Source: Halogeometricum pallidum JCM 14848 (GTDB taxonomy: Archaea > Halobacteriota > Halobacteria > Halobacteriales > Haloferacaceae). Taken from it: DNA of 34,116 bases. Positions 1 through 34,116 of this stretch are shown one piece after another. The notes under the pieces were generated by a model. That model saw only the letters and a list, made by a program, of their open reading frames with translations. It did no database searches and was not told the origin of the DNA. How positions within the stretch are numbered: the stretch's first letter is position 1; the number at the start of each line of letters is the position of its first letter. The DNA lies in the NCBI RefSeq assembly GCF_000337095.1, contig NZ_AOIV01000043.1:9360-43475 (forward strand). Direction: 5' to 3'. Both the position numbers and the translations under genes were made by a program.

Positions 1-1122
1 CTCCCCGACGCGCCCGACCTCGCGGCGGAGACGCTCCGCTCGGCCGACGACCGACTCCTGCTCGCGGGCTACACGCTCTCTTCGGACCGCGTCGCGGACG
101 CCCTCCTCGCCGCCCATCGGCGGGGCGTCCGCGTGCGCGTTCTCGTCGAAGGGTCGCCCGTCGGCGGCGTCTCCCGCGCGCAGGCGGCGACGCTGGACCG
201 ACTCGCGGCGGCCGGCGTGCCGGTCGCCATCGTCTCCGGTCCGAAGGTGAAGTTCTCGTATCACCACGCGAAGTACGCCGTCGTCGACGACCGGTCGTTG
301 GTGCTCACGGAGAACTGGAAGCCGGCGGGCACCGGCGGTCGAGACAGTCGCGGGTGGGGCGTCCGCGTCGCCTCGAACCGAACCGCGGACGAACTCGCTG
401 CGGTGTTCGCGGCGGACTCGACGGGCCGCGGCGTCGTCGACTGGGAGTCCTTCCGCGACGGACGGGAGTTCGTCGACGACGCGCCCGCGACGGCGACGTA
501 CCCCGCGCGCTTCGCGCCCGAATCGGTCTGCGCGACGGAGGTGCGCGTCCTCACCACGCCCGGCAACGCGGGCGAGGCGGTGATTCGACGGGTGGACGGC
601 GCCGAGGAGCGAATCGCGGTCGTGAACCCCCGCATCGACCCCGACAGCCGGTTCTTCGCCGCCCTCGTCCGCGCGGCGCGGCGCGGCGTCTCGGTGCGGA
701 TACTCCTCTCGAACGCGTGGTACGACGAGGCGGAGAACGAGGCGGTGGTCGCCCGAGTCGAGGAACTTCGGAAGTCGGGCCTCCCTATCGAGGCGCGCAT
801 CGCCGACCCGCGGGGCCGGTTCGGCAAGGTGCACGCGAAGGGCGCCGTCGTCGACGGGGAGTTCGCCCTCGTGGGGAGTCTCAACTGGAACGACCACGCC
901 GCGACGGAGAACCGGGAGGTGGTGCTCGAACTGAGCGGGGACGGCCCGGCGGGCTACTACCGGCGGGCGTTCGACGCGGACTGGAACGCCGCGGGCGGGG
1001 GTGCCGGCGCACTCGGCGTCGCCGACGCCGACCGGACGACGTGGCTCCTCGTCGCCGGCGCACTCGCCTCCGCGGCGCTGGCCGGACTGATACTGAAAAA
1101 GGCGGTTCGGTTCGAGGGGTGA
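1..1122 (+). CDS. Phospholipase D-like (HKD) protein, 5' end missing
   Basis: The frame is open from the first base, so the N-terminus lies outside the window. Two HKD-type catalytic motifs are visible: HHAKYAVVDD (about base 262) and VHAKGAVVDG (about base 829). Each is followed by a conserved Asn-containing strand (ENW, SLNWN), as in two-motif members of the phospholipase D superfamily, which cleave phosphodiester bonds in lipids or nucleic acids. The C-terminus is a single hydrophobic helix followed by KKAVRFEG, which suggests a membrane-anchored enzyme with a short basic cytoplasmic end and the catalytic domain probably outside. The substrate cannot be told from sequence; nuclease and lipase are both possible. 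It converges on the RecJ-like gene. Confidence 0.85.
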   Translation, partial: LPDAPDLAAETLRSADDRLLLAGYTLSSDRVADALLAAHRRGVRVRVLVEGSPVGGVSRAQAATLDRLAAAGVPVAIVSGPKVKFSYHHAKYAVVDDRSLVLTENWKPAGTGGRDSRGWGVRVASNRTADELAAVFAADSTGRGVVDWESFRDGREFVDDAPATATYPARFAPESVCATEVRVLTTPGNAGEAVIRRVDGAEERIAVVNPRIDPDSRFFAALVRAARRGVSVRILLSNAWYDEAENEAVVARVEELRKSGLPIEARIADPRGRFGKVHAKGAVVDGEFALVGSLNWNDHAATENREVVLELSGDGPAGYYRRAFDADWNAAGGGAGALGVADADRTTWLLVAGALASAALAGLILKKAVRFEG

Positions 1123-1158
1123 GTCGACGCGACGACGAGTGCGCTACTCGGCGTCGAC
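1123..1158. terminator. Bulged inverted repeat at convergent gene ends
   Basis: GTCGACGC (1123-1130) pairs perfectly with GCGTCGAC (1151-1158). Inside it CGAGT (1136-1140) pairs with ACTCG (1146-1150) around a 5-nt loop, leaving a 5-nt bulge on one side. It begins right after the stop of the phospholipase D-like gene and contains the stop of the opposing RecJ-like gene. A role in 3'-end formation is inferred; no T-tract follows. Confidence 0.4.
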
Positions 1159-3066
1159 GGTCGCCTGCGTAGACAGTTCCGCGTCGAGTTCGGCGTCGGC
1201 CATCTTCTCGACGAGGCTGTCGATGACCTCGCTGCGCATCCCCTTCACGAACTTGATGGACCCGACGACGAGGTGGCCGCCGCCGGAGACGCCGCCGCCG
1301 ACGACTTCCTCGTTGAGTTCGGCGACCATCTGCGGGATGTCGAGGCGGACGCCATCCGAGCGGAGGACAGCGAAGTCCGGCCCGTAGCCGATGGTGATGA
1401 CGGGTTCCTGCATCTCCTGGACCTTCCGGTCGTGAATCTTCCCGGTCGTCTTCCCCGGCGCCGGGTAGGTGAAGCGGTGCGCCCACTCGTCTAAGTCGAT
1501 GGTGTACAGGTGCGCGTCGGAACTGAGCGTCTCGTGGTCGACGTGCGACTCGGCGGCTTCGAGTTGGCGGTCCACGTCGCGTTCGGCGCGGGTGGCGAGG
1601 AACTCGATCAGTTCCTCGTGGCGCGCCTCGTCGTCGCACCCGACGTTGAGCACGTCGTTGACGATGGACTGCCCGTCGCTGTAGCGGAGCCAGTGGGCCG
1701 CATAGTCGAGAGCCTCACCGATATCGAGCAGTTCCTCGCGGTCGTACCCCTCCGCCGCGGCGAGTTCGACGAAGTCGTCCATCGCCTCGGCCTTCGAGCG
1801 GTCCGAGAGGCCGGCGACGGCGGGGACGTGCTTCAACTCGTCCGTGAGCGAGGGGTCGATCATCCGCGCGAGTTCGACGCACATCATGCCCGTCGTGATG
1901 CGGTAGTCCTCGTCGTACAGGTAGGGGTTGACGTGGGCGTCCAGCAGGGGTTCGACCGCCTCGGGGTCGGGGTGGTGGTGGTCGACGACGGCGATGGGCA
2001 CGTCGTAGTGCGCGAGGTTCTCGTAGGCGGGCACGTCCTCCTCCGTCGACCCGTTGTCGAGCATGAGGAGGAAGGGGAGACGTTGGCCGTGTCGCGCGCG
2101 GCCCTCCAAGGCGAAGTTCAGGTCGCGGGTCACGTCCTCCATCTCGTAGAACGGCGCCTTCGAGGGGAGGCGCTTGATGAGATGTCGCGGTGCGTCGTCG
2201 TCGTCGTGCACGTCCGCGATGAAGTTCTCCAGGGCCAGTTGTACCGGGACGGACGCGCACATCCCGTCGCCGTCGGCGTGGTGGCGGACGCGGATGGGGC
2301 GGCCCTCGAGGACGGTCCGGCGCAGGAGGCGGGCCACGTCGCGCAGGTCCTCGCGGAGTTTCTCGAACTCGGGCCACTCGACGAGCGGTTCGACCTCGTT
2401 CGGTTCGGCGCGTTCTTCGAGGGCGGCGTCGAGGCGTTCGCGGGTCTCCGTGGCCGCCTCGTCGTCGAGTTTCATCATCGACTCGACCTCCAGTTGGAGG
2501 GCGTCCTCGTGGTTCTCGGCGGTGCCGCTGACGCGGACCACGTCGTCCAGTTCCACTTCGGGGTGCGCGCGGACGCCGGCGTCCTCGAAGGCGGCGGCCG
2601 AGACGATGCCGGTGTCGTCGGTGATGCGGAAGATGGTGGGGCCGCCGGTCTGTTTTATCTGCGCGACGACGCCCTCGACGAACGCCTCGTCACCCGGTTC
2701 GAGGTCCTCGATGGACGTGATGTCGGGTTCGTAGTCGACGGTGACTGTGCGGTAGTCGTCGAAACTCACCGTGTCGAACGCCACGTCGCCGTTCTCGCGG
2801 ACCTCTTCGAGGGCGACGACGAGGCGGTCGCCGACCTCGTAGGTGCGGTCGAGGTTCGACTCGTGGACGAGGCCGGACACTTCGTCGGAGATGTCGACGA
2901 AGATGCCGTACTCGACGACGCCGTTGACGACGGCGTGGTAGTTGGCGCCGACTTCGGTATCGTCGAGCGTGCAGTTCGGTGCGAGGTCGTAGACGACAGG
3001 TCGCGAGTCCGCGTCCGAATTCGAACCGGACTCGCCGCCGGAATCCCCGGCGTTTTCGACAGTCAT
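1144..3066 (-). CDS. RecJ-like DHH phosphoesterase with S1 and OB domains
   Basis: This 640-residue protein has the architecture of archaeal RecJ/GAN-type single-strand exonucleases. An acidic Ser/Asp-rich N-terminal tail of about 30 residues is followed by an S1 RNA-binding fold (about 36-100) and an OB fold of the tRNA/helicase type (about 120-200). The DHH domain carries HADGDG (263-268), LDN (336-338) and DHHH (362-365), which supply the Mn-binding residues. A C-terminal DHHA1 part carries the GGGH signature (about 595-598). Family members degrade single-stranded DNA or RNA 5' to 3' and act in repair or with the replication GINS-CMG complex. Haloarchaea carry several paralogues and I cannot say which one this is. 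The ATG lies about 28 nt from a TATA-like stretch at 3091-3098, which supports this start. Confidence 0.88.
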   Translation of the reverse strand: MTVENAGDSGGESGSNSDADSRPVVYDLAPNCTLDDTEVGANYHAVVNGVVEYGIFVDISDEVSGLVHESNLDRTYEVGDRLVVALEEVRENGDVAFDTVSFDDYRTVTVDYEPDITSIEDLEPGDEAFVEGVVAQIKQTGGPTIFRITDDTGIVSAAAFEDAGVRAHPEVELDDVVRVSGTAENHEDALQLEVESMMKLDDEAATETRERLDAALEERAEPNEVEPLVEWPEFEKLREDLRDVARLLRRTVLEGRPIRVRHHADGDGMCASVPVQLALENFIADVHDDDDAPRHLIKRLPSKAPFYEMEDVTRDLNFALEGRARHGQRLPFLLMLDNGSTEEDVPAYENLAHYDVPIAVVDHHHPDPEAVEPLLDAHVNPYLYDEDYRITTGMMCVELARMIDPSLTDELKHVPAVAGLSDRSKAEAMDDFVELAAAEGYDREELLDIGEALDYAAHWLRYSDGQSIVNDVLNVGCDDEARHEELIEFLATRAERDVDRQLEAAESHVDHETLSSDAHLYTIDLDEWAHRFTYPAPGKTTGKIHDRKVQEMQEPVITIGYGPDFAVLRSDGVRLDIPQMVAELNEEVVGGGVSGGGHLVVGSIKFVKGMRSEVIDSLVEKMADAELDAELSTQATVDAE

Positions 3067-3090
3067 AGTGGGAAGAAATCGTGGCCGCCG

Positions 3091-3098
3091 GTTAAGAC
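3091..3098 (-). promoter_or_regulatory. TATA-like box of the RecJ-like gene
   Basis: Read on the minus strand this is GTCTTAAC, centred about 28 nt before the ATG at 3066. That is the spacing expected for a leaderless haloarchaeal transcript. Confidence 0.45.
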
Positions 3099-3160
3099 TT
3101 TACATGCGCGTCCGGGGCCGACGCGCCCGAATCCGTCCTGCCTGTCGGCCGCCGCGCGCC

Positions 3161-4039
3161 TCAGTATCCCAGTTCGCGAAGCGACCTGCGGAGGCGCGGA
3201 AGGTAGGCGTCGCCGAAGTGTCTGACGTGTTCGATGAGGGGGTGGACGCCGTAGACGGCGGCCCGCGTCTCGAAGAACCCCTCCTCGATTCCGCGACGTT
3301 CGTCGTACCGGTCGAAGAAGTCGTCGCCGAACGACCCGAACAGGGCGACGTACGCGAGTTCTATCTCGGGGTGTCCGTAGTACGTCGCGGGGTCGATGAA
3401 CGCCCGCACCTCGCCGTCGCGGACGATAACGTTCTCCCGCCACACGTCGCCGTGGACGAGGGCGGGGGCGTCGGGTTCGGTCAGGAGCGAATCGAGGTCC
3501 GAGGCGAGAGCGCCCACCCGCTCTCTGTCCGAAGTCGGGAGCTTTCCCTCGGCGACGCAGGCGTCGGCGCAATCGAGCAGGCGGTGTTCGCGGAAGAACT
3601 CGACCCACGAGTCGGTCCACGGGTTCGGGAGGGCGAACGCGCCGCTGAGCGTGTCGAACGGGAACCCCGACCGGTCGGCGGTCACGCCGTGAAGCGCGGC
3701 GAGGTGGTCCGCCGCGTCGCGTTCGACCGACCGGGTGACGCGGCCGTCCCCCTCGACGTACGCCATGAACAGCAGGTCGTCGGACGCGTCGTACACCTCG
3801 GGGACCGGCAGCGACGACTCCGCGGCGAGGTAGCGGAGCATCCGGGCTTCGACCGATAGCGGCGTGTCGCCGACTTTCGCCACGACCGGGTCGCGGTCGG
3901 CGAAGTCGACTCGGTAGACCGTTCCCACCTCGCCGCCGTCGAGTTCGGTGAGCGTCGAGACGGGCGATTCGAACCGCGATTCGGCGCGGGCGCGGATCGC
4001 TTCCGGTTCGGGGGGCGTCTCGTCCGTCGCGTCGGTCAT
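3161..4039 (-). CDS. Fructosamine kinase family protein (APH-like fold)
   Basis: This 292-residue kinase belongs to the fructosamine/ketosamine-3-kinase family. Members phosphorylate sugars attached to protein amino groups so that the adduct falls off, a deglycation repair role, or phosphorylate small ketosamines. Visible motifs are a nucleotide-binding Lys in VVAKVG (K55), the catalytic loop HGDVWREN (196-203) and the metal-binding segment IDPATYYGHPEIELA (215-229), which is diagnostic of this family within the aminoglycoside-phosphotransferase fold. The frame stays open 56 codons upstream, but the start at 4039 was chosen because similarity to the family begins there and the upstream extension is Arg/Ser-rich. 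It is divergent from the JAMM gene. The true substrate is unknown. Confidence 0.85.
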   Translation of the reverse strand: MTDATDETPPEPEAIRARAESRFESPVSTLTELDGGEVGTVYRVDFADRDPVVAKVGDTPLSVEARMLRYLAAESSLPVPEVYDASDDLLFMAYVEGDGRVTRSVERDAADHLAALHGVTADRSGFPFDTLSGAFALPNPWTDSWVEFFREHRLLDCADACVAEGKLPTSDRERVGALASDLDSLLTEPDAPALVHGDVWRENVIVRDGEVRAFIDPATYYGHPEIELAYVALFGSFGDDFFDRYDERRGIEEGFFETRAAVYGVHPLIEHVRHFGDAYLPRLRRSLRELGY

Positions 4040-4067
4040 GCCTCCGCGTTCGCGGCCCGCATCCCTG

Positions 4068-4128
4068 AGCGTGACGCTTCGGCCATCGTACCGCAGTCGT
4101 GCGGTTTCCTCGGTTCCCGGACCGGAAC
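4068..4128. promoter_or_regulatory. Three inverted repeats in a divergent promoter region
   Basis: Three perfect short inverted repeats lie between the fructosamine-kinase and JAMM starts: AGCGT-G-ACGCT (4068-4078), ACCGCA-GTCG-TGCGGT (4090-4105) and GTTCC-N6-GGAAC (4113-4128). The last one touches the TATA-like CTTAGA upstream of the JAMM gene. Operator function is inferred from position only; short inverted repeats arise often by chance in GC-rich DNA. Confidence 0.35.
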
Positions 4129-4158
4129 TCTTAGATGCCGACGCGCCGGACGTTGCGT

Positions 4159-4653
4159 ATGCGCCTCTTCCGGTCGAAGGAGATTCTCGGAATCGCCGAG
4201 GAGGCACTCGACTTCGCGTTGGAAGCGTCGAAGGAGACCCACCCGAACGAGTACATGGGCTTTCTCCGCGGGGAGGACGCCCGCCGCGTCGGCCTCGACG
4301 AGTCGGGCACCGTCATCACGGACGTGCTCATCATCCCCGGGACGACGTCCGACCCCGTCAGCGCCACCGTGCGCTCGGATATGATTCCGAACGACATGCA
4401 GGCGGTGGGGTCGATTCACTCGCACCCCAACGGCGTCCTCCGCCCGAGCGACGCCGACCTCGACACGTTCGGGCAGGGCCGGGTGCACATCATCGTCGGT
4501 CACCCCTATCGGCGCAGCGACTGGCGCGTGTTCGACCAGGAGGGCAAGCCGACGACTCTCGACGTCCTCGACGTCGACCTCCCCGACCCCGAATCGTTCT
4601 TCGACTTCGACGAGGCGGACCTCGGTCTGGACCTCGACGACGAGGACGCCTGA
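4159..4653 (+). CDS. JAMM/MPN+ metalloprotease
   Basis: This 164-residue protein carries a complete JAMM zinc-protease signature: Glu31 in NEYMGF, then [14 protein letters not shown] with His87, His89, Ser97 and Asp100 in exact H-x-H-x7-S-x2-D spacing. Archaeal JAMM enzymes remove ubiquitin-like SAMP modifiers from target proteins or process their precursors (desampylation), so that is the best inferred role. An in-frame ATG at 4135 would add eight residues. The ATG at 4159 was preferred because the AT-rich box at about 4128-4134 is about 27 nt before it, and because 4135 directly follows that box. The C-terminus is a highly acidic tail. The stop codon is one base before the ribL start, so the two genes are probably co-transcribed and translationally coupled. 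Confidence 0.88.
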
Positions 4654-4654
4654 C

Positions 4655-5104
4655 GTGACGCGACGCGTCATCGCGCAGGGGACGTTCGACATCCTCCACC
4701 CCGGTCACGTCCATTACCTGCGCGACGCCGCCGCCCTCGGCGACGAACTGCACGTTATCGTCGCCCGCCGGGAGAACGTCACTCACAAGCGAAAACCCGT
4801 CCTGCCGGACCGCCAGCGCCGCGACATGGTCGACGCCCTCTCGATGGTCACCGAAGCGCATCTCGGTCACCGCGAGGACATCTTCGTCCCCATCGAGCGC
4901 ATCCGCCCGGACGTCATCGTCCTCGGCCACGACCAACACCACGACGCCGACGGCATCCGCGAGGCCCTCGCCGGCCGCGGCATCGACTGCGAGGTGACGC
5001 GCGCCTCCGCGCGCGAACCCGGCTACGAGGACGAACTGCTCTCGACCGGCCGCATCATCGACCGCGTCCTCGAAGAACGCGGGGACGCCGCCTCCGAGAA
5101 CTGA
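4655..5104 (+). CDS. ribL: FAD synthase (archaeal RibL-type nucleotidyltransferase)
   Basis: This 149-residue cytidylyltransferase-fold protein starts with [17 protein letters not shown], containing the HxGH motif (15-18) that binds the nucleotide triphosphate. RibL-type archaeal enzymes transfer AMP from ATP to FMN to make FAD, replacing the unrelated bacterial RibF. Length and motif spacing fit that family; a related glycerol-3-phosphate-type cytidylyltransferase is a less likely alternative. The start is GTG, one base after the JAMM stop, so it is probably the second gene of a two-gene operon. An inverted repeat follows immediately at 5105-5140. Confidence 0.85.
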
Positions 5105-5140
5105 GCTCTCGTCGCCTGTCGGAGAGAGAACGCCGAGAGC
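5105..5140. terminator. Inverted repeat downstream of ribL
   Basis: GCTCTCGTCG (5105-5114) pairs with CGCCGAGAGC (5131-5140) in nine of ten positions around a 16-nt spacer. It starts directly after the ribL stop and faces the convergent coxB gene. Terminator or 3'-end processing hairpin is inferred; no T-tract follows. Confidence 0.4.
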
Positions 5141-5218
5141 GACGCGGCCGACGGACCGGGCGCTCGAGGGGAGACGAAGAGAACGAACCGCGGAGAAGGA
5201 CCGACGAGCGTTAATCGC

Positions 5219-5998
5219 TTACTGCGCCAGTGCGGGGGCGGACGCCGACGCGGGTGCCTCGACGCTACCGCTGTTGCCGCCGCCGCTACTGCTGTTCTGC
5301 TGTTCTGCGACCCAGTTTTGGTACTCCTGTTGGGAGACGACTTCGACCGTGAAGTACATCTGCGAGTGGGAGACGCCGCAGAACTCCGAACAGTAGCCCT
5401 GGTACTCCCCTTCCTCGTAGGGCACCGTCTTCACCGTATTTATCTGCCCCGGGAAGGCGTCGATCTTCATCGCCAACTCGGGGACGTGGAAGCCGTGTAT
5501 CACGTCCCTGGAGGTGACGTGAACCACCACCGGTCTGTCCTTCGGCACCACTATCTGCGTGCCCGTGCTGAAGTTACCCTCCTCGGGGTAGGACATCTCC
5601 CAGCCCCACTGGTACGCCTCGGCGTGGACGACGACCGGTTCCTCCTGCATGTCGGCCGCGTCGGACCCGGGATAGGTGACGTTCTCGTTCGCCAGCACGC
5701 CGTAGGAGGCGACGCCGACGAACAGGAGGATGATGGCCGTGGCGATGGTCCAGGTGATTTCGAGCCGCCGGTTCTCCTTCGTCGGGAGCGGGTTGTCGTT
5801 CTTCCGGAACTTCACCACCGCGTAGAGGAGGATGACCTCGACGAGGACGGTGATGGGAATGGCGATGTACAGAAGCTTGCTGTTCAGCTCGTTGATGAGT
5901 TCGGCGCTCGCCGACGCCTGCGCCGCGGCGGGGTCCGCGAACGCCGCCAGAACGAGCACTGAGAACGCGGAAACGAGCGCTAAACGCGTCTTTCGCAT
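5219..5998 (-). CDS. coxB: Cytochrome c oxidase subunit II (CuA subunit)
   Basis: This 259-residue protein accepts electrons at the binuclear CuA centre of a heme-copper oxidase. It has a signal-like hydrophobic N-terminus (1-27, ending AAAQ), two transmembrane helices (about 42-62 and 83-103) and an extracellular cupredoxin domain. All CuA ligands are present: His168 in HGFHVPEL and the cluster CSEFCGVSHSQM, giving Cys203, Glu205, Cys207, His211 and Met214. No lipobox Cys is seen. The C-terminus after about 235 is a low-complexity Ser/Gly/Ala tail. It is divergent from the heme O synthase gene, consistent with shared assembly of one terminal oxidase; subunit I is not in the window. Confidence 0.95.
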   Translation of the reverse strand: MRKTRLALVSAFSVLVLAAFADPAAAQASASAELINELNSKLLYIAIPITVLVEVILLYAVVKFRKNDNPLPTKENRRLEITWTIATAIILLFVGVASYGVLANENVTYPGSDAADMQEEPVVVHAEAYQWGWEMSYPEEGNFSTGTQIVVPKDRPVVVHVTSRDVIHGFHVPELAMKIDAFPGQINTVKTVPYEEGEYQGYCSEFCGVSHSQMYFTVEVVSQQEYQNWVAEQQNSSSGGGNSGSVEAPASASAPALAQ

Positions 5999-6023
5999 CT
6001 TATCGCACGGTTGGGAACAAGCG

Positions 6024-6031
6024 CCTAAATA
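6024..6031 (-). promoter_or_regulatory. TATA-like box of coxB
   Basis: On the minus strand this reads as an ATTTAGG-type box centred about 29 nt before the coxB ATG at 5998, implying a leaderless or nearly leaderless mRNA. Confidence 0.5.
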
Positions 6032-6049
6032 GTTGCTGTCTTTTCGTCG

Positions 6050-6069
6050 CGCGGTCGTCCGGAACCGCG
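6050..6069. promoter_or_regulatory. Inverted repeat midway between the coxB and ctaB promoters
   Basis: CGCGGT (6050-6055) pairs perfectly with ACCGCG (6064-6069). The spacer contains a second small palindrome, TCCGGA (6058-6063). It is centred roughly 26-32 bp from both TATA-like boxes, so a shared operator for the divergent oxidase genes is plausible but unproven. Confidence 0.35.
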
Positions 6070-6081
6070 AAAGCGCGGGTC

Positions 6082-6088
6082 CTAAATA
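6082..6088 (+). promoter_or_regulatory. TATA-like box and Shine-Dalgarno site of the ctaB fusion gene
   Basis: CTAAATA at 6082-6088 places the transcript start near 6110. GGTGA at 6111-6115, six nt before the GTG start at 6122, matches the haloarchaeal 16S 3' end. If the start site is as predicted, that site lies at the very 5' end of the message. Confidence 0.45.
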
Positions 6089-6121
6089 CGCCGCCTCCGA
6101 ACGGACCGTAGGTGACTACTC

Positions 6122-7528
6122 GTGGAATCGAACCGAACGCACGACCGTTTTCACGGCCTCCTGGCGGCGACCGCCATGGGGGTCTATCTCCTGCTCCTCG
6201 TCGGCGCGACGACGGCGCTCACCGACGCCGCGGCGGCCTGCACCGCGTGGCCCGTCTGCGGTGACGGCTTCACCGCGCCGACCACCGCCGACGGGTGGCT
6301 CGCGGTCGGCCACCGACTCGCGGCCGTCCTCGTCGGCGTCCTCGGCGTCGTCACGCTGGTCGTCGGCGTCCGCGCCGACGTGAGCCGACGCGTCCTCGGC
6401 GCGATGGTCGTCGCCGGCCTCCTCTATCCCGTACAGGCCGCCCTCGGCGCGTTCGTCGCCGTCGCGGGGCCGTCGACGACGCTATCGACCGCCCACCTCA
6501 CGGTGGGGATGGGCATCTTCGGCGGCCTCGTCGCCGCCCTCGCGTGGACGCTGGAGGCCGACACCGGCGACCCGACCGACCGCCCCGAGAGCGCGCCCGA
6601 ACCGGACCTCCCGCCGGAGCGAACCCACGACCCGACCGTGCCGACCGACCCCGTCGAACGCGCGAAGGCGACCGCCTACGCGTACTTCCGGCTGATGAAG
6701 CCGCGGCTGATGTGGCTGCTCTGTCTCGTCGCCTCGGCGGGCATGGCGCTGGCGACGACGACGAACGTGGGCCTCACGCCCGAAATCGTCCTCGCCACCC
6801 TCGGCGGCGGCGTCCTCTCCATCGGCGCCTCGGGCACGTTCAACCACGTCCTCGAACGCGACATCGACCGCCGGATGGAGCGGACCAGCGACCGACCGCT
6901 CGCCGTGGACCTCGTCCCCGTCCGGCACGCCGTCGCGTTCGGCCTCCTCCTGGCGGCCGCCTCGGTGGCGCTGTTCGCGTGGGTGAACGCCCTCGCGGCC
7001 GTCCTCGGCGTCGGCGCCATCCTCTTTTACAGCGTCGTCTACACGCTCATCCTGAAACCGAACACGGTGCAGAACACCGTCATCGGCGGCGCGGCGGGCG
7101 CGCTCCCGGCGCTCATCGGCTGGGTGGCCGTCACCGGCTCCGTCGGCCTCGGCGGCCTCGCGCTCGCGGCGGTCATCTTCCTGTGGACCCCCGCGCACTT
7201 CTACAACCTCGCCCTGGCCTACAAGGACGACTACGCCCGCGGCGGCTTCCCGATGATGCCCGTCGTCCGCGGCGAGACGGCGACCAGAAAGCACACGCTG
7301 TGGTACCTCGGTGCGACGCTCGTCGCCGCCGGCGCGCTGGCGGCGATGGAGGGCCTCGGTCTCCTCTACGCGCTGACAAGCATCGTCTTCGGCGGCGTCT
7401 TCCTCTACTTCGTCGTCCGCCTGCACTACGAACAGACCCAGTCGGCGGCGCTCAGGTCGTTCCACGCGTCGAACGCCTACCTCGGCACGCTGCTCCTCGC
7501 CGTCGTCGTCGACACGCTGGCCCTCTGA
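6122..7528 (+). CDS. ctaB: Heme O synthase (CtaB) with an N-terminal CtaA-like domain
   Basis: This 468-residue polytopic protein has two parts. Residues about 10-145 resemble half of heme A synthase CtaA/Cox15: a Cys pair around Trp-Pro (Cys40, Cys46), His64 in VGHRL and His125 in STAHLTVG, the type of residue that binds heme in that family. After a Pro/Asp-rich linker (about 148-180), residues 185-468 are a UbiA-type prenyltransferase. Its Mg-diphosphate motif is N241-H-V-L-E-R-D247-I-D249, and YKDDYARGGFPMMPVVRG is a second loop. It farnesylates protoheme to heme O, the first step to heme A for the oxidase. The GTG start is supported by GGTGA six nt upstream. Whether the N-terminal part still oxidises heme O is unknown. 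Confidence 0.9.
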   Translation: MESNRTHDRFHGLLAATAMGVYLLLLVGATTALTDAAAACTAWPVCGDGFTAPTTADGWLAVGHRLAAVLVGVLGVVTLVVGVRADVSRRVLGAMVVAGLLYPVQAALGAFVAVAGPSTTLSTAHLTVGMGIFGGLVAALAWTLEADTGDPTDRPESAPEPDLPPERTHDPTVPTDPVERAKATAYAYFRLMKPRLMWLLCLVASAGMALATTTNVGLTPEIVLATLGGGVLSIGASGTFNHVLERDIDRRMERTSDRPLAVDLVPVRHAVAFGLLLAAASVALFAWVNALAAVLGVGAILFYSVVYTLILKPNTVQNTVIGGAAGALPALIGWVAVTGSVGLGGLALAAVIFLWTPAHFYNLALAYKDDYARGGFPMMPVVRGETATRKHTLWYLGATLVAAGALAAMEGLGLLYALTSIVFGGVFLYFVVRLHYEQTQSAALRSFHASNAYLGTLLLAVVVDTLAL

Positions 7529-7530
7529 CC

Positions 7531-8199
7531 GTGACGGTAACCGAATCGCTCGGCCGAGCCATCGCCGACCGCGACGTGCTGTACGCCGGCCTGCTGGCGA
7601 ACACGCTCGGAATCCTCGCGCTGGCGTACGTCCTCCTCGCCGAAATCACGGTCACGCAGCCCCGCTACGCGTTCTACGGGCTGCTCTGGATAGCCGTCGG
7701 CGTCCTCGCCGTCTGGAAGACGACGCCCGCGCCGACGGACGCGACGACCCGTCGGCGGGCCGCGCTCGTCGCCGCCGGCTACGTCGCCGTTCTCGCCGTC
7801 GTCGGCGGCGTCGTCGTCTCGACGATGGGCGACCTCTCGTGGGGCGCCCGCCTCTCCACGCTCGCGCCCGGGTGGGGGCCGGCGCCCGTCGTCACGACGC
7901 CGTGGTTCACGGTGGTGCTGATGCCCGCCCGCGTCGTCGGCTACCTCGCGCTCGGCTACCTCGTGTACGCCACGGTCATCGACGCTTCCGGGTCGGCCGT
8001 CTCGGGCGTCCTCGGCCTGCTCTCCTGTGTCTCCTGTTCGTGGCCCATTCTCGCCTCGGTCCTCTCCGGCGCGTTCGGGGGCGGGTCGGCCTTGGTCGCC
8101 GCGACGTTCGACCTCTCCTACGACCTCTCGACGCTCGTCTTCCTCGTCACCGTCGCGCTGCTGTACTGGCGGCCGTTCGGCTTCGGCCGCGAAGACTGA
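7531..8199 (+). CDS. Polytopic membrane protein with an SCVSCSWP motif
   Basis: This 222-residue protein has about six predicted hydrophobic segments and few charges except in loops. The start is GTG, two bases after the ctaB stop. Most notable is LLSCVSCSWPIL, a C-x2-C pair (Cys166, Cys169) followed by Trp-Pro inside a hydrophobic helix, the only cysteines in the protein. I do not recognise the family with certainty. Its place in the ctaB operon, opposite the CuA subunit gene, suggests a role in oxidase assembly such as copper or heme handling or thiol redox, which is inference only. Confidence 0.75.
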   Translation: MTVTESLGRAIADRDVLYAGLLANTLGILALAYVLLAEITVTQPRYAFYGLLWIAVGVLAVWKTTPAPTDATTRRRAALVAAGYVAVLAVVGGVVVSTMGDLSWGARLSTLAPGWGPAPVVTTPWFTVVLMPARVVGYLALGYLVYATVIDASGSAVSGVLGLLSCVSCSWPILASVLSGAFGGGSALVAATFDLSYDLSTLVFLVTVALLYWRPFGFGRED

Positions 8200-8223
8200 G
8201 CGGACGGGCGGGTCCACGTTCAG

Positions 8224-8230
8224 GTTTAAC
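8224..8230 (+). promoter_or_regulatory. TATA-like box of the SelW-like gene
   Basis: GTTTAAC is centred about 28 nt before the ATG at 8255, so this gene can be transcribed as a leaderless mRNA independently of the ctaB operon. Confidence 0.5.
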
Positions 8231-8254
8231 TCCCCGGCGGGCGGACACTCCCCT

Positions 8255-8485
8255 ATGAGCGAGGTAGAAATAGAGTACTGCGTGCCGTGCGGGTTCCTGG
8301 AGCGAGCCGAGGAGATGCAGCACGCCGTCCTCGAACAGTTCGGCGAACGCGTCGACCGCGTCGCCCTGGTGACGGGCGACCACGGCGTCCTCACCGTCGC
8401 CGTCGACGGCGAACTCGTGTGGGACAAAAGCGAGGACGAGTACGACGTGGACGAGGTCGTCCGCCGCGTCCGGACGGCGCTCTGA
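8255..8485 (+). CDS. SelW/SelT/SelH-type (Rdx) thioredoxin-like protein
   Basis: This 76-residue protein starts VEIEYCVPCGFLERA, with a redox CxxC (Cys9, Cys12) after the first beta strand. It continues to VAVDGELVWDK, matching the short thioredoxin-like fold of the Rdx/SelW family. In selenoprotein relatives the second Cys is selenocysteine; here both are Cys. Members are thought to be small thiol oxidoreductases, but the substrate is unknown. The next gene starts four bases after its stop. Confidence 0.82.
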   Translation: MSEVEIEYCVPCGFLERAEEMQHAVLEQFGERVDRVALVTGDHGVLTVAVDGELVWDKSEDEYDVDEVVRRVRTAL

Positions 8486-8488
8486 GCG

Positions 8489-8905
8489 GTGAAGTCAGTC
8501 GAACACGCCGTCGTCGGCGCCGTCGTCTCGGCGGCCGCGGCGATGCTCCTGTTTCCCACTTCGAACGGCGTCGCGTTCGGGGGACTCGTCGCCGTCGGCG
8601 TCCTCCTGAGCGTCTTCGTCGACCTGGACCACTTTCTCATCGCCCGCGCGATGGTCGGCGACTGGCGGAATCTCGAACGCGCGGTGACGAACCCGCGCGT
8701 CGGACTCGTCGAACAGGAGAAGGTGTTCGCCGACTTGGACGAGGAGGGTCTCGTCCAGCGTCGACTGCTCAGCCACCACCTCGTCGGCGGCGCACTCTCT
8801 CTCGTCCTCGTTCTCCTCGGCTTCTGGAGCCTCGCCGCCTTCGTCGCCGTCGTCCTCTACGCGCACGTCCTCTGTGACTACCTCAGGGACATCGGCTACG
8901 CCTGA
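8489..8905 (+). CDS. YdjM-like membrane protein (putative membrane-bound metal-dependent hydrolase family)
   Basis: This 138-residue membrane protein begins at GTG four bases after the SelW-like stop. It has hydrophobic segments at about 8-24, 28-46 and 98-130. Conserved polar residues are His6 at the first helix start, VDLDHF (Asp45, Asp47, His48) at the end of a helix, and RRLLSHHLVGG (His96, His97) opening another. That spacing of Asp and His pairs at membrane boundaries resembles the YdjM/LexA-regulated predicted membrane hydrolases. No reaction is established for the family. The central loop (about 52-92) is hydrophilic. Confidence 0.65.
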   Translation: MKSVEHAVVGAVVSAAAAMLLFPTSNGVAFGGLVAVGVLLSVFVDLDHFLIARAMVGDWRNLERAVTNPRVGLVEQEKVFADLDEEGLVQRRLLSHHLVGGALSLVLVLLGFWSLAAFVAVVLYAHVLCDYLRDIGYA

Positions 8906-8917
8906 GAGAAGTCGGCC

Positions 8918-8939
8918 AGTCGGGCGCTGACGCCCGACT
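8918..8939. terminator. Perfect 9-bp hairpin between convergent genes
   Basis: AGTCGGGCG (8918-8926) and CGCCCGACT (8931-8939) form a perfect stem with a CTGA tetraloop. It fills the 33-bp gap between two convergent stops, and its last base is the first base of the opposing stop codon. Bidirectional 3'-end hairpin is inferred. Confidence 0.5.
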
Positions 8940-9958
8940 CAGTGCCAGAGCCGACCGTCCTCGTCGTAGCGCGCGTCCATGATCCGCTCCCACTGCTCCT
9001 CGGAGAGGTCCACGTCCGCCGCGCCGATATTCTCGTCCAGTTGCTCCTCGGTGCGCGCGCCGACGATGGGCACCACCGTCGCGTCGGGGTAATCCATCAG
9101 CCAGCGGAGCGCCACCTGTGCGGGCGAGGCGTCCGCTTCGTCGGCCACCTCGCGTACCGCGTCGAGCACCTTCCACCCGCGTTCGGAGAGGTAGAACTGG
9201 TCGAACCGCTCGTCGAACGACGCGCGGGAGCCGTCGGGCGCGACGACCTGTTTCGGGTCTTCGGGGTCGGTGCGCTCGTACTTGCCCGTGAGGAAGCCGC
9301 CCGCCAGCGGCGAGTACGGGCACACGGCGAGTTCCTGGTCCCCGCAGACGTCGAGGTACTCCTCGACGTCCTCGTAGTAGCCCGCGTGGAACAGCGGTTG
9401 GGTCACCTCGAAGCGCTCCCAGTCGTGGAGTTCGGACTTCCACAGCGCCTTCGTGAGTTGCCAGGACGCCATCGTCGAAGCGCCGAGGTAGCTCACCTTC
9501 CCCTTCTCGACGAGGCCGTTCAGCGTCGACAACGTCTCCTCGACGTCCGTCTCCTCGTCCCAGCGGTGGATGTAGTAGAGGTCGAGGTAGTCCGTGCCGA
9601 GTCGGTCCAGCGTCCCCTCTATCTGATTTCGGATGTGCGTGCGCGAGAGGCCCGAGCCGTTGGGGTCGTCCTCGTCGAACGGGAAGTACACCTTCGAGGC
9701 GAGGACGTACTCCTCCCTGTCGCGTCCTTCGAGCCAATCGCCGATCCACGACTCCGACCGGCCGTTCGGGTTGCCGTAGACGTTCGCGGTGTCGATGAAG
9801 TTGCCCCCTCGGTCGGCGAACGCGTCCAAGAGGTCGTGGGCGTCCTCCTTCGACGTCTCCAACACGCCGTTCGTCTCGCGGCCGAAGCGCCACGTCCCGA
9901 AGCAGAGTTCGGACACGCTCGTGCCCGTGCTCCCGAGTCGCCGGTAGTCCAGACTCAT
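8939..9958 (-). CDS. Aldo/keto reductase
   Basis: This 339-residue NADPH-dependent oxidoreductase of the AKR TIM-barrel superfamily has the catalytic tetrad Asp56 and Tyr61 in FIDTANVYG, Lys89 in ASKVYF and His131 in YYIHRWD. The C-terminal cofactor segment VPIVGARTEEQLDEN is typical. The fold resembles the YajO/Tas or potassium-channel-beta-like group that reduces aldehydes, but the substrate cannot be assigned. The start ATG is 23 nt from the promoter core ACTTTTGC shared with the divergent Gfo/Idh/MocA gene, so the two oxidoreductases may be expressed together, perhaps on sugars or sugar-derived aldehydes. Confidence 0.9.
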   Translation of the reverse strand: MSLDYRRLGSTGTSVSELCFGTWRFGRETNGVLETSKEDAHDLLDAFADRGGNFIDTANVYGNPNGRSESWIGDWLEGRDREEYVLASKVYFPFDEDDPNGSGLSRTHIRNQIEGTLDRLGTDYLDLYYIHRWDEETDVEETLSTLNGLVEKGKVSYLGASTMASWQLTKALWKSELHDWERFEVTQPLFHAGYYEDVEEYLDVCGDQELAVCPYSPLAGGFLTGKYERTDPEDPKQVVAPDGSRASFDERFDQFYLSERGWKVLDAVREVADEADASPAQVALRWLMDYPDATVVPIVGARTEEQLDENIGAADVDLSEEQWERIMDARYDEDGRLWH

Positions 9959-9980
9959 GCAGGGGGGACGCGAGGGCGGT

Positions 9981-9996
9981 GCAAAAGTGTGACACT
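9981..9996 (-). promoter_or_regulatory. Promoter core and overlapping inverted repeat of the aldo/keto reductase gene
   Basis: On the minus strand 9988-9981 reads ACTTTTGC, ending 23 nt before the ATG position. AGTGT-G-ACACT (9986-9996) is an 11-bp inverted repeat overlapping its upstream edge and could bind a regulator. Confidence 0.45.
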
Positions 9997-10059
9997 ACCG
10001 GTGAATCCGCTCCCTTTCGTTCAGCAATACCAATTCGCCTATAACTCTCAGGCGGAGAA

Positions 10060-10067
10060 CTTTTGCT
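10060..10067 (+). promoter_or_regulatory. Promoter core of the Gfo/Idh/MocA gene
   Basis: ACTTTTGC ends 23 nt before the ATG at 10090, the same sequence and spacing as the divergent gene's promoter. Confidence 0.5.
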
Positions 10068-10089
10068 CGCCACCCGTATCGTTCGCTCC

Positions 10090-11094
10090 ATGTCGAAACT
10101 CACGGTCGTCGCCATCGGCCTCGGTGACCTCGGCCGCCTGGAGTGTCGGAGCATCGGTTCGATGGACGGCGTCTCCCTCGTCGCCGGCGCGGACCCCTCG
10201 CCGGACGCGCGCGACGCCTTCCAGTACGAACTCGGCCGCCACACGTACGACTCCCACGAGGCGATGCTGGACGACGTGGACGCCGACGCGGCCATCGTCT
10301 CGACGCCGCACACGCTCCATTACGACCACGCGGAGGCCTGCCTGGACCGCGGCGTCCACGTCCACCTCGAGAAGCCGATGGTGACGGACCTCGGCGACGC
10401 CCGAGCGCTCGTCGAACGCGCGCGCGAGTCGGACCTCGTCCTCGCCGTGGGGTACCAGCGCCACTTCGACGACCGCTTCCGGGAGATTCGCCGTCTGCTC
10501 GACGAGGGACGCATCGGCACCCCGCACATGGCGACGTGTCACCTCGAACAGGACTGGGTGCGGTGGAACCGCGACCGCTGGCGCGGGAACCCCGCCCTCT
10601 CCGGCGGCGGCCAACTGTACGACTCCGGGTCGCACCTGCTGGACGCCCTCCTGTGGACGACGCGGAGCACGCCCGTCGACGTGGCAGCGACGGTCGACGA
10701 CCGCGACGCCGACGTGGACGTGAACGCCGCGCTGGCGGTCACGCTGGACCGCAACGGCGACCGACTCACCGCGAGCGTCGGCGTCTCCGGCGACGGGCCG
10801 AGCGGACCCGACCCGAGCGAGGCGCTCCACGTCTGGGGTACCGATGGCTCCCTCTCGTTCGACGGCGAGACCCTCCGCCTCGTCGAGGGTGGGACCGAGT
10901 ACGAGGCGACGCCGTACGAACCGACCTTCGAGGAACTCACCGCGCGGAAGTTAGAGAACTTCGTCGAGGCGGTGCGGGACGGCGCCGAACTGGCGATTCC
11001 GCCGTCCGACGCCGTGAAGGTGACCGCGCTGACGGAGGCGGCGTACGAGTCCGCCGAATCCGGCCGCCGGGTCTCCGTCGACGCCGAGGTCTGA
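10090..11094 (+). CDS. Gfo/Idh/MocA family NAD(P)-dependent oxidoreductase
   Basis: This 334-residue protein has an N-terminal Rossmann fold with GLGDLG (10-15), then HVHLEKPMV (Glu94-Lys95-Pro96), the family hallmark in which the Lys is catalytic. The C-terminal substrate domain has GGGQLYDSGSHLLDALLW, where Asp178 and His182 lie at the active site. Members oxidise or reduce sugars, inositols and related polyols; the substrate is not identifiable here. A 9-codon extension to an upstream ATG is possible, but the promoter core ends 23 nt before 10090, supporting this start and a leaderless transcript. Confidence 0.9.
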   Translation: MSKLTVVAIGLGDLGRLECRSIGSMDGVSLVAGADPSPDARDAFQYELGRHTYDSHEAMLDDVDADAAIVSTPHTLHYDHAEACLDRGVHVHLEKPMVTDLGDARALVERARESDLVLAVGYQRHFDDRFREIRRLLDEGRIGTPHMATCHLEQDWVRWNRDRWRGNPALSGGGQLYDSGSHLLDALLWTTRSTPVDVAATVDDRDADVDVNAALAVTLDRNGDRLTASVGVSGDGPSGPDPSEALHVWGTDGSLSFDGETLRLVEGGTEYEATPYEPTFEELTARKLENFVEAVRDGAELAIPPSDAVKVTALTEAAYESAESGRRVSVDAEV

Positions 11095-11130
11095 GGCTGT
11101 CTGAGACGACTTCGGGGCGGCGCCCGCCCG

Positions 11131-12528
11131 TCAGGGGGCGACCAGTCGGTGCAGCGCGCCGGTCCGGTCGTTCAGACCGCGCGCGCCGGTCGAGAGCACG
11201 AACAGGTCCTCGCCCGCCCGACCGAAGGCGGTGACGAACGGCCCCGGCCGAGCGTCGCCGACCACGGGTACCTCCGCTATCGGCCACGGCGTCGTCTCCG
11301 ACGCGGGGTCCGCCGCGAACAGGCGACCGTTGGACCGCCAGTCGGCGAACAGGTACGCGCCCGCGAGTTCGGCGAGGGGCCCGCCGCGGACGACGTAGCC
11401 GCCGATGACCGAGATGCCGGTCACGCCGTCGCCCGAGTGCGGGTACTCGACCACTGGGTCGACGAGGGGGTCGCCGTCGGGCGTCGTCGTCGGGCACTCG
11501 CCCGAACTGTAGCAGTGCGTCCCCTCGCGCACGTTCCAGCCGTAGTTGCCGCCTCGTTTCACGACGCTCACCTCCTCGTACCGGTTTTGCCCCACGTCGG
11601 CGACGTAGAGGTCCCGGTCGTCGGGCCCGCGGGCGTCGAAGGAGAACCGCCACGGGTTGCGGAAGCCCCACGCGTACTGTTCGTCCAGGCCCTCGCGCCC
11701 GACGAGCGGGTTGTCCTCGGGAATCCCGTACGGTTTGTCCCCGTCTCGGGCGTCCACGTCGAGGCGGAGGACGCTGCCGAGGAGATTTTCGGTCAGGTCC
11801 TGTCCGTTGCCGCCGTCGACGGCGTCGTACCAGTCGGAGACGTGGCCGGTTCCCCTGTCGCCGCCGCCCCCGCCGTCGCCGGTGCCGACGTAGAGGCGGC
11901 CGTCCGGGCCGAACCCGACCGACCCGGCGTTGTGGTTCGACTGCGGTTCGGGCAGTTCCAGGAGCGTCCGCTCTCGGCTTCCGTCGACGCTCCGCGCGTC
12001 CGGGTCGACGGTGAACTCGCTGAGGACGAACGTGTGGCTGTAGTTCCGCGGCGTCCCCCGTCGCCGGGGCGCGCTGTACCGGACGTACAGGCGACCGTTG
12101 TCCGCGAACTCGGGGTGCGGGGCGACGCCGAGCAGTCCTCGCTCGTCGTAGCCGCCGATGTCGACCACGCGGTCCCGAACGTCGAGGTACGGCGCGTCGC
12201 GACGGCCGTTCGCTGTCACCTCGTAGACGACGCCGGGTTGGTCGACGACGAACCGGCGGTCGGTGCCCGCCGGCGCGAAGAAGTCGACGGGCGAGACGAA
12301 CCCGCCGGCGACGCGTTCGGCGGCGACACGCGCGTCGTTCAGGTCGGGACCGCTGTCACCGCCCGTTCCCGTTCTCGTTTCGCTCCCGTCGCGGGTCGAA
12401 TCGGTCGGTGCCGGGGGCGACCCCTCGGCGTCGGTTCCGTTCGCCGGGGCCGAGTTGCACCCGGCGACGCCGGCGAGGAGAGCAGAGAGACCGGTCGCGA
12501 GGGCGCGGCGGCGAGAGACGGGTGGCAT
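11131..12528 (-). CDS. PQQ-type sugar dehydrogenase, TAT-exported lipoprotein
   Basis: This 465-residue protein opens with SRRRALATGL and a lipobox ending VAGC (Cys24), followed by a Thr/Asp/Gly-rich linker to about residue 70. That arrangement is the usual one for haloarchaeal surface lipoproteins exported by the twin-arginine route. The rest is a six-bladed propeller of the glucose/sorbosone dehydrogenase family: YDERGLLGVAPHPEF, QSNHNAGSVGFGPDGRLYV, LGSVLRLDVD, WGFRNPWRFSFD, DVGQNRYEEV and GGNYGWNVREG. Relatives oxidise aldoses with PQQ outside the cell. Cofactor and substrate are inferred from the family. The frame is open 43 codons further upstream, but the signal peptide and the TATA-like box at 12551-12558 set the start. 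Confidence 0.88.
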   Translation of the reverse strand: MPPVSRRRALATGLSALLAGVAGCNSAPANGTDAEGSPPAPTDSTRDGSETRTGTGGDSGPDLNDARVAAERVAGGFVSPVDFFAPAGTDRRFVVDQPGVVYEVTANGRRDAPYLDVRDRVVDIGGYDERGLLGVAPHPEFADNGRLYVRYSAPRRRGTPRNYSHTFVLSEFTVDPDARSVDGSRERTLLELPEPQSNHNAGSVGFGPDGRLYVGTGDGGGGGDRGTGHVSDWYDAVDGGNGQDLTENLLGSVLRLDVDARDGDKPYGIPEDNPLVGREGLDEQYAWGFRNPWRFSFDARGPDDRDLYVADVGQNRYEEVSVVKRGGNYGWNVREGTHCYSSGECPTTTPDGDPLVDPVVEYPHSGDGVTGISVIGGYVVRGGPLAELAGAYLFADWRSNGRLFAADPASETTPWPIAEVPVVGDARPGPFVTAFGRAGEDLFVLSTGARGLNDRTGALHRLVAP

Positions 12529-12550
12529 CGTCGGACCTCGGGGGGCGCCG

Positions 12551-12558
12551 AAAATAAG
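12551..12558 (-). promoter_or_regulatory. TATA-like box of the sugar dehydrogenase gene
   Basis: CTTATTTT on the minus strand is centred about 27 nt before the ATG at 12528. It is a strong AT-rich core in GC-rich surroundings. Confidence 0.55.
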
Positions 12559-12624
12559 CGTGTCGTCGTGTCGAACGGGAGATAGGAGTGGAAGCCGGTT
12601 CGAAACCCGTCCCCGAATCCGAAT

Positions 12625-12630
12625 CCTTAC
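12625..12630 (+). promoter_or_regulatory. TATA-like box of the ABC exporter operon
   Basis: CCTTAC is centred about 28 nt before the ATG at 12656, which argues for that start in a frame open much further upstream. Confidence 0.45.
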
Positions 12631-12655
12631 CAGCGAACCGCGCCGAATCCGTCGC

Positions 12656-13606
12656 ATGGACGAGGTACTCGTCGCCGAGAACCTTCGGAAATCCTACGGC
12701 GACAAGGAGGCCCTCTCCGACGTCTCGCTCTCGGTCGCGGCGGGCGAGGTGTTCGGACTCATCGGACCGAACGGCGCGGGCAAGACGACGCTCGTTCGCG
12801 CTCTCACCGGAACCACTCCCGTCGACGGCGCGGTGTCCGTCCTCGGCGCGTCGCCGACGGCGGTCGAACGCTCCCGCATCGGACTGCTGCCGCAGTCGTT
12901 CTCGCCGGCGTCGCGGCTCACCGCGCGCGAACTCGTCTCCTACTACGCGGGCCTGTACGACGAGGCGCGCGACCCCGAGTCCGTGCTCGCGGACGTGGGG
13001 CTGACGGGCGACGACGCGACGACGTGGTACGAGGACCTCTCGGGCGGCCAGCAACGGCGCGCGTGCGTCGCCGCCGCGTTGGTGAACGACCCCGACGTGC
13101 TCTTTCTCGACGAACCGACGACCGGTATCGACCCGGCGGGCCGGCGGGACCTGTGGGCCCTCCTCGATGACCTGGCCGCGGGGGGGACGACGGTGTTTCT
13201 GACCAGCCACTCGATGCCGGAGGTCGAACGCCTCGCGGACCGCGTCGGCCTGCTGAACGCGGGGGAACTCGTCGCCGTGGGCTCGCCCGGCGAACTCGTC
13301 GCCGCGCACGGCGGCGACAGCCGACTCGAAGTCGAGACGGAGGCGCCGCCGGAGACGGTGGCGGGGTCGTTCGACAGCGGCTTCCGCGTCGGCACCCGCG
13401 GCGACCGTCTCGTCTTCGAGGGCCTGACGCCGCGCGACATCGGCGACGCCGTCCGCGAACTCGACGACGCGGGCGTCGCCTACGGCACGCTGACGTGGAC
13501 CCAACCCGACCTCGAAGACGTCTACCTGACGCTCACGGGCGAGTCGTTCGAGGGGAAATCGAGCGTCGCGGACGCGGTGGCAGCCGACGGGGGTGACCGC
13601 CGGTGA
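12656..13606 (+). CDS. ABC transporter ATP-binding protein (ABC-2 exporter)
   Basis: This 316-residue ATPase has Walker A GPNGAGKTT (37-45), Q-loop LLPQSF (about Gln80), signature LSGGQQRR (128-135), Walker B LFLDEP (149-154) and switch His185 in TSHSMPE. After about residue 215 a C-terminal domain of about 100 residues follows, of the type found in DrrA/CcmA-like exporters. It energises the membrane protein encoded next, whose GTG start overlaps this gene's TGA in a GTGA. Such pairs export drugs, lipids or peptides; the cargo is unknown. Confidence 0.93.
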   Translation: MDEVLVAENLRKSYGDKEALSDVSLSVAAGEVFGLIGPNGAGKTTLVRALTGTTPVDGAVSVLGASPTAVERSRIGLLPQSFSPASRLTARELVSYYAGLYDEARDPESVLADVGLTGDDATTWYEDLSGGQQRRACVAAALVNDPDVLFLDEPTTGIDPAGRRDLWALLDDLAAGGTTVFLTSHSMPEVERLADRVGLLNAGELVAVGSPGELVAAHGGDSRLEVETEAPPETVAGSFDSGFRVGTRGDRLVFEGLTPRDIGDAVRELDDAGVAYGTLTWTQPDLEDVYLTLTGESFEGKSSVADAVAADGGDRR

Positions 13607-14358
13607 GTTCGCTCGGTCGCATCCGCGCAGAGTTTACCGCCTCGTGGCACTCGTTCCTGCGGCGGCGCACGGCGGTGTTCTTCACGTTCTTCTTCCCGGT
13701 CATCATCGTGCTCATCTTCGGGGCGTTGGTACAGACGCAACCGACGGGCGGCGGCCTGTTCGCCGAGGACCCCGCCTACTACGTGCCGGGCTACCTCGCC
13801 GTCGTCGTCCTGTTCACCCCGCTCTCGCGCGTCGGGTCGACCATCGCCCGCCACAGAGAGGGCAACCGCTTCGAGAAACTTGCGACGACGCCGCTCTCTC
13901 GTTCCGAATGGCTGCTCGGCCAGACGCTCGTGAACGTCGTCGTCATCGGACTGGCGGCGCTGGTGCTCCTCGCTCTCACCGTCGTCGTGACGGGCGCGTC
14001 GCTTCCCCTCCGACCGGCGACGCTGAGCATCGTGCTGTTCGTCGCCCTCGGCGTCGCGCTGTTCTGCGGACTCGGGGCCGTCATCGGCCGCGTGGCCGAC
14101 TCGCAGGACGGCGTCATCGCGGCGTCTAACGCCATCGCCCTCCCCCTCCTCTTCCTCTCGGAGACGTTCGTGACGCCCGACCTCCTGCCCGGGTGGTTCC
14201 GCCCGGCGCTGAACCTCTCGCCTTTGACCTACTTCGCCCGCGGTGTCCGCGCGGTGACGACGGGGACGGGACACCCGTGGACGAACCTCGCGGTTCTCGC
14301 CGTCCTCTCGGCGCTGTTCTTCGCGGCCGGCGCGTACGCCATCCCGCGGACGGACTAG
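13603..14358 (+). CDS. ABC-2 type transporter permease
   Basis: This 251-residue membrane protein has about six hydrophobic segments (near 25-43, 60-78, 107-130, 138-163, 172-188 and 225-246). It has the ABC-2 hallmarks: an Arg-rich cytoplasmic N-terminus before the first helix, an amphipathic stretch HREGNRFEKLATTPLSR before the third, and NLSPLTYFARGVRAV near the C-terminus. The GTG start overlaps the ATPase stop, so translation is coupled and the two proteins should form one exporter. Confidence 0.92.
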   Translation: MSSLGRIRAEFTASWHSFLRRRTAVFFTFFFPVIIVLIFGALVQTQPTGGGLFAEDPAYYVPGYLAVVVLFTPLSRVGSTIARHREGNRFEKLATTPLSRSEWLLGQTLVNVVVIGLAALVLLALTVVVTGASLPLRPATLSIVLFVALGVALFCGLGAVIGRVADSQDGVIAASNAIALPLLFLSETFVTPDLLPGWFRPALNLSPLTYFARGVRAVTTGTGHPWTNLAVLAVLSALFFAAGAYAIPRTD

Positions 14359-14380
14359 CGGCGGCGGGTACTCCCCCTCG

Positions 14381-14824
14381 TCAGCGGACCAGCGTCAGCA
14401 GTTCGCAGGACAGCACTACCTCGTCTCGCTGGTTCAGCACGTCCGTCTCGTGCCGGACGACGCCGTTGCCCGTCGGGTGGTCTCTCGGCTCCCTTCCGAT
14501 CAGTTCCAACTCGGCGCGGACGGTGTCGCCGACGCGGACCGGCGCGGTGAAGCGGAGTCGGTCCGTACCGTAGAGGGCGACGACGTCGGCCCGGTCCCCC
14601 TCGGCCCGCCCGACGAGTCCGGTCAGCATCGAGAACACGAGGGCGCCGTGGGCGACGCGTTCGCCGACGGCCGTCTCGGCGGCGGCCGTCTCGCTGGTGT
14701 GCATCTCGGCGAAGTCGCCGCTGACGCCCGCGAAGTTCACCACGTCCGCCTCGGTGACCGTCCGCGACGGCGTTCGGGTCCGGCGGCCGACGCTCAGGTC
14801 CTCGAACGCGACGGACTCACTCAC
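14381..14824 (-). CDS. MaoC-like (hotdog fold) acyl-CoA hydratase
   Basis: This 147-residue single-hotdog protein has the hydratase-2 segment AGVSGDFAEMH followed by VGERVAHGALVFSML. The Asp and His of this motif are the catalytic pair of (R)-specific enoyl-CoA hydratases. It starts at GTG, overlapping the last eight bases of the upstream dehydrogenase/hydratase gene, so the two are co-translated. (R)-specific hydratases can feed beta-oxidation intermediates into polyhydroxyalkanoate synthesis, which many haloarchaea perform. No PHA synthase gene is visible here, so that link is inference. Confidence 0.85.
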   Translation of the reverse strand: MSESVAFEDLSVGRRTRTPSRTVTEADVVNFAGVSGDFAEMHTSETAAAETAVGERVAHGALVFSMLTGLVGRAEGDRADVVALYGTDRLRFTAPVRVGDTVRAELELIGREPRDHPTGNGVVRHETDVLNQRDEVVLSCELLTLVR

Positions 14825-16781
14825 CGGTGAACTCCGGGTCGCGCTTCTCGCGGAACGCGGCGGTCCCCTCGCGCAGGTCGTCGGTGCTGAAGAGGAGGCC
14901 GAAGCCCTGACTCTCCATCGCGAGGGCCGCGTCGAGGCTCGCGTCGGCGCCCTCGTTCATCACCTTCTTCGCGACTTCGAGCGCGAGGGGCGGGCCGTGC
15001 AACAGGTCGTCGACGAACTCCCTGACCACCTCATCGAACTCCTCGGCCGGGACGGCGCGGTTTATCAGCCCCCACTCCTCGGCGCGTTCGGCGCCGATGC
15101 GGTTCCCACGGAACACGAGCTCCTTCGCTCGCGTCTCGCCGAGCATCCGAAGCAGTTTCTGCGTGCCGCCGCCGCCGGGGATGAGCCCGAGATTTATCTC
15201 GGGAGAGCCGAACTCGGAGTCCTCGGTGGCGACTCTGAGGTCGCAGGCGAGGGCGAGTTCGAGACCGCCGCCGAGGCAGTAACCCTCGATTTTCGCGAGC
15301 GTCGGCCGCGGGAACTCCTCGACCGTCTCGAAGGCGGGCGTCACGTCCATCGCGTCGGTCGGCGAACGGTCGGCGAAGCCCCCGATGTCGGCGCCGGCGG
15401 AGAACGCCCGGTCGCCCGCGCCCTCGAACGTGACGCACCGAACCGCCTCGGCGTCCACCGACGAGAGTAGGTCGTCTATCTCTCCGAGGAGGTCCGTCGA
15501 GAGGGCGTTCATGCGCTCCGGGCGGTCCAACTCGACTTCGAGCAGTCCCTCCTCGGAGAGGTCGTAGTTCAGAAGCCGGTAGTCGCCGGGGCCGTCGCCG
15601 TCGGAGTCGTACTCGTAGAACCCCTCGCCCGCTTCGCGCCCCGTTCTCCCCGACTCGACGAGTTCGACGAGGTGGTCGTCGGGGGGGAACCGCTCCTCGT
15701 CCGTCTCCCCGTGGAGGGTTTCCAGTTTCTCCAGAATCGCGTCGAGTCCGATGTCGTCCGCGCGGCGGCAGATGCCCTCGGGGAAGCCGAGTCCGAGGCG
15801 GACGCCGGTGTCGACCGCTTCGGGCGTCGCCACGCCGTCGCCGACGAGTCGCGCCGCCTCGTTGGCCATCCGCGCCTCGACGCGCAGGGTGTCGAACTCG
15901 CCGGAGTCGTCGCTCGCCCCGTAGTTCGCTCCCTCGCCCGACTCGTAGTCGTAGTAGCCCGCTCCGGTCTTCCGGCCGAGTTCGTCGCTCTCGACTTTTT
16001 CGGCCATCACCGGCGGAATCGGTCGCCCCGCCTCCTCGCGGACGTGATAGCCCACGTCGATGCCGGTGAGATCGGAGAGTTCGAACGGCCCCATCGGGTA
16101 GCCGCGCCGGTGGACCATCGCGGCGTCGGCCTCCCGAACCGTCGCCTCGCCCCCGGAAACCATCCACGCGGGTTCGGCGATGTAGGGCCCGAGCACGGTG
16201 TTGACGACGAACCCGGAGACGTCCTTTCGGACGTAGATGGGCGTCTTGCCGAGCGACTCGACGAACTCGTAGGCCGCCTCGGCCGTCTCGTCGCTCGTCT
16301 CCGTGCCGTAGATGACCTCGACCAGCGCCATCTTCACCGGCGGGTTGAAAAAGTGCATCCCAACGACGGACTCGGGGCGCGAGGTGGCCGAGGCTATCTC
16401 CGTGATGGAGAGGCTGGACGTGTTCGACGCCAGGATGGCGTCGTCCGGGGCGTGTTCGTCCAGTTCGCCGAATATCTCCTTCTTGAGGTCCATCCGCTCG
16501 GGCGCCGCCTCGATGACCAAATCGGCGTCCGCGACGGCCGACTCCAGTTCGACCGCGGTGTCGATGCGCGAGAGGACCTCCTCAACGGATTCGTCCAGTC
16601 TGTCCTTCTCGGCCAGTTTCTCTAGACTCCACTCGATGCTCTCGTACCCCTCCGAGACGAGGTCCGACTCCACGTCGCGCATCACCACGTCGTACCCGGC
16701 GATGGCGACGACTTCCGCGATGCCGTGACCCATGTTGCCCGCGCCGAGAACGGTCACCCGTCGTACGTCAGCGTCCGTCAT
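14817..16781 (-). CDS. Bifunctional 3-hydroxyacyl-CoA dehydrogenase / enoyl-CoA hydratase
   Basis: This 654-residue fusion has the dehydrogenase first and the crotonase last, the reverse of bacterial FadB/FadJ. Residues 1-290 hold the NAD-binding LGAGNMGHGI (12-21) and catalytic HFFNPP (His143). About 295-390 is the second dehydrogenase helical domain. About 400-654 is the hydratase, with oxyanion segment AFSAGADI and both catalytic Glu sites, in CLGGGLELALACD and PEINLGLIPGGGGTQ. It should hydrate trans-2-enoyl-CoA and oxidise the (S)-3-hydroxyacyl-CoA in fatty acid beta-oxidation in the cytoplasm. A TATA-like box lies about 27-32 nt upstream. No thiolase or acyl-CoA dehydrogenase gene is in the window. 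Confidence 0.93.
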   Translation of the reverse strand: MTDADVRRVTVLGAGNMGHGIAEVVAIAGYDVVMRDVESDLVSEGYESIEWSLEKLAEKDRLDESVEEVLSRIDTAVELESAVADADLVIEAAPERMDLKKEIFGELDEHAPDDAILASNTSSLSITEIASATSRPESVVGMHFFNPPVKMALVEVIYGTETSDETAEAAYEFVESLGKTPIYVRKDVSGFVVNTVLGPYIAEPAWMVSGGEATVREADAAMVHRRGYPMGPFELSDLTGIDVGYHVREEAGRPIPPVMAEKVESDELGRKTGAGYYDYESGEGANYGASDDSGEFDTLRVEARMANEAARLVGDGVATPEAVDTGVRLGLGFPEGICRRADDIGLDAILEKLETLHGETDEERFPPDDHLVELVESGRTGREAGEGFYEYDSDGDGPGDYRLLNYDLSEEGLLEVELDRPERMNALSTDLLGEIDDLLSSVDAEAVRCVTFEGAGDRAFSAGADIGGFADRSPTDAMDVTPAFETVEEFPRPTLAKIEGYCLGGGLELALACDLRVATEDSEFGSPEINLGLIPGGGGTQKLLRMLGETRAKELVFRGNRIGAERAEEWGLINRAVPAEEFDEVVREFVDDLLHGPPLALEVAKKVMNEGADASLDAALAMESQGFGLLFSTDDLREGTAAFREKRDPEFTGE

Positions 16782-16807
16782 ACGGTGGCCGGTTCCGCCG
16801 CCGGCGG

Positions 16808-16813
16808 CTTAAC
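16808..16813 (-). promoter_or_regulatory. TATA-like box of the beta-oxidation operon
   Basis: GTTAAG on the minus strand lies 27-32 nt before the ATG at 16781. An unusually AT-rich stretch (16819-16840) sits just upstream and could be a regulator-binding region. Confidence 0.5.
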
Positions 16814-16915
16814 TCCACCGAGGATAATTAACAATGTAAATCCAGTCGACCGATAACAGAACAGCGTTCGAGGCAATATCTGTCCGTCGTCGGGTGGTAA
16901 CGTCCCCTCGGGGAG

Positions 16916-16929
16916 CGGGATGCATCCCG
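16916..16929. promoter_or_regulatory. Perfect 14-bp palindrome upstream of the beta-oxidation operon
   Basis: CGGGATGCATCCCG is a perfect palindrome in the 214-bp gap between the HtrA-type gene end and the operon start, about 135 bp from the latter. It could be an operator or part of the protease gene's 3' structure; position alone does not decide. Confidence 0.3.
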
Positions 16930-16995
16930 GTGGGCGAGAGGGGGTCGTTCGACCGGCGGAGTGGAGCGAGGTAATCGTCGACGACCGAGGGCCGA

Positions 16996-18081
16996 CTATC
17001 GAACCGGGATGTCGACGCCGCCGCGTCCGTCGCCTCCGTCGCGTTCGCCGCGGCGGCGTTTGCGGCGCCGACCGCGACGTTGCTTGCTCTCGACGGGCGG
17101 GCGTTCGTCGAGGACGACGGTGAGCGTCTCGGGCGACCCCTCGCGTATCACCTCGATGTCGACGGGTTCGTCGGGGCGCGTCTCCGTGATGAGATAGCGC
17201 ATCAGTTCCTCGTGCGAGCGGACCTCTCCGTCGCCGATGCCCACGACCACGTCGCCGCCGATGGGGACGCGTTGCCCGCGGACGGTGCGCCTGTCGCGGC
17301 ACCCGCGGAGGGCGTCGCCGTCGCGCGGTCCCTCCGTCACCTCCACGACGAGGACGCCGCGCGGGTCGTCCAGACCGTTCGCCTCGGCGACGGCGGGGGT
17401 CACGTCGAGCATCCGCGCCCGGAGGTACGAGTGCGGGTAGCGCCCGGCGGAGACGAGACTGGGGACGATGCGGTTCACGATGGTCGGCGAGACGGCGAAG
17501 CCGATGTTGTCGCCCTGCTTCGCGCGGTTGACGCCGACCACCTCGTATCGCTGGGAGGGCGCCCCGTCGTCGTCCGCCTCGTCCCCGTCGACGTACACCG
17601 CCACGAGGGGGCCGCCGGAGTTCCCCGGGTTGATGGGCGCGTCGGTCTGCACCACGTCCGGGATGGAGAACCCGCCGGAGGTGGGCATCGACCGGTTCGC
17701 GCCGGAGACGATGCCGGCGGTGATGGAGCCGTCGAGTCCGAGGGGGTTGCCGAGGGCGGCGACGGGGCGACCCGGCAGGGGGTTCTCGGGAGCGACGGGC
17801 AGCGGTGTCGCCGATTCGGGAAGTCCATCGACGGCGACGACGGCTAAGTCCGTGTAAGCGTCCGTGCCGACGACTTCGCCGACGGCCCACGACCCGTCGG
17901 CGAAGCGGAGTTCTACCTCCTCGACGTTCCCGACGACGTGTTCGTTCGTCACGACGTGGCGGTCGTCGTAGACGAACCCCGACCCGGCGCCGACGCCGGG
18001 GGCGCGGCGCCCGACGTACAGGGAGACGACGGACGGAATCACGTCGCGGTACAACTGCTCGAAGTCTTCGTCTGCGTGCAT
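16996..18081 (-). CDS. HtrA/DegP-type serine protease with PDZ domain, no signal peptide
   Basis: This 361-residue trypsin-fold S1C protease has an intact triad: His48 in TNEHVV, Asp78 in YTDLAVV and Ser155 in NPGNSGGP. It also has GSGFVYDDRHVVTN and the activation-loop region around GLDGSITAGIVSG. A PDZ domain follows at about 218-325. No signal peptide or membrane helix is visible, as the N-terminus is MHADEDFEQLYRD. It is therefore predicted to be cytoplasmic, unlike most HtrA proteins. The last 30 residues include an unusual Arg/Lys cluster (RRGRRRKRRRGER) in an otherwise acidic protein. Likely role: protein quality control. It is divergent from the KDPG aldolase gene. Confidence 0.88.
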   Translation of the reverse strand: MHADEDFEQLYRDVIPSVVSLYVGRRAPGVGAGSGFVYDDRHVVTNEHVVGNVEEVELRFADGSWAVGEVVGTDAYTDLAVVAVDGLPESATPLPVAPENPLPGRPVAALGNPLGLDGSITAGIVSGANRSMPTSGGFSIPDVVQTDAPINPGNSGGPLVAVYVDGDEADDDGAPSQRYEVVGVNRAKQGDNIGFAVSPTIVNRIVPSLVSAGRYPHSYLRARMLDVTPAVAEANGLDDPRGVLVVEVTEGPRDGDALRGCRDRRTVRGQRVPIGGDVVVGIGDGEVRSHEELMRYLITETRPDEPVDIEVIREGSPETLTVVLDERPPVESKQRRGRRRKRRRGERDGGDGRGGVDIPVR

Positions 18082-18129
18082 GGTGCGCGGCCCGAGGGGT
18101 CGCTAACCCGAGGTAAGCGTCGAGCGTAT

Positions 18130-18163
18130 TTGACCGTGCCGCATGGTGTCACGGCACGGACAA
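18130..18163. promoter_or_regulatory. 34-bp near-perfect palindrome between divergent genes
   Basis: TTGACCGTGCCG (18130-18141) and CGGCACGGACAA (18152-18163) are inverted copies matching at 11 of 12 positions around a 10-nt spacer. It lies between the divergent HtrA-type and KDPG-aldolase promoters, about 45 bp upstream of the aldolase TATA-like box. Dimeric regulator binding is the likely role. The sequence does not fit the TACT-N-GAGTA type site known for TrmB-like sugar regulators. Confidence 0.55.
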
Positions 18164-18206
18164 GCCGGGGAGCGGGGACGACACCGCCGTCGACGCCGTC
18201 TCGGGT

Positions 18207-18214
18207 GTTTATTA
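18207..18214 (+). promoter_or_regulatory. TATA-like box of the KDPG aldolase gene
   Basis: GTTTATTA is centred about 30 nt before the ATG at 18241, indicating a leaderless transcript and fixing the start in a longer open frame. Confidence 0.6.
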
Positions 18215-18240
18215 GGCGCCGCGGCGGAGTCGGAGACGAA

Positions 18241-18900
18241 ATGGTCGCGCTCGACTCATCCGAGGACATGAACCGACTGGCCGAGAGCGGCGTCGTCGCG
18301 GTGATGCGCGGCGCCGACGCGGACACTATCATCGACGTGGCGCAGGCGCTCAACGACGGCGGCGTCACGGCCTACGAGATAACGGCGGACCACCCCGACG
18401 CGATGGACCTCATCGCCGAGGTGTCGGCCTCCTTCACGGAGGAGGAGGCCATCGTCGGCGCGGGGACGGTGCTCGACGGCGAGACGGCCCGCGCCGCCAT
18501 CATGAACGGCGCGGAGTTCGTCGTCGGCCCGAACTTCGACCGGGACGTCGTCGAGACCTGTAACAGGTACGGCACCCTCGTCGCGCCGGGCATCCTCACG
18601 CCGACGGAGGCGGTGAACGCCTACGAAGCGGGCGCGGACATGGTGAAAGTGTTCCCGGCGTCGGTGATGGGACCGGACCACCTCTCCAGTCTCAAGGGAC
18701 CGCTACCGCAGATTCCGCTGATGCCGACGGGCGGCATCGACATCGACAACGTCGCCGACTACATCCGGGCCGGCGCCGTCGTCGTCGGCGCGGGCAGCGC
18801 CATCATGGACGGCGACGCCATCTCGGCGGGCGACTTCGACGCCATCACCGAGACGGCCCGCGAGTTCACGCGGGTCATCGAGGACGCGCGCGAGTCGTAA
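18241..18900 (+). CDS. 2-keto-3-deoxy-6-phosphogluconate (KDPG) aldolase
   Basis: This 219-residue class I aldolase is of the bacterial Eda type. The catalytic Glu46 lies in AYEIT and the Schiff-base Lys136 in DMVKVFPAS; GAGTVLD and PTGGI form the phosphate site. It cleaves KDPG (or KDPGal) to pyruvate and glyceraldehyde 3-phosphate in the semi-phosphorylative Entner-Doudoroff pathway that haloarchaea use for sugars. KHG aldolase activity is an alternative within the family. A palindrome and a TATA-like box precede it; the gene converges on the carbonic anhydrase gene with an 18-bp gap. Confidence 0.9.
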   Translation: MVALDSSEDMNRLAESGVVAVMRGADADTIIDVAQALNDGGVTAYEITADHPDAMDLIAEVSASFTEEEAIVGAGTVLDGETARAAIMNGAEFVVGPNFDRDVVETCNRYGTLVAPGILTPTEAVNAYEAGADMVKVFPASVMGPDHLSSLKGPLPQIPLMPTGGIDIDNVADYIRAGAVVVGAGSAIMDGDAISAGDFDAITETAREFTRVIEDARES

Positions 18901-18918
18901 CGAGAGAACGAGGACCGG

Positions 18919-19617
18919 TCAGCGGAGCGAACCCACTCTGTCGCGGTGCGCCTCCGAAACGCGCTCTCGAAGCGCCTCCGAATCGGTCTCGCCGTCCAGC
19001 GAGACGAGGTACGCCGCGCCGTCGTCGTCGCCGTACGCCTTCTGGAAGTCGTAGACGAGGCCGGCGACGGCCACGTCGTCCGGCACCGCGTCGTTCCGGA
19101 CGAGAAACTCCACCTGCGTCTGCACCGCACCCTCCACGAGTCGGTTGACAGCCTCGCCGTCGGGCGTGTCCGCGTCGAAGACGCCGTCCTCGCGGGCCGA
19201 CTTCACGATGGGCTTCAACCTCCCGACGGCCGCTTCGACCGAGGGCGGGAGCGACTTTCCGCCGCCGTCTCCGTCGCCGGTCACGGCCTCGTAGGCGGCG
19301 GTGACGGCCCCGCATCCGGTGTGACCGAGCACCGCGATGAGGTCCACGTCCAGCGCCGACACCGCGTAGCCGACGGCGTCGTTGACGACGAGTTCGCCGT
19401 CCACCTCGGCCCACGCCTGGTTGCCGACGTTGACGCTCGTGAACAGGTCGCCGTCCGCGCGGGCGTCCCAGACGCTCTCGGCGGGGACGCGCGAGTCCGA
19501 ACACGACACCGAGACGACGGGCGGGTCCTGTCCGTCGCGCACGCCTTCGAAGTGGTCGTCCGAGACGCTCGCCACGTGTTCGTCGTTGCCGTCGAGGAGT
19601 CTGTCGAGTGCTTCCAT
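18919..19617 (-). CDS. Beta-class carbonic anhydrase
   Basis: This 232-residue enzyme has the zinc ligands of beta carbonic anhydrases: CSDSR (Cys39, Asp41, Arg43) and GHTGCG (His99, Cys102). Asp41 and Arg43 form the catalytic dyad. It interconverts CO2 and bicarbonate in the cytosol, supplying carboxylases. An acidic Gly/Asp insert (about 115-121) lies after the second ligand pair. The frame is open 98 codons upstream, but similarity and acidic composition begin at 19617. Confidence 0.9.
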   Translation of the reverse strand: MEALDRLLDGNDEHVASVSDDHFEGVRDGQDPPVVSVSCSDSRVPAESVWDARADGDLFTSVNVGNQAWAEVDGELVVNDAVGYAVSALDVDLIAVLGHTGCGAVTAAYEAVTGDGDGGGKSLPPSVEAAVGRLKPIVKSAREDGVFDADTPDGEAVNRLVEGAVQTQVEFLVRNDAVPDDVAVAGLVYDFQKAYGDDDGAAYLVSLDGETDSEALRERVSEAHRDRVGSLR

Positions 19618-19706
19618 ACCTCCGACGAGGGGCGTCGGGGCTATCAATCGGCTGGAACGCGACAGTTCTTTCTCCCGGCACGGAGTCGGCCGTCGAGACG
19701 CCGTTC

Positions 19707-19877
19707 TCAGCGGCTTTTCGATACCAGTACGGAAGCGACCACGGCGCACGCGGCGAATCCGGCGGCCCCGAGAAGGAGCTGTCCGGCGACGAGAACCGCG
19801 TACCCGAACGCTCCGAATCCAACGAGCGCGAACAGGCCCGCCAGGAGGAGTAAGCCGACGAACCGATAGTCTGTCAT
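19707..19877 (-). CDS. 56-residue membrane protein
   Basis: This short gene begins MTDYRFVGLLLL and ends VASVLVSKSR. Almost all of it is two hydrophobic helices (about 6-29 and 31-52) separated by a Gln-containing turn. I do not recognise the family. Support comes from a good TATA-like box (GTTTATCA on the minus strand, 19907-19900) centred 27 nt before the ATG, which is the leaderless spacing of its neighbours. A short basic C-terminus suggests a cytoplasmic end. It is followed 89 bp later by the carbonic anhydrase gene on the same strand. Confidence 0.65.
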   Translation of the reverse strand: MTDYRFVGLLLLAGLFALVGFGAFGYAVLVAGQLLLGAAGFAACAVVASVLVSKSR

Positions 19878-19899
19878 ACGGATTATCTATCAGAATCAG

Positions 19900-19907
19900 T
19901 GATAAAC
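19900..19907 (-). promoter_or_regulatory. TATA-like box of the 56-residue membrane protein gene
   Basis: GTTTATCA on the minus strand is centred about 27 nt before the ATG at 19877. A small inverted repeat, TATCA-N7-TGATA (19888-19904), overlaps it. Confidence 0.5.
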
Positions 19908-19986
19908 CCACTGCTGAGAACTGAGCGACGCTACGCGCGCACCGTGTGGTCCGGACGGTTCGTGCGGGTCCGACTCGCTCCGAGCG

Positions 19987-21672
19987 TTATACCGAGTCGT
20001 CGTCGACGCCACCGCCACCGTCGTCCGCATCGTCGCCCGCCCGAGCGTCCGAATCGTCCCCGTACGTCTCCCCCCAAACGAACGGGTCCGGTTCCTCGTT
20101 TCCGCTCTCGCTCTCCGCCGACTCGTCCTCCGAATCGCGTCCGTCGACCGATTCCGGCGCGTCCCCCTCCTCCTCGACGCCCATCCCGACGCGGCCCCGG
20201 CGGTGCGCCGCGACGGCGACGCGGAGGCGCGACTCCAGTTCCTCGCGGAGTCCGTCGGCGTCTCCGGCGTCGATGTCGACGGCCGCGGCGTCCTGCCCGC
20301 CGATGGAGAGCGACCCCGCCGTGTCGACGACGACGGACGCGAGGCCGAGGCGGCGCTGGAACACCGTTCTCGTGTCGATGACCGTCTGGATGCGGTAGTA
20401 CGGTACCACCTTCGTCTCGCGCTTCAGCACGCCGTTCCGGGTGACGATGTGGTTCTCGCCGAGCCAGTAGCCCCGGTGTTTCCACTTGTAGTGCGCCCCG
20501 ACGGCGGCGACGGGGAGGAGGGCGAGCGGCGCGTACCACGGGAGAACGGGGCCGAAGACGGCGTTCGCGCCGTACAGCGCGGCCGCCGCCGCGCCGATGA
20601 CGATGCAGTAGCGACCGAAGTAGCGCCGCCGCGTCCGCTTCGGCGGCCGGCGGAAGTCGGGCGTCCCGACGGGTTCGATATCCTCGACGAGCCGCTCGAT
20701 TCGCTCCCTCCGGGCGACGGGGACGGCCGCCTCGGATCCGCGCGAGGAGGAGTCGCCCTGTCCGGGCGCGTACCCCGCCGTCTCGACCAACAGCGTCGCG
20801 TAGCCCGTCCAGCGCTTCAGCGGGTTGTCGGCTATCGTCAGCGTCTGCACCTTGTCGAACGGGATGGAGCCGTCGTACCGCTGGAGCAACCCACGCTGGT
20901 ACTGGAGTTCGTCGGCCGAGCGCACGAGGCGGAAGTCGTAGTAGTTCACGACGGCGAGGACGGCACCGGCCACCCACGACGCCAGCATCCCGAGGACGAG
21001 GAGGACGAACACGCCGACGACGACGAGGAGGGGGCCCAACCCCTCCGGGAGGTAGGAGGTGACGAACGTGAGCGACCCCGAGAAGAACACGAACAGAACG
21101 CCCGGCACGCGGAAGTCGAACGAGAGCGCCCCGAGGATGGCGAGTTCGCGCCCGTCGAGCTCGAAGAGCACCCGCGAGTCGGGTTCGCTCAGTTCGCCGT
21201 CGGCGTCCAGCGACTCCCCGCGCTTGAGTCGGCCCAGTTCGCGCTGGAGTCGCTTGGCCTCCTCGAAGGAGACGAATCGGAGGCTGGCCTCCGTCTCGCC
21301 GCCGCCGGCGGTCTCGAAGGAGACGGCGGCGATGCCCACCGCGCGCTGGACCACGTTGCGCGAGATGTCGACGTTCTGAATGCGGCGGAGCGGAATCTCG
21401 CGGTTCCGCCGGGCGAACACGCCCGACTCGATGTCGAGAGTGTCGGCGGCGAGTTCGTAGGCGAACCGCCGGAAGTAGGCGTACTCGTAGGCGACGAAGA
21501 CGATGGCCACGAGGCTGGCCAGTCCGACGAGGACGAGGGGGCCGGCAAGGCCGATGAACGGGAGGCTGAACCCGCCCGTGGCGAGGGTGAACGCGAGGGC
21601 GGCGACGATGCTCCCGCCGCGCTGGAACACCCGATAGGGGACCGACAGCGGGGAGAGGCGTCGGGCTGCCAT
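19987..21672 (-). CDS. Membrane protein with repeated bacterial PH (YdbT-type) domains
   Basis: This 561-residue protein alternates hydrophobic helix pairs (about 22-62, 190-250 and 355-400) with bacterial PH-2 (DUF304) domains. Each PH-2 domain is marked by a R/K-I-Q-N/T-V segment: IPLRRIQNVDISRNVVQR, IPFDKVQTLTIADNPLKR and VPYYRIQTVIDTRTVFQR. The C-terminal 65 residues or so are a highly acidic, low-complexity tail. The pairing with the next-upstream single-domain protein parallels the ydbS-ydbT pair of Bacillus, whose function is not firmly known. The frame runs open a further 115 codons upstream. The start at 21672 is chosen because it overlaps the previous stop as TGATG, giving translational coupling. 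Confidence 0.85.
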   Translation of the reverse strand: MAARRLSPLSVPYRVFQRGGSIVAALAFTLATGGFSLPFIGLAGPLVLVGLASLVAIVFVAYEYAYFRRFAYELAADTLDIESGVFARRNREIPLRRIQNVDISRNVVQRAVGIAAVSFETAGGGETEASLRFVSFEEAKRLQRELGRLKRGESLDADGELSEPDSRVLFELDGRELAILGALSFDFRVPGVLFVFFSGSLTFVTSYLPEGLGPLLVVVGVFVLLVLGMLASWVAGAVLAVVNYYDFRLVRSADELQYQRGLLQRYDGSIPFDKVQTLTIADNPLKRWTGYATLLVETAGYAPGQGDSSSRGSEAAVPVARRERIERLVEDIEPVGTPDFRRPPKRTRRRYFGRYCIVIGAAAAALYGANAVFGPVLPWYAPLALLPVAAVGAHYKWKHRGYWLGENHIVTRNGVLKRETKVVPYYRIQTVIDTRTVFQRRLGLASVVVDTAGSLSIGGQDAAAVDIDAGDADGLREELESRLRVAVAAHRRGRVGMGVEEEGDAPESVDGRDSEDESAESESGNEEPDPFVWGETYGDDSDARAGDDADDGGGGVDDDSV

Positions 21673-22139
21673 CAGACCGCGTCGTCGCCCTCCGAGCGGA
21701 TGGCGAGGCGCTTCAGTCGCTCGCGCAGTTCGTCGGCGTTGTCGGCGGTGAGGCCCGGCACCGCCACGTCCGCACCGCGCGACCCGGCGGTGTAGACGAC
21801 AGTGCTGGCCAGTCCGATGACGCGCTCTATCGGCCCGCGCGAGGAGTCGACGTGCTGGATGCGGACGAACGGGACGACGGTCCGCACGCGCGTGAACACG
21901 CCGCGCTCGAGGTACAGGGAGTCCTCGCGCACCTCGTACCCCCACGAGCGGTAGCGGGCGACGGCCACGAGGGCGCCGAGGAGGAACACGACGGCCGCGG
22001 CCGCGTACGGCGTCCACGAGGGGAGAAACGGCGGCGAGAGGAACGTGACGACGGCGAACAGCACCCCACCGACGACCAGTGCGCTGACGGCCGCGCTGGC
22101 GACCCAGAGCAGTTGCACGCGCGGGTCGAGCCGGTTCAT
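21672..22139 (-). CDS. Single-PH-domain membrane protein (YdbS-type)
   Basis: This 155-residue protein has two N-terminal hydrophobic helices (about 10-33 and 43-62) followed by one bacterial PH-2 domain containing VPFVRIQHVDSSRGPIER. It is co-translated with the larger multi-PH protein through a one-base TGATG overlap, so the two probably form one membrane complex. Its ATG overlaps the stop of an upstream 24-codon open frame as ATGA. Confidence 0.82.
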   Translation of the reverse strand: MNRLDPRVQLLWVASAAVSALVVGGVLFAVVTFLSPPFLPSWTPYAAAAVVFLLGALVAVARYRSWGYEVREDSLYLERGVFTRVRTVVPFVRIQHVDSSRGPIERVIGLASTVVYTAGSRGADVAVPGLTADNADELRERLKRLAIRSEGDDAV

Positions 22140-22210
22140 CGTCGGGGGCGACGGGTGCGGCGGGGGGCGGTGAGCGGAGGCGACGCCGCGGCGGAGGCTG
22201 TCGGACTCAT
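22136..22210 (-). CDS. Possible 24-codon leader peptide before the PH-domain genes
   Basis: An ATG at 22210 opens 24 codons (Ala/Pro/Arg-rich, ending RRPRR) whose TGA overlaps the next gene's ATG as ATGA. The TATA-like GATACATATC at 22234-22243 is centred about 28 nt before this ATG, so a transcript from it would start at or very near this codon and be leaderless. The downstream PH gene itself has no comparable box at the right distance. No sequence similarity is claimed; it may simply be part of a 5' UTR. Confidence 0.4.
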   Translation of the reverse strand: MSPTASAAASPPLTAPRRTRRPRR

Positions 22211-22233
22211 GCTAGGGGACGTTCCGCGCCCGT

Positions 22234-22243
22234 GATACATATC
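22234..22243 (-). promoter_or_regulatory. TATA-like box of the PH-domain operon
   Basis: This AT-rich core, GATATGTATC on the minus strand, is placed for transcription starting near 22210, about 70 nt before the first recognisable gene of the operon. Confidence 0.55.
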
Positions 22244-22327
22244 GGTGGCGAGACGACGGCGCCGTCTCGGCGAGGGACCGGGCGCCGGCGAGAGCGTCCC
22301 CGCGGAGTCGCGAGAGGTTCGGGGAAA

Positions 22328-22786
22328 TCAGTAGGGGGCGAACCCCGCGGTCAGCAGGCCGCCGTCGACGAGGAGGAGCACCCCCACGACGGCCGCCGCG
22401 CGGAAGACGGCGATGCTCTCTCTGACGGGCGTGCGAACGCGTTTCTCCCGGAGGCCAGCGATTAGTCGGCTCCGTCCGACCTCCACGAGGGCGGCGAGCG
22501 CCACCCAGAGGACGAGCATGGCGAGGACGAGGTGGCCGCGGCCGGACCCCGCGAGCAGTTCGACCGTGTAACGCGTGCCGGCGAGGTGACCGCCGGTGAG
22601 GAACATCACCACCGACGCGGCGCGAGAGCCGTAAACGAGCCTGTCGGCCAGCGTCTCCAGCGGTGCGGCGTCCAGCGACCCGTCGAGGGCGGCGGGGAGC
22701 ACCGCCCCGGCGACGAAGACGACGCTCCCCACCCAGAGCGCGCCGGTGAGGACGTGCAGCGTGACCATCGCGGTGTCGAGTACCAT
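22328..22786 (-). CDS. CopD-like small membrane protein
   Basis: This 152-residue protein has four hydrophobic segments (about 3-27, 48-64, 77-100 and 123-148). The opening VTLHVLTGALWVGSVVFVAG, with His in the first helix, resembles the CopD/DUF4149-like membrane proteins linked to copper handling. A role is not established. A longer reading from 22852 is possible, but the added residues are hydrophilic and the ATG at 22786 lies about 27 nt after a weak TATA-like TTCAAG. Confidence 0.7.
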   Translation of the reverse strand: MVLDTAMVTLHVLTGALWVGSVVFVAGAVLPAALDGSLDAAPLETLADRLVYGSRAASVVMFLTGGHLAGTRYTVELLAGSGRGHLVLAMLVLWVALAALVEVGRSRLIAGLREKRVRTPVRESIAVFRAAAVVGVLLLVDGGLLTAGFAPY

Positions 22787-22987
22787 GTCGTCGCGTTCGT
22801 CGCCCGTCGCTTGAACGCCGGTGGTTCGATTCGGGGCGTGAGAACTCGGCACATGGGGACGCGCGGGACCGGCGCCCGCGGGAGTCTCAGGCCCTCCATC
22901 GGTCGTTAGCTACTGCGAACGGGACGCGCAGAGGTGAGGCGCGACTGACAGTCCCGGATTGGCTCCGTTGTACGTCGTTCGACCGCT

Positions 22988-23803
22988 TCAGCCGCGGACG
23001 AGGTGGACGCGCCCCGCGGTCGCGGCGACGCCCGGCGAGTAGTGGAACACCGGGTCCGTCGACGGCGCGTCGAGGCCGCAGGCGGGCACCAGCGTGTTCG
23101 TCCGGACGTCGGCCTCCGCCTCGTACAACGGCCACGGGTCGTGGTCGATGTCGCCGTAGATGAGGGTGCGTCCCTCGGCGTAGAAGCGGTAGTTCTCGGT
23201 CAGGAACGAAGCGCGCGTGCCGGATTTCGCCTCGAACGCCTCGCCGACCGGTCGGTACGTGGCGTCGAACTGCGCCGCGGGCGCGTCGCGGTGCGTGCGG
23301 CGACTGGCGAACGCGAACGCCCCGTCGCCCTCTCGGCGCAGTCGCACGTCGGCCCGATAGTAGGGAAGCGAGTAGAGGCCGCGAGCGAGGGGGACGCCGA
23401 CCCGGTCGTCGGCGTCGAGCGCGAAGAAGTACACCGCTCGCGTCTCGCCCTCGTCTCCGCCGCCGTCGCCGCCATCCTCACCGTCTCCACCGCCCGCGCG
23501 TTCGACGTACGTCCGGACGTTGACCTGCGGGAAGGTGAGACCGAAGGGCGCGCCGCGCGGGCGCGCGTCGGACAGTCGGAGGGCGACGACGCTGATCCAC
23601 GCGCGCCCGTCGAACGTGACCGCGTCGAGCGCCGAGGGGAGGCGGCCGCTCACTTCCTCGGGGTCGACGGGCCAGTGGGCGAACAGCACGTCTCGCAGGC
23701 CCATCCGAAGCAGTCCGTCGGCGTCACCGAACTTCGCCCGGTGGGCCGCCAGAACTCTGCGAGCTCCGCCGAGGCCGCCGACGTCGGGGACGGCGCGAAC
23801 CAT
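22988..23803 (-). CDS. DUF2071 (YqjF-like) protein
   Basis: This 271-residue protein matches the DUF2071/YqjF pattern: LFAHWPVDPEEVSGRLPSAL near the N-terminus, then DAVTFDGRAWISVVALRLSD, FPQVNVRTYV and later LPYYRADVR and LTENYRFYA. The fold is related to acetoacetate decarboxylase-like barrels, but no activity is assigned to the family. A low-complexity Gly/Asp/Glu insert of about 18 residues interrupts the chain near residue 107, probably a surface loop typical of halophiles. No strong promoter was seen. The start could also be at Met33 (MGLRDVLF). Confidence 0.8.
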   Translation of the reverse strand: MVRAVPDVGGLGGARRVLAAHRAKFGDADGLLRMGLRDVLFAHWPVDPEEVSGRLPSALDAVTFDGRAWISVVALRLSDARPRGAPFGLTFPQVNVRTYVERAGGGDGEDGGDGGGDEGETRAVYFFALDADDRVGVPLARGLYSLPYYRADVRLRREGDGAFAFASRRTHRDAPAAQFDATYRPVGEAFEAKSGTRASFLTENYRFYAEGRTLIYGDIDHDPWPLYEAEADVRTNTLVPACGLDAPSTDPVFHYSPGVAATAGRVHLVRG

Positions 23804-23973
23804 ACGGGGCGGTACGGACCGCGCGCACTTGCGCCTTTCCGCCGCTATCAGACCCCGTCGAGCGCCGACTCCGCGCCGGCGCGTTCGAGACGTTCGGATG
23901 TGGCGCGGTCGGACGCGCTGACTCGGACGCGCCGTCGCCCGACCGCTCGGCTCTCGGCTACCGCTTGCCCAAC

Positions 23974-23979
23974 GTATTT
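23974..23979 (+). promoter_or_regulatory. TATA-like box of the S9 peptidase gene
   Basis: GTATTT is centred about 27 nt before the ATG at 24004 and 21 nt before the alternative ATG at 23998. Confidence 0.45.
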
Positions 23980-24003
23980 GCGGCGGGACGACGCCGGATG
24001 CCT

Positions 24004-26175
24004 ATGGACCCCCTCCCCACCGAGGCGTTCTACGATCTGACCGTCCTCTCGGACGCGGCGCTCTCGCCGTCGGGCGACCGGGCGGCGTTCGTCGCCGCCG
24101 AGTCCGACCCCGAAGCGGACGAGCGACTCTCCTCGCTGTTCGTCGTGCCGACCGACGGGTCTCGCGACCCGCACCGACTCACGCGCGTCCCGTCGGCGTC
24201 GGCCCCGAAGTGGAGTCCCGACGGCGACCGACTCGCTTTCCTCGCCGCCCGCGAGGAGGACGCGGCGCGGCGGGTCGGGCGCGACCGGGGCGGGGAGGAA
24301 GACGGGAGCGACGCCGACGAGGCCGACGGCGCGAACGACGACGAGGAACCGAAGACCCAGGTGTGGGCGTTCGACCTGTCCCTCGGCGGCGACGCCCGGC
24401 AGGTGACCGACTTCGAGGAGGGCGCCGCGGAGTTCGACTGGTCGCCCGACAGCGACCGGATGGTCGTCGCCGCGCGCGACCCGACCGACGAGCAACGCGA
24501 GTACCTCGACTCGCGGCGCGACGGCGGTCCCGTCGAGACCGAGCGGTTCCAGCACAAACTCGACGGCGTCGGCTACCTCGACGCGGTGACGACGTACCTG
24601 TTCGTCGTCGACGCCGAGACGGGCGAGACGGACCGACTCGACGACGCGCGCGGCGGCGGCGCGTTCCACGGGCTGACGGGCATGACGCCCGCGTGGGGGC
24701 CGTCGGACCGCATCGCCTACACCGCCTACGAGGGGGACGATGGGGACGACACGTTCGTCCGCGACGTGTACTCGATTCGGCCGGACGGCTCCGGGAAGCG
24801 GCGCCACACCGACGGCGCCCTCACGACGACGCTCCCCCGGTGGAGTCCCGGCGGCGACCGACTCGCGTTCGCCGGCGGCGACCCCGAGAACTGGTGCGTT
24901 CCGAGGCAGGTGTGCGTCGTCGACGCCGACGACGAGGGCGTCGCCCCCGAGAGCGTCTCGGCGTCGCTGGACCGAACGCTCGCCCGCGGCGCGAAACCCG
25001 TCTGGACGGACGACGACACGCTCTACGCCCTCGTCGGCGACGAGGGGAACACGCGCCCCGTTCGACTGACTGCCGACGCGGACGCGCCCGAACGGACGTT
25101 CGCCGCGCAGGGCGGGGACCGGTCGTGCCGGGCGCTCGAAATCGCCGGCGGCACCGCCGTCGTCCATCTCTCGCACCCGAGCGAGGGGGCCGACCTGTAC
25201 GCGTTCGGCCTCGACTCGATAGACGCAGGCACGGGCGACGCCGCGGACGCGGACGACGCGAATCCGACGCGTCTGACCGACCTGAACGCCGAGATTCGGG
25301 AGGAGTACGAGATGCCGCGGGTCCGCCGCGTCACCTACGACAGCGACGGCGCGGAGGTTTCGGGTCTCGTCTACGCGCCGCCGTCGTTCGACTTCGACGG
25401 GCGCGACGGCGCTGACGGCGACGACGCGGACCCGCTTCCCCTCGTCGTCGCCATCCACGGCGGCCCCGTCTCCTACGACGAACCCGAGTTCCGCTTCGAG
25501 CACGCGGCGTTCACCACCCGCGGCTACCTCGTCTTCCGACCGAACTACCGCGGCGGGTCCTCGTTCGGCCGCGAGTTCGCCGAATCGCTCCGCGGCGAGT
25601 GGGGAACCGTCGAAGTCGCGGACATCGCCGCCGGCGCGCGGGAACTCGTCTCGCGCGGGTGGGCCGACGGAGAGCGTCTCTTCGGCCACGGCTTCTCCTA
25701 CGGCGGCATCGCGCAGGGCTACCTCGTGACCCAGTACCCCGACCTCCTCACCGCCGCGGCGCCCGAACACGGTATCTACGACCTCCGGTCGGCCTACGGA
25801 ACCGACGACAGCCACGTCTGGGCGGAGAACGAGTACGGCGTCCCGTGGGAGAACGCGGAGGCGTACGAGGCGTCCTCGGCCATCACCGACGTCGGCGACC
25901 TGCGGACGCCTCTCCTCGTCGTCGCCGGCGGCGAGGACTGGCGCTGCCCGCCCTCGCAGTCCGAGCAGTTGTACGTCAGCGCCAAGCGACGCGGCGTCGA
26001 GGCGCGGTTCGTCCTCTACCCCGACGAGCACCACAACATCGGCGACCCGGACCGGGCGGTGCACCGCCTCGACGAGATTCTCTCGTGGTACGAGCGTCAC
26101 GATCCGGCGTCCGAACGCTCCGGCGACGGCGGGAACGACGCCCCCGAGGACGGCGCCGACGCGAGCGCCGAGTAG
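24004..26175 (+). CDS. S9 family (acylaminoacyl-peptidase-like) serine peptidase
   Basis: This 723-residue cytoplasmic peptidase has two parts. The N-terminal part, to about residue 450, is a beta-propeller with repeated WSPDG-type motifs (PKWSPDGDRLAF, FDWSPDSDRMVV, PRWSPGGDRLAF). The C-terminal alpha/beta hydrolase has nucleophile Ser565 in GHGFSYGG, Asp645 in GGEDWRCPP and His677 in DEHHNI. The propeller restricts access to short peptides. Members release acylated amino acids or dipeptides from oligopeptides. An acidic insert lies near residues 95-118. ATG 23998, two codons earlier, is an alternative start. The macro-domain gene follows 46 bp downstream. Confidence 0.93.
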   Translation: MDPLPTEAFYDLTVLSDAALSPSGDRAAFVAAESDPEADERLSSLFVVPTDGSRDPHRLTRVPSASAPKWSPDGDRLAFLAAREEDAARRVGRDRGGEEDGSDADEADGANDDEEPKTQVWAFDLSLGGDARQVTDFEEGAAEFDWSPDSDRMVVAARDPTDEQREYLDSRRDGGPVETERFQHKLDGVGYLDAVTTYLFVVDAETGETDRLDDARGGGAFHGLTGMTPAWGPSDRIAYTAYEGDDGDDTFVRDVYSIRPDGSGKRRHTDGALTTTLPRWSPGGDRLAFAGGDPENWCVPRQVCVVDADDEGVAPESVSASLDRTLARGAKPVWTDDDTLYALVGDEGNTRPVRLTADADAPERTFAAQGGDRSCRALEIAGGTAVVHLSHPSEGADLYAFGLDSIDAGTGDAADADDANPTRLTDLNAEIREEYEMPRVRRVTYDSDGAEVSGLVYAPPSFDFDGRDGADGDDADPLPLVVAIHGGPVSYDEPEFRFEHAAFTTRGYLVFRPNYRGGSSFGREFAESLRGEWGTVEVADIAAGARELVSRGWADGERLFGHGFSYGGIAQGYLVTQYPDLLTAAAPEHGIYDLRSAYGTDDSHVWAENEYGVPWENAEAYEASSAITDVGDLRTPLLVVAGGEDWRCPPSQSEQLYVSAKRRGVEARFVLYPDEHHNIGDPDRAVHRLDEILSWYERHDPASERSGDGGNDAPEDGADASAE

Positions 26176-26221
26176 CCCGGTCGGCCACAGCGGACTTGAG
26201 TGTCGCTCGCAAACCGCCGGT

Positions 26222-26752
26222 ATGGAGTTTCGCGTCGTCCAAGGTGATATCGCACGGCGGTCCGCCGACGCTCTCGTGAACGCCGCCGGCACGAGCCTAG
26301 AGATGGGTTCGGGGGTCGCGGGCGCACTCAAACGGCGGGCCGGCCGGGGCCTCAACGACGCGGCGACGGCCCAGGGGTCCGTCGACCTCGGCGCGGTGGC
26401 CGTCACGGACGCCTTCGAACTCGACGCCAACTGGGTCATCCACGCCGCCGCGATGCCGCACTACGGCGACGGGCAGGCGACGGACGACAGCATCCGCGAG
26501 GCGACGCGGAACGCGCTGGAACGCGCGGACGAACTCGGCTGCGAGTCGCTCGTCATCCCCGCCCTCGGATGCGGGGTCGCCGGGTTCGACCTCGAAGACG
26601 GCGCGCGCATCATCTGCGAGACCATCGACGCCTACGACCCGTCGTCGCTCGGCGACGTGCGGTTCGTCGCCTACGACGAGTCGGAGTACGAGACGGTCGA
26701 ACGCGTCGCCCGTGATGTCCGCGGCGGGACGGACGGCCCCGCCGCCGACTGA
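26222..26752 (+). CDS. Macro domain protein
   Basis: This 176-residue protein is essentially one macro domain. QGDI (7-10) and ADALVNAAG (15-23) bind the adenine and distal ribose, GSGVAGAL (29-36) is the Gly-rich loop, and PALGCGVAGF is the phosphate loop. Such domains bind ADP-ribose and may hydrolyse ADP-ribosyl groups on proteins or nucleic acids, or O-acetyl-ADP-ribose. The Asn and Gly residues typical of active MacroD-type enzymes are present, but activity cannot be read from sequence. It is transcribed in the same direction as the upstream peptidase. Confidence 0.9.
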   Translation: MEFRVVQGDIARRSADALVNAAGTSLEMGSGVAGALKRRAGRGLNDAATAQGSVDLGAVAVTDAFELDANWVIHAAAMPHYGDGQATDDSIREATRNALERADELGCESLVIPALGCGVAGFDLEDGARIICETIDAYDPSSLGDVRFVAYDESEYETVERVARDVRGGTDGPAAD

Positions 26753-26763
26753 ACACTGCACCG

Positions 26764-26768
26764 TTTTT
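26764..26768 (+). promoter_or_regulatory. T5 tract: terminator of the macro gene and TATA position of the next gene
   Basis: GTTTTTG lies 12-16 nt after the macro-domain stop and centres about 28 nt before the ATG at 26794. One short tract could end one transcript and position the next start. Confidence 0.4.
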
Positions 26769-26793
26769 GCGCGTCCGGCCCCTCCCTCCGTCG

Positions 26794-27009
26794 ATGCGCG
26801 TTCCGGACGACGCGCCGCCGACGTGTCCCGTCTGCGGCGTCGCCTACGACTCCGTCTCCGAACACGACGCCGGACTGATGGTGAACCTCCTCGACAACGT
26901 CGCCTACCGGCGGGTGTGTTTCGACCCCGTGATCCTCGACGGCCGGGCGCACGTCCGCTTCTACCACCACACGCACCGGCGGGTGACGGGCGACGGGAGC
27001 GAGGAGTGA
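26794..27009 (+). CDS. Small protein with CPVC zinc-ribbon-like motif
   Basis: This 71-residue protein starts MRVPDDAPPTCPVCGVAYDS, where C-P-V-C (Cys11, Cys14) looks like half of a zinc ribbon. One further Cys (RRVCFD) and a His-rich end (HVRFYHHTHRRV) could complete a metal site. The function is unknown and I do not recognise the family. A nine-codon longer reading from 26767 is possible, but the T5 tract at 26764-26768 is at leaderless-promoter distance from 26794. Confidence 0.65.
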   Translation: MRVPDDAPPTCPVCGVAYDSVSEHDAGLMVNLLDNVAYRRVCFDPVILDGRAHVRFYHHTHRRVTGDGSEE

Positions 27010-27030
27010 CCGCACGACTCCGAAGTCACG

Positions 27031-27035
27031 TTTTT
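27031..27035 (+). promoter_or_regulatory. T5 tract inside a small hairpin: terminator and TATA position
   Basis: TCAC-GTTTTT-GTGA (27026-27039) follows the small zinc-ribbon-like gene by 17 nt, and its T-run is centred 28 nt before the ATG at 27061. It repeats the arrangement one gene upstream. Confidence 0.4.
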
Positions 27036-27060
27036 GTGAAACGGCTGCCAACTCGACGGG

Positions 27061-28413
27061 ATGGACGTCGGTCCCGTCCCTGACAGGCGCGCGTACCTCC
27101 GCGCGGTCGGCAGCCTCGGCCTCGCCTCGCTGGCAGGATGCGCCGCGGACGGACCCGACCCCGCCGTCACCCTCCCGTCGTCCGCGCTGACCGACGGACC
27201 GGTCCGCATCGTCGTCGAGAACCTCGATCCCGGCGCGCCGGTGACGCTCCGCGCCTCCGCCCGCGCCCGCGATGGGGAGGAATGGGCCTCCCACGCGGCG
27301 TTCGAACCGAACGCCGACGGCGTCGTCGCCGTCCCGGCGCGGGCGCCTCTCGACGGTACGTACGACCGCGCGGACGCGATGGGTCCCTTCTGGTCGATGC
27401 GACCGACGGACGCACCCGCGGACCGTCCGCTCTCGCCGGGTACGCGGTTCACGCCGCCGCAGGGCGCCTACGACGTGACACTCGCCGTCGAACGCGACGG
27501 GGAGACGGTCGCAGAGGCGATGACGACTCGACTGCTGTCCGACCCCGACGTCGAATCCCGGCCCATCGGCGACGGACTCGTCGGCCGGTTCTTCGCGCCG
27601 CCCGGCGACGACCCCGTCCCGGGCGTCGTCCACCTCCACGGCGCCGGCGGCCGGGCGCACCTCGCCACGGGCCGGCTACTGGCCTCGCGCGGTATCGCGA
27701 CGCTGACGCTCCGGTACTTCGGCGACCCCGGCCCGATTCCGAACACGCTGGCGGAGGTGCCGGTGGAGTACGTCGAGCGAGCGGTATCGCGGCTCCTCGA
27801 ATACGACCGGGTGGCCGGTCCGGCCGTCGGCCTGTTCGGGTTCTCTCGCGGCGGATCGCTGGCGCTTCTCGCGGCGAGTCGGAGCGATGCGGTCGGCGCC
27901 GTCGTCGGGTGGGTGCCGAGCGGACTCGTCTGGGAGGGACTCGGTTACGGCCGCGGGCCGGCGGGTACCTCGGCGTGGTCCGCCGACGGCGACCCGGTCC
28001 CGTATCTCGAACTCGCCGAGGTGGACCCCGGACCCCCGCCGGCGCCCGCGCTTCCGTACTACGAACCGGCGCTGAACGACGCGACCGAGGCGGAACTGGA
28101 CGCGGCCGCTATCGCCGTCGAGGACGCCGGTGCGCCGGTGTATCTGGTCTCCGCGGCGGACGACCGACGGTGGCCGTCGACGGCGTTCTGCGACCGCGTG
28201 ATGAGTCGTCTCGACGCCGCGGATTACGCACACGAGTACCGACACGACGGGCACCCGGGTGCGGGACACTACCTCCGACTACCGTACCTCCCGACGCCGG
28301 GCATCTCGCGGGACCGCTACAACGTCTACGGCGGGACGCCGGCCGCGAACGCGCGCGCCTCGGCGTCGGCGTGGTCGGAGACGCTGGCGTTCCTGCGGAC
28401 CGCGCTGGTGTAA
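27061..28413 (+). CDS. Lipoprotein alpha/beta hydrolase of the acyl-CoA thioesterase/BAAT family
   Basis: This 450-residue protein has a twin-arginine-like start (DRRAYLRAVG, Arg9-Arg10) and lipobox LAGC (Cys27), so it is probably exported and lipid-anchored. Residues about 40-165 form a beta-rich N-terminal domain as in acyl-CoA thioesterase/bile-acid-CoA:amino-acid N-acyltransferase proteins. The rest is an alpha/beta hydrolase with nucleophile Ser262 in FGFSRGGSL, Asp367/368 in AADDRRWP and His403 in GAGHYLRLP. The mammalian transferases use Cys; Ser here favours hydrolase activity. An extracellular location makes CoA esters unlikely substrates, so it may act on other esters. It converges on the aspartoacylase-like gene. 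Confidence 0.82.
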   Translation: MDVGPVPDRRAYLRAVGSLGLASLAGCAADGPDPAVTLPSSALTDGPVRIVVENLDPGAPVTLRASARARDGEEWASHAAFEPNADGVVAVPARAPLDGTYDRADAMGPFWSMRPTDAPADRPLSPGTRFTPPQGAYDVTLAVERDGETVAEAMTTRLLSDPDVESRPIGDGLVGRFFAPPGDDPVPGVVHLHGAGGRAHLATGRLLASRGIATLTLRYFGDPGPIPNTLAEVPVEYVERAVSRLLEYDRVAGPAVGLFGFSRGGSLALLAASRSDAVGAVVGWVPSGLVWEGLGYGRGPAGTSAWSADGDPVPYLELAEVDPGPPPAPALPYYEPALNDATEAELDAAAIAVEDAGAPVYLVSAADDRRWPSTAFCDRVMSRLDAADYAHEYRHDGHPGAGHYLRLPYLPTPGISRDRYNVYGGTPAANARASASAWSETLAFLRTALV

Positions 28414-28445
28414 GACGGGCGGGAGCGAGCCTCAGGATCACAACC

Positions 28446-28552
28446 GCTCGGTTCGGAGCGATAAAACGCTCCTTCAGGACCAAGGCCGCTCTCTCCGAAC
28501 GACCGCGCTCGGTTCGGAGCGATAAAGCGCTCCGTCAGGACCACGGCCGCTC
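28446..28552. repeat. Two-copy 46-bp hairpin repeat in a convergent gap
   Basis: Two near-identical units (28446-28491 and 28507-28552, period 61) share a GCTCGGTTCGGAGCGATAAA core, then an inverted GGAGCG/CGCTCC stem around a 6-nt loop (ATAAAA or ATAAAG), then CAGGACCA. The 15-nt link completes a second stem, CCGAAC/GTTCGG. A degenerate partial third copy precedes them (about 28421-28450). The last 18 bases of unit two are coding in the opposing gene and contain its stop. Each unit can fold in both directions, so it may act as a bidirectional terminator, or it may be a dispersed genomic repeat. Confidence 0.7.
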
Positions 28553-29563
28553 GGAAAACTCCCCGGCCGCTATCTCCCGCTCTATCTCGGTGAGCGTCTT
28601 CTTGTCGACGCTCACGAGGTGGCACAGCGGGTGTCCCGGCGCGGCCACGGGGTTCTGGAGGACGCCGATGATGAGCCCCGTGAAAGGGGCGACGACGCTG
28701 TGTTCGCGTTTCTTGAAGTGGTCCGAGACGGTGCAGATGGTATCGCCCTCGTAGACGAGGGGCACCTCGCCGTACTGCATCTCCACGAGTCCCCCCGCGT
28801 CGGCGCGGAGCCACGCCTTGTCCGAGGCGTTCTCGACGACTCGGGTCCACCCCGGCCATACGACCGGTCGCCCCGGGAGTAGTCCGTACTCCGCGAGGAC
28901 GCTCTCTACGCCCTCCAAGGCCCGTTCGACGAGCGGAAGCTGAAAGCGGTGCGCCCGGCCCATCTCGACGGTGATGGTCGGGATGCCGTCGCGCGTCGCC
29001 ACGGTCCGGAGCGACCCCGGGTCCGCCTCCCCGGAGAGGACGAGGTTCGACCCGAACGACCGCGCGAGGCGGTACACCTCGGGTTTCGCGACGTCCGCGC
29101 GAACGTGATACATCGTCGTTCGGTTGCGCGTCGACGTGTGGAAGTCGATGCCGACGTCGCACGGGCCGATGAACCGTTCGTATATCTGATTCGCCATCCG
29201 CTCGGCCGTGTTCGCGGAGTTCCGCCCCGGGAACGAGCGGTTCAGGTCGAGGTCGTAGATGGGAATGTAACGCTGCTGGGCGAGGTAGCCCGGCACGTTG
29301 GCGACGTGGATGCAGACGACGGTGCCGTGCAGAGTCGCCGGGTCGTAGCGCGCGGCCACCTCCTGCAGCACCTTCACGCCGTTCAGTTCGTCGCCGTGGA
29401 GAGCGGCGGTCATGAACGCCGTCGGCCCCTCGTGCTCGCCGTTGATGACCGTCACCGGCACCTCGACGGGGTCGCCGAGGTACGTCTCGCTTATCTCGTA
29501 TCGGAGGTGTCGCTTCTCCCCCGGCGGAACCGAGTCGTACCGGAACGGCTTCGGGTCGCTCAT
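28535..29563 (-). CDS. Succinylglutamate desuccinylase/aspartoacylase-family zinc deacylase
   Basis: This 342-residue M14-like enzyme has zinc ligands His56 and Glu59 in AALHGDEL and His142 in DFHTS, the substrate-binding DLNRSFPG (106-113), and Glu200 in TVEMG as likely general base. The C-terminal domain is beta-rich. Members cleave N-acyl groups from amino acids or amide bonds in small metabolites. Haloarchaeal members are uncharacterised, and ectoine-type or acyl-amino-acid deacylation is only a guess. The last codons (ending ERPWS) and the stop lie within a hairpin repeat unit. The start at 29563 follows a TATA-like ATTCATAC box at about 29587-29594. Confidence 0.88.
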   Translation of the reverse strand: MSDPKPFRYDSVPPGEKRHLRYEISETYLGDPVEVPVTVINGEHEGPTAFMTAALHGDELNGVKVLQEVAARYDPATLHGTVVCIHVANVPGYLAQQRYIPIYDLDLNRSFPGRNSANTAERMANQIYERFIGPCDVGIDFHTSTRNRTTMYHVRADVAKPEVYRLARSFGSNLVLSGEADPGSLRTVATRDGIPTITVEMGRAHRFQLPLVERALEGVESVLAEYGLLPGRPVVWPGWTRVVENASDKAWLRADAGGLVEMQYGEVPLVYEGDTICTVSDHFKKREHSVVAPFTGLIIGVLQNPVAAPGHPLCHLVSVDKKTLTEIEREIAAGEFSERPWS

Positions 29564-29679
29564 TGAGGCGTCGTCGTCGCGACGGGGTATGAATCTTCAC
29601 ACGATCCGACTAGTCTGTGAGGCGACTCGTCGGTCGCTCCGTCCGCCGTCTCTTTGGTCGTCGCGGGCGAGACGCGGGT

Positions 29680-30978
29680 ATGACTCGGCTCGATTCCCCC
29701 TTTCGAATCGGCGACGCGACGGTCCCGAACCGTCTCTACCGCGCACCGCTGTTGGAGTGTGCGGGGAACGGTCCCGGCGCCGTGGACCGCCTCGTCGCCG
29801 AGTTGGAACCCGCGGCCGAGGCGGGCGCGGGACTGGTCTGTCAGGGGGCGACCATCGTCCGCGGGGAGGGCGGGTGCGCCGCGCCGGGGATGACCCGCGT
29901 CCACGACGACGGGTTCGTCGCGGACCTATCGCGTCTCACCGACGCCGTGCACAACCACGGCGGGCGGATAGCCGTCCAACTCGAACACGGCGGCCTGCGG
30001 AGCATGGAGACGTGGCACGCCGGTTTCCGGGAGGACAACCCGGACCTCGAACAACTCGCCGTCTCCGAACCGCCGCGACTCCTCCGCGCGATGGCCGCGA
30101 CGGGCTTTCTCGACTACGACGCGCGCGTCCTCTCGACCGAGGAGGCGTACGAACTGGCCGCCGACTTCGGGCGCGCGGCGAGGCGGTGCGCCGACGCCGG
30201 GTACGACGTGATTCACCTCGCGGGGGCGAACATGGGGATACTCCAGCAGTTCCTCTCGCCGTTCTACAACCGGAGAGCGGACGAGTTCGCCGACGGCGCC
30301 CGCTTCCTCGAACTCGTCCACGACGAGATTCGATCGCGGGCGGGCGACGTGCCCCTGATGACGAAGGTACCCGCCGAGACGGCCGCCCCGCCCGTCGTCC
30401 GCAGGCGCCTCTCCGCCGACGACGCGGTGGACATCTGCGCCCGCCTCGCAGACCACGGCTACGACGCCGTCGTGCCGGTGACCGCCTCGGTGTTCTGGGA
30501 CGCGAGCGTCGTCAGGGGCGAGTACCCGGCGCGCGCGTGGTCGGACGACCGGTACCGCGCGGGCTACGAGGCGGCGTTCGGCGGGCGACTCCGCGCCCGA
30601 CTCGTCGCGTTCGGCAACTGGGTGGAGTCGAAGGCGTACGACTTCGACCCGACGTGGAACGCCGACCTGTGCCGCCGCGTCCGCCGCGCCGTCGACGTGC
30701 CGGTGCTCTGCGAGGGCGGGGTTCGCGGCCGGGCGGAGGCGGACCGACTCCTCGGCGGCGCCTGCGACGCCGTCGGGATGGGCCGGCCCTTCTACGCCGA
30801 ACCGCGCCTGCCGGCGCGACTGCTCGGCGCGGACGATGCGGAGGCGGTCTGCGAGAACTGCAACAACTGCGCCGTCCCGCAGGCGGCGGGCGCGCCCGGC
30901 GTCTGCCGAACGCCCCGCGTCCTCCGCGAGGCGGGAAAGTTGCGGCGCGCGGGCGCGTACGAACCCTCAGAGGAGTGA
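29680..30978 (+). CDS. Old-yellow-enzyme-type NADH:flavin oxidoreductase
   Basis: This 432-residue FMN TIM barrel opens with FRIGDATVPNRLYRAPL and has VQLEHGG, then HLAGANMGILQQFLSPFYNRRADEF written in part, and GMGRPF near the end. It has a C-terminal Cys cluster C391-x2-C394-x2-C397-x11-C409, close to but not identical with the C-x2-C-x3-C-x11-C that binds 4Fe-4S in 2,4-dienoyl-CoA reductase. It lacks that enzyme's C-terminal FAD domain. It should reduce activated alkenes with NAD(P)H; the substrate is unknown. A TATA-like TCTTT at 29651-29655 is about 27 nt before 29680. A longer Arg-rich reading from 29617 was rejected. Confidence 0.87.
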   Translation: MTRLDSPFRIGDATVPNRLYRAPLLECAGNGPGAVDRLVAELEPAAEAGAGLVCQGATIVRGEGGCAAPGMTRVHDDGFVADLSRLTDAVHNHGGRIAVQLEHGGLRSMETWHAGFREDNPDLEQLAVSEPPRLLRAMAATGFLDYDARVLSTEEAYELAADFGRAARRCADAGYDVIHLAGANMGILQQFLSPFYNRRADEFADGARFLELVHDEIRSRAGDVPLMTKVPAETAAPPVVRRRLSADDAVDICARLADHGYDAVVPVTASVFWDASVVRGEYPARAWSDDRYRAGYEAAFGGRLRARLVAFGNWVESKAYDFDPTWNADLCRRVRRAVDVPVLCEGGVRGRAEADRLLGGACDAVGMGRPFYAEPRLPARLLGADDAEAVCENCNNCAVPQAAGAPGVCRTPRVLREAGKLRRAGAYEPSEE

Positions 30979-31085
30979 TGGCTTCCGCCGACTCGCGTGT
31001 CAGTCCCTTGATTTCGGTTCCGTCCCGACCGGCTGACTTATCGAGAGAGGGTAGAGAACGAGCGGTTGACAACTATCCCGTGGCA

Positions 31086-31112
31086 AACACTTTCGTGTTG
31101 GGAAACGTGTTG
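31086..31112. promoter_or_regulatory. Repeats at the PEBP gene promoter
   Basis: AACAC-TTTC-GTGTT (31086-31099) is a small inverted repeat. CGTGTTG occurs twice 12 bp apart (31094-31100, 31106-31112), ending 6 nt before the ATG. A repressor site over the transcription start is possible. Confidence 0.3.
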
Positions 31113-31117
31113 CCCGT

Positions 31118-31672
31118 ATGGACCGTAGGACCGTCCCTGAGGGGGGACGAACAGTCGTCGCCGACGGGGGAACCGAGCGTCGCCAACTGTCGAACGTCGC
31201 GGGTTTGACCGTCGCCTCTCCCGCGTTCGAGCGCGGAGAGGGGCTCCCGGCGCGGTACACCTGCGACGGGGCCGGCGAGTCGCCGCCGCTCTCCATCGCG
31301 GGCGTTCCCGAGGAGACCGAATCGCTCGCGCTCGTCGTGGACGACCCCGACGCGCCCGGGCAGAACCCGTTCGTCCACTGGCTCCTGTGGAACGTCCCCG
31401 CCGACACGACCGATGTTCCGGCGGGGGTCCCGAAGGACGAAATCGCCCTCGGCGGGGCTCGGCAGGGCCGAAACGACGGCGGCACGCTCGGGTACTTCGC
31501 CGCGTGCCCGTCGCGGGGTGACACCCCCCACGAGTACCGAATCACTCTGTACGCGCTGGACCGCGTGCTCGACCTGCACCCCGGCGCCCGGCACGAGCAA
31601 GTCTCGCGCGCGATAGACGACGCACTCGTCGAGCGGACGACGCTGACGGCCACGTACCGGCGCGCGGAGTGA
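31118..31672 (+). CDS. PEBP-family (YbhB/YbcL, Raf kinase inhibitor-like) protein
   Basis: This 184-residue phosphatidylethanolamine-binding-protein fold is recognised by SPAF, YTCDGAGESPPL, VVDDPDAPGQNPFVHWLLWNV and a late ITLYALD segment. The DPDAPG loop and HW form the anion-binding pocket. Prokaryotic members are soluble and of unclear function. The first 28 residues (hydrophilic, Arg-rich) have no counterpart in the core family, so the real start could be later or this may be a specific extension; no better start codon was seen. Confidence 0.87.
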   Translation: MDRRTVPEGGRTVVADGGTERRQLSNVAGLTVASPAFERGEGLPARYTCDGAGESPPLSIAGVPEETESLALVVDDPDAPGQNPFVHWLLWNVPADTTDVPAGVPKDEIALGGARQGRNDGGTLGYFAACPSRGDTPHEYRITLYALDRVLDLHPGARHEQVSRAIDDALVERTTLTATYRRAE

Positions 31673-31753
31673 GTCGGCGCCGCGACCCCGGTCGGCCGCG
31701 TCGACGCCCTGCGCCTGGTTCGTCCCTCGAACGGTGCGGGCGGCATCCGCGAA

Positions 31754-31760
31754 GGTTATT
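31754..31760 (+). promoter_or_regulatory. TATA-like box of the winged-helix operon
   Basis: GGTTATT is centred about 27 nt before the ATG at 31785 and sets the start within a longer open frame. Confidence 0.5.
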
Positions 31761-31784
31761 GTCCCCCACGGACGAGTGCGGCCA

Positions 31785-32162
31785 ATGGCACGCGAACGGT
31801 CCGCCGGGGAGTCGGGGGAACTCCTCTCCGTCCTCGACGCCCTAGACGACGCGGACGCCCGAGCCATCATCAGAGCACTAGCAGAACCTATGACGGCAAG
31901 CGAACTATCCGACGAGTGTGAAATCCCGCTCTCGACGACGTACCGCAAGTTGGACCTCCTCACCGAGGCCAACCTGCTGACCGAGGGGACGGAGATACGC
32001 GCCGACGGGCACCACACGACCACGTACGAGGTGACGTTCGACGAGGTGCGCATCGAACTCTCCGAGGACCGACGACTCCGCGTCGACGTGGTCCAACCCG
32101 ACCAGTCCCCCGAACGACAGCTCGCCGACATCTGGTCGGCCGTCCGGAGGGAGACGAAGTGA
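31785..32162 (+). CDS. Winged-helix (ArsR-like) transcription regulator
   Basis: This 125-residue protein has a winged helix-turn-helix: a helix in LLSVLDALDDADARAIIRALA, then MTASELSDECEIPLS as the turn and TTYRKLDLLTEANLL as the recognition helix. The wing follows around GHHTTTYEVTFDEV. It is likely a DNA-binding regulator of nearby or its own genes. The stop overlaps the start of a three-helix membrane protein (GTGA), so the pair is made together. No effector domain or metal-binding Cys motif is seen. Confidence 0.85.
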   Translation: MARERSAGESGELLSVLDALDDADARAIIRALAEPMTASELSDECEIPLSTTYRKLDLLTEANLLTEGTEIRADGHHTTTYEVTFDEVRIELSEDRRLRVDVVQPDQSPERQLADIWSAVRRETK

Positions 32163-32452
32163 GCCACTTCGCCAACGCGCCGGTGTTGGCCACCGCGCTC
32201 ATCGCCGTCCAGACGGCCATCCTCGTCCTCGGGGGACTCATCACCTACTTCAGCTTCAAGGCGTACCGCCGGACCGGCGAGTCCTCGCTCCGCGCGCTGA
32301 CGCTCGGGTTCGGCATCATCACGTTCGGCGCCACCGTCGCGGGCGTCCTCGACGTCGTCTTCGGCCTCGATCTCGTCGTCGGCGTCCTCGTCGACTCGCT
32401 GCTCACGCTGTTGGGGTTCGCCATCATCACCTACTCGCTCTACGTCGAGTGA
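32159..32452 (+). CDS. Three-helix membrane protein coupled to the winged-helix regulator
   Basis: This 97-residue protein has three hydrophobic helices (about 8-32, 46-66 and 72-95) with a short basic loop FKAYRRTGESSLRAL between the first and second. It starts at GTG inside the regulator's stop (GTGA). It resembles small haloarchaeal membrane proteins paired with winged-helix regulators (DUF7521 type, from memory). Function unknown; a membrane partner that modulates the regulator is an inference from coupling. Confidence 0.75.
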   Translation: MSHFANAPVLATALIAVQTAILVLGGLITYFSFKAYRRTGESSLRALTLGFGIITFGATVAGVLDVVFGLDLVVGVLVDSLLTLLGFAIITYSLYVE

Positions 32453-32755
32453 CCGGGCTGTGTTCTGATTCCACGAAACCGTCGAACGCGCCGCCGCCCT
32501 TTCTCGTCCCCTTCGCACCGCTGTGAACGACGACCGGGCCGCCGGAACGACAGACGAGGACGGACCACGAGCGTCCGACGATAGAAGCGAGGAGCGCTAA
32601 AAGCGAGAGTGCGGACTCCGACGCTGAGTACTGCAGGCCGTACAAGAACCTCGAACGGGCGTTCACGGAGTGGACTGCGTTCGCGACGCAGAGACGCTCC
32701 GCGGACTATCGAGCGGTACGCCCGAACCGAGGCGAAAAACGAACCCGCCTCGGGT
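32453..32755. other. 303-bp convergent gap without a gene
   Basis: No convincing coding frame: open frames here are short, Arg/Ser-rich and lack promoter support. It holds a nested imperfect hairpin at 32666-32701 (CGGAGTG/CGCTCCG outside, CTGCGT/ACGCAG inside, 5-nt loop). A stretch at about 32590-32608 is weakly like the core of the hairpin repeat near 28450. A small RNA or decayed repeat is possible. Confidence 0.4.
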
Positions 32756-32765
32756 TCACCCGAGG
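32748..32765 (-). terminator. Stop-containing hairpin plus T-tract of the DoxX gene
   Basis: On the minus strand CCTCGGGT pairs perfectly with ACCCGAGG around a 2-base centre that, with the adjacent stem base, forms the TGA stop. A TTTTT run (32736-32740) follows about eight bases later. This is the best intrinsic-type terminator in the window. Confidence 0.6.
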
Positions 32766-33322
32766 ACGTAGTCGAGGGCGGGGTACTTCTCGATGAGGAG
32801 CCGTCCGTCGACCTGATAGCGCTCGACGAAGGCGTCGAGGCCGAGGATGCGGCCCGCACCGAAGGCGGCGACGGCGAGGAACACGAGCATGTACGCGAAG
32901 TCGCCGTTGATGAGGCCGTGTCCGACCTCCCAGTTTCCGAGGTAGAACATGAACATCATGAGCGCCCCCCAGAACGCCGCGAAGCGGGTCAGGAGGCCGA
33001 CGATGAGCGCCAGGCCGATGGCGAGTTCACCCCACGGGACGGCGACGTTCACGAACGCCATGAACGCCTCGTTGCCGGCCATGGCGACGAACAGACCCGC
33101 CGCGGGCGACCCGTTGGCCACCGTCGCGTTCGCGAGATAGCCCGTCGCGTCGAAGCCGGCGAGAATTTTCGCGACGCCCGAGTAGGCGAAGGCGATACCC
33201 ATCATGAGGCGAAGCGCGAGGACGAACCAGGCGCTGAGCGAGTGGGCCCGCCCCCTGACGGTCACACCCGCCACCGTGCTCTCGAACGTGTTTGTCGTCC
33301 CCGTCTGCGTCGTCGTTGCCAT
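32756..33322 (-). CDS. DoxX family membrane protein
   Basis: This 188-residue protein has a Thr-rich N-terminus followed by four hydrophobic helices, with the DoxX-family features: LRLMMGIAFAYSGVAKIL in the first helix, VPWGELAIGLALIVGLLTRFAA, and GALMMFMFYLGN. Family members are subunits or relatives of thiosulfate:quinone oxidoreductase and other membrane oxidoreductase complexes; the role here is unknown. Unlike most genes in the window it has a real leader: a TATA-like GTATATCTATC at 33372-33362, and GGTGA six nt before the ATG matching the 16S 3' end. Confidence 0.9.
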   Translation of the reverse strand: MATTTQTGTTNTFESTVAGVTVRGRAHSLSAWFVLALRLMMGIAFAYSGVAKILAGFDATGYLANATVANGSPAAGLFVAMAGNEAFMAFVNVAVPWGELAIGLALIVGLLTRFAAFWGALMMFMFYLGNWEVGHGLINGDFAYMLVFLAVAAFGAGRILGLDAFVERYQVDGRLLIEKYPALDYVLG

Positions 33323-33328
33323 CTTAAT

Positions 33329-33372
33329 TCACCTTACGTTCGGGAAGATGCGACCCGGTCCGATAGATATAC
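33329..33372 (-). promoter_or_regulatory. Promoter and Shine-Dalgarno site of the DoxX gene
   Basis: The minus-strand TATA box GTATATCTATC (33372-33362) predicts a transcript start near 33341. AAGGTGA (33335-33329) follows, six nt before the ATG. It is the clearest leadered gene start here. Confidence 0.55.
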
Positions 33373-33478
33373 CCGCTGGTTCCCACGGCGAAAGAACGAC
33401 GCACTGCGCCGGGGCCGCGACGAACCGCGCGGACTCCCCGCCCGCGGCGGGAGAGGCCCATTCGAGGTAACACAAGAG

Positions 33479-33484
33479 ATTTAT
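33479..33484 (+). promoter_or_regulatory. TATA-like box of the YjdF-like gene
   Basis: ATTTAT is centred about 29 nt before the ATG at 33511 and favours it over the overlapping ATG at 33506. Confidence 0.5.
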
Positions 33485-33510
33485 CCGGCGTGAGATTTCG
33501 TTTCGATGAG

Positions 33511-34116
33511 ATGTCTGCGCTGCCCCACTCCTCCCCGCGACTCGTCGTCGGCGTCGGGTCGTTGCTCCTCGCGGTCCTCGCCGTCGGCGTCGCCGCGGCG
33601 ACGCCGGGGTTCCCCGGCGACGTGCTGTCGTGGCCCCGAACGCTCCTCGCCCGACTCCGGGCCGACCTGCCGCGCGGCGACCGGGTGACCGCCGCGTGGG
33701 TCGGGATGGCGCTGTGGGCCGTCCTCGTCTCGGCGTTTCACTTCGGCGGCCTCCGGTACGGCGTCTACACGGCGGTGCCGTGGTGGGACCTCCTCACGCA
33801 CGCGATGGGCGGCCTCGGCGTCGCCGTCCTCCTCGCGTTGACCCACCGCCGGACCGCGGCGGTGACCCGGTCGCCGCTGTGGCTGATTCCGTCGGTCTTC
33901 GCCATCGGCGCCGGCTTCGAGGTGTACGAGTTCGTCTTCAAGGACTTCTGGTACGGCTGGTCGGCCGCCTTCTACGTCGAGGATACGGTGATAGACCTCG
34001 CGGTGAACACCTCCGGCGCCGTCCTCGTCGCCGCCGCCGTCGCCGGCTATCGGAGTCTCGCCGGGTCGGGGGACGCCAACGCCAACGCGGACGCCGACGA
34101 CGCCGCGTCGAGCGTC
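33511..34116 (+). CDS. YjdF/DUF2238-like membrane protein, 3' end missing
   Basis: The frame is open to the window end (202 codons, no stop). There are about five hydrophobic helices. Motifs include YTAVPWWDLLTHAMGGLGVA, GAGFEVYEFVF and VEDTVIDLAVNTSGAVLV. Acidic residues and His at helix edges match the DUF2238/YjdF pattern of Asp/His/Glu near membrane boundaries. The function is unknown. The visible C-terminus becomes a low-complexity Asn/Ala/Asp tail, so little is probably missing. Confidence 0.75.
   Translation, partial: MSALPHSSPRLVVGVGSLLLAVLAVGVAAATPGFPGDVLSWPRTLLARLRADLPRGDRVTAAWVGMALWAVLVSAFHFGGLRYGVYTAVPWWDLLTHAMGGLGVAVLLALTHRRTAAVTRSPLWLIPSVFAIGAGFEVYEFVFKDFWYGWSAAFYVEDTVIDLAVNTSGAVLVAAAVAGYRSLAGSGDANANADADDAASSV

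Follow-up and report, generated by a model that had tools for sequence, protein, structure and literature searches.

Which element between the divergent protease and KDPG aldolase genes of Halogeometricum pallidum may act as an operator, and which of the two genes would it serve? The window, i.e., the whole stretch of 34,116 nt analysed here, carries on the minus strand a gene for a 361-aa HtrA/Do-like serine protease (Trypsin_2 and PDZ_2; 16996–18081, ATG at 18081) and on the plus strand a gene for a 219-aa KDPG/KHG aldolase (18241–18900, ATG at 18241), separated by an intergenic region of 159 bp (18082–18240). An earlier note had placed an operator between these genes, identified it with a 34-bp palindrome, and suggested that it controls the aldolase. 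The genes are indeed divergent, and the palindrome, TTGACCGTGCCG-N10-CGGCACGGACAA at 18130–18163 (no strand assigned), is present as described, with 12-bp arms pairing at 11 of 12 positions (one mismatch) and a 10-nt spacer; it overlaps the TATA region of the protease promoter and a dyad at 18137–18151. The suggestion of an operator holds in part: an operator-like element does lie between the genes, but it is located at 18103–18117, not in the arms of the 34-bp repeat, and the gene it belongs to is the protease.

This element, CTAACC-CGA-GGTAAG (CTTACC-TCG-GGTTAG on the minus strand; the dyad itself is unstranded), lies approximately 20 bases from the reported palindrome, just downstream of the protease TATA box, where the protease transcript is expected to start. 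The TATA-like element, TCAAATA on the minus strand (18127–18133), was assigned by sequence only; in 35 aligned protease promoters an A/T-rich block is seen at approximately –23 to –18 from the dyad centre. The dyad retains 15, 15, 12 and 14 of its 15 letters in four congeners, and the altered copies still match TWACY-N3-RGTWA, while 0.04 matches to the 17-mer dyad pattern with one mismatch are expected in the window. A scan of symmetry axes, genus-weighted over 40 promoters, gives this axis 4.9 of 6 pairs (the set comprised the 35 promoters with the core plus one Haloarculaceae locus and four from Haladaptatus; a fifth Haladaptatus locus was dropped as a second copy from a genome that was already represented).

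Fifty protease promoters from 30 loci and 20 stretches were compared, nearly all of them belonging to best matches of at least 56% identity (one has 50%); the set excludes second copies in G047, G026 and G062, a partial match in G112 and matches of lower identity. The exact core of the dyad is present in 31 promoters and the relaxed core in 35, at the same place, compared to 0.03% of shuffles for the exact core. All protease promoters of 15 Haloferax, five Halogeometricum and five Haloprofundus have the exact core (genera are numbered below, with names assigned by inference: g1, Halogeometricum; g28, Haloferax; g27, Salinigranum; g11, Haloprofundus; g7, Halobium). Even the relaxed core is absent from 15 of the 50 promoters (g17, g25, g6, g5, g10, g3 and g14). 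Moreover, 23 named loci were retrieved with the protease, some of them from the same genomes, and 22 have the relaxed core, including five from Haladaptatus and one from a Haloarculaceae genome outside the family set, the sole exception being a distant relative in Methanohalarchaeum.

The dyad follows the protease when the two genes part. Seven genomes (five of g11 and one each of g7 and g21) carry the protease and the aldolase on separate contigs or at least approximately 10 kb from each other, and all seven retain the exact core upstream of the protease. Among 30 aldolase upstream regions, the core is found in 20, all of them in g1 and g28, in which the two genes are neighbours, and it is absent from all ten regions with no adjoining protease match (g6, g8). 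The conserved elements between the genes thus stay with the protease and not with the aldolase. As for the proposed sugar-acid or glycolytic control of the aldolase, none of the results points to it, and a dyad kept at separated proteases and missing from lone aldolases speaks against aldolase or sugar control.

The same dyad is shared by other promoters. We read 70 promoters of the operon encoding a small DUF7127 protein and Cdc48, and 30 upstream regions of a candidate regulator gene, out of 148 genomes of the family. The dyad lies between the TATA box and the DUF7127 start codon in 65 of the 70 genomes; of the first 50 promoters, 47 match the exact core (0.4% in shuffles) and 39 are exactly CTAAC-N5-GTTAG. 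Relative to the dyad centre, the TATA block of this set spans –24 to –17 and that of the protease set approximately –23 to –18. All five Halogeometricum genomes have the dyad, with varying central letters, after the TATA box of a tfb promoter, with 24 nt from the TATA start to the dyad centre in each. The tfb, cdc48 and protease promoters hence share the placement expected for a Phr/HSR1-type site, downstream of TATA and over what would be the start site, and the expected hsp20/cdc48 targets are represented by the DUF7127-cdc48 promoter. The C-terminus of DUF7127 has an alpha-crystallin-like NGVLTITV-K stretch, and it may be a small heat-shock protein, with an HSP20 score of only E 0.029, under the cut-off. 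Separately, conserved TGTGAACCGCAATTCAACCG-like and GCGATT-like blocks are observed upstream of TATA in most promoters of this set (L093–L143), approximately 40 to 100 bases upstream of DUF7127.

Another core site of the same genome falls across the start of an ArsR-type gene, G000:C10:54137-54811. Sequence, profile and structure comparisons agree that its product is an ArsR-type winged-helix protein related to Phr: its best solved relative is Phr (PDB 2p4w; 6.6e-22 for the single sequence and 6.5e-24 for the profile), which is also ranked first by Foldseek (with a low TM-score of 0.35, E 4.4e-8) with a regulator model of moderate quality (mean pLDDT 72, pTM 0.49). The regulator is the top match of the NCBIfam Phr model in all five Halogeometricum genomes (5e-26 to 9e-25, the next match being 2.5e-5), a model that at E <= 0.001 also has matches in 12 of the 14 control genomes, bacterial ones among them. 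We call it Phr-related and not Phr, because it scores approximately 94 (93.9) bits, below the NF053602 cut-off of 320 bits, which is exceeded in none of the five genomes. A further winged helix (Pfam HTH_Cmi2_C) is found at the C-terminus of the protein. SurR carries a redox CxxC motif, which is absent from the conserved columns of the candidate regulator. In fold and length, the C-terminal part included, SurR (PF0095, PDB 2qlz/2quf) resembles the candidate (1.7e-7, profile positions 8–204; Foldseek ranks 3 and 4), but its match in the DNA-binding part is much weaker than that of Phr.

The dyad is found at the regulator's own start in seven of the 30 loci (six exact, one relaxed; five of g1 and two of g8) and in none of the 23 regulator loci of g28, g27, g23, g7 and g4, 15 Haloferax loci among them; one of the 30 regions (L181) is probably not the true upstream region. 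As the site occurs in g1 and g8 only, autoregulation through it would not be general.

The dyad may be compared with the sites of known archaeal heat-shock repressors. The operator of HSR1 (AF1298) from Archaeoglobus fulgidus is reported to be CTAAC-N5-GTTAG (PMC9133787), the very sequence found in most of the cdc48 promoters, where a small stress-type protein is likewise encoded in an operon with Cdc48 and the regulator is of the ArsR type. The site in the window, CTTAC-N5-GTTAG or CTAAC-N5-GTAAG, is one letter off this motif in either reading, as are the protease sites of Haloferax. Unlike in the HSR1 system, the haloarchaeal regulator gene lies outside the cdc48 operon, and an HtrA/Do-like protease and tfb are among the carriers of the dyad; the comparison covers operator, operon and regulator type. 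Sites of Phr lie over the start site and contain TGGTAA (PMC9133787). The dyad resembles those of Phr of Pyrococcus furiosus in its place over the expected start site and in its RGTWA half-site, which is similar to TGGTAA, whereas the candidate regulator differs from Phr in its second C-terminal winged helix and in falling far below the NCBIfam Phr cut-off. Both Phr and HSR1 are assigned to arCOG01684, tied to Hsp20 and Cdc48, in a proteome paper (PMC5852551).

Haloarchaeal heat shock has been described differently. Transcription from the hsp5 heat-shock promoter is described as TFB/BRE-directed, with only TATA and BRE needed (Lu 2008, in PMC9133787); our promoters would share with it the setting of heat-shock transcription in haloarchaea and the involvement of a TFB, but the protease, cdc48 and tfb promoters have a conserved dyad downstream of TATA. 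In heat-shocked Halobacterium, cdc48b is up 5.6-fold and tfbG 2.4-fold, tfbG being also up in cold (PMC1971269); we set these heat-raised genes beside the dyad-carrying cdc48 and tfb without assuming orthology. CsmR of Haloferax has a different motif, TATCA-N4-TGATA (PMC13286277). A 2022 review states that the heat-shock repressor site of other archaea was not found in salt-loving ones. Within the accessible literature, including parts of PMC9133787, PMC5852551, PMC1971269, PMC13286277 and PMC8143581, we found no haloarchaeal Phr/HSR1-type operator; subscription papers mostly fall outside this search, and an earlier description is possible.

Based on these sequence comparisons, we consider 18103–18117, and not the 34-bp repeat, to be a likely operator of the protease for a repressor of the Phr/HSR1 type. 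An ArsR-type repressor that acts as a dimer and is a relative of Phr and HSR1, probably the product of G000:C10:54137-54811, would bind this dyad over the protease start site and keep RNA polymerase off the promoter under normal conditions. Heat or protein damage would release the repressor, and the cell would then produce the HtrA/Do-like protease alongside Cdc48 and the small DUF7127 protein, with a TFB as a further product in Halogeometricum. More tentatively, and with some doubt, this may be extended to a haloarchaeal proteostasis regulon (cdc48 and the protease; in Halogeometricum also the repressor itself and a TFB) whose repressor is related to Phr/HSR1 and has an additional winged helix at the C-terminus. 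Release of the repressor would in that case switch on a stress TFB and so connect two models, that of a repressor in other Euryarchaeota and that of TFB-directed control proposed for haloarchaea. A dyad common to cdc48, the protease and tfb, along with a candidate repressor, makes the idea of a haloarchaeal heat-shock operator testable, and this protease promoter is also present in 15 of 15 genomes examined of Haloferax, for which genetic tools are available.

Just upstream of the protease BRE/TATA we observe a second, weaker conserved dyad, TGCCGC-ATG-GTGTCA (18137–18151, unstranded), which might be a real second site, for an activator or a second repressor, the 34-bp repeat being then the same dyad taken in a wrong register. 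We hold this to be quite possible, if slightly on the doubtful side. Over the same 40 promoters, the offset –34 from the operator centre, corresponding to this dyad, is the second-best symmetry axis (2.85 of 6 pairs, with 2.71 at –35), compared to 1.92 at the axis of the reported repeat (–36.5), 2.5 bp away. Its counterparts are TGTCAC-N3-GCGACA in Haloferax, with five of six pairs in eight of 15 loci, and, as the best case, TGTCAC-N3-GTGACA in Haladaptatus, with all six pairs in one locus; moreover, four congeners keep 16, 16, 13 and 13 of the 17 letters at 18136–18152. On the other hand, the symmetry at –34 is weak or absent in g11, g21, part of g19, g23 and g27 (zero to three pairs, small shifts being possible), and part of the conservation may be that of BRE.

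Whether or not a second site exists, the operator-like dyad at 18103–18117 might be bound by some other factor, or be a core-promoter element of the start site, with the Phr-like regulator unrelated to it; we consider this unlikely. In favour of this alternative, the genome of the window has no excess of the core, with nine sites against nine for a reversed control, so the number of sites in this genome alone is uninformative. The excess appears when genomes are pooled: five Halogeometricum genomes have 59 core sites to 35 control sites, and four of Haloferax have 44 to 22. Four of the nine sites are the promoter sites of interest, those of the protease, DUF7127-cdc48, tfb and the regulator. 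The remaining five comprise two that are conserved across the genus at another position, an intragenic one, and two lacking a clear promoter context. The two conserved ones, both with TAACC-N3-GGTTA and each present in four of five Halogeometricum genomes, overlap the TATA box before an HTH-CBS gene (L146, L241–L243) or lie between a cystathionine synthase and a HEAT-repeat gene (L149, L238–L240); these conserved sites are placed, relative to TATA, unlike the heat-shock-type ones, which counts for the alternative. Against it stand the symmetry of the dyad with its free central letters, and the agreement of 39 out of the first 50 cdc48 promoters with the HSR1 motif quoted above.

The co-occurrence of the regulator and the dyad bears on the same alternative. 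Some match to the regulator is found in 147 of the 148 genomes of the family, the one without being 56% complete; the matches are weak in five g24 genomes (3.7e-5 to 7.6e-5) and in one genome that is 82% complete (3.5e-6). A strong match (E <= 4.2e-49) is seen in 63 of the 70 genomes sampled, and every one of these 63 has the cdc48 dyad. Out of the remaining seven, five are those of g24, which account for all five sampled cdc48 promoters without the dyad, and two are the incomplete genomes (56% and 82%), which have the dyad without a good regulator match and in this respect favour another factor. The joint absence in g24 is what a regulator-site pair would produce, but, as a single genus is concerned, it counts as one event. 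The g24 cdc48 promoters (L142, L246–L249) have, at the place of the dyad, CTATTCATGTAATAG in two cases and variants of it in three, letters of the CTATT-N5-ARYAG kind, and, given that a good match to the Phr-like regulator is missing there, these letters may possibly reflect a regulator switch.

The 34-bp repeat itself appears ordinary. It had been described as one of the strongest in the window, which does not hold: we counted 15 comparable placements (12-bp arms, at most one mismatch, spacer 3–20), whereas 200 dinucleotide shuffles gave 11.5 on average (sd 5.1), and inverted repeats of this kind are common at the 70% GC of the window. It does not appear among the 25 inverted-repeat pairs listed out of 26 for the window. 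A stronger one lies within the protease gene at 17874–17905, with 12-bp arms that pair perfectly around an 8-nt spacer, and is probably a chance product of GC-rich coding sequence.

Conservation, which the earlier note itself named as a refuting criterion, does not bear out the arms of the 34-bp repeat. In the four congeners the left arm has 12, 12, 8 and 8 of 12 letters in common with the window, the spacer 9, 9, 9 and 7 of 10, and the right arm (18152–18163) only 6, 6, 9 and 6 of 12; the spacer is thus kept better than the right arm, the opposite of what is expected for an operator in this register. Any such repeat is present in four of the 50 protease promoters, and at this place only in that of the window, the other 49 having no counterpart. 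That the palindrome is an operator serving the aldolase is hence most improbable: its position between divergent promoters and its rarity in shuffles of the 159-bp region alone (1.3% of 2000) favour it, but the right arm is poorly kept, only one species' promoter among 50 has the repeat at this place, and the arm pattern occurs once in the whole 4.38-Mb genome. The repeat looks like a one-species coincidence, best read as a part of the 18137–18151 dyad combined with letters of the TATA region and a poorly conserved right arm. As RNA, it folds on the minus strand (z –3.35; plus strand, –1.66); it is not expected in the protease mRNA, as the protease TATA is located downstream of it on that strand. 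A terminator or hairpin role was also considered and set aside, with no terminator-like site found.

On the aldolase side, we observe a conserved TATA-like element, TTTATTAG, at 18208–18215 on the plus strand, with 8, 8, 8 and 7 of its 8 letters kept in the four congeners. The earlier note was right that the region is not of the TrmB type: neither TACT nor AGTA occurs within 18082–18240, and a TrmB site in these 159 bp is rejected. TACTATCTGTAGTA, a sequence absent at the aldolase of the window, or its near variants directly follow the aldolase TATA in many Haloferax (g28) loci (L017–L022 and others), recalling the TrmB-type TACT...AGTA dyad. The aldolase upstream region of L034 (G011, g8) contains CTTACGTCAGGGAAGG...CATATGTACTTGTCACGCG, similar to a decayed protease promoter, though no close protease adjoins it.

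Follow-up and report, generated by a model that had tools for sequence, protein, structure and literature searches.

Bacterial REP, BIME and REPIN elements are short palindromes, sometimes arranged in tandem, that lie at gene ends, and a passage in PMC2817692 gives usually more than 100 REP copies per genome. In haloarchaea, T-stretch terminators of the T5C type are intergenic and lie downstream of the gene, and the transcript ends at a run of T closed by a C (PMC7237163). In Haloferax, 503 mapped transcript ends have hairpins closely upstream of them, and a hairpin that was tested in vivo stopped 59% of transcripts (PMC7237163). The ending of haloarchaeal transcripts without a T-run is poorly known. 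Hairpin stems can also have a purely mutational history, as template switching is documented to create and to repair them, compensatory changes included (PMC8794818). The element described here lies at the 3' end of a deacylase gene in a window of 34,116 nucleotides (the whole stretch of DNA that was analysed) from Halogeometricum pallidum JCM 14848, a member of the Haloferacaceae, and looks like a gene-end signal, not a mobile repeat. On balance we favour, without great confidence, a conserved hairpin at the 3' end of the deacylase transcript that works without a T-run, as terminator or stabiliser, and was multiplied by slippage or template switching; the functional part of this proposal is inferred from the comparisons given below.

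A tandem hairpin repeat of 46-bp units with period 61 and a degenerate third copy had been proposed from a sequence-only reading of the window, and this repeat is real. It consists of two 47-bp copies (28445-28491 and 28506-28552) that are 94% identical and start 61 nt apart. The proposed core GGAGCG-ATAAA(A/G)-CGCTCC is present exactly at 28455-28472 and 28516-28533, and no further match to it occurs in the whole window at up to 3 mismatches (0.07 expected). The sequence TCAGGACCAMGGCCGCTC has a third copy, with 3 mismatches, at 28432-28449 (0.11 expected). The look-alike suspected near 32590 does not match within 3 mismatches and has a stem of only 3-4 bp, and it was treated as a chance occurrence. 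The features of the locus are listed in Table 1.

Table 1. Features of the deacylase gene end and its surroundings (positions in the window)
Feature	Position	Strand	Basis
Acyl-CoA thioester hydrolase/BAAT-like gene, 450 aa, convergent neighbour	27061-28413	+	
Unit B, degenerate third copy GAGCGGTTGTGATCCTGA GGCTCGCTCC..., similar to the second copy of G002	28419-28449	-	
Unit A', second copy, without the remainder of the linker: gene end plus apical hairpin with loop TTTTAT	28450-28491	-	
Unit A, 61 nt, comprising end of gene with stop codon, apical hairpin and inverted gene-end copy	28492-28552	-	
Outer stem of unit A: GAGCGGCCGTG (28542-28552) paired with CGCGGTCGTTC (28497-28507)	28497-28552	-	RNAfold -35.8 kcal/mol, z -3.88; fold shared with other species
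Apical hairpin of unit A: CGGAGCG-CTTTAT-CGCTCCG, immediately 3' of the stop codon	28515-28534	-	Fold; covariation
AstE/AspA-type deacylase gene, 342 aa	28535-29563	-	ORF; Pfam AstE_AspA_cat PF24827, E 1.2e-39

The deacylase had been read as ending inside the last unit, which we confirm: its last five sense codons (GAG CGG CCG TGG TCC) and the stop codon TGA belong to the repeat and make up the region of the 5' arm in unit A. In the orientation of the deacylase, every copy begins as the gene ends, with GAGCGGCCGTGGTCCTGA for the gene itself and GAGCGGCCTTGGTCCTGA for the second copy, both encoding ERPWS-stop. In Haloferax, Halobellus and Halogranum, the nearest orthologs of the deacylase mostly have an ERPW-type end and carry no repeat, from which it follows that the gene end came first and was copied to give the repeat. 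The idea that an element had invaded or been captured at the gene end thus inverts the order of events: what is repeated downstream is the end of the gene itself. With near-identical head-to-tail copies at one locus and a copy number that differs between species (1 to 3, at a spacing of 58-61 in Halogeometricum and 60 in G037, a genome of another genus), the array has the properties of a local tandem repeat of the minisatellite type. The copy number of 1-3 and the gene-end copies that alternate between direct and inverted orientation suggest that the copies arose through slippage or template switching.

All Halogeometricum genomes examined have the unit at the end of the deacylase gene, with three copies in the H. 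pallidum genome, two each in G002, G003 and G004, and one weaker hairpin in H. limi. In all of these and in G037, which was found by searching 148 genomes of the family and carries two near-identical 60-nt units, the hairpin begins 0-1 nt after the deacylase stop codon. The same position is taken in a third genus, where G008, found by a search with the G037 sequence, has three gene-end copies and its congeners G054 and G097 share the architecture; two of the five orthologs in this genus (G092 and G112) have other hairpins. In G037 an in-frame loss has reduced the deacylase to about 77 codons (L279:1255-1518), leaving the N-terminus and the last ~25 residues while the catalytic domain is gone. 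The element persists there despite the gutted gene. Haloferax, Halobellus and others have a similar gene end and lack the element, which is therefore dispensable. The ortholog of Haloarchaeobius iranensis (L065:4037-4170) has a gene-end duplication of its own (18/20 identical, spacing 91) whose letters are unrelated.

This distribution refutes, for the genomes examined, the earlier suggestion of a REP-like dispersed element. REPs and REPINs are extragenic, occur in high dispersed copy number and go with a repeat-flanked RAYT gene (a Y1 transposase), whereas the element at the deacylase end is a single locus, overlaps coding sequence through the last five sense codons and the stop, and has no linked RAYT gene. 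No second copy was found by blastn in the 4.38-Mb genome, where the next best DNA matches are 14-29 bp long and lie mostly inside genes; weak matches clustered on the linker were set aside as mostly coding words. A search of the same genome with a structure model clearly found only the deacylase-end locus, and in the relatives copies occur only at the deacylase 3' end. Plasmids yielded no copy, and the two exact matches in viruses are hairpins of AT-rich phage DNA and unrelated to the element. That a dispersed REP/REPIN-like or other mobile palindrome was inserted at this gene end is hardly credible: the palindromic, tandem structure at a gene end and the presence of an IS200-type Y1 transposase in the genome would suit it, but the two Y1_Tnp matches lie on contigs C19 and C21, and the repeat is on C43 only.

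The conservation of the element is that of a fold. RNAfold predicts one shape for unit A in H. pallidum, G004, G002, G003 and G037, in which the last codons and their inverted linker copy form an outer stem of about 11 bp, an internal loop holds the stop codon, and an apical hairpin of 5-7 bp follows 0-1 nt past the stop. The whole is a palindrome of about 56 nt in which the last codons form one arm. The linker stem CCGAAC/GTTCGG noted previously does exist, but folding favours the longer outer stem between the linker and the terminal codons of the gene. The shape was also found in G008, G054 and G097, so that an architecture with differing letters is common to four of the five Halogeometricum genomes examined, a second genus and three species of the third.

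Pairing is preserved across three genera while the letters of the stems change. In nine Halogeometricum units, 92.6% of the cells of the apical stem are paired, and covariation is 0.639 compared with 0.189 in shuffles (0/500); for both helices in six units the paired fraction is 95.5% against 85.5% (0/500 shuffles). When the third genus is included, 130 of 140 base-pair cells are paired in a nine-species alignment made by hand on structure, where shuffles give a mean of 77% and a maximum of 87%; in G097 just four of six apical pairs are formed. A covariance model trained without the third genus found the gene end of G008 at E 0.0044 as its best match beyond the training genomes, and the other gene ends of that genus weakly (E 0.08-0.7); a sequence-only model misses the gene-end copy of G008. 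Such pairing, kept through changes on both sides, is what characterizes a conserved structured RNA element. No Rfam family matched above its curated gathering score, and the sub-threshold matches were attributable to chance.

The loop varies differently. Its last five bases read YYYRY in all nine gene-adjacent units, a pattern that was spotted after the fact in units related by descent and not independent of each other. Pairwise comparisons of the nine units gave 86 transitions and no transversion in the loop (0/180), and 39 transitions and 82 transversions in the stem (82/216). This suggests a strand-specific constraint beyond what mutational repair of the stem alone would give. A function of the TTTTAT loop as promoter was set aside, because the loop can also read CCCGT and there is no gene after it on the minus strand. 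We may speculate that the YYYRY loop of a stop-codon-spanning hairpin is read on one strand by a protein of termination or 3'-end processing, as a T-run-independent haloarchaeal 3'-end signal kept across genera and multiplied in tandem, but we consider this specific version rather unlikely.

A specialised bidirectional terminator had been suggested as the function. Of this, a terminator-like role is still our preferred guess at the function, since the hairpin lies between convergent genes and is conserved by covariation, although the classical T-run is missing: none follows the stem in five species, and in four of the five no run of at least four T occurs within 400 nt, the sole TTTT being inside the loop of copy A'. 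Without a T-run after the stem, the element is neither a bacterial intrinsic terminator, defined by a G+C-rich hairpin followed by T-run, nor a haloarchaeal T-stretch terminator, and a consensus search gave no terminator-like sites. It resembles most closely the hairpin-associated transcript ends of Haloferax volcanii (PMC7237163), a type defined by a mapped RNA 3' end no more than about 10 nt from a hairpin, being likewise a terminator-like gene-end hairpin without a classical T-run; it differs in that its stem takes in the last codons, covaries across genera and is tandemly duplicated. Gene-end hairpins in the H. pallidum genome are only modestly above chance (34 vs 22 and 47 vs 30, on gene calls from a simple codon-composition script). 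If the element acts as we propose, the RNA would fold into the long hairpin once the last ribosome has gone, and the hairpin would end or pause transcription without a T-run and/or cap the mRNA 3' end against exonucleases. It might also limit read-through into the convergent gene. Slippage or template switching acting locally on the palindrome would have produced the tandem copies, of which the extra ones could provide reserve capacity or be neutral.

A symmetric terminator that serves both convergent genes equally seems improbable to us. The palindrome folds on either strand, and the junction is convergent in H. pallidum, G004, G002, G003, G037 and G008, the element staying while the partner gene changes; nevertheless, the conserved loop pattern is that of the deacylase strand, and the unit is built from the deacylase end, with the thioesterase end playing no part. 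The main rival to the terminator or stabiliser is stem repair by template switching. In that case a hairpin of chance origin, through slippage during replication and template switching, could have given rise to the tandem and inverted copies, and the same processes could keep repairing the stem of a neutral, functionless palindrome; we hold this to be a serious explanation, if a doubtful one. The gene-end copies alternate direct, inverted, direct, an arrangement of a direct copy, an inverted copy and a second direct copy (X - inverted X - X) is found at other gene ends of the genome too, and the inverted beside direct copies and compensatory stem changes are what template-switch-generated hairpins show (PMC8794818). 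Moreover, local direct repeats are equally common at gene ends and elsewhere in the genome, and gene-end duplication was accordingly dismissed as a special phenomenon. What neutral upkeep leaves unexplained is that YYYRY is kept on one strand, uninverted, while the stem changes freely, and that three genera have the element at one and the same gene end. The fixed position at one gene and the strand-specific loop suggest constraint in addition to template switching. For the 3'-end hairpin that we favour, one gene end offers a natural series with one, two or three hairpins, an intact or gutted gene and replaced stem letters, by which selection on the hairpin could be separated from its upkeep by template switching.

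Similar layouts elsewhere in the genome were surveyed in 2.42 of the 4.38 Mb. A genome-wide class of hairpins with the same loop was rejected, as 9 were found, 2 of them at the deacylase end, where 6 were expected. The X - inverted X - X layout occurs at 10 of 412 local direct-repeat loci. Downstream of a tRNA-Met gene (L160:2327-2760; G000 C41:162327-162760), part of its 3' end recurs three times, once inverted and twice direct, with intervening hairpins (loops TTTCAT and TTTTAT), so that this locus has the layout and loop type of the deacylase-end element; the arrangement is conserved in the genus. Direct copies flank an inverted copy at four further gene ends (G000 C43:1728-1817, C25:11622-11716, C45:222319-222461 and C6:73488-73623), two of which belong to protein genes and two to sequences resembling tRNA 3' ends. 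At G000 C3:175016, on the minus strand, the end of a gene, including its stop codon and a strong hairpin, occurs three times with period 77 and TTTTT tracts, and these repeats look like tandem terminators.
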